From positions 248,001-312,000 of the forward strand of contig KE159594.1 in NCBI GenBank assembly GCA_000403255.2: a DNA stretch of 64,000 bases, read 5' to 3'. Positions 1 through 64,000 of this stretch are shown one piece after another. Numbering within the stretch: position 1 is the stretch's first letter; each line of letters opens with the position of its first letter. This DNA comes from Lachnospiraceae bacterium 3-1 (GTDB lineage: Bacteria; Bacillota; Clostridia; Lachnospirales; Lachnospiraceae). Under the pieces are notes generated by a model. It was given only the letters and a program-made list of their open reading frames with translations, did not search any database and was not told the origin of the DNA. A program made the position numbers and the translations under genes.

Positions 1-777
1 TGCCCGCAAGAAAGCCTTGCTATACGGATGATAAAGCCTCTTCCCATCACCGCTAAAAGCTTCCGCTGGCGCAGCCTCAACAACACTTCCTTCATAAAAA
101 ACAGCAATCCGGTCTGCCATCTGTAAAGCCAAATCTACGTCATGGGTAATCACCAATACTCCGCAGCCTTCTCCTGCAAGCTCGCGGAAATTTTTCATGG
201 TTTCCCTTGCAAGCTCCTCCTGAAGCCCTGGAGTGGGCTCATCCGCCACAATCAGCTTCGCCTCATTCATGACTCCGCCAGAAATCAATACACGCCTTGC
301 CATGCCGCCAGATAATTGGTATGGATACAGCTTTGCCACAGATTCCTCTAATTGATACCGTACAAAAAGCTGCCTCATCTTTTCCTGACGCAATTTCCGC
401 TCCTTACGGCTTCCGGCGCCAATCACCTGCTTACCCACCTTCATCAATGGGTCCAAATATTCTACTGACTGGGGAATGAAAGAAATATCCCGTCCCCGCA
501 GCTTTTTGATCAGAGCTTCGTCCAAATTGTTACCGCAAAATTTCATCGTTCCTTCCACCCTGGAATTCTTTGGCAATATTCCTAGAATTGCATGAGCCAG
601 CAGACTTTTCCCCGAACCGCTGGCTCCCACGACCGCCACAATTTCCCCAGCATTTACCGTAAGAGAAAGCTTATGTACCATTTCTACTGTATGTTTCTCC
701 ATCCCTTGACGATACATATCAAAAGAAATACTCAGATTCTCCACCAAAAGCACTGGTTGTTGTTCTTGATCTTGCAT
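1..777 (-). CDS. Peptide/nickel-type ABC transporter ATP-binding subunit (partial, runs off left edge)
   Basis: 259 residues are visible from an ATG at 777, preceded by GGAGG seven bases upstream; no stop occurs before the window edge. It is an ABC ATPase of the DppD/OppD/NikD group: Walker A GASGSGKS at about residues 51-58, signature LSGGM near 155, Walker B LIVADEPT, and an H-loop THD. After the Walker B the usual DEPTTALD reads DEPTPGLQ, a small departure from the family. It energises the two permeases and binding protein encoded immediately upstream on the same strand (790-4257). The substrate cannot be decided from this subunit. Confidence 0.93.
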   Translation of the reverse strand, partial: MQDQEQQPVLLVENLSISFDMYRQGMEKHTVEMVHKLSLTVNAGEIVAVVGASGSGKSLLAHAILGILPKNSRVEGTMKFCGNNLDEALIKKLRGRDISFIPQSVEYLDPLMKVGKQVIGAGSRKERKLRQEKMRQLFVRYQLEESVAKLYPYQLSGGMARRVLISGGVMNEAKLIVADEPTPGLQEELARETMKNFRELAGEGCGVLVITHDVDLALQMADRIAVFYEGSVVEAAPAEAFSGDGKRLYHPYSKAFLRA

Positions 778-789
778 TTTTTACGCCTC

Positions 790-1659
790 CTATTCATTTC
801 CGCTGTTGGGATTCATTAACCGTTTAAGATTTTCTCCTGCCCCGTCAAAAAGCATCACCGCCGCCAAAAGCAAAAGCCCAGGAAATACTGCCATCCACCA
901 TTTTCCAGTGGCAATATGATTCATAGATTCTGACAAAATCACACCAATTGCTGGGGTTTCTGGTGAAAATCCGAAGCCCAGAAAGGTAATGGCCGCCTCA
1001 TGCATAATGGCATGGGGAAACAGCAGTACCACTCCAATCAGATAAATGGGCAACACTTGTGGAATCATATGCTGCCAGGTAATCTCCAACCAGGATTTTC
1101 CCATGCGGTAAGAAGCCTGCACATATTGGGCTGAGCGAATTTGGAGTACTTCCCCTCGCACCAGCCGGGTCAATTCCGGCCAATGGGTTAAGGCCACTGC
1201 TATCATAACGCCCTTCCCTCCTCTGCCCATCATAAAGGAAATCAAAATTAACAGCATCAAATGGGGAATCCCCATACACAGGTCCACACACCAATTGACA
1301 AACCGATCTATGATTCCACCTCTCACAGCAGCAGCCACCCCCAGCGCCAATGCAAACAAAGAGCTAACGGCTGAAGCTATCACGCCAATGACAATACTAT
1401 TCGACAACCCTTTGATACTTCGAAAAAACATATCCCTTCCCATGTAATCCGTACCAAAGGGATGTGAAAAACAGGGAGCTATAAATTTTGCGCCATAATC
1501 TACCCCATAATTTTCTGGGGGCATCCCCCATCCATCTAACAAAATAAGCATGACATACACCACTGCAAGCCAAATCCAAAAGAAGGTTTTTCTTCTCTGG
1601 TTCCAGAAACCGTCCCTTTCTTTTTTCCGGCTCCAAAGCCCCCATATCTGTTTACTCAT
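790..1659 (-). CDS. ABC transporter permease, DppC/NikC family
   Basis: 289 residues. A short cytoplasmic N-terminus is followed by one membrane segment, a periplasmic stretch with the family hallmark (FGTDYMGRDMF), then the BPD_transp_1 core with five further hydrophobic segments. The EAA-like coupling loop is readable near the C-terminus (EAAITFLGFG). Its start overlaps the end of the partner permease by 8 bp, and its stop lies 12 bp before the ATPase start, so the genes are translationally packed. It forms the membrane channel as a heterodimer with the 1652-2626 product. Confidence 0.93.
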   Translation of the reverse strand: MSKQIWGLWSRKKERDGFWNQRRKTFFWIWLAVVYVMLILLDGWGMPPENYGVDYGAKFIAPCFSHPFGTDYMGRDMFFRSIKGLSNSIVIGVIASAVSSLFALALGVAAAVRGGIIDRFVNWCVDLCMGIPHLMLLILISFMMGRGGKGVMIAVALTHWPELTRLVRGEVLQIRSAQYVQASYRMGKSWLEITWQHMIPQVLPIYLIGVVLLFPHAIMHEAAITFLGFGFSPETPAIGVILSESMNHIATGKWWMAVFPGLLLLAAVMLFDGAGENLKRLMNPNSGNE

Positions 1660-2626
1660 GAGAAATGCCCTCCCTGATTCTTGGGTCTATCACTCCATAT
1701 AAAATATTCCCAATTAAATTCCCTACAAATACAAAGACTGCACTGAAAAGGGCAATCCCAAGCAATAAAGGCACGTCTCCGCCAAGCCCCGCCGCAGTTA
1801 CTGCACTTCCAATTCCTGGATAAGAAAATACTGTCTCAGCCAAGGCAATCCCACCAAACAGTTCACTAAAAGAAGCAAACTGTACCGTGACTGCCGGAAG
1901 CGCTATGTTTTTTATCCCATGCCTTCTTACCATCTGCCAGGTACTTTCGCCTCTTGCTCTTGCATATAAAATAAATTCACTCTCAAAAATTTCCAACAGC
2001 TTCTGTCTGGTATACAAAGTAATCTTTCCAATTCCAAGAATACTTAATGTGATAGAAGGCAGAATCAAATGGTGAATCCGCTCTCCCACCGTAACCTCTG
2101 AGGCAAGCTTTCCCATAGGCGCCGCCAGGCCGATGGGAAACCAGCCCAAATTTACTGCAAAAATGCTAAGCATAAGCAGCCCCACCCAAAAAGTTGGTGA
2201 GGACTGGAACATCAGACAAATCATTTTTATGATTTTATCCAACAGACTTCCCTGAAAAACTGCCGCTACCATACCCAAACAAAACCCAAGAATTCCAGAA
2301 CATACCCAGGCAATCAAAAGCAATACCAGGGAATACTGAAACCTTTCCTTAATCACAGTCATCACTGGCTGTTTATAGACAATAGAGTCTCCCAAATCAC
2401 CCCTTAAGGTATTTCTTGCCCAGGTCAAAAACCGTTCGAAGGGTGGATCGTTCAATCCCCAATATTCTGCAATTTCTTCCTTTGCCTCCCCGGAAATCGT
2501 TGAATTTGTCCCAATATATGCCGTCAATGGGTCAATAGGCGCATTCGTCACCAACCAAAAGGAAAGAATACTTATGGCTGCTAAAAGGCTTATCATACGC
2601 AGAATTATTCCAAAAAATCTTTTCAT
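1652..2626 (-). CDS. ABC transporter permease, DppB/NikB family
   Basis: 324 residues from the ATG at 2626. I prefer this start over the longer frame beginning at 2647 because AAGGAG sits five bases upstream of 2626, inside the last codons of the binding-protein gene, and the protein then begins MKRFFGIILR with a first membrane helix, as family members do. The periplasmic loop carries the conserved GDLGDSIVYKQPV segment, followed by the permease core with the coupling loop and PGIGS near the C-terminus. Only two bases separate it from the upstream binding-protein stop. Confidence 0.92.
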   Translation of the reverse strand: MKRFFGIILRMISLLAAISILSFWLVTNAPIDPLTAYIGTNSTISGEAKEEIAEYWGLNDPPFERFLTWARNTLRGDLGDSIVYKQPVMTVIKERFQYSLVLLLIAWVCSGILGFCLGMVAAVFQGSLLDKIIKMICLMFQSSPTFWVGLLMLSIFAVNLGWFPIGLAAPMGKLASEVTVGERIHHLILPSITLSILGIGKITLYTRQKLLEIFESEFILYARARGESTWQMVRRHGIKNIALPAVTVQFASFSELFGGIALAETVFSYPGIGSAVTAAGLGGDVPLLLGIALFSAVFVFVGNLIGNILYGVIDPRIREGISHE

Positions 2627-2628
2627 CT

Positions 2629-4257
2629 CTACTCCTTTATCTTCCAATCCTTCATATTACAGATAATTGGAATCCCATGTCCATGGGGATGAGGAATCTG
2701 AGTATCTATTGAGATATCCAGTCTGTCACTAACAAAATAACAGTGTTCCACATTCACAAGGTACAGATAGGGATAGTCCTCCATATAAGCTGTCTGAACC
2801 TCTTTCCATGCTGCAAGGGCATCCTTATGATGATTGGCCGAGATAGCCTCTGCGATTAAATCATCTACCTTTTGATTCTCGTATCCACTTGGATTGCTGT
2901 AGGCTTGTACTGTAAAATGGCTGGACTGGTATTGATTATCAATAACCATAGGACTATACTGCCCAAATCCCCATACGACTCCCTGAGTATAAGATTTTTC
3001 TGCAATTTCATCCCAAGTGGTCTGCTTTACTTCTATAGAAATTCCTAAATCCTTCACATTTTCTGCCACTGCCATCGCCAGCAGATAACGATCCTGTTCA
3101 TCCGAGGGTGTGTATACCTCAAAAGCACATTTCACACCATTTTTTTCACGGATCCCATCACCATCTTGATCCACCCATCCATTTTCATCCAATAATTTTC
3201 CAGCTTCCTCTTCCTTAGCATCCTGAAATTCTAACGTATTTCCCCAGACTAGATTATCTGTCCAGCCACAAGCCGGACGGCCTACTCCGCTAAATGCATG
3301 GTCAATCACCTCTTGCCGATTCACTCCAATGGCTAACGCCTTGCGTACAGAAGCATCTGAAGTTACAGGATTACCAACCTCCACTGTTTCCCCTTTTTCA
3401 TTGGTAAAAGTTCCTGGCTCTCTACAGGGAAGACTGATGCTTCTCACATCCATGGTTTCCAGCTTTTCCACACGCATGCCTTCCAACATCTCTACTGCAT
3501 AGGAAGGCTGCACCATAACCACATCCAATTGGCCTGACTTGGCATTGGAAAAGGCTGCTTCATTATCCATATCCACAAAGGTGACACGCTTGATTTTCGG
3601 CGCTCCTTCAAAATAATCTTCATTGGCTTCCACAATCAACTGTTGTTCTGTATCATACTGAATCACCTTCCAGGGACCTGTCCCTACGGGCATCTGATCA
3701 AACACCGTACTGTCATATCCATCACTTGGCACAATCCCAAGCTGGGCTGTGGTGTCCAAAAACGGAGAAAAGGGCTCTTTTAAAGTAAACCTTACGGTAT
3801 ATTCATCCACAACCTCAACCTTTTCCAATTTAGAAAGATCAACTTCCCCATTCTGCCCCTGATTCGCCATTACCGTCTCATATGTAAACACAACATCCTC
3901 AGCCGTAAATAGAGAACCATCCTGGAATTGAATCCCCTCTTTTAATTGATACGTATACACCAAAGAATCCTTCGAAACTTCCCAGCTTTTGGCTAAGTCT
4001 CCTTCGTATTCTGACTGGGAATTGACGCGTACCAGTCCGTTATTGATAAAATCATACCCATAGGAAAAACCGCCTTTGACCGGGTCTAAGGAACCATCCC
4101 AAAATCCATGGCCCACATAACAGACAATACGATCCGAAGAATCTTTCCCTTGACCGCCAGAATCATTTTCACCATTCTTTTGGAAGCCGCATCCAGATAG
4201 AATACCTCCTGTTACGAGAATAAAACAACACAATATACCCAGTATTTTCTTTTTCAT
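2629..4257 (-). CDS. Extracellular solute-binding lipoprotein, SBP_bac_5 family
   Basis: 542 residues with a lipoprotein signal (basic start, hydrophobic run, lipobox LSGC with Cys23). The mature protein has family 5 features such as LAKSWEVSKDSLVYTYQLKEG and VGTGPWKV. It captures substrate outside the cell for the importer encoded just downstream. The C-terminus contains a histidine-rich IPHPHGHG stretch. That resembles NikA/CntA-type receptors more than plain oligopeptide receptors, so metal-chelate uptake is a real alternative to peptide uptake. First gene of the four-gene operon. Confidence 0.9.
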   Translation of the reverse strand: MKKKILGILCCFILVTGGILSGCGFQKNGENDSGGQGKDSSDRIVCYVGHGFWDGSLDPVKGGFSYGYDFINNGLVRVNSQSEYEGDLAKSWEVSKDSLVYTYQLKEGIQFQDGSLFTAEDVVFTYETVMANQGQNGEVDLSKLEKVEVVDEYTVRFTLKEPFSPFLDTTAQLGIVPSDGYDSTVFDQMPVGTGPWKVIQYDTEQQLIVEANEDYFEGAPKIKRVTFVDMDNEAAFSNAKSGQLDVVMVQPSYAVEMLEGMRVEKLETMDVRSISLPCREPGTFTNEKGETVEVGNPVTSDASVRKALAIGVNRQEVIDHAFSGVGRPACGWTDNLVWGNTLEFQDAKEEEAGKLLDENGWVDQDGDGIREKNGVKCAFEVYTPSDEQDRYLLAMAVAENVKDLGISIEVKQTTWDEIAEKSYTQGVVWGFGQYSPMVIDNQYQSSHFTVQAYSNPSGYENQKVDDLIAEAISANHHKDALAAWKEVQTAYMEDYPYLYLVNVEHCYFVSDRLDISIDTQIPHPHGHGIPIICNMKDWKIKE

Positions 4258-4464
4258 TTTTTCCTCTTTTCCTGCTATATCGTAACATTTATCATAGGTA
4301 TTTTATCATACCAAAAAGAAAGGAGGGAAGCCTCCTGGGGGGATGTTTTTGCTCGCCGCAGTACAACAACAAAGTGGGCAAGTCCGCCGGAGTAAGAACA
4401 AAGTGGGCAAGCCCACTTCAGCTCCCCTACCCCTCACTCATGAGGGGCTTGGACACTTTGCTGC

Positions 4465-4510
4465 GCCGAGCACAATTGCGAAGCAATATTTTACCTCTTG
4501 TGCGAGTGCG
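4465..4510. repeat. REP-like dispersed repeat, copy 1
   Basis: The core GCACAATTGCGAAGCAAT followed by a TTTTACCTCTTGTG segment recurs almost unchanged at 34990-35035, about 30 kb away. It has an internal ATTGC/GCAAT hairpin. Both copies are intergenic, close to a hairpin and near 5' or 3' gene ends, as expected for REP-like elements. Confidence 0.6.
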
Positions 4511-4573
4511 CATATTATTTTTTGTCTTATAGGAAAGAGACTTTCACGCTTTAGCGTGGCAAGGCATTTCCTA

Positions 4574-4623
4574 TAAGATAAAATAACTGTCACACCTATG
4601 ATTTACAATCACCGGCGTGACAG
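4574..4623 (-). terminator. Intrinsic terminator of the hybrid kinase gene
   Basis: Read on the minus strand, a 17-bp stem with a single mismatch (outer CTGTCAC/GTGACAG, 4587-4623, three-base loop) is followed by TTATTTTATCTT. It lies 25 bp after the kinase stop codon. Confidence 0.75.
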
Positions 4624-4647
4624 CCAAATTTCACATATCTATGTTAG

Positions 4648-7197
4648 TTACGTTTGAGAAAGATATGTTTGCAAGGTACGCATACATTCTTTCAAATCAA
4701 TCGGTTTTGCAATATGAGCATTCATTCCCACTTCCAAGCAATGCTGAGCGTCATCAGAAAATGCATCTGCCGTCATCGCAATAATTGGCAATCCATTATC
4801 GGAACGTTCCAAGGCGCGGATTGCAACCGTTGCGTCATACCCATTCATAACTGGCATACGGATATCCATAAGGATTGCATCATAAAATCCAATGTCAGAG
4901 GCTTCAAACATCTCAAGACACTCTTTTCCATTCTCAGCACGATCTAGGATTAAGCCAACCGAAGATAGAATCTCACTGATAAATTCCCAGTTTACATCAA
5001 TATCCTCTGCAAGAAGTACATGCTTCCCTTCAAAATCTATTTCCTCTTCCTCTGCTTCCTCTTCTTCTGAGACCCCTTCCATATATTTTTTCAAATACAA
5101 ATATAAAGTGGATTTAAACAATGGTTTGGAAATAAATCCTTCAATCTCAGAAGCATCCACTTCATCCTCCAGTTCACTCCAGTCATAAGCAGAAATCAAA
5201 AACGCTGGTATCTTGTTTCCATCTGTGACATTGCGCATCTCACGGACCACTTCAATTCCATTCATATTGGGCATTTTCCAATCCACCAATACAAAATCAT
5301 AATCATTATTCTGCAAATGCCTGTCGCCAATCATGCGCACTGCCTGCCTGCCATCCAAAGACCACTCTGTGTGAACTCCCAGCTCCTGGAGATTAGAAAC
5401 TGCGCTGGTACATAACTGTTCATTGTCATCCACCACAAGAACATCCCAATGAGGAAGCATCATATCTCTTTCATCGACATCCGACTTCTTCAAATCTAAG
5501 GTAATGTGGAACTTGCTGCCTTTGCCCTGTTCACTCTCCAATTCAATAGAGCCTTTCATAAGGTCTACAATTGCTTTGGTAATGGACATACCCAGGCCGG
5601 TCCCCATAATCTTTGTTACCTGATCAGTATCTTCCCGCTCAAAGCTGTCAAATATTTTCCTCTGAAATTCCTCCGACATTCCAATTCCATTATCCTCCAC
5701 AATAAAGTGGGTTCGTACATACTCTTCTCCTTGGGGCGAATCCTCCTGATACAAACGTACATCAATCCTTCCTCCTTCGGGTGTGAATTTGCCTGCATTG
5801 GAAAGAAGGTTCAAAAGCACCTGGTTCAAACGTACGGAATCGCAAAAAACATTTTCACTTTTGATTGATTGAATAAAAATATCAAAAAATTGATTCTTCG
5901 CTTTTACCTGAGGCTGCATAATATTTACAATATCATCCATTGTTTCCTTTAGGGACATCTGATTCATATTCAGGGTCATCTTCCCACTTTCAATTTTGGA
6001 CATATCCAAAACATCATTGATCAGTCCCAACAAATGCTTACTGGATAACTTCACCTTCCCAAGACAATCCACCAGACGGTCAGGATCATCAATATTTTTC
6101 AATGCAATCTCCGTCATTCCAATAATAGCATTCATAGGAGTTCTGATATCATGGCTCATGCTGGAAAGAAACTCACTTTTCGCTTTATCTGAACGAATTG
6201 CAGTCTGCTGCGCCTCGTATAGTCTATCCATCTGCTGAACAGAAAATTTAAAATACTTAAAAAACACCACAGACATAGCCACCAAAATCATAAGAGAAGA
6301 AATAATCATAATCCCGACACGTTGGATATCCAGGTTACTAATGGGCTCTTCCATAGCATCCTGCTGCATCACCGTAATAAGATACCAATCCAAATCCTTA
6401 TCAATGGGCGTACAATATGTATACCGCTTTTCCCCATTGAGGGTAATCATCTTGGAATAGATCTGCCCATTCTCAATGGCCTCTTTTAGCTCTGACACAT
6501 ACTCTTTAGCTCCGCCTTCTCCCTCATGCTGCATCTCTGCCAAAATACGCTCATAGTAGCTTTCCCGGAATGCATCGCCGCTTCTGATTACAAAATCCCC
6601 CTGGCTGTCAATGATATGGGTATAAATCAGCGTATCATCCACATCTAAAAAAAGGGCTTTTTTCAGATAGTCCATGGGAACTCCTGCAACCAGCGCAACA
6701 CTTTCCCCGCCATCTTCCATCGGATAGACTGCTTCCTTTCCCAAAAGGAGCAGTCGCTCTTCCTTTTCACTCATTCCTGTTGCCACAATACTTCCATAAG
6801 ATTGTAAAATCTCCACTATATTCTCTGTGGAAACACTCACTTCATCGCCATAAATTGTCTCTATGGTTCCATCTTCTTTGCACAATCCCAGAAAAGAAAA
6901 TTCCCTCACTTCACCGCCAAGGGCAAGGTCTTCCATAAGTTCTTCTCCATACACCGCTCCTTCCGGAGGGGTACGCTTGATGATTCCCTCCACCTGACTC
7001 AGCCGCAGATTGATTACTGTCGTAAACTTTTGACTTAGCTGAATATTCATCTCAGACATATAAATTTCACTGATTTCATCAATAGTTCTTTCTGTCCTTT
7101 TGCCCATAATCAAAACCAAAGCAATAAATACAACAATACATATACTGATTACGGAGACAAAACTATTTCTCAAAAATTTCTTAACATTCTTCTCCAT
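4648..7197 (-). CDS. Hybrid sensor histidine kinase with two receiver domains
   Basis: 849 residues from ATG 7197, chosen over 7209 because GGAGG lies five bases before it. Order: membrane helix at about 10-30; an extracytoplasmic Cache-like sensor of about 250 residues; a second helix near 290-315; HisKA with the phospho-acceptor in SHDIRTPMNAI (His near 347); HATPase with N-box NQVLLNLLSNAGKF and G-boxes DNGIGMS and GTGLGMSI; receiver 1 (LVVDDN, LVDWKMPNMNG, SKP); receiver 2 (LLAEDIDVNW, ILMDIRMPVMNG, AKP). There is no DNA-binding output domain. The signal probably leaves through receivers and the Hpt protein encoded upstream, as in multi-step phosphorelays. Confidence 0.92.
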   Translation of the reverse strand: MEKNVKKFLRNSFVSVISICIVVFIALVLIMGKRTERTIDEISEIYMSEMNIQLSQKFTTVINLRLSQVEGIIKRTPPEGAVYGEELMEDLALGGEVREFSFLGLCKEDGTIETIYGDEVSVSTENIVEILQSYGSIVATGMSEKEERLLLLGKEAVYPMEDGGESVALVAGVPMDYLKKALFLDVDDTLIYTHIIDSQGDFVIRSGDAFRESYYERILAEMQHEGEGGAKEYVSELKEAIENGQIYSKMITLNGEKRYTYCTPIDKDLDWYLITVMQQDAMEEPISNLDIQRVGIMIISSLMILVAMSVVFFKYFKFSVQQMDRLYEAQQTAIRSDKAKSEFLSSMSHDIRTPMNAIIGMTEIALKNIDDPDRLVDCLGKVKLSSKHLLGLINDVLDMSKIESGKMTLNMNQMSLKETMDDIVNIMQPQVKAKNQFFDIFIQSIKSENVFCDSVRLNQVLLNLLSNAGKFTPEGGRIDVRLYQEDSPQGEEYVRTHFIVEDNGIGMSEEFQRKIFDSFEREDTDQVTKIMGTGLGMSITKAIVDLMKGSIELESEQGKGSKFHITLDLKKSDVDERDMMLPHWDVLVVDDNEQLCTSAVSNLQELGVHTEWSLDGRQAVRMIGDRHLQNNDYDFVLVDWKMPNMNGIEVVREMRNVTDGNKIPAFLISAYDWSELEDEVDASEIEGFISKPLFKSTLYLYLKKYMEGVSEEEEAEEEEIDFEGKHVLLAEDIDVNWEFISEILSSVGLILDRAENGKECLEMFEASDIGFYDAILMDIRMPVMNGYDATVAIRALERSDNGLPIIAMTADAFSDDAQHCLEVGMNAHIAKPIDLKECMRTLQTYLSQT

Positions 7198-7310
7198 TCC
7201 ATCCTCCATACTATGTATTCTGCCATATACAAGGACATTTTCAACTGAAAATCACTCCGCAATTATCAAAATCAACAAGAACTGGCAGAAACACATCTAA
7301 CAGGGCTTCA

Positions 7311-7673
7311 TCATTTCTTTTCCGTATATTTCTCTAGCACACCCATAATCTGTTCCTGGACAGGAATCGCTTTTATAAGAACCTCTCTCGCCTGCTCTGG
7401 CTGCCCATTACGCAGCAAATTCACAACTTCTCCATAAGCCTCATAGAGAGGCGTCACAGACAAATTACCAGCAGCTCCCTTGATCGCATGGGCCTTTTCT
7501 ATCACATCCTGATAATTCTCATTGTCAAAATCAGGTTCCACCACATACCCTTTCATCATCTTCACAAAGGATGAGCAAAGCATCTTTTTATAAATAGCCG
7601 TATTTCCTCCCAAACGCTTTACACCCTCATCTACACTTACTCCCAACTCTCTTAATTCATCCAGCAAATTCAT
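7311..7673 (-). CDS. Hpt-domain phosphotransfer protein
   Basis: 120 residues, starting at ATG 7673 behind AAAAGGAGAGG; a longer in-frame extension to 7763 has no ribosome site and an unnatural composition. It is a four-helix Hpt protein with the phosphorylated histidine in AHAIKGAAGNLS. It is encoded just upstream of the hybrid kinase on the same strand with about 110 bp between, so it should accept phosphate from one of that kinase's receivers. No dedicated response regulator is adjacent, so the final target is unknown. Confidence 0.88.
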   Translation of the reverse strand: MNLLDELRELGVSVDEGVKRLGGNTAIYKKMLCSSFVKMMKGYVVEPDFDNENYQDVIEKAHAIKGAAGNLSVTPLYEAYGEVVNLLRNGQPEQAREVLIKAIPVQEQIMGVLEKYTEKK

Positions 7674-8007
7674 TGAAACCTCTCCTTTTCTTCTTTTCTT
7701 CTTTTCTTTATTCACACAAACAGAATACAAGCCTGTCATATTGCACAGGCCTGTCTGACTCACGAAACCTTTTGAACTGCTATTTCATATTTTCTTATCA
7801 TTCACGACATAGCTACATTTTTTCTGTTTATTTTGAAATTTTATCGCCTTCATTCTATCATATTTCTATTCATCCCGCAACTGTTTCTAAAAAGGAAATC
7901 TTCTTCGGTTGTAACATAAAACCGCCCATTTCTTACAGGTAACAGAATTTTTGTCTCCTACCTGCCGATAATAATATTAAAAATCAAAAGAAAAGGCAGG
8001 TATCTTT
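7674..8007. promoter_or_regulatory. Divergent intergenic region; inverted repeat over the start of the LytTR gene
   Basis: Separates the Hpt/kinase pair from the divergent LytTR gene. ACCTGCC (7960-7966) and GGCAGGT (7995-8001) form a 7-bp inverted repeat. Its right arm is the purine-rich stretch just before ATG 8008, so the hairpin could hide the ribosome site or serve as an operator. A second hairpin (acaagcctgt / acaggcct, about 7728-7752) lies upstream of the Hpt start. No gene seen. Confidence 0.45.
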
Positions 8008-8724
8008 ATGCTTTCTATCGCAGTGTGTGACGATGAAATATTAGAATGCAGCCAGATAGCCGGAAAAATAAAATTAGCGTTAGAAGAACTGAACGCGCCC
8101 GTTCAAATACGCCAATTTCACAGTGGAAAAGAGCTGCTCCAAGCTTCAGAGCAATTTGACATTGTTTTTCTAGATATCATTATGAAAGAGCTGGATGGAA
8201 TGAAAACAGCAGAATTCTTCCGTGAAAAAACATTTGACGGTTTGCTAATTTTTATTTCATCCAGTAGGGAATATGTCTTTGACGCTTATGAAGCAGAACC
8301 TTTCTGGTATTTGGTAAAACCAATTGCATACCAAAAATTGCAGAGAGTTCTAAAACGGGCAGTTGAAAAAACCAAAAAGCAACGCCGGGAATTTTTAATC
8401 GTCAATAGTGAACGTCAAAAGAAAAAACTTTTTTTGTCAGACATCTGCTATTTTGAAATCAGAGGAAGGATGATTTATGCACACCAAACAGATGAAATTT
8501 TTCATTTCTATAAACAAATTGGCCTGCTGGAACAGCAATTGCAGGGAAAAGGATTTTTCCGCTGCCACAAAAGCTATCTGGTGAACCTTAGCTGGGTCAA
8601 AGGATACAACCGTCAGGAAATCATCCTGGACCATGGTGAGAAAATTATCATAGCTAAAAGAAGATATGAAGCATTTTGTCAGGAACTATTAAACTACATG
8701 AGAAAAAGCGGAGGAATCTTATGA
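8008..8724 (+). CDS. LytTR-family response regulator
   Basis: 238 residues. The N-terminal receiver has acidic pocket VCDDE, phospho-acceptor Asp in IVFLDIIMKELDG and Lys in VKPIAY. The C-terminal LytTR DNA-binding domain (from about residue 130) has the typical CYFEIRGR and FFRCHKSYLVNLSWV signatures. It ends in an ATGA overlap with the kinase gene, so the two are coupled. It resembles AgrA/ComE/VirR-type regulators, but no AgrB or AgrD gene is nearby. Confidence 0.93.
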   Translation: MLSIAVCDDEILECSQIAGKIKLALEELNAPVQIRQFHSGKELLQASEQFDIVFLDIIMKELDGMKTAEFFREKTFDGLLIFISSSREYVFDAYEAEPFWYLVKPIAYQKLQRVLKRAVEKTKKQRREFLIVNSERQKKKLFLSDICYFEIRGRMIYAHQTDEIFHFYKQIGLLEQQLQGKGFFRCHKSYLVNLSWVKGYNRQEIILDHGEKIIIAKRRYEAFCQELLNYMRKSGGIL

Positions 8725-10067
8725 GCTTCGAATATTATCTTTTTTCTTTTTACCTATTCTGCTATGCAGGATATGCATGGGTAACAGAACATTCTACCAA
8801 AAAATATCTCAACTGTGGGAAACATAATGGAAAGATATTCACCCTACTCCTGTTTCTCACCTACATAGTTGGAAATGCCATCTGCCTTTTCGTTTCCTAT
8901 CCAGTAGGAATATTATTGTCCCACATCACTATTTTTGTGTTAACCCTTGTACTGTTTCAAGCAGAAACAGAAAAAAAGCTATTAACAGCCGCCATATTCC
9001 TTGGATGTATGAGGTTAACAAACCAGTTCCTGAGTTCTTTTGTCTATTTCCTGCTGCTATTGTACTCCTATGGAATGGAAAAAGATCCTACTACTGTCTA
9101 CAGTGTTAAAACCGAATATTTTATTCTAATTCTGCAGCTTGTAGGATATACAGTGGTTATTCATTTCTTGGAAAAACCCTTGCTATCTATATTAAACGGA
9201 AAAGTAAAAAAATGGTATCTTATGTCGGCAATTCCCATAATCATTCTGACCGTCGTACAAGACATTGCAGAATGGGCTGCTACAAAAGGAATTATGTTTC
9301 GGGGAGAAGACCGTTGGAATCTTTCTTATAACCAGCTTTTCAGCTACGGCACCAATTTGCTTCTTGCCCTTCTTTGCATGTGCATCGAATATTTTTATAT
9401 TTTAGGCATGGACCGAATTTACATGGAGCAAAAACGCAAGGAACAATATCAAGCAAAAGTTGAAGTTTACAACATGTTGGAAGAGCAATACAGGAAAATG
9501 GAGCGTCTTCGACATGATATGAAAAATCATATCATAGGGCTTTACGCCTTACTAGAACAGAAAGAATGGGAAAAAATGAAGGATTACCTCCAGCAAATGG
9601 CAATAACCGGAGCCTTTGACAAAAGTGAAGATACCACTGGAAATCAGGTGGTGGATGCCCTGCTTTATCAGAAGAGAAAAGAAGCCAAAAAGAACAAAAT
9701 CCAATGGGAGGTTGACCTACAAATACCGAAAAAATGCGGAATTGAAGATTTTGATTTCTGTGTGCTCATCGGGAATATTTTAGACAATGCCATCGAAGCC
9801 TGCAACAAATTAGGAGAAAGCCCTGAAAAATTTATCTCTATACATTCCGATATCCAAAAAAGCTTCTTTTTGTTGGAAGTAAAAAACAGCACAAGCCTCA
9901 AGGATATGGGGCCCGTCATATACACGGACAAATCAAAGCAACTGCGTCATGGCATTGGGCTTTTGAATGTTCTGGAAACATCACAGAAATACAATGGAAC
10001 CATAGAAACAGAACTAAAACATCGGGTATTTACTATTTCTGTGCTGCTGCCCATACCAAAGCTGTAA
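8721..10067 (+). CDS. GHKL-domain sensor histidine kinase (AgrC/ComD-like)
   Basis: 448 residues from ATG 8721, with GGAGG six bases upstream and overlapping the regulator's TGA. About six or seven membrane helices (residues 1-250) are followed by a coiled linker, a phospho-acceptor segment LRHDMKNHIIGLY, the N-box NILDNAIEAC and G-box HGIGLLNV of the GHKL ATPase. It senses through the membrane domain and phosphorylates the LytTR regulator. A peptide ligand is typical for this family, but none is encoded here. Confidence 0.92.
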   Translation: MSFEYYLFSFYLFCYAGYAWVTEHSTKKYLNCGKHNGKIFTLLLFLTYIVGNAICLFVSYPVGILLSHITIFVLTLVLFQAETEKKLLTAAIFLGCMRLTNQFLSSFVYFLLLLYSYGMEKDPTTVYSVKTEYFILILQLVGYTVVIHFLEKPLLSILNGKVKKWYLMSAIPIIILTVVQDIAEWAATKGIMFRGEDRWNLSYNQLFSYGTNLLLALLCMCIEYFYILGMDRIYMEQKRKEQYQAKVEVYNMLEEQYRKMERLRHDMKNHIIGLYALLEQKEWEKMKDYLQQMAITGAFDKSEDTTGNQVVDALLYQKRKEAKKNKIQWEVDLQIPKKCGIEDFDFCVLIGNILDNAIEACNKLGESPEKFISIHSDIQKSFFLLEVKNSTSLKDMGPVIYTDKSKQLRHGIGLLNVLETSQKYNGTIETELKHRVFTISVLLPIPKL

Positions 10068-10198
10068 ATGAGCTATTCTAATTCTTTGCCGTCTTCCTCA
10101 TGTTACATCAAACAATCCTTTTGAGACAAAAAGCTAACGGCTCCTCCTGCTATTGGCGAAAAAAGATATACAATAACAATACAGAAAGGAGACTCCAT

Positions 10199-10684
10199 AT
10201 GCATATAAAAACTATGGAAGGGCTGACTGGAGCCAATACAAACTACAATCTGTTAAAAGTCCCATTCCGGGTGTATAAAGACGCCCGAAGAAGAGGGGAT
10301 ATGGCAGTCATGGAACGCGCTATGAATTATGCTTCAGACTTTGCTGGAAAAGTCCAAGAATACCAAACAGAAGCAGAGGAAGGAATGGAAGAGGATTCCA
10401 AAGAGGCAAAAGAACACGAAAAGTTAACATTAGAAAAAGCAATCGAAAAACGCAAAGAGGAGCAGGAGAAACAGGAAGAAGAAATGCAAGAAGATACTGC
10501 TCCTAAAGCAGATACCCTTGAAATCAGCGAAACGGGAAAGGCATTTGCAAAACAAGAGACAGTCCAACAACCAGAACTATTTGGGAACAAACCAGCCATA
10601 TCAAAGGAGCCAACATTCTATTCAAATACAGGGATAGCAGAACCTATTGGGAAAATAGGAGGAATCCTTCACATAACCGTTTAA
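10199..10684 (+). CDS. Small highly charged protein of unknown function
   Basis: 161 residues from ATG 10199 behind AGAAAGGAG. No family recognised. The first 60 residues look folded (MHIKTMEGLTGANTNYN, RVYKDARRRGDMAVMERAM); the middle, about residues 65-110, is a Glu/Lys-rich probable coiled coil or disordered linker; the tail is low complexity with PELFGNKPAI. It lies about 130 bp after the kinase on the same strand and may be co-transcribed. No signal peptide or membrane segment. Confidence 0.7.
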   Translation: MHIKTMEGLTGANTNYNLLKVPFRVYKDARRRGDMAVMERAMNYASDFAGKVQEYQTEAEEGMEEDSKEAKEHEKLTLEKAIEKRKEEQEKQEEEMQEDTAPKADTLEISETGKAFAKQETVQQPELFGNKPAISKEPTFYSNTGIAEPIGKIGGILHITV

Positions 10685-10736
10685 ATGAAAGATTCCAGCC
10701 CCATATGAGCAGCCAGCCGACTCCACTCACCAAGAT

Positions 10737-11975
10737 TCATTTTTTCAAACTCCCATGAAGATTTTCCCATGTTTCCAATAATTCTTCTCTATGTAACTGA
10801 TACCACTTTGTAATCTCCGATATCATATGGGGCTGCCATTTCTTTTTTCCCCTTGCGTACATCTGACCATTGCTTAACAAAAATACACCCGAGCGCTCAT
10901 TGCTGGAAACATGGAAATGGGGCGGATGAAAATCAAACTCATTCGCCCGAATTTCTATCATATATTTCTGCCCGACTCTCCAGGTTTTTATCTGCGGTTC
11001 TCTGTCCCACCAATGAAGGTGAAAAATATTATCCAGCTCATATTCCTGTTCTTGGTTCCTGTACTGGAACACAAGGGGAAGCTTCTCCTTTTTATACTCT
11101 TTATGCAGAAAAGATACGATTCTGCCCTCCATCTCTGCTGCTCTTAAAAAGCAATTTACTGTTTCAAATTTTTTGCAATACCCTGAATCAAACCGATATT
11201 CTTTGATCTGAATCTCCAGCTCCTTCTCAGGTTCCCAAAAAGGCTCCTCATACGCCAGCCTGGTCAATTGTATTTTAAAGGCTGCATATTCACCGGAACG
11301 CTCATTTTTCTTTTGGGGAATCTTTCCCAAAGTAATTCCATTGCAGATTTCCGACTGCCAGAAGGTATCCTTCTTCCAAATAACATTCCCCTTTCCTTCA
11401 CGTATTTTTTTCAAAACCGGCAACGTACATTCCCGCAAGGAAGTATAAAATTCAATCGGCTTCCCTTCATTTCTAAGCAGATAAGCCATTGCAAATTCTC
11501 CACCTATGCCAAATCCACTCTCTTCCAATATATTTTTTTCGTAAATATCCCTGGCGCCAATTCTTTGGCATGAAAGATAATGGAACCCGATTCCTTCCAT
11601 CAAACCGCTGGACTGGCCTTCATCATAGTAATAATCATCCGCCGCCATATAATGTGTATTTATTTTATAGGTATCCTCCTCTTTGTTCTCCTCAAACTCA
11701 ATCCAGGCAGACTTCTCTTTCCCCTGTTCCCATATCTCTATTCGAATGGCATCCTTTGGCATATAATGATTCCTGACTTCCCGAAATTCTCCTAGTGAAA
11801 CCAGCTTACCGTTTAATCCATCTTCGTTCCTCCCATTCTGCGCCATCAATAGCAACGCCTGCAAAAAAGTTGATTTTCCAGAAGAGTTCGTACCCACGAA
11901 TACATTCAGCCAGGAACACTTCACCTGCAAATTTTTCATAGATTTCAATGCTCTTACATAAACTTTTTCAATCAT
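10737..11975 (-). CDS. AAA/ABC-type ATPase N-terminus joined to a DUF4160-like C-terminus
   Basis: 412 residues from ATG 11975, behind GAGGAG and overlapping the upstream DUF262 gene by 8 bp. The N-terminus is like DUF3696/AAA ATPases: Walker A GTNSSGKST at residues 28-36 and a later YLSCQRIGARD segment. I cannot find the family's signature motif or Walker B/His-switch block. The last 63 residues (from 350) instead match DUF4160: HPPHFHV, a short beta stretch, then ITKWYQLHREELLETW. It may be a domain swap, a deletion product or a regulatory ATPase. The tight overlap with DUF262 argues for joint function. Confidence 0.75.
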   Translation of the reverse strand: MIEKVYVRALKSMKNLQVKCSWLNVFVGTNSSGKSTFLQALLLMAQNGRNEDGLNGKLVSLGEFREVRNHYMPKDAIRIEIWEQGKEKSAWIEFEENKEEDTYKINTHYMAADDYYYDEGQSSGLMEGIGFHYLSCQRIGARDIYEKNILEESGFGIGGEFAMAYLLRNEGKPIEFYTSLRECTLPVLKKIREGKGNVIWKKDTFWQSEICNGITLGKIPQKKNERSGEYAAFKIQLTRLAYEEPFWEPEKELEIQIKEYRFDSGYCKKFETVNCFLRAAEMEGRIVSFLHKEYKKEKLPLVFQYRNQEQEYELDNIFHLHWWDREPQIKTWRVGQKYMIEIRANEFDFHPPHFHVSSNERSGVFLLSNGQMYARGKKKWQPHMISEITKWYQLHREELLETWENLHGSLKK

Positions 11976-13122
11976 GACAAATCTCCTCAAAGAAACGCTC
12001 CGCCCATCGAAGTCTACCATATACCTTATCTGTCTGTTCTCTGTCGTTCCCGATATATTCCAAAAACTCCTGGTTGGTAATTACATCATAGAAAGCTGAT
12101 TTTGCCTTCTGTGGATCTACAGACAAGTTCTTTTCCCATATCAATGACATAACATATAAAGTAATTTCAAAGAGATTCATGTTGATTGGATTTGAACTGT
12201 TCAATTCCCTTCGAAACGCGCCTTTTCCTAAAATTGCTTCCGTCTGAATGAGACACTGGATGATCATTTCGCGAAGCCTGTCTAACTCTTTTTTGGAAGT
12301 ATGATTTAATTGTGTTAAGGTTGTCTCTATTAAATCATCCAGATTCCCATTATATTCATATGGTTTTCCCTCTTTTTTCAGATAATCATGGAATAGCAAA
12401 TAAAATGATAAAAATCTTGTCACCAGATAAGCCCCTTGCATTCGGCTATCCTTACTGTGTTCAATCCCAGTCGCCCCAGCAAATGCTTCTGTTTTGGTAA
12501 TCTCTGCAATCATATCCAATCCCTCGCCATGGTACAGCGCATTCCTGATTTCCTGTTTATTCAGCAATGTTCCTCCTCGGTTTACCCGGTCAAAAATATC
12601 AAACAATATCTTATCTGGCGTGGGCGGTAGAATCACATGGGAATAAATTTGATAATCCTCTAACTGAGACTGGTATATTCCCAATTCACCAGTTAAATCC
12701 TTAAACTTTTTTCCATTTAAAAACTTCAATATTTTCAATGATTTCAATGAAAATTTATTATTCAAATAATCAAATAATACTGACAGCCTTTGTGTTCCAT
12801 CTACCACAACATATGTAGCATTGTCCTGTTGTTTAAAATAAAAAACCGATAGAGGAAGACCCATGAATATACTCTCGATCAGCTCATATTTCTGCCTTCC
12901 CTTCCAAACTTCATTTCTCTGAAAAGATATCTCCAGGATCAATTGTCCCTTTTGATATTTACGGTAAAGCTCATAAACCGAAAAATCCTTTTTATTCACC
13001 CTGACGGATGCAAAGAGCGGTTTTTCCCCTTCTCCTGTATACTCTAAATCTTCCAGCTCCTCTACATTTTCTATGAAAATCTTCTCTTCCTCAGAAGCTC
13101 TGTTTCTCATATCTTTTTCCAT
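11968..13122 (-). CDS. DUF262 (GmrS/ParB-like) protein
   Basis: 384 residues from ATG 13122, with GGAGG seven bases upstream. The DUF262 fold is marked by ISFQRNEVWKGRQKYELIESIFMGLPL and the catalytic-type motif VVDGTQRL, a variant of DGQQR. DUF262 proteins include type IV restriction subunits (GmrSD) and Ssp/Brx-type defence enzymes that use this motif for NTP or nucleic-acid chemistry. No DUF1524/HNH nuclease domain follows, so any nuclease would have to be elsewhere. Translationally coupled to the ATPase; the pair looks like a compact defence-type cassette. Function is inference. Confidence 0.82.
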   Translation of the reverse strand: MEKDMRNRASEEEKIFIENVEELEDLEYTGEGEKPLFASVRVNKKDFSVYELYRKYQKGQLILEISFQRNEVWKGRQKYELIESIFMGLPLSVFYFKQQDNATYVVVDGTQRLSVLFDYLNNKFSLKSLKILKFLNGKKFKDLTGELGIYQSQLEDYQIYSHVILPPTPDKILFDIFDRVNRGGTLLNKQEIRNALYHGEGLDMIAEITKTEAFAGATGIEHSKDSRMQGAYLVTRFLSFYLLFHDYLKKEGKPYEYNGNLDDLIETTLTQLNHTSKKELDRLREMIIQCLIQTEAILGKGAFRRELNSSNPINMNLFEITLYVMSLIWEKNLSVDPQKAKSAFYDVITNQEFLEYIGNDREQTDKVYGRLRWAERFFEEICHD

Positions 13123-13179
13123 CCTGGCGCCTCCATATGATTCTATCCTCCCTATGAATCTTTTGCTGTCTTGTTCTTT

Positions 13180-14685
13180 TTATCTTTTCTCCTGAAATCC
13201 CGTCATATTGAAGGAACCGTCCCGTAACACCACAAGCCCTATCGTTCCCACATGATCGGTAAACCTGCGAAACAAACCAGGCTCTATTTCATCTTTAAAA
13301 TATCCCACAATTTCTCCCTGATATACAAAATGTCCCTCATCCTCATCATACGACAACCCAAATTTCTCATACTCTGGAAATTCCTTACTATGGCAAATAT
13401 TCTGGTAAAGCTCCAAAAGTCCTGTTTCCTCCTCTGCTTCATATACAATCTCAGAATCCAAATCCCATTCCTTGGAAATTTCTGAGGGATCTTTTTTAGG
13501 CACCGGAAGAAAAATCATACCGCCACTGATTTCTCTCAAATCTGCCACCTTCTCAGTTCTTACTACCTGCGTGTCTATGGGCGCCTGTTCCTTCTCCACC
13601 GCTACATAATCTTCTCTGGTATCTTTGGTATCTTTTTGAAGCCCAGAAGCAACAAACAAAACAATCACAAAAATCACCAGGATTCCTGCTCTTGTCACTG
13701 CTCCAATCGTAATTTTTTTATTTTTCATAATCGCAACAATCCTTTCTTCCATTGCATCCTTGCCAAATCCGTTTCCCACTGAACCACGAACCATTCGCCC
13801 GAACAAACGACAGGCTGGGCAAGATGCCAATTCCGTGTTTCTTTCCGCCAAGCTAATCAGGGAAAGAGCGTAAGCAGCTTTGTTCTCCTTTCCAAAATAC
13901 TGTAAAACACCCTCATCACAAGCCAATTCTATATCCTGATTTGCTAGAACATTCATCCCCCACACCAGTGGATTCCACCAGTGGATACACACCGAAATCA
14001 CAAACAATAGTTTCCTTGCCACATCAAATCTTTGGATATGGACCATCTCATGGGTAATCACAAACGGAATCTGCTGGGGATTTTCCCACTTTACCCCTTT
14101 TGGAAGTAAAATTACCGGATGCAGTATCCCATAAGTCATAGGCGTTGAAATCAAATCTGACTGACGTACCTTCACCTTGCGCCTCAGCGGAAAAGAAGCC
14201 ACCCATTCCCAAACAGCACAATCTTCTACTGGCAATGCCATTTGAAATTTGCCATAATATTTCACATAGGTAAACAAATAAAAACCTGCACACAACAACA
14301 TTCCACCAAAATAAATCACCGTCCAAACCGAAACAGCATCCTGTAATCCCAGTGACTTCCATATCGTTTGAAAATTCTGCTCCTGGTTCTTTTCTTCATT
14401 TCCCATTTTCTCCTGCACAAAGGATTCTTCATCTCTTGTTGCATATTCCTGTATCCAATCTTTTGCACTGCTTCCTGTATATTCCTGCATCCAATTTTCT
14501 ATTTGCAACCATGTATGGATACTCCAGGGATCATTCACCGACACTGGAACCAAAAGCCTTACCAACGCCACCATCCATAAAATTACAAATGTCCGTTTGG
14601 GCACCTTATTCCGAAACAGCCCACGAAGTACGAAAATAGCTAGAATCAGAATCCCCCCAGAAATACTCATCTCCCATAACTTCAC
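13180..14685 (-). CDS. BlaR1-type M56 antirepressor metallopeptidase
   Basis: 501 residues starting at GTG 14685 (AGGTGAT upstream), 11 bp after blaI. Several N-terminal helices, then the M56 zinc peptidase core with VITHEMVHIQRFD (HExxH type) and a later EL-AC segment (DIELACDEGVL), another membrane helix near residue 335, and an external C-terminal domain without recognisable penicillin-binding motifs. In the BlaR1 family the sensor cleaves or triggers loss of the paired BlaI repressor. With no beta-lactamase adjacent, the signal and target genes are unknown. Confidence 0.88.
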   Translation of the reverse strand: MKLWEMSISGGILILAIFVLRGLFRNKVPKRTFVILWMVALVRLLVPVSVNDPWSIHTWLQIENWMQEYTGSSAKDWIQEYATRDEESFVQEKMGNEEKNQEQNFQTIWKSLGLQDAVSVWTVIYFGGMLLCAGFYLFTYVKYYGKFQMALPVEDCAVWEWVASFPLRRKVKVRQSDLISTPMTYGILHPVILLPKGVKWENPQQIPFVITHEMVHIQRFDVARKLLFVISVCIHWWNPLVWGMNVLANQDIELACDEGVLQYFGKENKAAYALSLISLAERNTELASCPACRLFGRMVRGSVGNGFGKDAMEERIVAIMKNKKITIGAVTRAGILVIFVIVLFVASGLQKDTKDTREDYVAVEKEQAPIDTQVVRTEKVADLREISGGMIFLPVPKKDPSEISKEWDLDSEIVYEAEEETGLLELYQNICHSKEFPEYEKFGLSYDEDEGHFVYQGEIVGYFKDEIEPGLFRRFTDHVGTIGLVVLRDGSFNMTGFQEKR

Positions 14686-14696
14686 TTGTCATCACC

Positions 14697-15056
14697 TCAT
14701 TCCAGCTCTTCTACCATTCGTTTCAATCTGTCAATCTGTTCCGATGACAATTTCTTCCTGCTTAACAAAGCCGCAAATAATTGCTCCGCTGATCCATCAT
14801 AGATCTTATTAATCAACTCCTCTGTTTGCGCCTCCTGGACTTCCTCCTTAGGAATCAGGGCATGACACATAAACTTAGGCTCAAAACGTTCAATCGCTCC
14901 CTTTTTGATACATCTTTTAATCAAAGTATACGTAGTATTCTTGTTCCATCCCACCTCTTCCTTTAATACATCTGAGATATATTTGGCAGTAGCATCTCCC
15001 TCCCGCCACAACACATCCATTACTTTCAATTCTGAATCAAACAATTTCATATCCAT
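14697..15056 (-). CDS. BlaI/MecI/CopY-family repressor
   Basis: About 119 residues. The start is ambiguous between ATG 15056 (GGGAGG four bases upstream) and ATG 15050. Winged helix is typical: FDSELKVMDVLWREGDATAKYISDVL, then GWNKNTTYTLIKRCIKKGAIER, the DNA-recognition and wing region, and a C-terminal dimerisation helix with AALLSRKKLS. It should bind the two palindromes at its own promoter and be relieved by the neighbouring M56 protease. Confidence 0.92.
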   Translation of the reverse strand: MDMKLFDSELKVMDVLWREGDATAKYISDVLKEEVGWNKNTTYTLIKRCIKKGAIERFEPKFMCHALIPKEEVQEAQTEELINKIYDGSAEQLFAALLSRKKLSSEQIDRLKRMVEELE

Positions 15057-15120
15057 GATACCTCCCATTACCCTAAGCCGCCTTGTGTATAAACTTTCAC
15101 TTTTTTCTATACTTCATAAA

Positions 15121-15173
15121 ACTACTATAGTAGTCTATAATCTTATACTACCATAGTAGTTTTTCTTTGTCAA
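15121..15173 (-). promoter_or_regulatory. blaI-blaR1 promoter with two BlaI operators
   Basis: Minus-strand promoter: TTGACA (15168-15173), 17-bp spacer, TAGTAT (15145-15150). Operator 1 is a perfect 14-bp palindrome ACTACTATAGTAGT (15121-15134) over the expected start point. Operator 2, ACTACCATAGTAGT (15147-15160), lies between the promoter boxes. They are 26 bp centre to centre. The TACTA...TAGTA dyads match the BlaI/MecI operator class, so the pair should repress itself. Confidence 0.85.
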
Positions 15174-15232
15174 TCATAACCCTAAAGAACGAATATTTCA
15201 TTTTTCATACCTAAAACTGAACATCCAAGATA

Positions 15233-18200
15233 CTACAAATGTTTGCCAGAAAAGAAATTCACAAGAATTTGTTTGATATGGTTATACCGTCTGGCATAGG
15301 AATTTTCCACCCGAAGCAGCTGCAAACCAAACCTTTGACAAATTTCCTGCCGCTGCTGCTCTCGCCGCCTTGCGATTTCCTCTTCCAGATGTTCCCTTCC
15401 CTCTAAGGCAATAGCCAGTACCGGAGATTCCTGGCTCCCCTGCTGCTCATACACCACAAAATCAAACTGTGGGGAATAAAACAGTTCCTCCCAATTTCTT
15501 TCTTCTGGAAGTATTTCCGAAATATCCACACCATGTTGTACTTGAAAACGATTCTGGGACAGCCAGATATTTTCCAATGCATGATTGAGATTTTTTAAAA
15601 ATGCTTCCTCTATGGCTGAACTAAAGGGCTTCACCCCCAAAGCCCTGGAATTGGCTTTCTTCTGGGTTACATGAGATGTTCCATTCAATTTGGCATACTG
15701 CACCAGCTCGTACAGATCATCCTCCCCGTTTTGTAAATGCAGCCGCCCAAGATTCTCCATATCCGACAGGATAATCAATTTGTCCCTGGCTCTTGAGGTA
15801 GCTACATTAATCAGTTCTTTATTATTTTTCAACCATTCATAAGTCCCTGCCTGGGTCTGTGCTGTGAGCGCTGTGGAAAACAAAACAATATCTTTTTCAT
15901 CCCCTTGAAATGCATGGACCGTTCCGCAATCCACATTGGTCAAATGGGCTTTTTGTACCGCTTCCTCCAACAATTTTTTCTGATTGACAAAAGGAGTGAT
16001 AACCCCTATGGTCTTGTCCCTGTTTCTGACCGCATAGTTTATAATTTCCTCCACTTCTCCAGGGGCTGTATTCTTCCCATCGCTTTGACTGCCTTTCACG
16101 TCAATATATAATAAAGGCTCCTGCTCCCTGCTTTCCGTTTTGATGCAGAGCTTTTCATTGTAGTACTTTTTATTGTTAAATCCAATGATTTTCTCATGGC
16201 AGCGGTAATGATAGTGGAGCAAAATTTCATCACTTACCGCATCACAGGCCAGAAAGGTTTTGTAAATAGAATTTTTTCGATAGTCGTACTCATCCGAAAT
16301 ATTATACTTTTTTCTTAATTTCTGATTTACCATCTCTTCTAGCTGAATCACCGGATTCAACTGTTGGGGATCTCCCACCATCATCAGACTGCTGCCCCTA
16401 AGAATGGGCACCAGGGAAACAGCCATATTGCACTGGCTGGCCTCATCCATAATCACCATATCAAACATGGACACAGGCTCCCCCAGCTTATGGGCAGAAA
16501 TACAAGTAGTTGCCACAATGGGGAAAATTTCTTGTAATTTTTTTATATTTTCTCTTTTACCCAGATATTTGGAAAAATCCTCCAGCCTTGTTTTTTTATT
16601 TACATTTTGTATAATTTCCCTTAAATCCTTATGCCTGGGAGAGTCTAATTTTTTAATGTATCTGGCAGAGGTAAAATACAGATATTTTTTCAATTCCTCT
16701 ACATTGTCATCCAAAAGAGAAAATGCTTCTTCTTCAATAAATTCCCATCTTTGTTCTTCTGCTGTCTGGCAGCTCCCAAAACCATTCTTGCCAGAATTTC
16801 TCCCATTGGTACCTCTTATTTTTTCCATCCGCCGTTTTACCTGCTCCATCTGTCTTCCCTGTAAATCTGCCTGAAAGGGAAGCATCTGAAATGACAGCTT
16901 TTGTTCATTCTCATATTCCAGTACCCGGCCAATAGTTTCCTTTCGTTCCTCCAAATCCAACAATTCTTCGTACCTGCGCAACAAACCCGACAGCTTTTTG
17001 GCACGCTCAATTCTGTCATCTCGCTTCCTGTCTAGCGTGGATTCATAGACCTTAATCGTCTGTGTCTGTTCATAGACCGTTCTAATATAATCCAATGCCT
17101 CCTGCATTTTCTCGCGGTTACCCAAGCGCAAAACTGGAAAAGGAATTCTATTATCCTGATATTTCATCCCCAGAAGCTTCTCCACCACCCCGTTGATGGG
17201 ATGATTGTTATAAGAGACAAACAGCACCGTTTTTTCATTGAAAAAGGCAGTGACAATAGTGTTGATAATCGTGCTTGTCTTCCCTGTTCCGGGAGGCCCC
17301 TGAATATATGCAACAGGATATTTCATGGCATTGTTAATGGCCAGCAATTGATCCAGATTCACCTTCTGTTCTGCAAGCACAATCGGATATGCTTTTCTGC
17401 GAATGGGTTTACTTACCATTTCTCCAAAAAAAGCACGAATGGGAGCTGTCACCTCCTCTTTTTGGTACATCTCTATCACAGATTCATATTCCTTGTGCAA
17501 GTCCAGAATAATGTCCATGCCAAGACCAATCATATAAGGCATATCATCTACCCCCAATACCTGTCTGCTATGATTGGTAATACACTCCTTAATCAGCTCC
17601 TGATTTCTTTCAAAATCCTTAAGCAGCTCATACTCCTCTGCATCCAGAAATTTCCGTACATTTTCCTTTACACCATCCAGGGTATATTCGGTACAGATTA
17701 TAATTTCATCCTCTGGGCGCAGAATCCTTTGCTTCACATCCAACTGCAATTTCCGATAAGCCAGTACATACAATCCTCTGGGTGTATGTATGCTAAGGAC
17801 ATTCATGGCAAGCTGCTGTATCTTAAGTTTGCCCTCCCTGGTTCTTTTTTCCTGTGTTTTATACTGGAAATTCTTCACAACCATACGAAACTGTTCTTCA
17901 TTCAATTGATACGCCTCTCCTTGAAAACTTTCCCGATCTAAAAACCGTATCAACTCAAAGTCTGAATAATAAGGCACTGTATCCATCCGGTTACACATTT
18001 CCAGATAATTCAGTATTTTCAGATTCACTGTATGGTCAAATAATTCTTTATATTTATGGGGATTCAAATAAATGTCTTCTACTAATTCTTCATTGATGGG
18101 ACAATAAGAGCCTTCCACAATGCTGGAAGAAAGAATTGAATCAATATAAATCAACTCAAAGGTTTCCGTTGTATACCTGCCAAGATGCAGACCTTCCACC

Positions 18201-18340
18201 CTTAATGTGCGTTTGGCTGCATTCAGATCATAAATTCCAATCCAGTACCTTGAAATCTGTCCTTCTTTGTTGCGATATTCAATACTCAGCCATCTTCCCT
18301 CATGGATTCCTCTAAAAATATCCCGGTAAATGCTGTTCAT
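15233..18340 (-). CDS. Large SF1-type DNA/RNA helicase with WYL-like N-terminus and nuclease-like C-terminus
   Basis: 1035 residues, AAGGAG nine bases before ATG. Residues 10-60 look like a WYL-type barrel (EGRWLSIEYRNKEGQISRYW). AAA_11/AAA_12 helicase motifs follow: Walker A IQGPPGTGKTSTI near 347, DEASQ near 633, GDPQQL near 656, then TVHAFQGDEKD and VATSRARDKLI (motifs V and VI). The last 150 residues contain PQFDFVVY...LALEGREHLEEE...R...RFGLQLLRV, resembling DUF2726/Vsr-like PD-(D/E)XK regions. Upf1/DNA2-like helicases of this layout occur in repair and defence. No partner gene is adjacent. Confidence 0.82.
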   Translation of the reverse strand: MNSIYRDIFRGIHEGRWLSIEYRNKEGQISRYWIGIYDLNAAKRTLRVEGLHLGRYTTETFELIYIDSILSSSIVEGSYCPINEELVEDIYLNPHKYKELFDHTVNLKILNYLEMCNRMDTVPYYSDFELIRFLDRESFQGEAYQLNEEQFRMVVKNFQYKTQEKRTREGKLKIQQLAMNVLSIHTPRGLYVLAYRKLQLDVKQRILRPEDEIIICTEYTLDGVKENVRKFLDAEEYELLKDFERNQELIKECITNHSRQVLGVDDMPYMIGLGMDIILDLHKEYESVIEMYQKEEVTAPIRAFFGEMVSKPIRRKAYPIVLAEQKVNLDQLLAINNAMKYPVAYIQGPPGTGKTSTIINTIVTAFFNEKTVLFVSYNNHPINGVVEKLLGMKYQDNRIPFPVLRLGNREKMQEALDYIRTVYEQTQTIKVYESTLDRKRDDRIERAKKLSGLLRRYEELLDLEERKETIGRVLEYENEQKLSFQMLPFQADLQGRQMEQVKRRMEKIRGTNGRNSGKNGFGSCQTAEEQRWEFIEEEAFSLLDDNVEELKKYLYFTSARYIKKLDSPRHKDLREIIQNVNKKTRLEDFSKYLGKRENIKKLQEIFPIVATTCISAHKLGEPVSMFDMVIMDEASQCNMAVSLVPILRGSSLMMVGDPQQLNPVIQLEEMVNQKLRKKYNISDEYDYRKNSIYKTFLACDAVSDEILLHYHYRCHEKIIGFNNKKYYNEKLCIKTESREQEPLLYIDVKGSQSDGKNTAPGEVEEIINYAVRNRDKTIGVITPFVNQKKLLEEAVQKAHLTNVDCGTVHAFQGDEKDIVLFSTALTAQTQAGTYEWLKNNKELINVATSRARDKLIILSDMENLGRLHLQNGEDDLYELVQYAKLNGTSHVTQKKANSRALGVKPFSSAIEEAFLKNLNHALENIWLSQNRFQVQHGVDISEILPEERNWEELFYSPQFDFVVYEQQGSQESPVLAIALEGREHLEEEIARRREQQRQEICQRFGLQLLRVENSYARRYNHIKQILVNFFSGKHL

Positions 18341-18444
18341 CTTCGTATGCTCCTTCTATGACCTCATACAGACTGTGCCACAATTCTGGCATCTTTATCC
18401 TATGCTGTTTTTATTATACCTCCAAAAGCCTGTTCTGACAATCA

Positions 18445-18905
18445 AAAGCAAAAACTCTGGAACTGAAAAACCGCGTGGTTATGAGCGCCATGGGAACTCA
18501 CGAAAGCATAGTAATGGCACGGGCACAGTTGGCAGATCCCGACTTCTGTAACAAAGCACAAGAAGGACGGCTTAATGATATTCGCTATTGTATCGGCTGT
18601 AATCAAGAATGCTATGATTATTTCGCTGCTTCACTATCCGATCCAAACATAAATCATATTACTTGTATGAGAAATCCAGCTCTGTTGGAAGAAGAAGCGT
18701 GGGGGCTAAAGCAAGGAAATACATCAAAAAAAATATTGATTATAGGCGGAGGCATCGCCGGAATCGTAGGGGCATTAGATTTGAAAAAGACAGGAAATAA
18801 ACCAGTGATCTTTGAGAAGGAAAACCACTTGGGAGGTCAATTCGTACTTGCTGGCGCAGCACCTGGAAAAAGCGATTTTCACTATGCAGCTAAGAAAGCC
18901 GCAGC
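18445..18905 (+). pseudogene. Remnant of an OYE-type NADH:flavin enoate reductase (BaiCD/BaiH-like)
   Basis: An N-terminal scrap (LKNRVVMSAMGTHES) runs directly into a late part of the same protein family: VMARAQLADPDF, the iron-sulfur cysteines in CIGCNQECYDYF, then the FAD-binding start ILIIGGGIAGIVGALDL and GGQFVLA. About 300 residues of barrel are missing between them, and homology stops again near 18900, where an unrelated toxin gene fragment begins on the other strand. No start codon with ribosome site was found. Clearly non-functional. Confidence 0.8.
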
Positions 18906-19009
18906 AAATGTTTGGCAGCCTGCTCGTTTTTTAATTGTAATATCAGATAATGTAAAATACTATCAAGCAATTCATCTGCACGTTCTGCAATACATAAATT
19001 ATAAGCCAT
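18890..19009 (-). pseudogene. Truncated RelE/ParE-family toxin
   Basis: Starts at ATG 19009, overlapping the antitoxin stop by 11 bp as in intact pairs. It reads MAYNLCIAERADELLD... to NEQAAKHLL, a typical RelE/ParE N-terminus, then leaves the family and stops after 39 residues at 18890. The break coincides with the end of the enoate reductase fragment on the opposite strand, so a deletion joined two genes here. The catalytic C-terminal half is absent. Confidence 0.8.
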
Positions 19010-19259
19010 GTTTTTTTCTCATTTCTGCCAAAGCTATTCGGGCATCTTTGATATGTCCAGTTTCTAATTGCTGCTCTGACACTTCAATGTCCATATATAC
19101 TGCAAGCTGGCGCATGGCGTTCTCATAAACCTCCATGCCCATAATAACCATATCTCCATAACCGTTTTTTGTAATATATATGGGTTCACCTGACCTGTGG
19201 CACATATCGGAAATCTCTGAAGTGTTTTTCAAATCTTTAATCGGTATGATCTGTGGCAT
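18999..19259 (-). CDS. Phd/YefM-family antitoxin, orphaned
   Basis: 86 residues, AAAGGAG nine bases before ATG. N-terminal DNA-binding fold with MPQIIPIKDLKNTSEISDMCHRSGEPIYITKNGYGDMV is diagnostic of Phd/YefM; the C-terminal helix (SEQQLETGHIKDARIAL) would bind the toxin. Intact, but its toxin is truncated, so it can only act as a promoter-binding repressor or neutralise another toxin. Confidence 0.88.
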   Translation of the reverse strand: MPQIIPIKDLKNTSEISDMCHRSGEPIYITKNGYGDMVIMGMEVYENAMRQLAVYMDIEVSEQQLETGHIKDARIALAEMRKKHGL

Positions 19260-19319
19260 TTCATATATCTCCTTTCTAAAACAATAGAAAACATAGTTTT
19301 TATCCCTTCTTTTACCATA

Positions 19320-19348
19320 ATCATACTATAATTATGCCATTATATCAA
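19320..19348 (-). promoter_or_regulatory. Antitoxin promoter
   Basis: Minus strand TTGATA (19343-19348), 17-bp spacer, TATGAT (19320-19325), about 60 bp before the antitoxin start. The spacer and -10 contain an AT-rich dyad (CATAATTATAGTATGATTAT) that could be the autoregulatory operator. Confidence 0.6.
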
Positions 19349-19422
19349 TCTATATATTAATGCCATTTATTTTTAGAGTATAAAGACTGTTTTTAGAAAT
19401 GATATTTTATTCTTATCTGGTT

Positions 19423-19880
19423 TCACTCATCTACTAAACCTACATATATGTGGATTTCTGCATCTTCCATACGGTCATCCTGGTATTCTTCAAAATCACA
19501 CTGGAAGGTTCTTGGTAAATCCATCTGCCAAATTTCCTGCCATGCCGCCACAACTGCCTGCACCATATCCCCATGAACAACAAATTTCGCATACCTGCCG
19601 GCTGGAACCCTTAAAACAGTACAATCCATTTCTGACCATTCCTCTATCGTCTCACAAGCAACGATTGCTGTATAATCCGACTTCTCATCTCCTGCATAAT
19701 CTGTATAAATGCCAAGAGCTTTTCCATTCACTTTGCCAGGAATGGCTCCATAGATACCTCCCTCATAAAATCGTTTCCATAATCCTCCAATTACAGCTCC
19801 CATGTCAGGGTCCATATTATTTGTCCGTGCAGAGATTCCTACAACAATCTTTTCTTCCAGTGTTACAACTTCATATCCAT
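19423..19880 (-). pseudogene. GyrI-like effector-binding protein with a frameshift at codon 2
   Basis: The family sequence reads YEVVTLEEKIVVGISARTNN and onward to the stop at 19423, but the frame has no start codon upstream. An ATG lies at 19880 followed by GA then TAT GAA GTT. Adding one base there would give M-x-YEVV, the usual start of this family. The only in-frame ATG (19815) would lose the first beta strand. The GyrI/AraC-type binding domain itself looks complete (MGAVIGGLWKRFYEGG, WSEMDCTVLRVPAGRYAKF). Confidence 0.65.
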
Positions 19881-19959
19881 ACCATCCTTTCTTTTTATAA
19901 CATCATTAACAACATCATACTATCAAATTAAAAAGGACAACTGTATGGCATGATTTGAA

Positions 19960-20564
19960 TTATTTTTTCACATATTTCTGCCGAATCCCTTCGGTAAATG
20001 CTAATATACTCTGCCGAAGTTCTACTGGTTCTAACAATTCAGCCCCTTCTCCAAAAGACGCAATCCAGCAAATAACACTGGTCTTATCTGCAAATCCAGC
20101 AGAAAACAACAAGGTTCCATCCGGCTGTTCAATGAAACTTTCCAAACCATATTCTTCCACAAGACGCCATTTAAAGTCTGGATGTATGACGGCTTTCACG
20201 GAATAGACACTTGGAAACACCCGTTCCTGGGAGAAATCTGGCAATGGTACCAAACGTTTCTCAAAGGTTTCCTCCTTCTGGATATCCGCCATACGGTTTA
20301 ATTTAAACAGACGAAAATCTTGTCGCGTCACACACCAGCCCCACAGATACCAGCTCGACCACTGGAAAATCAAATGATACGGCTCAACCTCCCGTCTAGA
20401 TTCTCTCTTTGGCGCATAGTACACGAAAGAAATTCTTCTCTCAGAACAATATCTCGATTAATGGTGCGGCGGGACACCTCAAATTTTTCTGCCAAATAAG
20501 GCGCTGTCACCTTCTCTTGTTGCAAAAGAATAGAAAGAATACCAATCATACGGTCTATTTTCAT
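19960..20564 (-). pseudogene. YafY-type HTH-WYL regulator with internal deletion
   Basis: The N-terminal HTH is in one frame (MKIDRMIGILSILLQQ...VSRRTINRDI) and the end of the WYL domain in another (RRISFVYYAPKRE...LFKLNRM). Family members have roughly 120 residues between these blocks. Here INRDI passes straight into the WYL strand with a frame change, so a deletion removed the middle. It lies next to the GyrI-like gene, a frequent pairing, and both partners are broken. Confidence 0.8.
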
Positions 20565-20571
20565 TATCTAA

Positions 20572-21237
20572 TTACCTCTTTGCCCATAATTCCTCACATG
20601 ATTTAATCTTGTTATAAATTTCCAGTCCACTTTTTCTTCCAAACAGATGCAGGCTGTTGAGATATGTTATCTTAGATGTCTCCGCTCTCTCCTCTACTAA
20701 GTTCTGTATCTCCTCTGTCATAGCTTCATACTGTGTGCCCTCGAACAGCTTAAGCAGTACAGACCTTATTCTCATTCGTTCTCGGTAAGCAGTGTAATAT
20801 TTGCCAATTGTTAGGCTTTCGCGCATCTTCCTTAACTCTTTTGTCCGCTCATTATTCTCATTACCGCTGATAATTCCGTCTTCCACACAGGATGACAGCA
20901 GCACCCTGCGCCTCTTGGATGAAAGATTTCCCCAATAATCACGGACTGCCTGAAATCCATTGTCATTGCTGACAATAACAGAAATGCCCTCGTACCCCTC
21001 ACCAATCAGTTCCCCTAACCGAGATGTAATATAAAAATCCAAAGCATTTTTGCCAGTTTTACAAAGCTTGCATATCTCAAAAACACAGCTAGAGGAAGTA
21101 ATCTCTTCCAGTATCCTTCGCTCCATATTTTTTCTGGCTTCACTGTAAAAAACAACCACATGATCCTGCATATCCAGGTAATCATACCCTTTCATCCCTG
21201 CATTGCCTACATTTTCATAATCAATCAGAAACAACAT
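20572..21237 (-). CDS. NYN/PIN-like putative ribonuclease
   Basis: 221 residues. The PIN/NYN-type core is visible: LFLIDYENVG with the first catalytic Asp, VVVFYSEA, KNALDFYITSRLGELI with a second acidic residue, and VIVSNDNGFQAVRDYW with a third. The C-terminal third is helical and basic, of unknown role. Such LIDYENV proteins are probable metal-dependent RNases; a substrate cannot be inferred. The next gene upstream on the same strand is a XRE regulator ending 31 bp before this start. Confidence 0.78.
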   Translation of the reverse strand: MLFLIDYENVGNAGMKGYDYLDMQDHVVVFYSEARKNMERRILEEITSSSCVFEICKLCKTGKNALDFYITSRLGELIGEGYEGISVIVSNDNGFQAVRDYWGNLSSKRRRVLLSSCVEDGIISGNENNERTKELRKMRESLTIGKYYTAYRERMRIRSVLLKLFEGTQYEAMTEEIQNLVEERAETSKITYLNSLHLFGRKSGLEIYNKIKSCEELWAKR

Positions 21238-21267
21238 GAAACCATCCCTTTACCCATTACCATCAGC

Positions 21268-21783
21268 TTATGCAACACTGCCATTAACATATTGAAAATA
21301 TGTCACACACCGCTTGCAATCATGACGAAAGTCTCCCGGTCTCATAATATAGACATCCGCACACTCTTGCCTGCAAATATTGACATCTGATGGGGAATCC
21401 ACCTGAGACTCCCCCATCTCTGTTATGTACATGACCATACGAACTGCAAAACGGTAAAAGAAACGCAAGGGATCGTACGTTTTCTTGTCCTTGAAGAACT
21501 GACTTGTTCCACTGACTTGGCACATATCCCCATGAAACACCTGGACTTGTTCTGTTCTTTCCCCATATAAAAGATCACTCAACCCAATATCATACAGCTC
21601 CATCAGTGCAAACATGGTATCCGTCTGAGGATAACTTGCCCCCTCTTCCCATTTATAAATTGCCTGGACAGACCCTAACCGCAGATATTTCCGCACCTGC
21701 TCTACAGAGAGATGCTTCGCTTGACGACATCTTCTTAGATTTTCCCCAATCAATTTTTTGTTATACTCTGGTCTCTTTTTCAT
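21268..21783 (-). CDS. XRE-family transcriptional regulator
   Basis: 171 residues from ATG 21783, with GGAGGAGACC immediately before it; a longer frame to 21843 lacks a ribosome site. HTH_3 domain at residues 8-62 (IGENLRRCRQAKHLSVEQVRKYLRLGSVQAIYKWEEG, then LADL-like LSDLLYG). The C-terminal 90 residues contain a Cys/His set (CRQEC, HDCKRC) that could bind metal. No partner identified; it may control the NYN gene downstream. Confidence 0.85.
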   Translation of the reverse strand: MKKRPEYNKKLIGENLRRCRQAKHLSVEQVRKYLRLGSVQAIYKWEEGASYPQTDTMFALMELYDIGLSDLLYGERTEQVQVFHGDMCQVSGTSQFFKDKKTYDPLRFFYRFAVRMVMYITEMGESQVDSPSDVNICRQECADVYIMRPGDFRHDCKRCVTYFQYVNGSVA

Positions 21784-21869
21784 GGTCTCCTCCAACCTGT
21801 CAACTTGTTTATTTAGTTTATCATGAAAAATGAGAGTTGTCATTTAACGCGTAGTTGAATATCTGTCTT

Positions 21870-22472
21870 TTATTGCAGCTGTTTTAACAGGGCTTCCTTT
21901 TTATAGGCTCTGATGTCCTCTTCAATCTTCGTGTAATCCCGCTCAAACAGCTCATCGCTGATCTGTCTGTACAATTGCTCTTTCGGAACTTTCTGCAATA
22001 TCTTATCAATCACAAAATCCTTACCTTTCTGCCTATAGCGGGGCAGCTGATTTCTCTCCTGAATATGGACAAGCTCCGGCCGCCATAAAAGACCCATCTT
22101 CCGTTTCCAATTTATATTTGGATTCTCCCCGGCTTCCCGCAGCAGATAAAAATCCGGCCTGCCTTCTTCCAGTTCCACTGTAATAACGCCCCACCAATCT
22201 GGAACATGCTCCTCCACATGATGGGCATGTTTTGTGCCGGCTACAATATAGTTATAATCAAAATACTGGTCATAATCCCTGACCTGCCGGCCAAGCCTGG
22301 CATAAGTGTCCGCATCGCTTTTAATTTCCAGTCCGCAGAGGGCCTCTGGCAGCACCATCACCACATCCGCCCTGCTTCTTCCCATCTGTTTTTCTTCGAT
22401 GATCCTGATTTTCCCGTAACTCTCTTCCAGGAAATCAAACAGCGGTTCCCGAATGTCTTTATCGTAAAGCAT
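21870..22472 (-). CDS. sce7726-family PD-(D/E)XK nuclease-like protein
   Basis: 200 residues. The sce7726 signature is readable: DKDIREPLFDFL, RADVVMVLPEALCGLEIKSDADTYARLGRQ, where D...E-I-K form a PD-(D/E)XK active site, then YDQYFDYNYIVAGTKHAHHVEEHVPDWWGVI. Family members are often in accessory and phage regions. The N-terminal 120 residues carry the fold; the C-terminus is helical and basic. Confidence 0.8.
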   Translation of the reverse strand: MLYDKDIREPLFDFLEESYGKIRIIEEKQMGRSRADVVMVLPEALCGLEIKSDADTYARLGRQVRDYDQYFDYNYIVAGTKHAHHVEEHVPDWWGVITVELEEGRPDFYLLREAGENPNINWKRKMGLLWRPELVHIQERNQLPRYRQKGKDFVIDKILQKVPKEQLYRQISDELFERDYTKIEEDIRAYKKEALLKQLQ

Positions 22473-22506
22473 CTTCTTCCTTTTCCTTCTGTATCAGAAT
22501 TTCTAT

Positions 22507-23046
<540 letters not shown>

Positions 23047-23072
23047 CTAAAATCGCCATCAATATATCCTCC

Positions 23073-24080
23073 TTAACTACCAGGACGGCACCAGCTTTCC
23101 TCAATTCCATTTGCCCGCCACATATTGTCCGCTTCCAAATAATCCTTCACCAGCAAATACTGAAACGTGCTTCCTGTTTTCAATGCATCATAAACATAAC
23201 GCAGGGGTATTCGGGAACGGTTTTTTTCCCGGTTCCCCGGCTCCGCCAAAAACACTGTGTCATCCTCCTGATACAGCCAAATATTCACATAATGCCCCTG
23301 GGTAGTCTTCCAATAGGTATTATCATTTCCGCTGCAAACCAGAACAATTGCTGACTTTGCTTCTTTGATTTGATCCCGAAATTCTTCAAAAGTTCCTGGC
23401 TTTCTATGAAGCTCACCGCTGATTCCGCAGACTTCCAGAGTGCACCGCATCTCCTGCCAGTCAATCGCCCCATATCCTCCTCCAGGGGTATAGCCCGAAG
23501 ATACCTTTGCATGTTCATACATATCCCAAGGAGAAACCTCATAAGGAGACAAGGTATTATAAACATTTGCCATGCAGCATAATCCACAGCCAAAGCTGCC
23601 AAAAGAATTTCCATCCACTTCAAACCTGCACCATTCTCCCGACCAGGAAATCCCCCCGCTCCAGGCCCCCGGCCCTTGCAAAAAAGAATAGATATCCTCT
23701 TCCTCAATCATCATGGCTGGATGAATCGTCCAAGCAAGCCGGTCCAGCCAAGCCAATGGATCCGCCGCCGTAGACCTTCCCTGTAAAGCTGCCTGCTCCG
23801 CCGAAGCAGATTTTCCTGGCAAAACCGGCTGTCCTGCTGCAACAGTCTGGTCTGTCAAATCTGACTGTTTTATATTTGCCTCCTCTGTGTCATCCATACT
23901 CTCTTCCCTACGTTTTTCAGTTTCCTTATATTCCTCCATTTCCTCTGTCTGCGCATTGACTTCTCTGGCAATTTCCTGCCAATCCTTTTTATTTCTAAAA
24001 TAATGTATCAAAAAAACCAACATACACAGGAATAGTAAAACCTGTAATATTGGCACATATTTTTTCATCCCTTTTTCCAT
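23073..24080 (-). CDS. Membrane-anchored C39-like cysteine peptidase domain protein
   Basis: 335 residues. One N-terminal helix (VPILQVLLFLCMLVFLIHYF), a low-complexity Glu/Gln/Ala-rich linker to about residue 110, then a Peptidase_C39-like domain: GCGLCCMANVYN with the likely nucleophile Cys, TTQGHYVNIWLY with the likely catalytic His, and FLAEPGN for the third residue. It probably acts outside the cell; whether it cleaves peptides is unproven, since many C39_2 proteins are uncharacterised. Confidence 0.75.
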   Translation of the reverse strand: MEKGMKKYVPILQVLLFLCMLVFLIHYFRNKKDWQEIAREVNAQTEEMEEYKETEKRREESMDDTEEANIKQSDLTDQTVAAGQPVLPGKSASAEQAALQGRSTAADPLAWLDRLAWTIHPAMMIEEEDIYSFLQGPGAWSGGISWSGEWCRFEVDGNSFGSFGCGLCCMANVYNTLSPYEVSPWDMYEHAKVSSGYTPGGGYGAIDWQEMRCTLEVCGISGELHRKPGTFEEFRDQIKEAKSAIVLVCSGNDNTYWKTTQGHYVNIWLYQEDDTVFLAEPGNREKNRSRIPLRYVYDALKTGSTFQYLLVKDYLEADNMWRANGIEESWCRPGS

Positions 24081-24284
24081 ATGCGAAACTGTCTCACCTG
24101 CTTCTTTCTTCCATCAAAATCCTTTTATGGTTCCTCGCATTTTTGCTCCAAGTTAAGCATACCATATCCAAAGACAAAGTCAATATATCCCAAAAGAAAA
24201 CAAGAGAAGAAAAAAGTACAGGGAACTATTTTCCAGTTTCCCTGCACTGATATTTTTTCTGCTTTTATATGATGTTTTCTAATT

Positions 24285-27200
24285 TTATATATTTTTCACC
24301 TTTGCAATATCAATTAGATTCCATTCCCCGCTGACACTGGCATGCTCCAGACTCTCCGCTAGTGCATTGGCAGTATCCATAGCTGTAATACAATACACCC
24401 CTGTTTCAATGGCATTTCTACGGATTAAAAATCCATCCCGGCTTTTGTCCCGGCCCTGGGTGGGGGTATCAATCACCAAATCTATTTTATGCCCAAGAAT
24501 CAAGTCCATCACATTGGGAGACTCCTGGGAAATTTTATTGATACGCCTTGCATTTATGCCATGCTCCTTCAAATATTTGGCAGTGCTTCTAGTGGCGTAT
24601 ATCTTATAGCCCAACGCCGCAAAACGTCTCGCCACCTCCACAGATTCCGGCTTATCTGCATCTTTCACAGTCATAATCATCTGCTTATATTTGGGAAGCT
24701 GCACGCCAGCTCCTAAAAATGCTTTGTATAAGGCTTCCTCAAAGGTTTTACCGATTCCCAGACATTCCCCAGTGGATTTCATTTCCGGTCCTAAGCTGAT
24801 TTCTGCTCCCCGAAGCTTCTCAAAGGAAAATACTGGCATTTTAATGGCCACATATTCCGCTTCTTTTGCAAGCCCTGTCGGATAACCCATGTCCTTTAAG
24901 GTATTCCCAATCATCACCTTTGTTGCCAAATCCACAATGGGAATTCCCGTAACCTTGCTGATATAGGGAACTGTTCGGGATGAGCGGGGATTTACTTCAA
25001 TCACATACACCTCTTCCCCCATGGCAATAAACTGAATATTGATTAATCCTACCACATGAAGAGCCCTGGCCAGACGTTTTGTATATTCTACAATTTTTTC
25101 TTTTACCTCTTCGCCAATGGTAGGCGCAGGATAAACGGAAATACTGTCGCCAGAGTGCACGCCAGTGCGTTCGATATGCTCCATAATCCCTGGAATCAAA
25201 ATATCCTTGCCATCGCACACTGCATCCACTTCAATCTCTTTTCCCTGCAAATATTTGTCCACCAAAATAGGATGATCCTGGGCAATCCGGTTGATAATTT
25301 CCATAAATTCTTCCATTTCCTCATCGGTGTATGCAATCTGCATTCCCTGGCCACCCAGTACATAGGAAGGGCGGACCAATACGGGATAACCCAGGCGGTT
25401 TGCAACCTCTTTTGCTTCTTTTGCCGTAAAGACTGTCCCACCTGCCGCCCGGGGAATCTTAGTCTGCTCCAGGATTTTATCAAACAGCTCCCGATCCTCC
25501 GCTGCATCCACATCCTCCGCTCTGGTGCCCAGAATGGGAACTCCCATTTTCATCAAGCTCTCTGTTAATTTGATCGCCGTCTGTCCACCAAACTGCACCA
25601 CCGCTCCATCTGGTTGTTCCAAGCGGACAATATTTTCCACATCCTCTGGGGTCAATGGCTCAAAATATAACTTATCTGCAATATCAAAATCTGTAGATAC
25701 TGTTTCTGGGTTATTATTTATAATAATGGTTTCATAGCCCTCTTTTGCAAAGGCCCAGGTGCAATGAACGGAACAATAATCAAACTCAATCCCCTGGCCG
25801 ATGCGAATGGGGCCGGAGCCTAAAACCAGAACTTTTTTGCGGCTGTCTCCCCCTGATCTTCCTGTGGCTTCATTTTCACTGCCGAAGCAGGAATAATAAT
25901 AAGGAGTTTCTGCCTCGAATTCTGCCGCGCAGGTGTCCACCATTTTAAAAGCTGCCGTGATTTTATTTGCATACCGCAGATCACGAATCTCTGTTTCCTG
26001 TCTGCCTGTTAAGGATGCAATTACAGAATCTGGAAATTCCAGTCTCTTTGCCTCCTTTAACAATTCTATGGTCAGCTCTTCTTGTTTTAACCGTTCTTCC
26101 ATTTCTACTAAAAGAGCTATTTTGTCAATAAACCAAATGTCAATACAGGTAATCCCATGAATTTCTTCATAAGAAATCCCTTTGCGAAGGGCCTCTGCAA
26201 TCACCCAGATTCTTTGATCGTCAACCTTTTCCATGCGTATTTTCAGTTCTTCTTCAGAAAGATTTTTAAAATCATAGCTCATCATGCTGTCCACATGCTG
26301 CTCCAGGGAACGGATTGCCTTCATCAATGCACCCTCAAAATTGGCGCAAATACTCATAACCTCCCCAGTGGCTTTCATCTGGGTTGTCAGGGAACGTTTG
26401 GCCGTAATAAATTTATCAAAAGGAAGCCTTGGGATTTTTACCACACAGTAATCTAACATAGGCTCAAAGCTGGCATAGGTTTTCCCTGTAATGGCATTTT
26501 TGATTTCATCCAGGGTGTAACCTAAGGCAATTTTTGCCGCCACCTTTGCGATGGGATATCCTGTAGCTTTACTTGCCAGCGCAGAGGAACGGCTCACCCG
26601 GGGATTTACCTCAATGACACAATACTCAAAGCTGGTGGGATGCAGCGCATACTGGACATTACAGCCGCCTGTGATATTCAGCTCAGAAATAATATTTCGG
26701 GCAGAAGTCCGAAGCATCTGGTATTCCTTATCCCCCAAGGTCTGGGAAGGCGCCACCACAATACTGTCTCCCGTGTGCACTCCTACCGGATCAATGTTTT
26801 CCATGTTGCAGACAGTAATACAGTTTCCAGCCGCATCCCGCATCACCTCATATTCAATCTCTTTCCAGCCTGCAATACACCGCTCTACCAGCACTTCCCC
26901 TACCCGGCTGAGACGAAGGCCATTGGTGAGAATTTCTATCAGCTCTGTTTCGTTATGGGCAATTCCTCCGCCGCTTCCGCCCAAAGTATAGGCAGGACGC
27001 AATACCACTGGATAACCAATGGTATTGGTAAATGCAATGCCATCTTCTACATTGTGCACTACCAAAGAAGGTGCACAGGGCTCCCCAATTTTTTCCATGG
27101 TGTCCTTAAACGCCTGCCGGTCTTCCGCCTTGAAAATAGTTTCTGCTGTAGTTCCAATCAGCTTTACTCCATGCTTGTCAAGAAAGCCAGATTCTGCCAG

Positions 27201-27503
27201 CTCCATGCCTAAGTTCAACCCTGCCTGTCCCCCAAGGGTAGGCAATACGCTGTCTGGTTTTTCCTTTTGGATAATCTGCTCCAACACACCAACAGTCAAG
27301 GGCTCAATGTATACCTGATCTGCAATTTCTTTGTCAGTCATAATGGTAGCTGGATTGGAATTGACCAACACCACCTCCACGCCCTCCTCTTTCAAAGAGC
27401 GGCATGCCTGGGTTCCTGCATAATCAAATTCTGCTGCCTGTCCAATGACAATCGGACCAGAGCCGATGACTAATACTTTCTTAATTTCTGGATTCTTTGG
27501 CAT
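24285..27503 (-). CDS. carB: Carbamoyl-phosphate synthase large subunit
   Basis: 1072 residues, full length. Two homologous ATP-grasp halves (N-terminal VLVIGSGPIVIGQAAEFDYAG, second half VLVLGSGPIRIGQGIEFDYC), an oligomerisation region and a C-terminal MGS-like allosteric domain (YATRSTAKYLKEHGINARRI). It makes carbamoyl phosphate from bicarbonate, ATP and ammonia delivered by the small subunit, feeding pyrimidine and arginine synthesis. Its ATG shares one base with the carA stop (TAATG), which couples translation. Confidence 0.98.
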   Translation of the reverse strand: MPKNPEIKKVLVIGSGPIVIGQAAEFDYAGTQACRSLKEEGVEVVLVNSNPATIMTDKEIADQVYIEPLTVGVLEQIIQKEKPDSVLPTLGGQAGLNLGMELAESGFLDKHGVKLIGTTAETIFKAEDRQAFKDTMEKIGEPCAPSLVVHNVEDGIAFTNTIGYPVVLRPAYTLGGSGGGIAHNETELIEILTNGLRLSRVGEVLVERCIAGWKEIEYEVMRDAAGNCITVCNMENIDPVGVHTGDSIVVAPSQTLGDKEYQMLRTSARNIISELNITGGCNVQYALHPTSFEYCVIEVNPRVSRSSALASKATGYPIAKVAAKIALGYTLDEIKNAITGKTYASFEPMLDYCVVKIPRLPFDKFITAKRSLTTQMKATGEVMSICANFEGALMKAIRSLEQHVDSMMSYDFKNLSEEELKIRMEKVDDQRIWVIAEALRKGISYEEIHGITCIDIWFIDKIALLVEMEERLKQEELTIELLKEAKRLEFPDSVIASLTGRQETEIRDLRYANKITAAFKMVDTCAAEFEAETPYYYSCFGSENEATGRSGGDSRKKVLVLGSGPIRIGQGIEFDYCSVHCTWAFAKEGYETIIINNNPETVSTDFDIADKLYFEPLTPEDVENIVRLEQPDGAVVQFGGQTAIKLTESLMKMGVPILGTRAEDVDAAEDRELFDKILEQTKIPRAAGGTVFTAKEAKEVANRLGYPVLVRPSYVLGGQGMQIAYTDEEMEEFMEIINRIAQDHPILVDKYLQGKEIEVDAVCDGKDILIPGIMEHIERTGVHSGDSISVYPAPTIGEEVKEKIVEYTKRLARALHVVGLINIQFIAMGEEVYVIEVNPRSSRTVPYISKVTGIPIVDLATKVMIGNTLKDMGYPTGLAKEAEYVAIKMPVFSFEKLRGAEISLGPEMKSTGECLGIGKTFEEALYKAFLGAGVQLPKYKQMIMTVKDADKPESVEVARRFAALGYKIYATRSTAKYLKEHGINARRINKISQESPNVMDLILGHKIDLVIDTPTQGRDKSRDGFLIRRNAIETGVYCITAMDTANALAESLEHASVSGEWNLIDIAKVKNI

Positions 27504-28573
27504 TACTGGTTCCCTCCCATCATATCAATAAACCGATCAAATAAATAGCTGCTGTCCTGGGGCCCCGGACATGCTTCTGGATGAAACTGAACCGTGAAAA
27601 CAGGTTTCCTGATGTATCGTAATCCCTCGTTGGTTCCATCGTTTACATTGAGAAAAGCTGGGACTGCGATGGAAGAATCCAGCTTGTCCGTGTCTACCAC
27701 ATACCCATGGTTTTGAGAAGAAATATACACCCTTCCTGTCTCCAAATCCTTAACCGGATGATTCCCACCCCTGTGGCCGTACTTCATTTTGTAGGTGTCT
27801 GCCCCATTTGCCAAAGCCATAAGCTGATGCCCCAGGCAGATGGCAAAAATCGGCGTTTGGGATTCGTATAACTTCCGAATTTCCTGAATGATTTCTTTAC
27901 ACTCTTTGGGATCTCCAGGACCATTGCTTAACATGATTCCATCAGGATGATCTGCAAGAATCTCTTTTGCAGGCGTATGAGCTGGATAAATGGTAACCTG
28001 GCATCCGCGCCGCTGCAGGGATTTTGCAATATTTTTCTTAGCTCCCAAATCCAAAAGAGCCACTTTTTTCCCCTTTCCTTTCTGTACAAAAGCAGTTTGA
28101 CAGGTAACTTTTTCCACCACATTTCCTGTCCGGTATGCTTTTAATTTTGGAATCACTTCTTCCATCTGGTAATTTTCATTGGTGGTAATCATGCCGTTCA
28201 TGGTTCCTTTTTCCCGAAGGATTTTCGTCAATGCCCTGGTATCAATCCCTGCAATTCCAGGAATATCGTATTTTAATAAAAAATCCTGAATGGTTCCCTG
28301 ACAGCGAAAATTGCTTGGGATTCGGGATAATTCCCTTACAATATACCCGTCGCTCCAGGGTTTTTCCGATTCCATATCTGGTGTAATTCCATAATTTCCA
28401 ATCAATGGATAAGTCATGACTACTGCCTGTCCAGCATAAGATGGGTCTGTTAAAACCTCAAGATAACCTGTCATAGAGGTATTGAAGACAATTTCACTGA
28501 TTACTTCTCTGGTAGAACCAATACTTGTACCTTTAAATACGGTTCCATCCTCCAGTATAAGAAATGCTTTCAT
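27503..28573 (-). CDS. carA: Carbamoyl-phosphate synthase small (glutaminase) subunit
   Basis: 356 residues, GGGAGG eight bases before ATG. N-terminal CPSase small-chain domain (EDGTVFKGTSIGS, FNTSMTGYLEVLTDPSYAGQ) and a C-terminal class I glutamine amidotransferase with nucleophile Cys in FAICLGHQ and His/Glu in FHPEA. It hydrolyses glutamine and channels ammonia to CarB. The roughly 140-nt leader contains an A-rich/T-rich imperfect hairpin ending in a long T-run at about 28609-28640, a possible attenuator. I see no PyrR-binding consensus. Confidence 0.97.
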   Translation of the reverse strand: MKAFLILEDGTVFKGTSIGSTREVISEIVFNTSMTGYLEVLTDPSYAGQAVVMTYPLIGNYGITPDMESEKPWSDGYIVRELSRIPSNFRCQGTIQDFLLKYDIPGIAGIDTRALTKILREKGTMNGMITTNENYQMEEVIPKLKAYRTGNVVEKVTCQTAFVQKGKGKKVALLDLGAKKNIAKSLQRRGCQVTIYPAHTPAKEILADHPDGIMLSNGPGDPKECKEIIQEIRKLYESQTPIFAICLGHQLMALANGADTYKMKYGHRGGNHPVKDLETGRVYISSQNHGYVVDTDKLDSSIAVPAFLNVNDGTNEGLRYIRKPVFTVQFHPEACPGPQDSSYLFDRFIDMMGGNQ

Positions 28574-28717
28574 TTATTTACCTCCCTTTCTATCTGATTT
28601 TTGGCAAAAAAAAAGAGTGAATTGCATCATTGCAGTCTTTTTTCAAAATTTTGTCGTTATTCTGTTCTATGGTATAGGCCACAGCTTTCATACTATATTT
28701 ATACCTAAATTGATAAG

Positions 28718-28746
28718 ATTTTACCACAGCATGGAGAATTTTTCAA
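28718..28746 (-). promoter_or_regulatory. carAB promoter
   Basis: Minus-strand TTGAAA (28741-28746), 17-bp spacer, TAAAAT (28718-28723). The transcript would start near 28711, giving a leader of about 138 nt before carA. Confidence 0.65.
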
Positions 28747-28755
28747 GTTTTTTTG

Positions 28756-28930
28756 CACAGACGTGTGGGTAAAACAACAATCCTTAAGGAATTTTCAGGT
28801 CGACTTCCCACCATATTTTATTCTGCCCAAGAAAAAAATGATGGTTTTGAAAATGGAGCTCTGGGAACCTAATATATACTATAGCATTCTTGAAGCAATG
28901 TTGGAAAATCTAAACTTTGGGACTTTCTTG
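28756..28930 (+). pseudogene. Fragment of an archaeal-type AAA ATPase gene (DUF234 group)
   Basis: The frame from 28756 reads HRRVGKTTILKEFSG then PTIFYSAQEKNDGF, the GRRRVGKT Walker A and following strand of DUF234-linked ATPases, and stops at 28872. Shortly after, another frame reads YYSILEAM, which resembles a late segment of the same family. No start codon, so it is the relic of a gene with large deletions. Confidence 0.6.
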
Positions 28931-29030
28931 CGAATGTTGACGACTACGGAATCCCGCACATACATTTATCTTTTTTATTTTCTATAACATTAAGAATTCT
29001 ATTTCATTTTTGCCAAAGGGGATGTAAAAT

Positions 29031-29132
29031 ATGGTCAATGGCAAACCAGAATTGACCGCTGTAGTAGATGTTTTAGAGGAGATGTCAGATATGGATGCTT
29101 TAAATAATTTACTGAAAAGTATCAAACTTTAA
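29031..29132 (+). CDS. 33-residue open frame, unrecognised
   Basis: Begins ATG GTC AAT GGC and encodes an acidic helical peptide with VVDVLEEMSDMDALNNLL. No clear ribosome site. Probably a scrap of a larger gene in this mobile-DNA scar; no family recognised. Confidence 0.25.
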   Translation: MVNGKPELTAVVDVLEEMSDMDALNNLLKSIKL

Positions 29133-29224
29133 TAGTACAGGCACTGGATGAATAATCTAGGATGAATAATCAATAATTTTAAATAGAATCCTGTTTATTT
29201 CTGATTTGGGTTTTAGAACTATTT

Positions 29225-29365
29225 ATGGTATTTTTTATATCAGCAATCTGGATTTTAAAAACATTGGTAGTGGCTATTGGAGCCGGGCTTGCAGTATGGG
29301 GAGTGATTAATCTTCTGGAAGGTTATGGAAACGACAGCCCAGGTGCAAATGCTCATGTACGGTAA
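29225..29365 (+). pseudogene. Truncated Maff2-family conjugative-element protein
   Basis: 46 residues: a start like MVFFISAIWILKTLVVA followed by IGAGLAVWGVINLLEGYGND and SPGAN. This is the membrane segment of Maff2 proteins encoded by Tn1549/CTn-type integrative conjugative elements, which are normally some 25 residues longer. The C-terminus is lost at a stop after NAHVR. It marks the scar of a former conjugative element. Confidence 0.7.
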
Positions 29366-29479
29366 AGAAGCAAGCAACCGAAAACAAGAGATAGACAGCC
29401 AGTTATACACATTACCGCCAATGCTGACTTCTACGGAATCCCCCATTCCTTTCTGTCCTTATGAAAATTTATATAGGCC

Positions 29480-29653
29480 TTGACAAACTAATTTATTTCT
29501 GCTAGCTTATACAATAGTTATCGGAGGACTTATAAGCGTAAGTATAAGACCGGATAAGATAGCGGACATACGGTTTGTCGGAGGGTTACTCTTGCGTATG
29601 AGAGTGCCGGATAAGAAAACCGTTCCTGTTCGTTTTTCTTATCCGGTTTTTAT
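29480..29653 (+). promoter_or_regulatory. Structured leader with two tandem motif copies (guanidine-IV/mepA riboswitch candidate)
   Basis: After TTGACA (29480-29485) the leader has two matching units. Unit 1, 29521-29558: TCGGAGG, stem CTTATA/TATAAG with loop AGCGTAAG, then CCGGATAAG. Unit 2, 29578-29615: TCGGAGG, stem ACTCT/AGAGT with loop TGCGTATG, then CCGGATAAG. The tail of unit 2 is the 5' arm of the terminator at 29607-29653. Stems differ in sequence but not in pairing, which indicates a conserved RNA. The downstream gene is a MepA-like MATE pump, the context of guanidine-IV (mepA) riboswitches. The class name is inference. Confidence 0.6.
29607..29653 (+). terminator. Regulatory intrinsic terminator in the MATE leader
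   Basis: CCGGATAAGAAAA (29607-29619) pairs with TTTTCTTATCCGG (ends 29646) and is followed by TTTTTATTT. It lies before the MATE start codon, so it must be conditional. Its 5' arm overlaps unit 2 of the structured leader. Confidence 0.85.
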
Positions 29654-29676
29654 TTGCAAAAAAGGAGGTAAAGGCA

Positions 29677-31011
29677 ATGAATTTGCTAAATGGAAACATC
29701 AAACCAATCTATTTCAAGTATTTTTCTGCTGCCTTTGGAAGCGCAATGATTACTTCTGTATATTCACTTGTGGATATGGCAATGGTAGGACAATATCAAG
29801 GTCCGGACGGAACGGCGGCATTAGCTGTTGTCGCCCCTGTATGGAATGTTATTTACAGTCTGGGGCTGCTCATGGGAATTGGCGGTTCTGTGATTTTTAG
29901 TACAGTCAGAGGACAGGAAACACAGAAAAGCAGAAACGAAAATGAATATTTTACTGTTGCGGCTATAGGCTCTGTCATTCTTGCTTTCGTGTCATGGGCG
30001 GCAATTATATTTTTTGACAAGCCAATCCTATTGTTTTTTGGTGCAGACAGCAGCTTGCTTTCATTGGCTGAATCTTATTTAACGCCAGTAAAAGCAGTCA
30101 TTCCGCTGTTCCTGTTCAATCAAATGCTGGCGGCGTTTCTGCGAAATGACAATCACCCCGAACTTGCAACTGTCGGCGTATTAGCAGGGGGATTGTTCAA
30201 TGTTGTTGGCGATTACATTTTTGTATTTACTTTTGATATGGGGATTTTGGGTGCAGGACTTGCAACGGCAGTTGGCTCTGGGATTTCGTTTGCGGTTATG
30301 CTTTCCCATTTCTGGTCTAAGAAAAATACGCTGGTTCTCCGAAAACCGACTGGAATTGTGGAAAAATTGAGGGAAATATCGGTTACTGGCTTCTCAACAT
30401 TTTTTATTGATATTGCAATGGGGATTTTGACAGTGCTTTTCAACCGTCAGATTATGAAATATTTAGGCAGTAATGCACTTGCTGTTTATGGCCCGATTAT
30501 CAATGTAAGCACGATTGTTCAGTGCTGCGCTTATAGTGTGGGGCAGGCTGCACAGCCAATTATTTCTATCAATTTTGGAGCAAAGAAATGGCGGCGTATT
30601 AAAGAAACTCTGCGGTGTGCCCTTTATACTGTTGGAGCATTCAGTATATTTTGGACTGCCCTCAGTTTGATTTGCCCTAATTTGTACATTTACATTTTTA
30701 TGAAGCCAACAAAAACAATATTGGATATTGCGCCCGCAATCATCCGTTGTTATAGCATTTCGTTTACATTGCTGCCGCTGAATATTTTCTCCACTTATTA
30801 TTTTCAAGTGCTGATGAAACCAAGAGCCGCTTTTTGTGTATCTGTTTTCAGAGGCTGCATTGTCAGTGGAATTCTAATTATGCTGTTACCGATTGTGGCA
30901 GGGGCAAATTCCATATGGTTTGCAATGCCAATCACAGAATTATTAGTTGCCATATATTCCGTATTTATGATGAGTAAATATACAAAAGCGTTATCAAAGG
31001 ATTCTTTATGA
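29677..31011 (+). CDS. MATE-family multidrug efflux transporter, MepA-like
   Basis: 444 residues with twelve hydrophobic segments, AAGGAGG eight bases before ATG. MatE halves are visible (VDMAMVGQYQGPDGTAALAVVAPVWN; later VGQAAQPIISINFGAKKW, the MepA-subgroup signature). It should exchange cationic compounds for Na+ or H+. The riboswitch-like leader implies ligand-induced expression. Its stop overlaps the start of the broken kinase-like gene that follows. Confidence 0.9.
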   Translation: MNLLNGNIKPIYFKYFSAAFGSAMITSVYSLVDMAMVGQYQGPDGTAALAVVAPVWNVIYSLGLLMGIGGSVIFSTVRGQETQKSRNENEYFTVAAIGSVILAFVSWAAIIFFDKPILLFFGADSSLLSLAESYLTPVKAVIPLFLFNQMLAAFLRNDNHPELATVGVLAGGLFNVVGDYIFVFTFDMGILGAGLATAVGSGISFAVMLSHFWSKKNTLVLRKPTGIVEKLREISVTGFSTFFIDIAMGILTVLFNRQIMKYLGSNALAVYGPIINVSTIVQCCAYSVGQAAQPIISINFGAKKWRRIKETLRCALYTVGAFSIFWTALSLICPNLYIYIFMKPTKTILDIAPAIIRCYSISFTLLPLNIFSTYYFQVLMKPRAAFCVSVFRGCIVSGILIMLLPIVAGANSIWFAMPITELLVAIYSVFMMSKYTKALSKDSL

Positions 31012-31173
31012 ACAAAATTATTACAGTAAGCCGGTAATTGGGCCGCGGCGGGCGAGGAAAGTAAGGTAATTTGCTGCCGCCAAAAAACACCCTCTGATGA
31101 ACATTTGACAGACAAGGAACTAAAACGCCAGATTACTTTAATAGATAAAAAGCATTGTACCTGCATTGTCTAA
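31008..31173 (+). pseudogene. Cytidylate kinase-like gene remnant
   Basis: Starts as ATG overlapping the MATE stop and reads MNKIITVSR, a stop, then LGRGGRGK, another stop: the P-loop start of AAA/cytidylate kinase-like proteins (usually SRQFGSGGRE). The end of the family is recognisable further on (LTDKELKRQITLIDKKH) before TAA at 31171-31173. Only about 55 codons of some 200 remain. Confidence 0.65.
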
Positions 31174-31260
31174 ATTGTTTTTATAGACTGAAATCAACGA
31201 TTTGGGAAAGTGCAACTATAAAATTATTAAATGCCTTTTATGAAACGAAAGGAGTAACTA

Positions 31261-31540
31261 TGAGTAAAACAATTAACACTGTATTAGGACCAATCAAAGC
31301 AGAAGATCTTGGCAAAACCTTAATGCATGAGCATCTGATTTATAGATTCTGCGAATTCCAAGGCGACAGCACATGGGGAAGCTTTGACAAACTCAACTGC
31401 ATCAAAGAAAATATGAAATAGCTTGTTCCGTTAAAAGAAAAATACGGATTCAAAACCATTATAGATGCAACCAATAACGAGTGCGGAAGAGACCCTTTCT
31501 TCCTTGCAAAAATGGCTACCATTCTGGAATGGATTGAAGC
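31261..31540 (+). pseudogene. Truncated phosphotriesterase-family (amidohydrolase) gene
   Basis: AAAGGAG precedes the ATG. It encodes MSKTINTVLGPIKAEDLGKT followed by LMHEHLIY with the metal-binding HxH pair. A stop follows residue 53, after which the same frame continues LVPLKEKYGFKTIIDATNNECGRDPFFLAKMA, then ends in unrelated DNA at a GAAGCTGGC/GCCAGCTTC hairpin. Both the nonsense codon and the missing 250 C-terminal residues make it non-functional. Confidence 0.75.
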
Positions 31541-31745
31541 TGGCTTATCGAAAAGGCCAGCTTCACTATATGTTTCCCCCATTTTTTCTGCAAATCCTGT
31601 AAACCATGCATCAACAACAATACCCTAGACCTTTCCCAAACCGAACTTCCCAGTCTGTGCGAAAGAAAGATACCCCGTAAAATAAAGGAAATTCCACAAA
31701 TTTTCACTATTACTGTGCATATCTTCATTCTAGATAGGAGCGATT

Positions 31746-32534
31746 CTATTTTGCTACAGCCATATGTACCGACATATCCAGGCTTAAAGGCGTAACCGAT
31801 ATTTTATTTTCCACATATACCGTATAGATATCACTGTCCTTTTCCAAGGACTTCATGTCTACATATTGTACGGATTTCAAACGATATGGCTTGTCAAGCT
31901 CTCTTTTTTCTGGTTTCACAAAATAATAGTTATTTTGCTTACTTTGTGTTGTAATCCGGTACGCAATTGGTCCTTTTAGATCCGCCGGAACATTGATATT
32001 CCAAATATCAGTTTTCTCTGGCATTCCCTGGACCAGCACATCTTCTATGAACTTACGCAAAATCATTTTTGCTGGTTCCCAATCAACCTCATCGAATTCT
32101 TCTGACCTGTATTTCCCATATTCCATGGCCATTGATACCGCAATCCCCGGAATTCCATAGCTATTTGCTTCAAAGGCTGCACCCAATGTTCCACTGCACG
32201 TAATCGTAGTTCCCAGATTCTCACCATAGTTGATGCCGCTAATACATAAATCCGGTTTTCTTTCTGACAACTCCACCACCCCATGGGCGACTGCTAGAGC
32301 GGGAGATCCATGGACTGCATAAGCCGTATGCTTTCTTGTGCCAAGGCACATTTCCACCTTTTCAATCCTTCCAGTCTCCTCTGTTCTGGGAAATGCTCTT
32401 GCCATTCCAGTCTGTTGTCGATTCGGCGCCACAACCAATAAATCACCATATGGCTCTGCTGCTTTGGCCGCTGCCAATAACCCTGGACTCTTAATCCCAT
32501 CATCATTCGTAATCATTATCAAAGGCTTCTTCAT
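31746..32534 (-). CDS. surE: SurE-family 5'/3'-nucleotidase
   Basis: 262 residues. SurE landmarks: ITNDDGIKSPGL with the metal-binding Asp pair, VVAPNRQQTGMA, SGINYGENLG with the catalytic Asn, and YSGTLGAA-like CSGTLGAAFEAN. It is a metal-dependent phosphomonoesterase. Here it is the last gene of the SDR-FGGY kinase operon, which suggests it removes phosphate from a pathway intermediate rather than serving a housekeeping role. That is inference. Confidence 0.92.
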   Translation of the reverse strand: MKKPLIMITNDDGIKSPGLLAAAKAAEPYGDLLVVAPNRQQTGMARAFPRTEETGRIEKVEMCLGTRKHTAYAVHGSPALAVAHGVVELSERKPDLCISGINYGENLGTTITCSGTLGAAFEANSYGIPGIAVSMAMEYGKYRSEEFDEVDWEPAKMILRKFIEDVLVQGMPEKTDIWNINVPADLKGPIAYRITTQSKQNNYYFVKPEKRELDKPYRLKSVQYVDMKSLEKDSDIYTVYVENKISVTPLSLDMSVHMAVAK

Positions 32535-32577
32535 TCTTCCATACCCCCTTCTCTATAGGACCTCTGATGCTTATTTC

Positions 32578-32626
32578 AAAATCCCTGTGGAAGGCTTGCT
32601 CCTATACAAACCTTCCACAGGGATTT
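32578..32626 (-). terminator. Strong hairpin between the FGGY kinase and surE
   Basis: A 16-bp stem AAATCCCTGTGGAAGG / CCTTCCACAGGGATTT with a 16-base loop, and TTTTGAAATAA after it on the minus strand. It lies between kinase stop (32653) and surE start (32534). It may lower surE expression or act as a processing/stability hairpin. Confidence 0.65.
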
Positions 32627-32652
32627 CAATACGGTAATATAGCGTTTTTTAT

Positions 32653-34083
32653 TTAACTAAATATCTCGTAAGTTTTCTTAAGCACTTCATCCGTATGCTC
32701 CGTAATTCCAAGATAAACTGGAAGCATTTTCTGATACAATTCAACATTCTCTGGTTTTGGATCAAATGTATCCTTGATGCGAACCATACCTGCAACCGCC
32801 TCATCAAATCCTTCGTATATACCTGCTGCAACCGCCGCACAGATTGCAGAGCCAAGCCCTGCGGCGCCATTCACTTCATTTCTTACCGTACGCATGTTGA
32901 ACACATCTGCCAGTATCTGCATAAACAAATCGCTGTTAGAGCCTCCACCCGTTACAATCATCTGTTCAAGAGTTACACCAACCTCGTTGCTCATATCGTC
33001 CACATGCTTCTTCATGGTCATTGCAACTGCCTCTAAAAGAGAACGGTAAATATGCCCTCTGGTATGTCTTCCGTCAAAACCAATCATAATGCCTTTCTTA
33101 TAGCGGGCATCCACCGGAGCTAACCAGTCAAGTACCGTCATCAGTCCATCGCTTCCAGTTGGAACATTCTTGGCTTCCTCACTCAAAAGCTCTTCCGCTG
33201 ACATGCCTCTTTCTTTTGCCATCTTTACATAACTTACCCCAAGCGCCTCCCGGAACCAGCTAATGGTCCACATGCCTCTTCGAATTCCGTTACTATCGTA
33301 AAGGAACTTATTGGGTACACAGGAAAACTTCGGCCATGCATATGAGGTTCCCTTTAGATTCTCTTTTCCTTCCATCATAGCAGTTGTGTAAGTTCCCAGT
33401 GAAAGACATGCTGTGGTATCTCCCATACATCCTGTCCCCAGCCCTTCCACTGCTTTATCATTGGAAGTAGCCACTACTGGAACTCCTTCTGGAAGCCCTG
33501 TGCGCTCTGCTGCTTCTTTTGTCACATATCCAAGGATATCTCCTGGCATTACCAGCTCAAAGAGCATCTCTCTTGGCATCCCTGTTTCCTCATAGCTCTT
33601 TGGGTCCTCTGACCATCTCCAGTGATCTACATCCACGGGCCATCCATACTCATAATTTGCAACCGTATCCTTAAATTCACCTGTGAGACGGTTTGTAATA
33701 TATCCCGAAGAAGCACAGATCCATCTGACATCTGGATTTGCATGGTCATAGGGCTGAGACACACGGATATCCATCCAGCTAAGGGCAGGCTGTGCCAGAG
33801 AACCGTCTTCTTTCAGATATGCGCGACAGCAACGAATGGTACACAATCCAATTCCAACAATATCCTTCATATCCCCTTCAAACTTTGTCATACATTTTTT
33901 ACTTGCGGCGCAGATTGCATCCCACCAGTCATCATCAGGATGCTCTACGTATCCAGGCTTTGGTAAGTCATATGGCCTAAGGGGTTCTTTATCTTCACAA
34001 ACAATATTTCCCTTGGTGTCAAAAATTGTAATCTTTGCGCTCTGTGAACCTTCGTCAATACCAATGATATATTTTTCACTCAT
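32653..34083 (-). CDS. FGGY-family carbohydrate kinase
   Basis: 476 residues, full length. N-terminal ATPase half begins YIIGIDEGSQSAKITIFD (phosphate-1 motif). The substrate-side segments PGYVEHPDDDWWDAI and LSWMDIR are present. The C-terminal half has LSLGTYTTAMM and IVTGGGSNSDLFMQILADVF (adenosine motif). It phosphorylates a polyol or sugar-like substrate; the residues seen do not name it. It sits 22 bp after the SDR gene, so an oxidoreductase-kinase pair handles the same compound or successive intermediates. Confidence 0.9.
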   Translation of the reverse strand: MSEKYIIGIDEGSQSAKITIFDTKGNIVCEDKEPLRPYDLPKPGYVEHPDDDWWDAICAASKKCMTKFEGDMKDIVGIGLCTIRCCRAYLKEDGSLAQPALSWMDIRVSQPYDHANPDVRWICASSGYITNRLTGEFKDTVANYEYGWPVDVDHWRWSEDPKSYEETGMPREMLFELVMPGDILGYVTKEAAERTGLPEGVPVVATSNDKAVEGLGTGCMGDTTACLSLGTYTTAMMEGKENLKGTSYAWPKFSCVPNKFLYDSNGIRRGMWTISWFREALGVSYVKMAKERGMSAEELLSEEAKNVPTGSDGLMTVLDWLAPVDARYKKGIMIGFDGRHTRGHIYRSLLEAVAMTMKKHVDDMSNEVGVTLEQMIVTGGGSNSDLFMQILADVFNMRTVRNEVNGAAGLGSAICAAVAAGIYEGFDEAVAGMVRIKDTFDPKPENVELYQKMLPVYLGITEHTDEVLKKTYEIFS

Positions 34084-34105
34084 TCCATTGTCCTCTCTTT
34101 ATGTA

Positions 34106-34894
34106 TTATCTTACCAGATATCCACCGTCCACGACTAACACTGTACCATTCACATAATCAGAAGCATGGCTCGCAAGGAATACAGTTGCACCCATCAGAT
34201 CCTGTCTCTCACCCCAACGGTCCGCTGGAATATGGTTCTTAATGGCAATGTATTTGGGATCTTCCTCGTTCCCACTTCCTGTTCCGGCTGTCATAGCAGT
34301 CTGGAAATATCCTGGCGCAATACCATTGACACAGATACCATATTTTCCAAGCTCGTCTGCATAAGCCTTTGTAAGTCCCATAAGACCAGCCTTCATTGCC
34401 GCATATGCTGGAGACCCAAGTCCGCCTAAGAAGGAGAACAAGGAACAGATATTGATAATCTTGCCGCTCTTTTGGGGAATCATATATTTTGCAACCGCAT
34501 GACTTAAATCAAATGCGCCTGTCAGGTTAATGGCAATCATTGGGTCCCATTCCGCTCTGCCAAATTCTAACACATCAGCAATCTTACAGATACCTGCACA
34601 ATTTACAAGAATATCTACCTGCCCATATGTTTCCACACACTTGTCGGCAATCTTGTCACACATGCCATCCTCTGTCAGATCACCCTGCATAAAGGTATAT
34701 TTTACTCCACAGTCCTCAATCAATTTTTTCGTAGTCCCATCATCATCTACAAATGCAAATGCAAAAATATCTGCGCCTGCTTTTGCAAGGGCCAATGCAA
34801 ATGCCTGTCCAAGTCCGCTGTTTCCTCCTGTTACAATCGCTTTCTTACCCTTTAGTGAAAAGAAATCCATAGAAAAATCATTAATGTTTACCAT
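34106..34894 (-). CDS. Short-chain dehydrogenase/reductase
   Basis: 262 residues from ATG 34894 (GGAGG eight bases upstream; the earlier ATG at 34909 has none). Classical SDR: nucleotide motif TGGNSGLG near residue 23, NCAG, catalytic Ser in CSLFSFLGG, YAAMK with Tyr and Lys, and C-terminal VDGGYLVR. Related in style to KduD-like polyol/uronate dehydrogenases. First gene after leader A, so it is under terminator/antiterminator control. Confidence 0.92.
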   Translation of the reverse strand: MVNINDFSMDFFSLKGKKAIVTGGNSGLGQAFALALAKAGADIFAFAFVDDDGTTKKLIEDCGVKYTFMQGDLTEDGMCDKIADKCVETYGQVDILVNCAGICKIADVLEFGRAEWDPMIAINLTGAFDLSHAVAKYMIPQKSGKIINICSLFSFLGGLGSPAYAAMKAGLMGLTKAYADELGKYGICVNGIAPGYFQTAMTAGTGSGNEEDPKYIAIKNHIPADRWGERQDLMGATVFLASHASDYVNGTVLVVDGGYLVR

Positions 34895-34989
34895 TATAAT
34901 AACCTCCATCTTTGTGATTTAATATGTTCCTCTAAAAGAGTAGATTCTTATCTGCGCACAACAAGAACCAACAGAATTTCACTCTCCAT

Positions 34990-35045
34990 GGCGCCAAGCA
35001 CAATTGCGAAGCAATGTTTTACCTCTTGTGGGAGCGCTCCTCCCC
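34990..35045. repeat. REP-like dispersed repeat, copy 2
   Basis: The core GCACAATTGCGAAGCAAT plus TTTTACCTCTTGTG matches copy 1 at 4465-4510 with few differences. It sits in the leader between the regulatory terminator and the SDR start. Next to it GCGCTCC TCC CCGGAGGG forms another small hairpin. Confidence 0.6.
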
Positions 35046-35084
35046 GGAGGGTTTTTTCTTTCTAGGATATAATCTCCTATAAAG

Positions 35085-35189
35085 TAAAAAAAAGAGCAAC
35101 TTCTACCTAAATTCATAGATAAAAGTTACTCTCTCTTCCGCTCTTTTAGTAACTATCCACATTATAACCTTGGAATCTAAGATTGTCAA
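35085..35189 (-). promoter_or_regulatory. Leader A: promoter, antiterminator hairpin and terminator of the SDR-kinase-surE operon
   Basis: Minus strand. TTGACA (35184-35189), 17-bp spacer, TATAAT (35161-35166): a consensus promoter. The transcript begins with hairpin AGTTACT...AGTAACT (35124-35154), whose loop holds AGAG and AGAGAG. The 3' arm lies inside the 5' arm of a 17-bp terminator stem (35093-35132) followed by eight T. The two folds exclude each other. The same plan recurs at 43.6, 43.9 and 45.2 kb. Confidence 0.85.
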
Positions 35190-35223
35190 TATCGTGATAA
35201 TACTTAAAAACGCTATTCAATTT

Positions 35224-36105
35224 TTATTCATATTGCACAATTCTTATTTCATTACTTAACACAGGCGTAAAACGCCCAACCCTGAATTTTCGTACAAACA
35301 GTTCACACTTACACAGAAAGAGGTAAAAAACATTCTTTCCACACCCTCGCAATGTCTCAAAATTCCCTTGTCCCTTTGCAATACACAAGTCTGCACTTTC
35401 GATCCACGTAAGCGCTGTCTCATTCACCTGATCCAATGGCGTCCCAGGAACATCTGTACCATTGGGAATTACTGAGGCTATCTCGGTAAGCCCTACTGCC
35501 TTTGCATCGATATATGTCGCATCGTTCAGTACCGGAGCCCCTCTGACAATCACGCCTACTTCCAGATTAGGATAGAACTCTTTCACCACCTCTAGAAATA
35601 TTTTATCAAGAACAATCTCTCCTGCATTATCGGTGATATATGCCAGCCTTTTTGCATTTGCAAGATCCGCCCGTAGATACTCAAGTTCCTCCTCTGAAAG
35701 ACGAATTTCCCCCCGTTTGCTTAGTAATTCGCCCAGCTTTTCTTCCTTCACCTCAGACATGGCCCCAAAATCTATGTAGTTTCCGGTTACGGCATATTGG
35801 AGCCCTGCAAGAAATGGATCCTTTTCTCCTGCAATTTCCTGACGAATTTCCTCTTCCTGCCTCATCAGTATCCGGTTATACTTCTTTTTCGGATATTGAT
35901 AAGAATCCGATACTTTTAAGTGGGCCTCCGCCGCTGAAATCACTTCCGCCATCAAGACAGGAGCAGATTTTTCTTCTGCTGAATCAAGCACCCTTTCCAT
36001 CTGTTCCAAAACCGCTGCCTGAACACTTTCTGAAGCATGATATTGCTCCAACAATCCTGACACTTTATTTCTACAACATTCGAAACACTCTTTCTCTGCT
36101 TTCAT
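35224..36105 (-). CDS. DUF89/ARMT1-like damage-control phosphatase family protein
   Basis: 293 residues. N-terminal cysteines (CFECC) and helical domain, then the DUF89 core with metal-site segment ITDNAGEIVLDKIF, a VRGAPVLNDATYIDAK segment and IAKGQGNFETL. Family members are metal-dependent phosphatases for damaged or side-product sugar phosphates. Last gene of the eight-gene operon, 15 bp after the GlpP-like gene. A clean-up role for a phosphorylated intermediate fits the context but is inference. Confidence 0.85.
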   Translation of the reverse strand: MKAEKECFECCRNKVSGLLEQYHASESVQAAVLEQMERVLDSAEEKSAPVLMAEVISAAEAHLKVSDSYQYPKKKYNRILMRQEEEIRQEIAGEKDPFLAGLQYAVTGNYIDFGAMSEVKEEKLGELLSKRGEIRLSEEELEYLRADLANAKRLAYITDNAGEIVLDKIFLEVVKEFYPNLEVGVIVRGAPVLNDATYIDAKAVGLTEIASVIPNGTDVPGTPLDQVNETALTWIESADLCIAKGQGNFETLRGCGKNVFYLFLCKCELFVRKFRVGRFTPVLSNEIRIVQYE

Positions 36106-36120
36106 GGCTTCTCCCTCCTG

Positions 36121-36696
36121 CTAGCAGTCCCATAATTTTCGGTTTGTAGTGGCAACTGCAATCGCCCCTGCTTTCAAAGCTCCGATAATATCTTCTTCAT
36201 CCTGGGTAAGCCCACTTGCCACGATTGGCTTCTCGATGGTCTCTGCCAAATACTTCATAACCTTATAAAGTCCTGCAGGCAAAAATTCCACCACATCCGG
36301 GTCACAGTTTTTGACATGCTTTGCAACATTGGCATAGGTAAATCCATCCATCATATAAAAACGCTGAATCGTAAACATACCAATTTCATTTGCCCGTTTA
36401 ATCATTGCTGGCTTCATGCTGATGATACCATCTGCTTTCGTATATTTCTTAATAAAATCTATACTGATTTCCTTTGCGGAGAGTCCAACAATCAAATCTA
36501 CATGGACAATTGCCTTCTTCCCTGCTTCCCTTACCTTTTCAACGATATCAGCAACCGTGCAAATATCCCCATACAAAACATACGCGATATCACTATCTGA
36601 TTCTTTTAAAGCCCCCAGCCATTCATCATTTTTAATTTCTGGAATCACCGGACAGTTTTCTGTGGATTCTAAAAAAAATTCTTTTGTCAGAGACAC
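36121..36696 (-). CDS. GlpP-family RNA-binding antiterminator
   Basis: 191 residues, full length for GlpP. TIM-barrel-like family landmarks: VHVDLIVGLSAKEISIDFI, ADGIISMKPAMIKRANEIGMFTIQRFYMMD, PDVVEFLPAGLYKVMKYL and IVASGLTQDEEDIIGALKAGAIAVATT. In Bacillus GlpP binds leader RNA and, with glycerol-3-phosphate, prevents termination. Here it is inside the operon driven by leader B, and four similar terminator-containing leaders surround it, so it is the natural candidate for their regulator and may induce itself. The ligand may be another phosphorylated compound made by the neighbouring kinase. Confidence 0.85.
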   Translation of the reverse strand: MSLTKEFFLESTENCPVIPEIKNDEWLGALKESDSDIAYVLYGDICTVADIVEKVREAGKKAIVHVDLIVGLSAKEISIDFIKKYTKADGIISMKPAMIKRANEIGMFTIQRFYMMDGFTYANVAKHVKNCDPDVVEFLPAGLYKVMKYLAETIEKPIVASGLTQDEEDIIGALKAGAIAVATTNRKLWDC

Positions 36697-36699
36697 CTT

Positions 36700-38304
36700 T
36701 CATTCCTCCTGCTCAATGGGCAGACGCGAACTTTCCACTGGTCTGCCTGCACTGTCGTAATCTTCTTTATGCACATCATACTTTTGCGGATTTAAACTTA
36801 TTTTCAATAATCCTGCAATCATGATGACCATTAGGAACATATTTGGGAAACCACCTAGGTTCGATGCCGCTTTGATGCCGTCAATCCCGGCAAAGCTAAT
36901 TAAGATCCATGTAGCCAGCGCCATTGTAATTCCCCATACCGCCTTTAACCATGCTGGGGATTCCTGATTGTCCTGCGTTACCCCACTCGTACATAATCCT
37001 GCCATAGCATTCGTATTAGAATCCGTCGCTGTAACAAAGGAAATAAATACAATAAACAGATAAAACGGTATTATGAGCATGGAAAGGGGAAGCTGTTCAA
37101 AAACAGAATATACCACCGATTCCGCACCGCTCTTTGACATAATATCATATAATCCTGCTCCATTTAACTCATAATATATGGTAGCGGTGGAAAATAATCC
37201 CATCCAGATTGTGCTAAAAATTGCAGGAATAATAAAGTTACATTTGATTGCATCTTTTACGGTATATCCTCTCAGTATTTTTCCCAGAAATACCGCTGTA
37301 ATCGGCGTCCATGCCAGCCAGTTGCACCAATAGAAATTCGGCCAGCTCTTTGCCCATCCGTCCTCAAAAATATCTCCTGTCATCAAGCTCATCCGAAAGA
37401 AATCCTGTAGGTATGCTCCCCAGGACTCAGCCGTAAAATTCAGCATAAATGCAGTTGGCCCAAGTACAAAAACAAACAAAAGAAGCGCCATATACACCTT
37501 GGCATTGATGGATGATAAAATTCGAATCCCATTCATGATACCAGAAATACTAGATAAAATAAATGCTGCCGCAATCACTGCAATCACCACTCCCCAGGAA
37601 ATCGGGCCGCTCTTAATTCCAAACACCTTTTCGACGCCGCCTGCAATATTCATGGCGCCTGTCCCAAGGGCTGCTGCCACACCTGCCGACAGTGCAAACA
37701 GACAGATGACGTCAACCACCCCATTATATTTTTTCACTCTATCCCCAAACACCGGAACTAAAGCGGAACCCATGGAATAGGGCTGATTCATATTATAAAA
37801 TACAAACGTGAATATGAGTGTGGCTACTGTGTAAATCGCATATGGTGACCATGTCCACTCTAGAAACATTGTCTTCATGGCAAATACCGCCGCTTCTGGA
37901 GAGCCAGCCTTCGCCCCCTCTGCCACTGCTGGGGCATACAAATGGTACATAGGCTCTGCACATGCCCAGAATAGTATTCCTGCTGCAATTGTAGTACAAA
38001 GAGTAATCCAGACCAGATTCATATAATTCATAATCGGCCTCGCCTTGCTCCCACCAATCCTCACCTTTCCAAGAGGGGAAAAGTAGATAAAAATCACTGT
38101 TCCAACACATGCCAATGTAGTCAGGTTAAACGCCCATCCAAAATTATTCAGAATCCAGTTTGTTACTGCATTTAACCCTGTTAAAAAAGCATCCCCATTC
38201 GTCAAGCTTACCCCTACCATCGCTACCAGTAAAAGCCATGGTGGGAAAAAAACACCTTTACGCAATGTCAATTTTACGGTTCTTTCGTTCTTACTACCTT
38301 CCAT
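36700..38304 (-). CDS. BCCT-family transporter
   Basis: 534 residues with about twelve membrane helices. BCCT signatures: GILFWACAEPMYHLY and the aromatic substrate region FLEWTWSPYAIYTVATL. The family imports quaternary ammonium zwitterions such as betaine, choline or carnitine, by Na+ or exchange. It starts five bases after the preceding gene and is followed three bases later by glpP, so it is probably the uptake system of the catabolic pathway. This is the best clue that the substrate is zwitterionic. Confidence 0.92.
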   Translation of the reverse strand: MEGSKNERTVKLTLRKGVFFPPWLLLVAMVGVSLTNGDAFLTGLNAVTNWILNNFGWAFNLTTLACVGTVIFIYFSPLGKVRIGGSKARPIMNYMNLVWITLCTTIAAGILFWACAEPMYHLYAPAVAEGAKAGSPEAAVFAMKTMFLEWTWSPYAIYTVATLIFTFVFYNMNQPYSMGSALVPVFGDRVKKYNGVVDVICLFALSAGVAAALGTGAMNIAGGVEKVFGIKSGPISWGVVIAVIAAAFILSSISGIMNGIRILSSINAKVYMALLLFVFVLGPTAFMLNFTAESWGAYLQDFFRMSLMTGDIFEDGWAKSWPNFYWCNWLAWTPITAVFLGKILRGYTVKDAIKCNFIIPAIFSTIWMGLFSTATIYYELNGAGLYDIMSKSGAESVVYSVFEQLPLSMLIIPFYLFIVFISFVTATDSNTNAMAGLCTSGVTQDNQESPAWLKAVWGITMALATWILISFAGIDGIKAASNLGGFPNMFLMVIMIAGLLKISLNPQKYDVHKEDYDSAGRPVESSRLPIEQEE

Positions 38305-38308
38305 AGTC

Positions 38309-38824
38309 TCACTCCTTTTTTATCACTACATTTACCGTGTCTGCCTGATACCTCCTTATAAGCCGAATCAATGTCTCTTCCTGCTCTCTGCCTAATATCC
38401 GCTTCGGAACCGCACATACTTCCCCACCTGCTTTTATGATGTACATATTCTGCGAAATATAGAATTTTAATTTCCCATTTTCCAACCTTATCTTCCTGTT
38501 ACTGCCAGCAGGTTCGATATAAGAATCCTTGATAACAAGCTGATACCTGCTGTCCTTTTGGAACATTCTTTCCGCCCTTTTTTTCCTCTGCCACTGTGGG
38601 CCATACCTTAGATAAAACAGCAATAAAATAATCGTAAAAAGTGTGAAAAACAAGAAAAACTGCTCTGGTTTTCTTATATAAGCAATTAAAACCACTACTC
38701 CAAGTATACTGAGAATCACCAAATTCACACTTTTTAGCATCCCCTCTTGTTTCCAACTAAGACAGAGCAGTGTCTCCTCTATTTCTTCTTTCGTAAGCTG
38801 ATAGTTAAGCTTCAGCCCTCCCAT
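38309..38824 (-). CDS. YcxB-like membrane protein
   Basis: 171 residues. N-terminal soluble strand (LNYQLTKEEIEETL), two membrane helices (about 32-70), then a basic cytoplasmic domain with RLENGKLKFYISQNMYIIKAGGEVCAVPKRIL, the YcxB-type PH-like fold. The ATG directly abuts AAGGAG with almost no spacer, so translation may start slightly later or depend on coupling to the gene upstream. Role in the operon unknown. Confidence 0.6.
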   Translation of the reverse strand: MGGLKLNYQLTKEEIEETLLCLSWKQEGMLKSVNLVILSILGVVVLIAYIRKPEQFFLFFTLFTIILLLFYLRYGPQWQRKKRAERMFQKDSRYQLVIKDSYIEPAGSNRKIRLENGKLKFYISQNMYIIKAGGEVCAVPKRILGREQEETLIRLIRRYQADTVNVVIKKE

Positions 38825-38839
38825 CTCCTTTCCGTTGAT

Positions 38840-40261
38840 TTAATTCCATATATTGCCTCTGTTTAGCATTTCGCCTGGGTCAAACAATTCCTTTGCCTTT
38901 TTGCACTGTTCGATATATGCATCTGCAAGCAAATCACCCAGGATTTCCTTTTTCAGTTTTCCAATCCCATGTTCCCCAGGGAAAATACTCTGTTCCTTTC
39001 CAATTCTTACCGCCCATTTTTGCATCAGCTCGATTCCCTTGCAATATTCCTCATAGGACTCTGGAAGAATATTGACATGAAGATGATTTTCCATTGCATG
39101 TCCAAAAATACAGCCCTTAAGCCCCAAAGCAGAAAGCTCCTTTTCGAAGCTGCCAAGTGTCTGCCCAAATGTGCCGTCGCACATCATATCCATGCCAATC
39201 TTGGTAATCCGGCGGTCTTTTCTATGCTGCTTTTCAATAAAAAGATTCACCATTTCTGCCGCTGCATGACGGAAGATATGAAGCTTTTCTATCTCTGCTT
39301 CCTCGGATACTGCCCACGCTTCATCTGGGTCGCCTCCGCATTCCATCGCCAGCTCCATCAACTGTTCCGCAATTTCTTCAATACCTTCCTCCTGCCCATG
39401 AACCTCCATATATATCATAGCCTCAATTTCTTCCCTGATACCTGGAAGCTCTTTTATTCTTGTCATGAACGGCCTGCTTTCCTCAATCATAACAAGGCTT
39501 GCCTTCCCGATGTATTCCACCGCTGCAATAGACGCAAAATCATTTTTAGGCATCTCTTCTTTTAATCCATCTACAAACGCTGCCGCCTGTTCATTTTTTT
39601 CAAAGAAAAATGCCAGTCCCCAGATAGCTTCTGGTTTTGGAAGCAGTTTCAATGTAAGCTCTGTAATAATTCCAGTAATCCCTTCCTTTCCAAGGGCCAG
39701 GGTCAATGCATCCACACATTCATTCCCTGATAACGCCTTACTCTCGCCACGGCATAATTTTGTAACCTGGCCTTCATAATCCATGATACGCACAGATTCT
39801 ATATATTGTCCACTTTTCCCATATAAGATACGATTGATTCCCTGAGCGCCTGATGCGGCAATCCCACCAACGCTGGCCGAGGTTTCTGTTGGATCTACTG
39901 GCCAAAACTGGGGATTTTTTCGGAACAAATTATTAATTTCTTTCTTAAGGTCAATCAAATTAATGCCTGGCTGAACCTGTATACGCCCCGTTCCGTCTTC
40001 TTCCTCCCAGAAACCTAGCGCCTTGTTCATGCGGGAAAGATTCATGAGATGTCCCCCTTTGGGAATTGCACCGCCTACAATACCAGTTTTTCCCCCTTGT
40101 ATGGTAACAGGTATTCCCTTTTGGGATAATTCTTTTAAAATACCGGCCACCTCTTCCTCAGATTTTGGGAAAGATATACTGTCTGCATATCCACTATACT
40201 TGGATTCATCTATAAGATATTCCTCATATTCTTCACTCATTGGATAGATATTCTGCGCCAT
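38840..40261 (-). CDS. FAD-linked oxidase, GlcD/D-lactate dehydrogenase family (second copy)
   Basis: 473 residues. FAD_binding_4 domain with IPVTIQGGKTGIVGGAIPKGG and the PTETSASVGGIAASGAQG pyrophosphate loop; the C-terminal FAD-oxidase domain with IFGHAMENHLHVNI and GEHGIGKLKKE. These enzymes oxidise alpha-hydroxy acids and pass electrons to ETF or quinone. With EtfAB next door it is likely an ETF-dependent, possibly bifurcating, dehydrogenase like the Acetobacterium lactate system. Only about 35% like-looking to the operon's first oxidase, so the two probably differ in substrate. Confidence 0.88.
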   Translation of the reverse strand: MAQNIYPMSEEYEEYLIDESKYSGYADSISFPKSEEEVAGILKELSQKGIPVTIQGGKTGIVGGAIPKGGHLMNLSRMNKALGFWEEEDGTGRIQVQPGINLIDLKKEINNLFRKNPQFWPVDPTETSASVGGIAASGAQGINRILYGKSGQYIESVRIMDYEGQVTKLCRGESKALSGNECVDALTLALGKEGITGIITELTLKLLPKPEAIWGLAFFFEKNEQAAAFVDGLKEEMPKNDFASIAAVEYIGKASLVMIEESRPFMTRIKELPGIREEIEAMIYMEVHGQEEGIEEIAEQLMELAMECGGDPDEAWAVSEEAEIEKLHIFRHAAAEMVNLFIEKQHRKDRRITKIGMDMMCDGTFGQTLGSFEKELSALGLKGCIFGHAMENHLHVNILPESYEEYCKGIELMQKWAVRIGKEQSIFPGEHGIGKLKKEILGDLLADAYIEQCKKAKELFDPGEMLNRGNIWN

Positions 40262-40283
40262 GCTTTTACCACCTGCCCTCTCC

Positions 40284-41282
40284 TTATTTACAAATTGTGT
40301 AACTAATTACCATGGGGTTTTTGGTAGTTACCAATTTTTTTAATTCTTCCAGAACCGGAAGAAAATCATCCACAACCGCTACGTCTGCCATCTTCATAAT
40401 TGGGGCATTCTCATCGGTATTAATCGCGGCAATGAACTTGCTTTTTTCAATACCAGCATAAAATGCTGCTGCCCCAGATACACCTGCCGTAATACAGATT
40501 TCGGGTCCCACCATAGCCCCTGAAACACCAATCAGCCGATTCATAGGCTTCCATGCATTCATGGCTGCCGGACGGCTGACTGCCACCTCTGCCCCAAGAC
40601 ATTTCGCCGTTTCATCAATAACCGTCATATTTTCCTTATTCTTTACCCCTCGCCCTGCTGCCAAAATAACCTTCGCATGACCAAGACTGTCTTCTGAAGC
40701 CTCTGGATAAAATTTCTGTGATAAAATATGGTCTGCCTGGTTCTCACAAATCATTTCTTCCTTCACACAAAACATGCCAGGCGTAAGCTCCTGCCACTCC
40801 CCTCCTCTTGCAAGACTGATGCAGTAAGGTCCTCGCTTCATGGCAAAAATCCCTTCCATATGATTGGCATAGACCATTTTACTTACAGATATCCCATGAT
40901 TTTTCCCACTGTTCTCCTGTCCCTTCACAGGAAGATATAGCTTCTCTGCTTCTGTAACTGAGCTTCCCAAAAGTCTTGCCGCCATGCGTACTGCAAGCTC
41001 CATACCACTGTCGTCGCTTCCAAAAATATATAATTCTTCCGTTCCTGCCTGGCTGCAAAGCACCTGGAGGATATGCTCTGGTACATACTCCTTTGACTTA
41101 ATAAATACCGCTTCCTTGGCATGATGCGCCTGTATCTTCTGCACATCTTCTGAGTTTCGGCAATAAATGATTGCTTCTTTCTGCTCCATCCCAGCCAGAT
41201 ACTTTTGGGCAAATCCTTTTTGTTCCTCCATCTGACTTTGGACATCTTCTGTATAGCCATTTACAACAAAATGGTATCTCAT
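40284..41282 (-). CDS. etfA: Electron transfer flavoprotein alpha subunit
   Basis: 332 residues. The C-terminal FAD domain is clear (KVILAAGRGVKNKENM, GAEVAVSRPAAMNAWKPMNRLIGVSG, FIAAINTDENAPIMKMADVAVVDD). The N-terminal half is more diverged and lacks an iron-sulfur extension. It overlaps the EtfB gene by 4 bp. It should accept electrons from one or both FAD-linked dehydrogenases of the operon. Confidence 0.9.
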   Translation of the reverse strand: MRYHFVVNGYTEDVQSQMEEQKGFAQKYLAGMEQKEAIIYCRNSEDVQKIQAHHAKEAVFIKSKEYVPEHILQVLCSQAGTEELYIFGSDDSGMELAVRMAARLLGSSVTEAEKLYLPVKGQENSGKNHGISVSKMVYANHMEGIFAMKRGPYCISLARGGEWQELTPGMFCVKEEMICENQADHILSQKFYPEASEDSLGHAKVILAAGRGVKNKENMTVIDETAKCLGAEVAVSRPAAMNAWKPMNRLIGVSGAMVGPEICITAGVSGAAAFYAGIEKSKFIAAINTDENAPIMKMADVAVVDDFLPVLEELKKLVTTKNPMVISYTICK

Positions 41283-42094
41283 AGCATGGACAGCCTCCCT
41301 TTCAAATACTTTTCGTAAAGATGTCTTGCTTTCTCCTCCGGTGAATCCCCCTCTATGATCACCGTATTCCGTTTCCGGTCTATGGGATTTAGCCCAATTA
41401 ACTGGACACTCTCGCCCGCTTCCACCATACCAAGCTCCTCTGGCATAAGCTGTGTTACTGGACGCTTGCCCAGCTTCATCTTATCCTTTAGCGTTGGTAT
41501 TCGAAGATAGGCGCAAGGGGCGTTTCCCACTGCAAGCACACAAGGAGTTTTTACCTGGCGGACCATGTATCCCCCTGGAACCTGTGCCGTTACCTGCAGA
41601 TGGTCTTCATCCATTGGCTCCATACCAACCACTTGAGTTATGCATGGCCACTCTAGCTTTTCCGCCAACAGATAGGGGGTCTTTTTATTGCTTCCATCTG
41701 AACTTTGGATTCCAGTGATAATTACATCCTGCTCCTCAACTTTTTTCACATAATTTGCAATCCCCTCTGAAACCATCTCCGGGGAAAAAAGAATATCCTC
41801 CTCTGTTTCCACACAGATTCTCACTCCCTCTGAAAAGCCAAGAGCATACAATGTTTTCAGAAAACCTTCTGTTTTCTGCCTGCCAATGGTAAGAGCGCTC
41901 AATTTATATACGACATTAAGACCTTCTGATAAATCAGAAAGCCTTAACATCATCTCCAATGCCCCTTCGTCAAAACAGTTCCAGACTAATTTTGCATATC
42001 CAGTATCTACGTAAGACTGATTCTTTTTATTCCAGTCCTCCTCCACAATCAAATCCAAATCTGGAACGACTTTAAAACATCCGAGTATTTTCAT
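41279..42094 (-). CDS. etfB: Electron transfer flavoprotein beta subunit
   Basis: 271 residues. ETF-beta traits: MKILGCFKVVPD start, NCFDEGALEMML, and ITGIQSSDGSNKKTPYLLAEKLEWPCIT (nucleotide-binding stretch), then VTAQVPGGYMVRQVKTPCVLAV. Begins three bases after the first FAD oxidase gene. Whether this ETF bifurcates electrons (NADH to ferredoxin plus acceptor) or simply relays them cannot be decided by eye. Confidence 0.9.
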   Translation of the reverse strand: MKILGCFKVVPDLDLIVEEDWNKKNQSYVDTGYAKLVWNCFDEGALEMMLRLSDLSEGLNVVYKLSALTIGRQKTEGFLKTLYALGFSEGVRICVETEEDILFSPEMVSEGIANYVKKVEEQDVIITGIQSSDGSNKKTPYLLAEKLEWPCITQVVGMEPMDEDHLQVTAQVPGGYMVRQVKTPCVLAVGNAPCAYLRIPTLKDKMKLGKRPVTQLMPEELGMVEAGESVQLIGLNPIDRKRNTVIIEGDSPEEKARHLYEKYLKGRLSML

Positions 42095-42097
42095 AGA

Positions 42098-43555
42098 CTA
42101 TTTCCTCAATGGAATCAATGTTCCCATATTCATAATGCCATTTGGATCAAACGCCTGTTTTAATGTCTTAAGCATATAATAGGAAGAACCGTATTCCTGG
42201 GTTACGTATTTTGCTCTTGCTTTTCCGAGGCCATGATGATGAACGATAGATCCGCCATACTTAATTACCTGCTCACAGATAATCTGGTTGATTCTGTCAT
42301 GGTATTTATTAATCTCCTCTTCTGGGGCACAGTCCACAATATTATAGTAATATACGAAATACATATTTGTTCCGTTAATGTAGCTATGTGAGGAATGTCC
42401 TCCCATCAAGGTCATATCCGGCACTTCCTCCAGTATTCTGTCACATGCAGTCTTATAAATCTCGTAAATATTATCCCAGCTTCCAGAAACCTCTGTTGTA
42501 ATTCCGATATTCTGTGTTGCACGAATTTCCTCTTTTTCCTGTGCAATCTCCTCTGGTCCCCAGTTCAATCCACTATACCACTTCTCGATCAATGCCGGGT
42601 CCACCTCTTCCAGCTCTGGATGCTTTGACATTAATTTCTTGATGCCTTCTTCCATCGCCGGCGTAATATTCGCTGGACCTTCCGCCATCCAAATTAAGAT
42701 TGCTTTCCCTTCTTCCAGCCATGCACTGAAATGCTGCTGTGCGTCTGCCGCGTCATAGAGTCTTGCAAAGGATGGTCTGTATCCTTCCACCATAACCTCA
42801 CGCAAGCAGTCAAATCCAAGCTTCATATGTTCATCATCCAGTTTATAACCAATATAACGGTTGTTCTCTGGCTGCCATTTGAAAAGCTTCAATGTCACCT
42901 CTGTAATAAAGCAGATAGCGCCTTCATTTCCACAAATGATATGCCTGATATCCGGTCCTGCCGCACGTCTTGGCACATTCTTGATTCTGCAAATCTTACC
43001 ATTGGGAAAAACTGCTTCCATACCAACAATCATGTCCTCAATTCCACCATACAATGTAGAGAACTGGCCAATACTTCTTGTTGCAACAAGGCCACCGATC
43101 TGTGCCAGCGGTTTGGACTGAGGAGAATGTCCGGTTGTATATCCTCTTTCCCTTAACATGTCATCAAGCTCCTGGAGCGGAACACCGCACTGGCAGGTTA
43201 CCTGCATATTATACTCGTCTACCTTAATCACTTTATTCATAGTTGATCCATCAATTACGACAGAATCCTTCAATGCTGTCTCCAATCCACCCTCAATTGC
43301 AGAATGCCCAGTCCGTGGAACAACGTTAATCTCATTCTCATTTGCGAAAGCCAGCACATCTGCCACTTCCTGGGTGTCCTTTACATAGACAACCGCTGCG
43401 GGAATCGGCTGTGTATAGACTTCGCATACCTGCTCATACTTTCTATATCTGTCTAAACTGCTCTCTTTTAATACCTGCTCATCTGTGATTACCTGCTCTT
43501 CTCCAAGGATTTTTACCAATCCCTCTACAATCTGTTCTCTTGAAATAATTGCCAT
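42098..43555 (-). CDS. FAD-linked oxidase, GlcD / alkyl-DHAP synthase-like
   Basis: 485 residues, AAAGGAG before ATG. FAD_binding_4: VVPRTGHSAIEGG, the pyrophosphate region QIGGLVATRSIGQFSTLYGG. The C-terminus ends SIVHHHGLGKARAKYV and FDPNGIMNMG, close to the alkyl-DHAP synthase/glycolate oxidase branch (HHHG). First gene of the eight-gene operon after leader B. It probably oxidises the imported hydroxyl compound and hands electrons to EtfAB. Confidence 0.88.
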   Translation of the reverse strand: MAIISREQIVEGLVKILGEEQVITDEQVLKESSLDRYRKYEQVCEVYTQPIPAAVVYVKDTQEVADVLAFANENEINVVPRTGHSAIEGGLETALKDSVVIDGSTMNKVIKVDEYNMQVTCQCGVPLQELDDMLRERGYTTGHSPQSKPLAQIGGLVATRSIGQFSTLYGGIEDMIVGMEAVFPNGKICRIKNVPRRAAGPDIRHIICGNEGAICFITEVTLKLFKWQPENNRYIGYKLDDEHMKLGFDCLREVMVEGYRPSFARLYDAADAQQHFSAWLEEGKAILIWMAEGPANITPAMEEGIKKLMSKHPELEEVDPALIEKWYSGLNWGPEEIAQEKEEIRATQNIGITTEVSGSWDNIYEIYKTACDRILEEVPDMTLMGGHSSHSYINGTNMYFVYYYNIVDCAPEEEINKYHDRINQIICEQVIKYGGSIVHHHGLGKARAKYVTQEYGSSYYMLKTLKQAFDPNGIMNMGTLIPLRK

Positions 43556-43599
43556 CTTACTGGACTCCTTTCACTTTATTATTTTCCGTTGAAAAGAAA

Positions 43600-43718
43600 C
43601 AAAAAAAGAGTGGTAACCTTCCAAAGCAAATGCGCCATTTGCTTCTTCAGTTACCACTCTCTAATCATCTCTTCGAGTAACTGCCCTTAGTATAAAATAT
43701 TTTGTTCCTTTTTGTCAA
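43600..43718 (-). promoter_or_regulatory. Leader B: promoter, antiterminator and terminator of the FAD oxidase-ETF-BCCT-glpP operon
   Basis: Minus strand. TTGACA (43713-43718), 18-bp spacer, TATACT (43689-43694). The RNA starts with CAGTTAC (43677-43683) pairing with GTAACTG (43648-43654); the loop holds GAAGAG and AGAGAG. The 3' arm overlaps a long terminator stem (43607-43660; outer AGAGTGGTAAC/GGTTACCACTCT, inner AAGCAAATG/CATTTGCTT) followed by seven T. Same logic as leader A. Confidence 0.85.
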
Positions 43719-43847
43719 TTAGTAATATTTTATATTTTTAGATTTTGATTTTTGTGCAAGATGTCTATGCTGCCAAAGGCAGAAAGACCTTTTGGTTCTA
43801 TAAATATCGGCTATTATAAAAAATGGGGAAACTCAAAAAACTTTATA

Positions 43848-44031
43848 TTGACAAGGGCTTGCATATCGCATAAAATGTTACCAATTTATGGTTCACTATA
43901 ACTCTTAGCGATACCAATTAACAACAAACTTAACCATATAGAATTGCTAACCACAGAACAAAGAGTAAATTTAGAGTAAAGTTCTGGGCTGTTGCACTAT
44001 GACCTTTGATGCAACAGCCCAGAACTTTTTT
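43848..44031 (+). promoter_or_regulatory. Leader C: promoter and terminator/antiterminator of the decayed MFS gene
   Basis: Plus strand TTGACA (43848-43853), 17-bp spacer, TAAAAT (43871-43876). Further down, CAGAAC (43954-43959) pairs with GTTCTG (43981-43986), with AGAG at 43962-43965 and 43973-43976 in the loop. GTTCTG is also inside the terminator 5' arm (43979-43996), which pairs perfectly with 44010-44027 and is followed by six T. The stem sequence differs from leaders A, B and D, but the AGAG-spaced loop and the overlap are kept. The leader before the hairpin is longer here. Confidence 0.7.
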
Positions 44032-44090
44032 ATTCTATAGGAAAAACAATTATGCTGACAGCCATTTAGATTCAATCAAGGAGATTATTA

Positions 44091-45060
44091 TGCTTTCATT
44101 CAAAAAGAGAACTTTTATTGTAACAATACTTGCTGCTTCCCATAATTCTATCTACAGCTTTGCTTTTATGAAAGGACTTTACTATACCATACTATTAAAC
44201 GGGATGCCCTTACACATTTTCAGTTAGGCCAGCTTTACAGCGCTTACGGTATCTTCTCTATGTTTTCTTATCTGTTTGGCGTCTTTTTTCTCAATCGTTT
44301 TGCCAAATGGAAATTAATCACTGGTTCCTCACTCCTCGTAAGTCTGTTGACTGGATGCCTGATCTTACTTCCATCATATTATATTATGCTTCTGATTTTT
44401 GGAACAGCAGGATTCTTAATCGGAGCAACGTTCTATCCCGTCCACCTTGAAATTCTCCATCAATTGGGAGGAACAGAAAATCAAGGCTCTGTATTCAGCC
44501 TGTTTTTTGTATGCAACAGTTTGTTTGGCCTTATATTTTCACTCATTGGATTCGGCATAACTTCACTGCCCTTTTCAGACACAAGGCAGACACAGCTTTT
44601 GTTTCTTCTATTTGCTTTACTGAACCTGACTGCATCCATTTTTTCTGCCATTTATCTTAGGCAGCTTCCTGAGCCCCATGTGGTACGAACCCGTATCCGC
44701 CTTTCCAGTATAGGGAATCTGGTTACAAACAAACGGTTATGGATGATCATTATCATTGTTTTTATAAACTACATTGCTTATACAAACATAAATTATGTGC
44801 TTCCCTATTTAAGCGAAACCTTTCATCTGCCAGTCCGAGTGAATAATTTGCTGTCCATCATCCGTGTATACTTTATTGGAATCATTGCTGCCCCTATTGC
44901 CGGAAAAATTACCGACTTACTGCACTCTGCCTCCCGTATTATGGGATATACTTTTTTACTGCACAGCATTGCAATCCATATCATCTTCTTTCTTGCTGCT
45001 ATGGCTTCACTGATTGGCTTTTTTGTTGTACGAAAATTAAATCACAAATCTTCTTCGTGA
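44091..45060 (+). pseudogene. MFS transporter, frameshifted and shortened
   Basis: AAGGAG precedes ATG 44091. The first frame (MLSFKKRTFIVTILAASH...YYTILLNG) stops at 44224-44226. The family sequence continues in another frame as DALTHFQLGQLYSAYGIFSMFSYLFGVF and runs to 45060. One base change near 44203 would restore it. The C-terminal part is about two helices shorter than normal MFS proteins (SRIMGYTFLLHSIAIHIIFFLA). Probably a decayed paralog of the intact MFS gene downstream, with the same type of leader. Confidence 0.75.
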
Positions 45061-45128
45061 ATTTGTACAGTTTTTCATGTATTTTTTTGTAAATAATATA
45101 CACAATTGATTTTTTATGCTTTTTTTAA

Positions 45129-45221
45129 TTGACTTTTTGTCATAGTTATTTTATGATGAGTTCAGTTACAAGAGTGAAGAGAGAGAAGTAACGCCGCAAG
45201 GCATTACTTTTCTCTTTTTTT
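45129..45221 (+). promoter_or_regulatory. Leader D: promoter, antiterminator and terminator of the intact MFS gene
   Basis: Plus strand TTGACT (45129-45134), 17-bp spacer, TATGAT (45152-45157). CAGTTAC (45163-45169) pairs through GTTAC with GTAAC (45188-45192); the loop reads AAGAG TGA AGAGAGAGAA. The 3' arm overlaps the terminator stem (45182-45215: AGAGAAGTAA, GCC gcaa GGC, TTACTTTTCTCT) followed by seven T. Very close to leaders A and B although on the other strand. Confidence 0.85.
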
Positions 45222-45290
45222 GTTGCTTTTTGTCATAGTGACTGCAGCGCTATGGCCCAGCCACAAAATTATCTATTCTGGAGGTATACT

Positions 45291-46529
45291 ATGGACAAAT
45301 CATTTATCAAAAAATATGGCACCCTGCTTCTTTTGGCTGCTGGCGCTGGAATCATCTTCCAGCTTCCCTATATCCGCGAAACATTCTACGTTCCTATTCA
45401 GAATGCAATGAACTTAAGCAATGCCCAGATGGGTATGCTTTCCGCCGGATATGCTACTGTTGCAACTGTATCTTATTTTATCGGTGGGGCAATTGCCGAC
45501 AAATTCTCCGCAAGGAAATTATTGACATTCTCCTTCCTGGCAACCGGTGGTTTGGGACTTTGGTTCTCTACCTTCCCAGGCTATACAACCAGCCGTATTA
45601 TCTTTGTATTAATGGGAATTTCAACAATTATTACATACTGGTCGGCATGTATCAAGGCAACCCGTATGCTGGGCTCCGATGAAGAACAGGGCCGTCTCTT
45701 TGGCCTTCAAGAAGGGCTCCGTGGTATCTTAAATGCGCTTTTGGTATTTGTTATGACCGCTGCTTTTGCCCGTCATACCAATGAGGTTGCCGGCGCCGCT
45801 TCTGCCATCCGTATCTGTTCCTTTGCAGTAATTATCATTGGTATTTTAAATTTTATCTTTATCGAAGATACAAAAAAAGAAGAGAACAGCGAATCGGTTC
45901 TCGAAGTTACCAAGGGCCTGTTCAAAATGCTTTTGATACCCAGAGTATGGCTGCTTGTAGGAATTATCTTCACCGCATACAGTGTATACGGATTAATTGG
46001 CTATGTAACAACCTATGCCCAGCAGTTTTACGGACTCACTGCCACCACTGCTGCAACACTTGGAGGAATACGTTATCTACTCCAGGGTCTTGGCGGTATT
46101 GCAGGAGGATTCCTTGCTGATAAACTGCATTCACGTATAAAAGTTATTGTTGGCGGCTGCATCGGCCTGGTTCTTTCCTTTGGCGCTTACATTGTCCTGC
46201 CAGGCAACGCTTCCCTGCTTGCGGCTGTTATCATAAACTTTTTCATCGGCCTTATCTTCATTTATGCCGTAAGAAGCCAGTATTTTGCAGTACATGACGA
46301 TGCCAAAATTCCCCTTCACTTAAGCGGCCGTGTGTCCGGTATTGCTTCTGCGCTTGGATATATGCCAGATATGTTTATGTACACATTAGTAGGTAGCTGG
46401 ATGGATAGCTACGGAAGAAACGGATATAATATGACCTGGGCTTACGCTATGGTGGCAGCCGCATTGTGTATCGTTCTCTCTCTTATCCTCAGCAAGGTTG
46501 TCAAGGACGGAAAAGAAATTGATGCATAA
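45291..46529 (+). CDS. MFS transporter
   Basis: 412 residues from ATG 45291, GGAGG six bases upstream; the upstream in-frame ATG at 45252 has no ribosome site. Twelve hydrophobic segments; motif A-like GGAIADKFSARKLL between helices 2 and 3, and GGFLADKLHSRIKVIVGG between 8 and 9. Possible hydroxyacid or organophosphate-type carrier by general appearance, but the substrate is not readable. Controlled by leader D, so it is probably a second importer or product exporter of the same pathway. Confidence 0.85.
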   Translation: MDKSFIKKYGTLLLLAAGAGIIFQLPYIRETFYVPIQNAMNLSNAQMGMLSAGYATVATVSYFIGGAIADKFSARKLLTFSFLATGGLGLWFSTFPGYTTSRIIFVLMGISTIITYWSACIKATRMLGSDEEQGRLFGLQEGLRGILNALLVFVMTAAFARHTNEVAGAASAIRICSFAVIIIGILNFIFIEDTKKEENSESVLEVTKGLFKMLLIPRVWLLVGIIFTAYSVYGLIGYVTTYAQQFYGLTATTAATLGGIRYLLQGLGGIAGGFLADKLHSRIKVIVGGCIGLVLSFGAYIVLPGNASLLAAVIINFFIGLIFIYAVRSQYFAVHDDAKIPLHLSGRVSGIASALGYMPDMFMYTLVGSWMDSYGRNGYNMTWAYAMVAAALCIVLSLILSKVVKDGKEIDA

Positions 46530-46573
46530 CTAAATTTGATACAACATTTTTAACTTCCTCTATATATTTCTAA

Positions 46574-46650
46574 AAAAGGATGCTGCATGAAGGAAAAATA
46601 TGGGATTTTGTTTTATATACCATATTTTATTCCTTCATACAGCATCTTTT
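46574..46650. terminator. Bidirectional terminator between the MFS and MATE genes
   Basis: A long imperfect stem: AAAGGATGCTG, ATGAAGGAA and AAATATGG on the left pair with CCATATTTT, TTCCTTCAT and CAGCATCTTTT on the right. A- and T-rich ends make it usable for both converging genes. Confidence 0.8.
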
Positions 46651-47998
46651 ATTTTTCCCATTTGATACCACGATAGAACCATACTGACATCACCATCGCA
46701 ATCACCCATCCAATGGGCCAGGATACCCATATACCAGTAGCTCCAAGGGCCGTCCTTGACAATGTAACTGCAAGGACAACCCGAAGAGCAAGATCTGTAA
46801 AAGTCGCTGCCATAAATTTTCTCATATATCCTGCCCCGCGGAGCACGCCATCAGCTACAAGCTTCATTGATATCGCAAAATAAAAGGGTGATAAAATCCG
46901 CAAAAATAAGATACCTGTATGCATCGCCTGGGTGCCAGAACCATTCACAAAAATAGACACCAGATATTTGCTGGCGATAAAATACAACAAAGCAACAGGA
47001 ACACAAATTGTCCATACCAGGCGGATACCTGCCTGGAATCCTTCTTTGATGCGGCTGTATTTCCCTGCCCCCAGATTTTGCGCCGTATAATTGGAAATTC
47101 CGTTTGCAAGTGTTGTAAATGAGGTAATGACCATATTATTTAATTTCACTGATGCAGAATATCCTGCCACAACATCCACACCAAAACCATTGATGACCCC
47201 TTGGATAATAATATTTCCCACCGAAACAAAGCTTTGCTGCAAAATACTTGGCACAGCAACGCCCGATATACGACCTAACATTTTCCAGGAAAAAATCTTA
47301 ATGGCGCCCTCCACTTGAATCTCTCTAAATTTTCGGAACACAACGACAATGGCCAACATGCAGCTTACGCCCTGGCACAAGAAGGTGGCCCAGGCTACTC
47401 CTTCTACACCCATGCCAAAACCTGCCACAAACAAAATATCCACAGCAATATTAGATATGGAAGAACAAGCAAGAAAAAGAAATGGTGTCCTGGAGTCTCC
47501 CAAAGCTGAAAAAATTCCAGTCGCCACATTATAATAAAGCACAAAGGGAAACCCAAGGATATAAATATCAAGATAACGCTTGGAATCTGCAAATATATCT
47601 GTGGGCGTATGAATAAGAGCCAGCAGTCCACTACAGAATATCACACCGCACAGCATCAAAAATGCACATAAAATTCCGCTGGCGATCAGTGTTGTATACA
47701 CGGCCGTTTTCATTTCATGGTACCTTTTTGCTCCAAATAATTGAGAAACAATAACAGAACAGCCAATATTGCATCCAAAGGCGAAAGCAATAAATATTAA
47801 CGTAATCTCATAGCTGTTTCCCACTGCCGCAAGGGCATTGCTATTAATAAAATTTCCTGCCACGAAGCTGTCAGCAATGTTATAAAGCTGCTGAAAAATG
47901 ATACTGCCAAGAAGTGGAATACAGAACTTCCGCAAAACTATCCTTGGCTCTCCAACTGTTAAATCCTTTGTCACTTCTTTTGTCGTCTTCTCTTTCAT
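46649..47998 (-). CDS. MATE-family efflux transporter
   Basis: 449 residues from ATG 47998 (AGGA upstream; an extension would need GTG 48016). Twelve helices with MatE features: LLGSIIFQQLYNIADSFVAGNFINSNALAAVGNSYEI, later SVGNIIIQGVINGFG and GISNYTAQNLGAGKYSRIKEG. NorM/DinF-like exporter of cationic or toxic compounds. Not part of the leader regulon by any visible signal. Confidence 0.9.
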   Translation of the reverse strand: MKEKTTKEVTKDLTVGEPRIVLRKFCIPLLGSIIFQQLYNIADSFVAGNFINSNALAAVGNSYEITLIFIAFAFGCNIGCSVIVSQLFGAKRYHEMKTAVYTTLIASGILCAFLMLCGVIFCSGLLALIHTPTDIFADSKRYLDIYILGFPFVLYYNVATGIFSALGDSRTPFLFLACSSISNIAVDILFVAGFGMGVEGVAWATFLCQGVSCMLAIVVVFRKFREIQVEGAIKIFSWKMLGRISGVAVPSILQQSFVSVGNIIIQGVINGFGVDVVAGYSASVKLNNMVITSFTTLANGISNYTAQNLGAGKYSRIKEGFQAGIRLVWTICVPVALLYFIASKYLVSIFVNGSGTQAMHTGILFLRILSPFYFAISMKLVADGVLRGAGYMRKFMAATFTDLALRVVLAVTLSRTALGATGIWVSWPIGWVIAMVMSVWFYRGIKWEK

Positions 47999-48137
47999 AT
48001 GATAATTCCTATACACTGTACCTACGACACAGCGCTATCCTTCCTATTGTATACGTTTGGGTTTGAATGATTGCACAAACACCAAATTATTATACATGAA
48101 ATGTTACAAATTGGCAAAACATTTTCCCCGCACAATC

Positions 48138-48652
48138 CAATCGTTGTAACAGTTCAGCCCTTTTGGCTTTCTACATTGCTTTATTCAAAGGATTCTTCGA
48201 TGTAAGAATAAAAATATGGATGGGAGCTTTTATTATTTTTTACAAATTTTCCTGCTTTCCCTTCCAAGAAAGGAAACATTCGGTGGATTTCGTGTATTTC
48301 CTGCTTCCAGGGATGGAAGAAGTGTATTCCCTCCAATTTCACTGTTAGAGGTTTTCCGCCGCGTGGGAAATTATCAAGGGGCGGGGCTGTTTTTCTTCAC
48401 GGACAGCCCCGCCCCTTGATATCCTCCCATCGGCTGGAAAACCGAGTTTGAATTGGAGGGAATTAATAGCATACTTCCATCCCTGGAACTGGAAATACTA
48501 GAAATCCAGCCGCGTTTCCTTGTGGAAGTGAAAGCAGGAAAATTTGTCTCAAATAGGTAAATACCCATCCATATTTTTATACTGTCAGTATGAAAATCCT
48601 TGGAATAAAGCTCTATTTCAGGGCCAAAAGGGCTGAACTGTTACCAATCGTT
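48138..48652. mobile_element. 499-bp palindromic mobile element (MITE-like) with 8-bp target duplication
   Basis: The element spans 48146-48644. Ends are GTAACAGTTCAGCCC and its inverse. The flanks are identical: CAATCGTT at 48138-48145 and 48645-48652, a perfect 8-bp target duplication. Almost the whole element is one imperfect inverted repeat with arms of about 240 bases, closing at ATCAAGGGGCGGGGCTGT (48373-48390) and its complement (48403-48420). No credible gene inside, so it must be moved by a transposase encoded elsewhere. A shorter relative lies at 60149-60266. Confidence 0.88.
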
Positions 48653-48705
48653 GCCTTCGTATCGAAATAAAAAAGGTTCACTGTAGTAAGACATTGTTCT
48701 GTTTC

Positions 48706-50607
48706 CTACTCATCTGCTTCTATTACCGCATCTGTGTATTTCCGCTGCATCTCGTGCCGCTTTTTCCGATTTTCAACTGTTTCAAATATTATGGAAAAAT
48801 CATAGTCTTCTGGATAAAGCTCTGTTGCCGCAACATGCATTTTTACCCGTTTATGATTAATCCAAATCTTTTTGTTTGGCATCTGTACCCTCAGCACACC
48901 TTTTTCGTTCATGGGAACACACACGATTCCGATTTTCCTCTCAGGATAAACCATTACACTATCACCAATCTTATATTTGCTGTCATGGTGAGCATGATTC
49001 TTTTCCTTCTTCGCCTTGGAAATCTTAGCAGTATTTCTCTTTACGAGCTTCTTTTCCGAATCTTGAAACATATAAGATTCCACTGCCTTTTCGCCATATG
49101 CAGCACGAATTGCCACCTTCAACATTTCATTGGGCATTCCCAGCCTGTCTGCAATATAAAATGCACAACTTTCTCCTGCCTCTCCAATAACCATTTGATA
49201 CGTAGGTCTTAATGTTTCCTTGTCAAAGGCCATTCTTGCATTGACAATATCCTTTCTTTTGGCTGCATATTCTTTTACCTCAGGATAATGAGTAGTCACA
49301 AGAAAAATCCCGCCGCTTTTTCTAAGCTCCTCCAATATCGCAATTGCAATTCCCATGCCTTCCGTGGGATCTGTCCCAGAGCCTAATTCATCCATAATCA
49401 CAAAGCTATCCTTATTCACTTCACACAAAACTTCAAGTACATTGGTGATATGTGCAGAAAATGTAGACAGATTTTCAGACAGATTCTGTCCATCTCCAAT
49501 GTCGCATAAATAAGAGCTATTCATACATAGATCTGCCTGTTCACATGTTACATGCAGGCCGCACTGGGCCATCATACAATTTAGCATAACTGTTTTAATT
49601 GCTACGGTTTTTCCACCTGTATTTGGCCCTGTTATAACAATGCCGCGCACCTCTGGGCCTATTTCAAATTCCAATGGTACGGCTGTATTTTGCTCCATCA
49701 AAGGATGCCGCGCACCCGTCAGCCTGATTTTGCGTTCTGTATTAATCTTTGGTTCTATGGCATCCATGTCAAGGCTTAACTTTCCTTTGGAAAATATAAA
49801 ATCTAACTTTTCAATCATTTTTAAATTTCCATTGAGGATAGACGCTGATGAGGATACCTTTGCTGACAAGGTATACAAAATGCGGTATACTTCGTTTTCT
49901 TCGCTTATCTTTAGCAATTGCAATTCTTCGTAATATTTTGCAACGCTTGATGGTTCTATAAAAAGTGTGCTGCCCGTGGAGGACTTATCAATCACGCTGC
50001 CGGATATTTTATATTTATATTCTTTTTTTACCGGAACACAAATCCGCCCATTTCTAAATGTGCAATAGTTATCCGTCATACAATCCTTATAAGCACGCAT
50101 GACTTGTTCCGCCTTCTGTTTCATCTGTTCTTCGCATTTCGCTATTTGATTCCGTATCTGCCCCAATTCCTTTGATGCGCAGTCATCCACAATGCCATTG
50201 CGGATTTTGCTGCATATTTCTTCACCTAATTCTGGAATCGAATCCAAATTCTCATCATAATAGGCTAAGGAATTCCCGTACATCTTTCCCCGTTCCAAAT
50301 AATCCTTCAGCCGCTTTATGGCAACCAAGACTTTTTCCACCCGCTCTAACTGATATGGTGTTAAACAATCCCCTTTCTCTGCAATCAGCAAAATATCTTT
50401 GATTTCAGAAATATTTTGCAAAGGGGGCATTCCTGATTTCTCCATGAGTATTCTGGCATCTGTCGTGTCTTTTAACTGTTTTCTCAACTCATTTTCTGAA
50501 AAGAACAGAGAAGCATCCCTAATTTTTTCTTTGGCTTCATCCGTAATTGCCCGGTCCGCCCATATCTCTTTTACCTTATCAAATTCAATTTGTCTGTCAA
50601 TATTCAT
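48706..50607 (-). CDS. MutS2-like ATPase without Smr domain
   Basis: 633 residues from ATG 50607 (AAAGGA upstream). MutS core and clamp-like coiled coil, then the MutS ATPase: ITGPNTGGKTVAIKT (Walker A near 324), DGQNLSENLSTFSAHI, VIMDELGSGTDPTEG (Walker B near 409) and VTTHYPEVKEY. True MutS2 is about 780-790 residues and ends in an Smr nuclease domain. This protein stops after the KOW-like linker (KIGDSVMVYPERKIGIV), so it is a shorter paralog, possibly in ribosome or recombination quality control, or antibiotic tolerance. Confidence 0.85.
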   Translation of the reverse strand: MNIDRQIEFDKVKEIWADRAITDEAKEKIRDASLFFSENELRKQLKDTTDARILMEKSGMPPLQNISEIKDILLIAEKGDCLTPYQLERVEKVLVAIKRLKDYLERGKMYGNSLAYYDENLDSIPELGEEICSKIRNGIVDDCASKELGQIRNQIAKCEEQMKQKAEQVMRAYKDCMTDNYCTFRNGRICVPVKKEYKYKISGSVIDKSSTGSTLFIEPSSVAKYYEELQLLKISEENEVYRILYTLSAKVSSSASILNGNLKMIEKLDFIFSKGKLSLDMDAIEPKINTERKIRLTGARHPLMEQNTAVPLEFEIGPEVRGIVITGPNTGGKTVAIKTVMLNCMMAQCGLHVTCEQADLCMNSSYLCDIGDGQNLSENLSTFSAHITNVLEVLCEVNKDSFVIMDELGSGTDPTEGMGIAIAILEELRKSGGIFLVTTHYPEVKEYAAKRKDIVNARMAFDKETLRPTYQMVIGEAGESCAFYIADRLGMPNEMLKVAIRAAYGEKAVESYMFQDSEKKLVKRNTAKISKAKKEKNHAHHDSKYKIGDSVMVYPERKIGIVCVPMNEKGVLRVQMPNKKIWINHKRVKMHVAATELYPEDYDFSIIFETVENRKKRHEMQRKYTDAVIEADE

Positions 50608-51046
50608 TTCTTTTATCCTTTCATTGTGAACTATAATCATCGCCTTAACATGCAACGAAACCATAGATATCCTAAATGCATTAAGATACTATGGTTTCTT
50701 TATCTGAATATGATTCTTCTATAATAGTTCAAAAATAGGAAAGTCATAGACTTTAACGCTTTATAACATCCCATTCTTTCCTATAGAATAAAAATAGCAT
50801 GACCATACAGCCATGCTATTATCATCTATAGAAATATATCCCATAATATTAAGCAATTGTAAGGCGAAAATGCTGACAACATCTGTTGCCAACAAATGGG
50901 TAGACTCCCAACCTAAGCTAAAAATCACCCTTGCAATATTTATTTTGCAATTTTCTCCATTACAATAACACTTAACATAAAAAATCCTCCTAAAACTTTT
51001 TGTCCATTATACCTCATATCATATCCTTGGTCAAGCTCTATTTTGC
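50608..51046. other. Intergenic stretch with hairpins and a 12-codon frame
   Basis: Contains a hairpin AAACCATAG...CTATGGTTT near 50660-50698, an AGCATG/CATGCT hairpin at about 50797-50818, and on the minus strand a very strong ribosome site (TTAGGAGG) before ATG 50978 encoding only MLSVIVMEKIAK (stop at 50940). Nothing else convincing. Confidence 0.4.
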
Positions 51047-52398
51047 TTATTTTTCTACCAGAAGCAGCGCCTTACACCTCTTTTTATAACATGCAATCCC
51101 ATACTTTAGGACATTTTCTATCCCATCGTCGTAAAGGTCATCTTCATATCTAGTATGTGCAATCTGTCTTAACGCCTTTTTACATGCAGCGTCCAAATTT
51201 CCGTCATGGGCATATTTTATTTCTATGATAATTCCCATATTGCCGCTACCTGGTTCTACAAGAATATCCCCATAGCCTTCACCTATTTCCCGATTCGAAG
51301 AGATTCCCCACCGATCCTTCACTCCCAGGATTCCAAGTAAAACACCATGGTAAAAGTTCTCTTTCATATCTGTTCTTACGGCTGTATCCCGAATACTGAT
51401 GGTTTTTCTCAAATATTCTGTGAAAATTTTCTCTACATTTTCTGCATCTCCATTTTGCAGAGCATCACAGAAACGGTTTAGCGTATCCCCATCCTCCCGA
51501 ACATTTTCTTTCAAAAACTCCATGATCTGTGTTACAAAAATATCCCGAACTGATATCCATCATACCATTTTTTCACCGTATCATAATGATCTGCCACATC
51601 ATAATACTCCAAAAGCTTTCTCACTTCTTTGTCTGTAAAACCGAAATATTCATCAAAACGCTCATCGGAAATCGTCAATACTTTCAAATTATTCAGGCCA
51701 GTAAAAACACTCTCCTTCGAAATGCGAAGACACCCTGTCAATACCGCAAACTTGAGGCTATTGTTTGTCTTCAATGCCTGCCCAAGGAGATTGCGAAGCA
51801 ATGAAAGCATTGGGTCATAGTACCCATTCCCATACGCTTTCGCCAATGGGACATCGTATTCATCCACCAAAAGAATCACTTTTGTGGCAAAGTGCTTTTC
51901 CAGCATTCCTGACAACAGCTTCAAACTGTTGCTAAGCACACTTTCATCCATATGTTTATCCAAAAGTTCCTTGTATGCCCCTTTATCATGGGCATTCAGC
52001 TTTTCACTATCCAGAAGGAAATAGAACTTTGCTGCCGCTTCTATCATCACCTGAACCGCCATCTGATACGCTGTCTCATAGGACCGCCCATCAACCCCTT
52101 TGAATGAAACCGAAATCACTGGATACTTTCCCATATATTCCTGGCAAAGGGTTGTTTCTTTTGATATTTCCAGTCCATGAAAAATACCCTTCTCTCCATT
52201 TGGTGAGAAAAAATGTTCCAACATACTCATATTCAGGGTTTTTTCAAATCTTCGGGGACGGGTAAACAGATTCACCGCTCCCCAATTATGGAGTAATTCT
52301 GCAATTAATCTGGTTTTATCCACATAGTAAAAATCCTCTTTTCGAATCACTTCAAAATTTTCAATTCCAATCGGAAGTTTTTTCTTCTGCTGTTCCAT
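51047..52398 (-). pseudogene. AAA-ATPase/PD-(D/E)XK fusion gene broken by internal deletion
   Basis: The N-terminal frame (51532-52398) is the AAA-ATPase_like domain of DUF1703-type proteins (IGIENFEVIRKEDFYYVDKT, LLVDEYDVPLAKA) up to KKWYDGYQFG. A different frame then gives IFVTQIMEFLKENV and the C-terminal nuclease domain (IEIKYAHDG, RYEDDLYDDGIENVLKYGIACYKKRC), ending at 51047. About 110 residues between are missing. The Walker-A-like RRFGKT reads RRFEKT, a loss of the key glycine. Confidence 0.85.
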
Positions 52399-52501
52399 TG
52401 CTTTTGCCCCCTTCTTTCGGACTTATAAAGCAGTCCATATCACTTTCGTATTCATTATAACAACGAAACAGCGTTTTGCCATCTGGAACAAAAATCATTT
52501 T

Positions 52502-54115
52502 TTAATATCCAAGATCCCTGTCAATGATGGTTCCGTCTATGGCATTAATGGTCAGAAAGCTTTGTCTGGAATGTTCTCCGCTGTCTTTACTGGAATATTC
52601 CTCGGACTCTGAATCATAACCGCCAAAAAAGTCCCACACCGGCACAAGAATTCCCGATTCGCTATCTACCATAGGAGCATAAATCCTGCTATAACCCAAG
52701 GTAATTCTCTTGGTATGATAAACCGCTTGATCATAATAATCCATCATCTGTGCATTGGTAATTTCCATCATCTGCTCATAAATCTTCATGATACTGTCAA
52801 AGTCCATCAGCGTTACATTTTCTGTCTGAACCTCTTCCACCTGATAGGGATTGTAAATTTCTACCCTTTCAATACCATTCTCTGACACCACTACCTCACA
52901 TCGCTCATAGCTCCAAGGAATCATCGTACTGTTATGGTCCTCCAGGCTTCCTCCATAGGAATCTGTAAATGTTATGGGCGCGCCATCCATCACTCTGGTA
53001 AAGTAAAAAACATATCCTGCATGTTCAATATCTTCTTTCTTCATATCATAACTGCGAGAGTAAAGAGAATAATCCCAATCACTGATTTCCCAATCCCAGC
53101 CCAGCTGGTCTATTTTCTCCTTTGCCATTTTCTCAGCATCCTCATAGGATATTTTCAACAATTCTTTGATATCATCCTCTGAAAGCCTATGAGTTTCATG
53201 TTCCCCATCCTTGGATCTGCTCTCTGTATCCATGGCATATCTACCATCTTTCCATCCTGTAGTGTTAAAATCCCGAAAGCTCTTGGGGCCCTCTTCCTGA
53301 GTTTGGATTAATATTTTCACATCCGCGGTACTTGCGCTGCTGCCGTGAATATTATATCCATATATCCCGTGGTCTGTTTCTGCTACGCCGTAAAACAGAT
53401 TTTCATCTACCTTCGTAACTGGCTCTCCCGAGGATGTATCCACCCATTCCAGGCCAAAGGATGGAATGACTTCCTTTTTCTCTATCTGCTCCGGGGCATC
53501 CTCCATACTCATTTCGTCCCCTTCAATAGCCGCGTCAATGTCAAAGGCCAGATTTCCCTCATCATCTGTTCCCCAGTTGTAGGGGTCTAAATTGCCTTCT
53601 GCCTTCCATTTTTTTAGCATAGTAATATCTTTTTGATAGTCCTCCTTGGTCCACTCATTATAAGTGTATCCATGATAAAACTTAGCTCCATCAAAAAAAA
53701 TCTTGGTAAACTGATCAATCATTTCCTGATCCACTTGTCTTGCAGACACTTTATAAGTATTCATAGCATCTACTTTGGGAAGAATGATTTCTGCATCCGT
53801 ATCAATCACAAGCTTCCCGCCTTCATATTCCATGTGATTCTTATATGTCTTGGGGGCTTTAACCATCTCGTTGATTTTTCCTTCTTGTGTCCCCTGATTT
53901 TCTTCATTGCTCTCATAGTTCTTGATGTTATCTGAACTTTTTTGCTTGATAATAGAATTTTTAGGTGTTTCCTGACAGCCTGCCAACAGGCTGATGCAAA
54001 GACCTACCGCAAATATTCCCATAAAAGTCTTTGACTTCCTTCTTATGGATAACCATCTGGCCCGCCAAATAGCAGGCTGTGCTGCGTGGGCGTTTCCTGT
54101 ACCTTTCTTCTTCAT
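52502..54115 (-). CDS. Large lipoprotein, possibly DUF6034 family
   Basis: 537 residues from ATG 54115, with AAGGAGG five bases upstream. A basic start is followed by FMGIFAVGLCISLLAGCQET, a lipobox with Cys near 47. The long acidic exported domain has no motif I can assign with certainty; the layout (aspartate-rich, with SYEDAEKMAKEKIDQL and a C-terminal SFLTINAIDGTIIDRDLGY) resembles Lachnospiraceae DUF6034 proteins. Not linked to neighbours. Confidence 0.7.
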   Translation of the reverse strand: MKKKGTGNAHAAQPAIWRARWLSIRRKSKTFMGIFAVGLCISLLAGCQETPKNSIIKQKSSDNIKNYESNEENQGTQEGKINEMVKAPKTYKNHMEYEGGKLVIDTDAEIILPKVDAMNTYKVSARQVDQEMIDQFTKIFFDGAKFYHGYTYNEWTKEDYQKDITMLKKWKAEGNLDPYNWGTDDEGNLAFDIDAAIEGDEMSMEDAPEQIEKKEVIPSFGLEWVDTSSGEPVTKVDENLFYGVAETDHGIYGYNIHGSSASTADVKILIQTQEEGPKSFRDFNTTGWKDGRYAMDTESRSKDGEHETHRLSEDDIKELLKISYEDAEKMAKEKIDQLGWDWEISDWDYSLYSRSYDMKKEDIEHAGYVFYFTRVMDGAPITFTDSYGGSLEDHNSTMIPWSYERCEVVVSENGIERVEIYNPYQVEEVQTENVTLMDFDSIMKIYEQMMEITNAQMMDYYDQAVYHTKRITLGYSRIYAPMVDSESGILVPVWDFFGGYDSESEEYSSKDSGEHSRQSFLTINAIDGTIIDRDLGY

Positions 54116-54278
54116 AGGCTCCTCCTTATTCCTTCCTAACATTACTCCAGTGTATGACAGTGGGGCAAATATTCCCATACATTAAGAATAACAGATTGTT
54201 TTTGTCAAATATACACCCAATTGTAAAGGTTTTGTAAAGGAAAAAGTGAACCGATCCTTACCCACAAAATATTATATT

Positions 54279-57834
<3,556 letters not shown>

Positions 57835-58698
57835 TTACTCATGGATTCCTGTCTTATCTAAAAGCAGTTCATTATGAAGCAGCATTTCCAATGAAGATTT
57901 CGCATGTTGGTGGTAGCGAGCCGACAACAGCAGTGAAAAAAATATATCCATCACAAAAGTGGCTGCGGAAAAGGAAGTAATCACGTCAAGACTTACCAGG
58001 GAATCCCGATTGGGAATCTCTACAATCTCATGACACCATTTTTGAATTGCTTCCTTGTGGGGACCTACAACTCCCACCACATGATTATTGGTTGCTTTGC
58101 GCAAATACTCAGCCGCCCGAATCATTGTCCGGTTGGCCCCGGTAAAGCTAATGAGAAAGGCCAGTGTCTTCTTATTTCTCCTTGCCGCCAGATAATGTCC
58201 GTTGATGCTTTCGTAAGCAGAGCTCTCCATCCCTAAGGTAGCAAATTTAAAGGATGCAGACTGGGCTAAGATATAGCTGATTCCAGCGCCATAAATATCA
58301 ATGCATTCTGCCCTCTGGAGCACATGATTAATCCTGTTCATAACGTTTTTATCCAGAGAAAGGCGTGTATTGGTGATGGCTTTGTCATAAAGAACCGGAA
58401 GGGTATGAATGATATCACTGTAAGTACTCTTATCATGAATCGGCTCCCCCTCCAGCATCTGGGAAAGCCTGTTTTTCTGGTTCATCTCCTCCACAAGCTT
58501 TAAGCGCAGCTCCTGATATCCGCTAAGCCCCAGTTTCTTACTCAAACGCACCACAGTTGCCTTGCTGGTAAAGGAAGCCTGGGCAAGCTCTGTGGAAGAC
58601 ATCCCCGGAACCTTGTCAAGATTCTCCAGGATGTAACCTGCAACCTCCCTCTCATGATTGGTAAAATTCGTTCCCTGGGCCAACTTCTCTATCAGCAT
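57835..58698 (-). CDS. RpiR-family transcriptional regulator
   Basis: 287 residues. HTH_6 at the N-terminus (SSTELAQASFTSKATVVRLSKKLGLSGYQEL) and an SIS sugar-phosphate-binding domain (CIDIYGAGISYILAQSASFKFATLG, FLISFTGANRTMIRAAEYLRK). It lies directly upstream of the PTS-GH1 genes on the same strand, so it probably senses a phospho-glucoside and controls them. Confidence 0.92.
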   Translation of the reverse strand: MLIEKLAQGTNFTNHEREVAGYILENLDKVPGMSSTELAQASFTSKATVVRLSKKLGLSGYQELRLKLVEEMNQKNRLSQMLEGEPIHDKSTYSDIIHTLPVLYDKAITNTRLSLDKNVMNRINHVLQRAECIDIYGAGISYILAQSASFKFATLGMESSAYESINGHYLAARRNKKTLAFLISFTGANRTMIRAAEYLRKATNNHVVGVVGPHKEAIQKWCHEIVEIPNRDSLVSLDVITSFSAATFVMDIFFSLLLSARYHQHAKSSLEMLLHNELLLDKTGIHE

Positions 58699-58745
58699 AA
58701 TCCCCTTCTCCTTGCCTCCTTACTGTTTTTCGGTAATTGCAAAAC

Positions 58746-59516
58746 TCACGAATGAAAACCTTTTTTCTTTTTCTGTTGATGGGCTGCGATTCTAATATAG
58801 AGCTCTTCCGGCAGAAACCGCCCAAAGGTCATGGCAAGTTTTACAGACAGCGTCGGGATAATTACTGTTTTTCTCTGTTTCATTTTCTTCCATGCGTAAC
58901 GTGCACAATAGGATGGACGAATTCCCTTTAGAGCAAATTCCACATCCGCCACCTGATTAAATTCCGTATCCACCGGACCTGGACAGAGACAACCAAGATA
59001 GACAGGGCTTCCCTCACTGCGAAGCTCTTCTGCAATTGCCCGGGTCAAACTGGTTACATAAGACTTGGTAGCATAGTAAGTTGCCATATAAGGACCGGCA
59101 GGCATTAACCCTGCACAGGAGGCCACGTTCAAAATAGATCCGTATTTCTGACGGCTCATTTTTCTCAATGCAAGCTTGGTCAAAAGATGTACTGCTTTCA
59201 CATTGACAGAAACCATGTCCATCTCCTTTTGCAAATCTCCTTTTTTAAATTTACAGCAATCTCCAAATCCTGCATTATTAATCCAAACAGCTACCGGTTT
59301 ATCCTCCACTGCATGGTAGAGACGGTAACATTCTATTTCTTTTGTCAAGTCAGCCGTGATAATCTCACACTCTGTTTTCACATGCTTCTTTATCTTCTCC
59401 AAACGCTCCTGTCTACGTGCTGTAAGAATCAGCCCATATCCTTCTTTTGCCAATACTTTTGCAAACTCCATTCCAATTCCAGAGCTTGCCCCTGTAATCA
59501 CCGCATACTCTTTCAT
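58746..59516 (-). CDS. Short-chain dehydrogenase/reductase, DltE-like
   Basis: 256 residues, GGAG before ATG. SDR motifs: TGASSGIGMEFA, NNAGFGD, catalytic Ser in NVASCAGLMPAG, and YYATKSYVTSLT with Tyr and Lys; GPVDTEFN after. The C-terminal 40 residues are basic (WKKMKQRKTVIIPTLSVKL), as in DltE/YkvO-like members. Substrate unknown; no operon partner. Confidence 0.9.
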   Translation of the reverse strand: MKEYAVITGASSGIGMEFAKVLAKEGYGLILTARRQERLEKIKKHVKTECEIITADLTKEIECYRLYHAVEDKPVAVWINNAGFGDCCKFKKGDLQKEMDMVSVNVKAVHLLTKLALRKMSRQKYGSILNVASCAGLMPAGPYMATYYATKSYVTSLTRAIAEELRSEGSPVYLGCLCPGPVDTEFNQVADVEFALKGIRPSYCARYAWKKMKQRKTVIIPTLSVKLAMTFGRFLPEELYIRIAAHQQKKKKGFHS

Positions 59517-59595
59517 TTATTTCTCCATTCCTTTCCCTTCATACCCATTTGACCCTCGCAGGAATAATGTCACTCTTAGAAAAACTCTTGGCATT

Positions 59596-60027
59596 TTACA
59601 CTTTTTTATTAAATACTGACAGCTCTTCCCGATCCTCTAGGTTAAAAAACCGCTCCCGGTCATTGTGGGGAAACAGCAATTCCATATAAAGATTTCCCAA
59701 CAGCTCTTTTACCTCGTCTGCCTTAATCTCTTCCACTGGCAGCTCCTTCAATTCCATCTCTTTCAAATTCGAAAGCACCTCTTCAATCCGCTGCTTATCG
59801 GTAGGGATTTTTTCAAAAATTGGCGCTGGCTTTTGGGGCTGTCTGGGTTCTTCTGGTTCTGGCTGTAAGATTTCCTTTGTCTCTGGTATTTTATAAACAA
59901 TATTCTTACATGTTTTTTCGAAACACTCTGGATCATATTTGGATAGGTATTTCAAATCCTCCATCGTCAATGTATGCTTATTATGTATCTTAATATAAAT
60001 ATTCACAAGACGCGTATCTTTTCCCAT
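59596..60027 (-). CDS. Hypothetical acidic protein
   Basis: 143 residues beginning MGKDTRLVNIYIKIHNKHTLTMEDLKYLSKYDPECFEKTC, a helical start, then a Pro/Gln/Glu-rich linker (QPEPEEPRQPQKPAP) and a C-terminal helical part with LLGNLYMELLFPHNDRERFF. No family recognised. Flanked by unrelated genes. Confidence 0.7.
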   Translation of the reverse strand: MGKDTRLVNIYIKIHNKHTLTMEDLKYLSKYDPECFEKTCKNIVYKIPETKEILQPEPEEPRQPQKPAPIFEKIPTDKQRIEEVLSNLKEMELKELPVEEIKADEVKELLGNLYMELLFPHNDRERFFNLEDREELSVFNKKV

Positions 60028-60140
60028 ACATCTCCCTCCCTGATTCCCCCTAACTGCTGTTGTTTATAGTATAATTCTCCTAGATAGGGATTGTCAACTA
60101 TACATTCCCCTTTTCCCATGGATAGTATTTTCCTAAAGCA

Positions 60141-60274
60141 AAGTCAAAGTAACAGTTCAGCCCTGTCAGCTCTAAAATAGAGCTTTATTCAAAGGATTTT
60201 CATACTGACAGTATAAAAATCCTTTGAATAAAGCAATGTAGAAAGCTGACAGGGCTGAACTGTTACAAGTCAAA
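60141..60274. mobile_element. 118-bp palindromic element with 8-bp target duplication (short relative)
   Basis: The element is 60149-60266, with perfect 22-bp terminal inverted repeats that begin GTAACAGTTCAGCCC. Flanks are AAGTCAAA at 60141-60148 and 60267-60274, a perfect 8-bp target duplication. The inner sequence (TTTATTCAAAGGATTTT, CATACTGACAGTAT) matches the outer arms of the 499-bp element in reverse orientation, so this is an internally deleted relative. It lies in the 3' end of the next gene. Confidence 0.9.
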
Positions 60275-61564
60275 TACCCAGAAGGCTGCACTCTTTGACG
60301 GGCCCAGCGGGACCACCCAGCGATACCTTGAAGCCCCGCACTTTTTCTTTTGAATGGGATAAATACACATGGGCAGACCGTATAGCAAGTCCAAAGAGAT
60401 TTCTCTTTTACCTCCCTGGAAAGGAATAACTTTATGGCTTTGACGGAACAATTCTGACGTGGCAACCCCACAGATTCTATCCACGGGATAACTGCATCTA
60501 CGGTAAATTGGAGCACTGTAGCAGGTGGCAGAAGACTCAAACAGAAAATACGTGTTCTTTCCATCACAAACCAATTCTTCTGCCATAGGTGGAAATTTAT
60601 AGGAATCATAAAAATAATAAAGAGTTCTCCCTGTCACACAATCTTTTCCTAACTCGTAAAAATAAATTTGAGAATCAAAATAACGTCCCTTAGATGTGGT
60701 AACCACAAGATATGTTTTCTCCCCTCTTTCCAGAAAGACAGCTCCATTGGCAAATTCTGGAATTACAATTTCTTCTTGTTTTTCCAATGTGAAGATTTCC
60801 CCTTCTTCTGTTTGCTGTTTGCCCACGGTATAGCTTCTTAGCATTCCCTTACTGCTAATTCGATTGGAATAGGTTCCCACCCACAGCCTTCCTTCCTGCC
60901 AAGTTACAAAGGAAGCCACAGAGCCGCAATAAACATTCTGGCCATACTCCGAAAGCTCATAGCTGCTCTTCCCAGAGCTTACTGCTTCTTCCAGTGTTTC
61001 ATATGAAATGACGCTGCACTGTCTGTCAGCGCTCTTTGCAATCCATATATTTCTTCCATCAAAAGCCACACCGCCTACATGGTTTTTATCCGGCAAAACA
61101 ATCGTAGTCAAAAGCTCCCTGTTCCCGGGATTTTGGTTGGAAAGCACGTACAGTACCGAAGGATTTATTTTACGGCAGCTCTTTCCTGTCGCATCCTTGT
61201 AAAAATATCCGCTGTCATAAGCAGTTACAATCATATAATCCCCTGCAATGCAAATTCCCTGGGGCACCATCTGACTGCATTCTTCTCCCAAAATATCCGT
61301 GGATTGAAGCCCCGGCACTGGGGTTGAATTATCCGCCTGATATAAATTTCCAAAGAAACGGTAATGGCTTAAGGTTTTCTGAAACCTTTTATCATAACGG
61401 AACTCCATACTTGTAATGGCGTCCGTCTCTATTTCCATTTTTTTGAAAAAAGAAAGGGCCGCATGAAATTTCCCTCCTGCATGTAGGAGGTATCCTGCAG
61501 CCACTATCATATAAAACAACATCCCATATTTAAAAATGATAACCTTCTTACTCTTCCTGCCCAT
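60263..61564 (-). CDS. Membrane-anchored protein with propeller-like repeats, 3' end altered by element insertion
   Basis: 433 residues from ATG 61564. A basic start and one helix (FKYGMLFYMIVAAGYLLHA) anchor it; the outer domain has repeated strand pairs such as QGICIAGDYMIVTAYD, GGVAFDGRNIWIAKSAD and EGRLWVGTYS, like a beta-propeller. The present end, VFDL-stop, uses a TAA supplied by the inserted element. Removing the insertion and one duplication gives VFDFALGKYYPWEKGNV and a natural stop, so about 13 residues were lost. Function unknown. Confidence 0.75.
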   Translation of the reverse strand: MGRKSKKVIIFKYGMLFYMIVAAGYLLHAGGKFHAALSFFKKMEIETDAITSMEFRYDKRFQKTLSHYRFFGNLYQADNSTPVPGLQSTDILGEECSQMVPQGICIAGDYMIVTAYDSGYFYKDATGKSCRKINPSVLYVLSNQNPGNRELLTTIVLPDKNHVGGVAFDGRNIWIAKSADRQCSVISYETLEEAVSSGKSSYELSEYGQNVYCGSVASFVTWQEGRLWVGTYSNRISSKGMLRSYTVGKQQTEEGEIFTLEKQEEIVIPEFANGAVFLERGEKTYLVVTTSKGRYFDSQIYFYELGKDCVTGRTLYYFYDSYKFPPMAEELVCDGKNTYFLFESSATCYSAPIYRRCSYPVDRICGVATSELFRQSHKVIPFQGGKREISLDLLYGLPMCIYPIQKKKCGASRYRWVVPLGPSKSAAFWVFDL

Positions 61565-61782
61565 AACTCTTCCGTCCTTATCGTATTTTCGCAATACCAT
61601 TGTTATTTCTAGTATAACCTATAAATTTACAGACATAATTAACAAAAAATGTATATTTTGTAAACTTTTTTGTCTATTTTTTACATATTCTGGAAATTTA
61701 AGTCAACCTTTCCTTTTTGTTTGATTGCAGTTTTGATATACAATATGGTATAATGAAAAAAATTTGTTAAGGAGAGATTGTT

Positions 61783-62406
61783 ATGGGCGAAATAGACATG
61801 AACAAATTAGACGATATGCAATTAAGCGTATTAACTGAAATTGGAAATATTGGTTCCGGCAACGCCGCAACTGCTTTGGCAACTTTGTTAAACACCCTCG
61901 TGGATATAGAAATTCCTAACATCCATCTGATTAACTTCGAGGACGTCTCTCAATATCTGGGTGGCCCCGACAATTATGCTTTAGGACTGACAATTACTTT
62001 GGAGGGAGACATTCAGGGAATGATGCTTCAAATTATCCAAAAAGAATTTGCAGAAAAACTAATTAATACATTTTACGAAAAAGAAATTACTTCCCTGCAT
62101 GACATTACAGAAATGGACTTATCTGTCGTACGGGAAATGGGCAACATCACGACTGCGGCATATATCAATTCCATCGCTCAGATGACAAACACATTTATCA
62201 ATATTACCCCGCCAGAGGATCACATTGACACCATTGGGAACATTCTGGAAATTCCTTCCCAGAACTTTGCTTCTCTGGGTAGAAAAGTTCTGTATATTGA
62301 CGAAAGCTTCTATATTTCCGGCACACAGATTAAGGGTAGTATGATTTTAATTCTGGAATATTCCTCCATGAATACGCTGTTCCAAAAACTAGGACTTCCT
62401 GTTTAA
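61783..62406 (+). CDS. cheC: CheC-family chemotaxis phosphatase
   Basis: 207 residues, AAGGAG eight bases before ATG; a TATAAT box lies at 61750-61755. Both CheC active-site repeats are present: LTEIGNIGSGNAATAL near residue 20 and VREMGNITTAAYINSIAQM near 115 (E-x-x-N pairs). CheC removes phosphate from CheY-P, aided by CheD. No other chemotaxis gene is adjacent, so it may serve a distant motility locus or another response regulator. Confidence 0.88.
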   Translation: MGEIDMNKLDDMQLSVLTEIGNIGSGNAATALATLLNTLVDIEIPNIHLINFEDVSQYLGGPDNYALGLTITLEGDIQGMMLQIIQKEFAEKLINTFYEKEITSLHDITEMDLSVVREMGNITTAAYINSIAQMTNTFINITPPEDHIDTIGNILEIPSQNFASLGRKVLYIDESFYISGTQIKGSMILILEYSSMNTLFQKLGLPV

Positions 62407-62410
62407 GAAC

Positions 62411-62500
62411 CATTCTGCCACACGGGTGGCAAAATATTTCACGAGCCAAACAAGGGCCTGCCGCTTTTACGAATAAAAATTCGTCAAGCGACAGCCCTAA
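62411..62500. terminator. Terminator hairpins between cheC and the surface-protein gene
   Basis: TGCCAC acgg GTGGCA followed by AAATATTT just after cheC, then a longer imperfect hairpin with GGGC...CGCTT, ACGAAT/ATTCGT and AAGCG...GCCC (about 62452-62496). They can end the two converging transcripts. Confidence 0.6.
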
Positions 62501-62510
62501 AATGCTCCTT

Positions 62511-64000
62511 CTATTTCCTGATTTTCCCGCTGCGTTTTACAGAGCTCCATGCCCCGTAAAGCTTCTGGGTCTTCTTGTTCACCTTCACGCTCTTATAAGC
62601 GCGCACACGCACGTAATACCGTTTCCCTTTTGTTAATTTCGGGATGGTTTTGGTGAGCGTTTTATTCTTGCTGATGGTAATGGTCTTCACACCCTTTTTG
62701 AAGGCCTTGCTGGTGCAGTACTGAACCTGGTAGCCTGTGGCCCGTCTGTCCTTTTTCCAGCTTACTTTCAGTTTCCTGCCCCTTAATGTTTTTAAGGAAG
62801 GGGCAGAAGCCTTGGAGGGGCTGACTTTTACCGTTACTTTCAGTGTTTTGGCATTGTAGCCGGAAGCGGTGGCCTTTACGGTGATTGTGCCAATCCCCGT
62901 GCCCTTGATGGTAACTTTGCCCTTTTTGTCTACAACCGCCACTTTCTTATCGGAGGTTTTGTAGGTGATTTTTGCTCCCTTTACGGCCTTTGCCTGCAAG
63001 GAAAATGCTTTGTCCCCGTACTTCTTTGTAAATACCTTTTTGCAGGTAAGGCCAATATTTTTCTTCTTAGCCTCTTTGATGGTAAATTCCTTGGTTACCG
63101 TCCCAGTATAAACCCCTGCGCCGGTGACAATGGCTTTTGCCGTGCCAGGTTTGATATTATTTTCGTATTTCACCGTAAAATCCGTGCCACGGAGCTTCTC
63201 TGTCCCCTTTGTGACGGTTACCGCCGGCTTCTTTGCCTTGCCATCATAAGTATAGGAAGTTTGGCTTAAGGCTACGGTAAAGCCTGAATTGGAAATGTCA
63301 ATTCCCTTAATGGTAAATTCCTTCGTTACCGTTCCGGTATAAAGCTTTCTCCCTGTGACAATGGCTTTTGCTGTACCAGGATTGATATTATTTTCGTAGT
63401 CCACCGTAAAATCTGTTCCTAGCCGCAGTTCCTGCTCTCCTTTTTTTACGGTAACACTAGGACTTTTTTCTTTGCCGTCATAATCATATACTGCCGGTTC
63501 CAGAGTTACAATAAATGCCGCGTTTGAGATATCATTGATTTCCTCTCCCGGTTCTTCCGTGCTTGGCGGCTGTGGGGGCTGTTCGGTGGAAAAGTCAATA
63601 TTATTATTCCTTGCGATATCTTCTGCTTTAGAGCCTTTCTTGCCATAAATGGTCAGATTTTCTGTATCTTCGGGCCAAATAGCATCATACGCAATAAAAG
63701 TGACAGATTCTGGGATTACCAGCGTCTTAAGGCTGGTACAGCCCTCGAAGGCCCGCGAGTCGATACGTTCCACCCCTTTTGCAGGTACACGCTTTCTAAT
63801 CCCGTACAGCCTCTAAATGCCTCGTTCCATACTGCCAGTGCCTTTCCCGGAATTTTGACCGTCTTCAATCCCGTGCAGCCATCAAAAGCATACGACCCGA
63901 TATTGTCCACTGTTTCTGGGATTTTAATCTCTGTAATGGCAGTGTAACAGAATAAAGTAGAAGAAATCGTTTTCAAATTTTTAGGGAGTACGGCTTTCGT
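62511..64000 (-). pseudogene. BspA-type leucine-rich-repeat surface protein, frameshifted and partial at the right edge
   Basis: From the edge, one frame encodes LRR_5 repeats (IKIPETVDNIGSYAFDGCTGLKTVKIP, AFRGCTGLESVYL). It shifts at AAAAGGGG near 63772-63779 into the frame KGVERIDSRAFEGCTSLKTLVIP that runs to 62511. After the repeats come two near-identical YDGK...GTDFTV...YENNI-PGTAKAIVTG modules, a Big_2-like domain (ITYKTSDKKVAVVDKKGKVT) and a C-terminal FnIII domain. It could be a real frameshift, a sequencing indel or a -1 recoding site. The N-terminus lies outside the window. Confidence 0.75.

Follow-up and report, generated by a model that had tools for sequence, protein, structure and literature searches.

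Terminator-overlapping hairpin leaders ahead of ygc-type genes in Lachnospiraceae bacterium 3-1 suggest GlpP-kind antitermination with its own target and regulon

In the gut bacterium Lachnospiraceae bacterium 3-1, an as yet uncharacterised nutrient pathway is probably turned on by means of small RNA hairpins that would be read by a relative of the glycerol regulator GlpP. Within the window analyzed here, a 64,000-nucleotide stretch of its DNA, sequence scans and RNA folds identified three leaders (A, B and D), each consisting of a sigma-70 promoter, a hairpin and an overlapping intrinsic terminator. On the basis of sequence comparisons, we consider it highly likely that these are attenuation leaders controlled by a GlpP-family protein, the candidate reader, which is itself encoded in the regulon.

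Leader A, on the minus strand, comprises a TTGACA-17-TATAAT promoter (35161..35189), an antiterminator-type hairpin (35124..35154; AGUUACU/AGUAACU, loop AAAAGAGCGGAAGAGAG) and a terminator (35085..35139). Leader B, on the same strand, has a TTGACA-18-TATACT promoter (43689..43718), a hairpin (43649..43682) and a terminator (43600..43662), and leader D, on the plus strand, has a TTGACT-17-TATGAT promoter (45129..45157), a hairpin (45164..45193) and a terminator (45179..45221). All three hairpins are small (about 30 nt, 6-7 bp), carry an AGUUAC/GUAAC stem and two AGAG-type motifs in the loop, and begin 6 nt past the -10 box. The 3' arm of each hairpin is contained in the 5' arm of a strong terminator, so that the two folds are mutually exclusive, and every leader thereby presents, directly downstream of its promoter, the terminator-overlapping hairpin looked for in a GlpP-responsive leader. 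An earlier, sequence-only reading of this DNA had described these promoters, stems, two-purine loops and shared arms, and had placed the hairpins near the transcript 5' end; coordinates and folds bear out both points. It had also assigned four transcription units to a single leader design, which holds for A, B and D but less well for the fourth, element C, with its distant hairpin, different stem, broken gene and position outside our covariance model.

Leaders A, B and D head units of one gene set, which protein comparison shows to be homologous to the ygc cluster of E. coli K-12. On the minus strand it encodes an SDR oxidoreductase (34106..34909, 66% identity with E. coli YgcW), an FGGY kinase (32653..34083, 51% with E. 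coli YgcE), an FAD oxidase (42098..43555, 60% with E. coli YgcU), EtfB- and EtfA-like proteins (41279..42094 and 40284..41282, 33% with YgcR and YgcQ, respectively), a second FAD-linked oxidase (38840..40261), a BCCT-family transporter (36700..38304), the GlpP-family protein (PF04309; 36121..36696, 43% with E. coli YgcP) and, as the final gene of the B unit, an ARMT1-like (DUF89) protein (35224..36105). An MFS transporter (45291..46529, 30% with E. coli YqcE) is encoded on the plus strand, its start picked by ribosome-binding site (the ORF listing begins at 45252). Because the genes they control are of the ygc type, and not those of glycerol or glycerol-3-phosphate metabolism, we place A, B and D outside the glp regulon. 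The GlpP-family protein, the putative leader reader, has a solved homologue (3kts, E 5.7e-24) and is one of three PF04309 proteins encoded in the genome. No PRD protein was detected among the ten window proteins scanned.

The same leaders precede the same genes in two other genomes (G085 and G077). Compensatory stem changes were observed among 69 hairpins, with two of five covariation measures not exceeding shuffles; the terminator covaries across 16 A-type leaders, and within leaders of this type the stem of the hairpin hardly varies and gives no covariation signal. Together with the co-occurrence described below, this conservation and these compensatory changes lend good support to the shared antiterminator/terminator leader that had been proposed.

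The bare pattern AAGAG-N-AGAG-N-GTAAC was unspecific, with 7 matches in the organism's own genome as compared to 20 for the reversed-pattern control, and the four matches other than A, B and D had no comparable terminator in the inspected sequence and folds. Hairpin-plus-terminator scans and a covariance model, R1, took its place. The training set of R1 was made up of Lachnospiraceae hairpins, namely A, B and D (which as members score 41.8, 40.1 and 37.4 bits, respectively) and 18 relatives. R1 matched 53 of 62 held-out sources, including the E. coli ygcW leader; it missed the E. coli yqcE leader and locus L133, and yielded nothing at E<=1 when L165 and L181 were searched genome-wide. Searching the 5.08-Mb genome of the organism itself, it returned A, B and D and nothing else at E<=10. 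The sequence-only reading had proposed searching Lachnospiraceae genomes with such a model and listing the downstream genes, expecting the hits not to be scattered. Among 150 family genomes, R1 matched at E<0.01 in only three, all with a ygc-type GlpP; since these three supplied training sequences, the informative part is the silence of R1 in the other 147. Furthermore, all AGUUAC-type hairpins (145/145) have a ygc-type gene no more than 450 nt downstream. A loop-agnostic scan that required an RUURC stem and an overlapping terminator, run on the window together with 81 other loci, returned 187 matches, of which 141 had the two-purine loop and 46 lacked it. The reversed sequences used as control gave 42 matches, none of them with this loop, and the combination of two-purine hairpin and terminator is therefore not due to chance.

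The suspected link to the glpP-like gene was well supported by co-occurrence in 79 ygc-type loci, of which 69 had both leader and ygc-type GlpP, 2 the leader only, none the GlpP only, and 8 neither (Fisher p=1.7e-9, uncorrected for relatedness). Co-occurrence is in part phylogenetic, since the leader-negative loci belong mostly to distant taxa, and ygc-associated GlpPs may not form a single clade. Only three alignment columns separate them from other GlpPs. That another RNA-binding regulator, or another GlpP paralogue of the genome, reads the leaders is in our judgment very improbable. The presence of three GlpPs per cell would allow for it, as would the two leader-only loci (L137 and L158, both from MAGs), where a glp-type GlpP alone was found, on contigs that end at the expected site of the ygc-type gene. 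However, the leader is present in all loci with a GlpP inside the fetched stretch (65/65), and the organism's own glp-type hairpin has a different stem (CAUUGC). Locus L166, an apparent exception with a GlpP in its genome and no leader, was dismissed as such because its GlpP is glp-type; having only this type and no leader, L166 also argues against reading by other paralogues.

Element C is a diverged leader in front of a broken transporter gene. On the plus strand, a TTGACA-17-TAAAAT promoter (43848..43876) is followed, about 77 nt past the -10 box, by a hairpin with a CAGAAC/GUUCUG stem (43954..43986) and a purine loop, an overlapping terminator (43980..44032), and a second MFS gene that is frameshifted and truncated (44090..45060). 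We rejected C as a full member, as it was unmatched in the R1 search and blastn of window positions 43740-45128 against 81 related loci gave no match. It was retained as a diverged leader because homologous second MFS genes also have leaders upstream, weakly similar ones in L144 and L161 and a standard AGUUAC leader in L155. The earlier argument, that a new stem with a kept loop reflects selection on an RNA, gains from these relatives and loses from the broken gene and the position of C outside R1.

None of the leaders matched an Rfam family, T-box and others included, at gathering score, and the three sub-threshold matches at E<=1 were all to unrelated families; we therefore rejected identity with a known Rfam leader or riboswitch. 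The sequence-only reading had concluded that no named class shows this pattern, which we revise: the leaders belong beside the known GlpP mechanism, because similar paired-purine hairpins that overlap a terminator are found upstream of canonical glp genes in the vicinity of other GlpPs. Of 62 other GlpP loci, only 20 had paired (A/G)GAG-loop hairpins, with different stems, ahead of canonical glp genes. Among 39 matches to such hairpins, 23 stood directly ahead of glp genes (reversed control, 1 of 6), and none was seen in the loci from Vescimonas and Planococcus. In a Cytobacillus operon, the Bacillus-type glpF and glpD leaders have these paired AGAGA motifs, too, ahead of the terminator. Binding of GlpP to the B. 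subtilis glpD leader was reportedly described by Glatz in 1998. As far as excerpts of the published accounts go, the B. subtilis glp regulon (glpD, glpF, glpK, glpT and glpQ) has a conditional terminator just downstream of the promoter, and ligand-bound GlpP binds the antiterminator. A PF04309 protein and a terminator directly behind the promoter are common to that system and the window leaders; in contrast, the ygc side has other GlpP groups, ygc-type genes, a conserved AGUUAC stem and a presence in Enterobacterales. HutP of the hut operon, in the portions of its description consulted, also achieves antitermination through paired purine motifs, there two clusters of purine-containing repeats 20 nt apart, whereas in the window leaders a single small loop holds both motifs, and the protein belongs to PF04309. 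RAT elements (BglG/LicT) likewise rely on a protein-held hairpin overlapping a terminator, but LicT, as partially excerpted, reads two bulges and the intervening stem, while in the window leaders the conserved part is the loop.

Taken together, these comparisons suggest antitermination of the GlpP kind, with its own target and regulon. By default, the nascent leader would fold as an intrinsic terminator and transcription would stop. An effector-loaded GlpP-like protein would bind the 5'-terminal hairpin, reading its two AGAG-type loop motifs and AGUUAC stem, and would thereby withhold the stem 3' arm from the terminator, so that the ygc-type units are switched on in concert. By analogy with GlpP and glycerol-3-phosphate, the effector may be a phosphorylated metabolite, perhaps the product of the FGGY kinase. 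A protein-free RNA sensing a small molecule, with GlpP merely a gene of the same pathway, would likewise have a pair of mutually exclusive folds and keep its loop conserved; we give this very little credence, as the hairpin is tiny, Rfam gave nothing above cut-off, similar hairpins precede glp genes near other GlpPs, and the element is missing from ygc-type loci in genomes that have the pathway genes but lack a ygc-type GlpP. It is most unlikely that the elements merely terminate constitutively, or act as 5' hairpins that stabilise the mRNA, without any regulated read-through: the terminators are indeed strong, and GlpP additionally stabilises glpD mRNA according to part of a review, but a fixed terminator ahead of each unit would silence the pathway, and the first AGAG motif is conserved though outside both drawn helices (in the fold scan partly by construction).

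The best reading is GlpP-type antitermination by a paralogue that would recognise an RNA target of its own and govern a regulon other than that for glycerol, in both Bacillota and Enterobacterales. In E. coli K-12, the ygcW and yqcE leaders share the design of A, B and D, although no sigma-70 pair was found upstream of either at the threshold used. Annotation of E. coli K-12 ygcP goes no further than putative anti-terminator, and among the publications found, judged by titles and the beginnings of abstracts, none addresses its target. Of 5426 E. coli genomes, 4998 contain the ygcW-yqcE intergenic region with a coverage of at least 80%, which makes the model testable in a laboratory strain. The leaders tie together the genes of one uncharacterised oxidative pathway, provide a predicted regulon for E. 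coli K-12 ygcP, and offer a proposed sequence-defined RNA target for the GlpP protein family. More broadly, we think it reasonably likely that this family is a multi-specificity antitermination system, reading a two-part (A/G)GAG loop whose stem is specific to the paralogue (AGUUAC for ygc, others for glp) well beyond glycerol in Bacillota and Enterobacterales, and that YgcP of E. coli K-12 would be a working antiterminator on the ygcW and yqcE leaders.

The three antiterminator-type leaders A (35085-35189, minus strand), B (43600-43718, minus strand) and D (45129-45221, plus strand) each comprise a sigma-70 promoter, a hairpin beginning 6 nt past the -10 box, and a terminator. Hairpin A reads AGUUACU-AAAAGAGCGGAAGAGAG-AGUAACU, hairpin B AGUUACUCGAAGAGAUGAUUAGAGAGUGGUAACU and hairpin D AGUUAC-AAGAGUGAAGAGAGAGAA-GUAACG. 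The sequence-only reading had proposed that hairpin and terminator are mutually exclusive folds, and this holds for all three, the 5' arm of the terminator including the 3' arm of the hairpin. Fold energies of the isolated hairpins were -3.7 (A), -3.7 (B, where the structure of lowest energy is a helix differing slightly from this one) and -2.4 kcal/mol (D), and those of the full, terminator-dominated leaders -28.3, -34.4 and -24.6 kcal/mol; the terminator should prevail over the hairpin without help. About 175 untranslated nt (34910-35084) separate terminator A from the SDR gene; in this stretch a GC-rich inverted repeat with a T-run can be read on the plus strand (around 35030-35060).

Unit A encodes an SDR and an FGGY kinase, unit D an MFS transporter, and unit B a FAD oxidase, EtfB, EtfA, a second FAD oxidase, a small protein without a Pfam match, a BCCT transporter, a PF04309 GlpP-family protein (36121-36696, minus strand; here the ygc-type GlpP) and an ARMT1-like protein. 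Judged by protein identity, these genes are homologues of those in the E. coli K-12 ygc cluster (SDR/YgcW 66%, FAD oxidase/YgcU 60%, kinase/YgcE 51%, GlpP/YgcP 43%, EtfB/YgcR 33%, EtfA/YgcQ 33%, MFS/YqcE 30%). An ORF past the kinase gene (31746-32534), SurE-like by eye, perhaps belongs to the pathway; a similar ORF likewise comes after the kinase gene in locus L044.

The leaders recur with the genes. Two of the 150 family genomes retain the gene set and have, at corresponding positions, three of these leaders apiece; their GlpPs share 75% and 63% identity with the one in the window. In E. coli K-12 two of them lie back to back in the ygcW-yqcE interval, each leading into its own terminator: AGUUACC-AGAGAUAAUGAGAAA-GGUAACU (NC_000913.3, about 2900334-2900362) and AUUACU-AGAGACCUGAGAAA-AGUAAU (about 2900505-2900532), both positions being calculated from the locus offset. 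The FAD oxidase was used to query a collection holding one genome per species; of 316 relatives, the best 80 gave 79 loci (L136-L214) in Lachnospiraceae, other Clostridia, Bacilli, Enterobacterales, Actinomycetota and one Treponema, in which a motif scan found 148 matches versus 23 in reversed sequences. Across 84 sources (the window, L043, L044, L130, L133 and these 79), restricted to AGUUAC-like stems, we collected 145 hairpins (93 distinct), each with a ygc-type gene no more than 450 nt downstream: SDR (58), FAD oxidase (30), MFS (27), YqcE (23), BCCT (6) or a second MFS (1). A further such hairpin was seen by eye ahead of an MFS gene on an Enterococcus raffinosus plasmid.

The stems of 69 distinct hairpins have 95.9% of their cells paired, with G-C replaced by A-U at pair 2-34 in 13 rows and A-U by G-C at pair 5-31 in four; the rows are related, so these cells are not independent events. 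Paired cells, double-change cells and the covariation score exceeded all 500 shuffles, while two other measures did not: the number of pairs showing double changes was matched or exceeded in 50 of the 500, and that of additional pair types in 259. In 16 A-type leaders the hairpin stem is nearly invariant and without covariation; in their terminator 99.6% of cells pair, double changes occur at 7 of 16 pairs, and every measure beats all shuffles. Of the 145 leaders, 127 have a -10-like box no further than 60 nt upstream, versus 55 of 145 control stretches; in 58 it sits 6-7 nt ahead of the hairpin. At the search threshold used, no sigma-70 pair was found for either E. coli leader.

When terminator-overlapping RUURC hairpins were scanned with any loop allowed, the two-purine loop was present in 141 of 187 in real versus 0 of 42 in reversed sequence; some of the remaining 46 were antisense readings or slightly varied leaders (first motif CGAGA). 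A covariance model (R1) of the kind the sequence-only reading had called for, trained on 21 Lachnospiraceae hairpins including A, B and D, matched at E<=10 in the organism's own 5.08-Mb genome only these three, all in the training set. At E<=1 it matched 53 of 62 sources outside training, one of them being E. coli through its ygcW leader (29.4 bits, E=0.0019); the E. coli yqcE leader and L133 were not detected at this threshold. The leaders of L165 and L181 score 20-22 bits, and since searches of both whole genomes gave no match at E<=1, R1 misses more distant leaders. Over the 150 family genomes, matches at E<0.01 fell in the three with ygc-type GlpP; because these supplied training sequences, what is telling is that the other 147 gave no such match. 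Six matches at E 0.02-0.05 in five further family genomes are about the number expected by chance.

Co-occurrence with the glpP-like gene, which the sequence-only reading had proposed to check, is well supported. Among the 79 loci (best 80 of 316), 71 have a leader (67 by strict scan, 4 by R1), including all 65 with GlpP within the fetched stretch; of the other six, four have ygc-type GlpP elsewhere in the genome, and two (L137, L158) yielded glp-type GlpP alone, the contig of each locus stopping short of the place that the ygc-type gene has in relatives. Seven of the eight leader-negative loci, mostly distant taxa, are in genomes without GlpP above the family cut-off, and in the eighth (L166) the sole GlpP is glp-type. 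The tally for these loci is thus 69 with both, 2 with leader only, 0 with ygc-type GlpP only and 8 with neither (Fisher p=1.7e-9, ignoring relatedness). A tree of 130 GlpPs places the 67 ygc-associated rows in two well supported groups (43 and 24), without support for a single clade.

Canonical GlpP targets offer a comparison. At 64 GlpP loci, two of them ygc-type (L043, L044), we found 39 hairpins that overlap a terminator and have a paired (A/G)GAG loop, five being the ygc-type leaders of those two loci; 23, from 20 of the 62 other loci, lie directly upstream of glpF, glpK, glpD/glpA-like genes or glpP (1 of 6 in reversed sequence), for example UGUGGU-GGAGAAGAGGAGA-ACCACA, and 42 of the 62, including those of Vescimonas and Planococcus, showed no such hairpin. 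In the organism's own genome, CAUUGC-AGAGAUGAGAGAG-GCAAUG precedes a glpA-like gene among glycerol genes (L041:4778-7217, contig C26), its stem differing from the AGUUAC of the window leaders, while a third GlpP paralogue (L042, contig C23) has no recognised glp gene nearby and gave no convincing leader. A Cytobacillus glpPFKD operon carries AAAGAGAUUAAGAGAC in the glpF leader and, by eye, UUAGAGACCACGAGAGACC in the glpD leader. From these examples the paired loop motif looks common among GlpP targets, with differing stems, and we infer that the stem determines paralogue specificity.

The diverged element C (43848-44032, plus strand) has its hairpin (43954-43986) about 77 nt past its own -10 box, with a stem unlike that of A, B and D, and the second MFS gene behind it (44090-45060) is frameshifted and truncated. 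Open MFS homologues occupy the same region in L144 and L161, below a weakly similar leader (by eye in L161), and in L155, below a standard AGUUAC leader. The reading that fits C best is a leader adrift, belonging to a fourth unit in decay.

GlpP antitermination is already known: in B. subtilis, according to the part of the literature consulted, GlpP with its ligand binds the antiterminator and disrupts the terminator. Relative to open-access literature, mostly titles and the starts of abstracts, what is apparently new is the RNA element, together with the ygc regulon and the targets in E. coli. In the passages seen, which do not concern these leaders, a riboswitch-entropy survey names ygcW as the operon downstream of two of its windows, which lie 3.5-4.2 kb off, and a list of CRP targets includes ygcW<>yqcE. 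By analogy with B. subtilis, ygc-type GlpP carrying its effector, at a guess a phosphorylated compound made by the FGGY kinase, would bind to the 5' hairpin, so blocking the terminator. A betaine-like substrate is hinted at by the BCCT genes of the set, by an OpuC-like ABC transporter in L044 (by eye) and, in L133, by an ABC transporter annotated as osmoprotectant.
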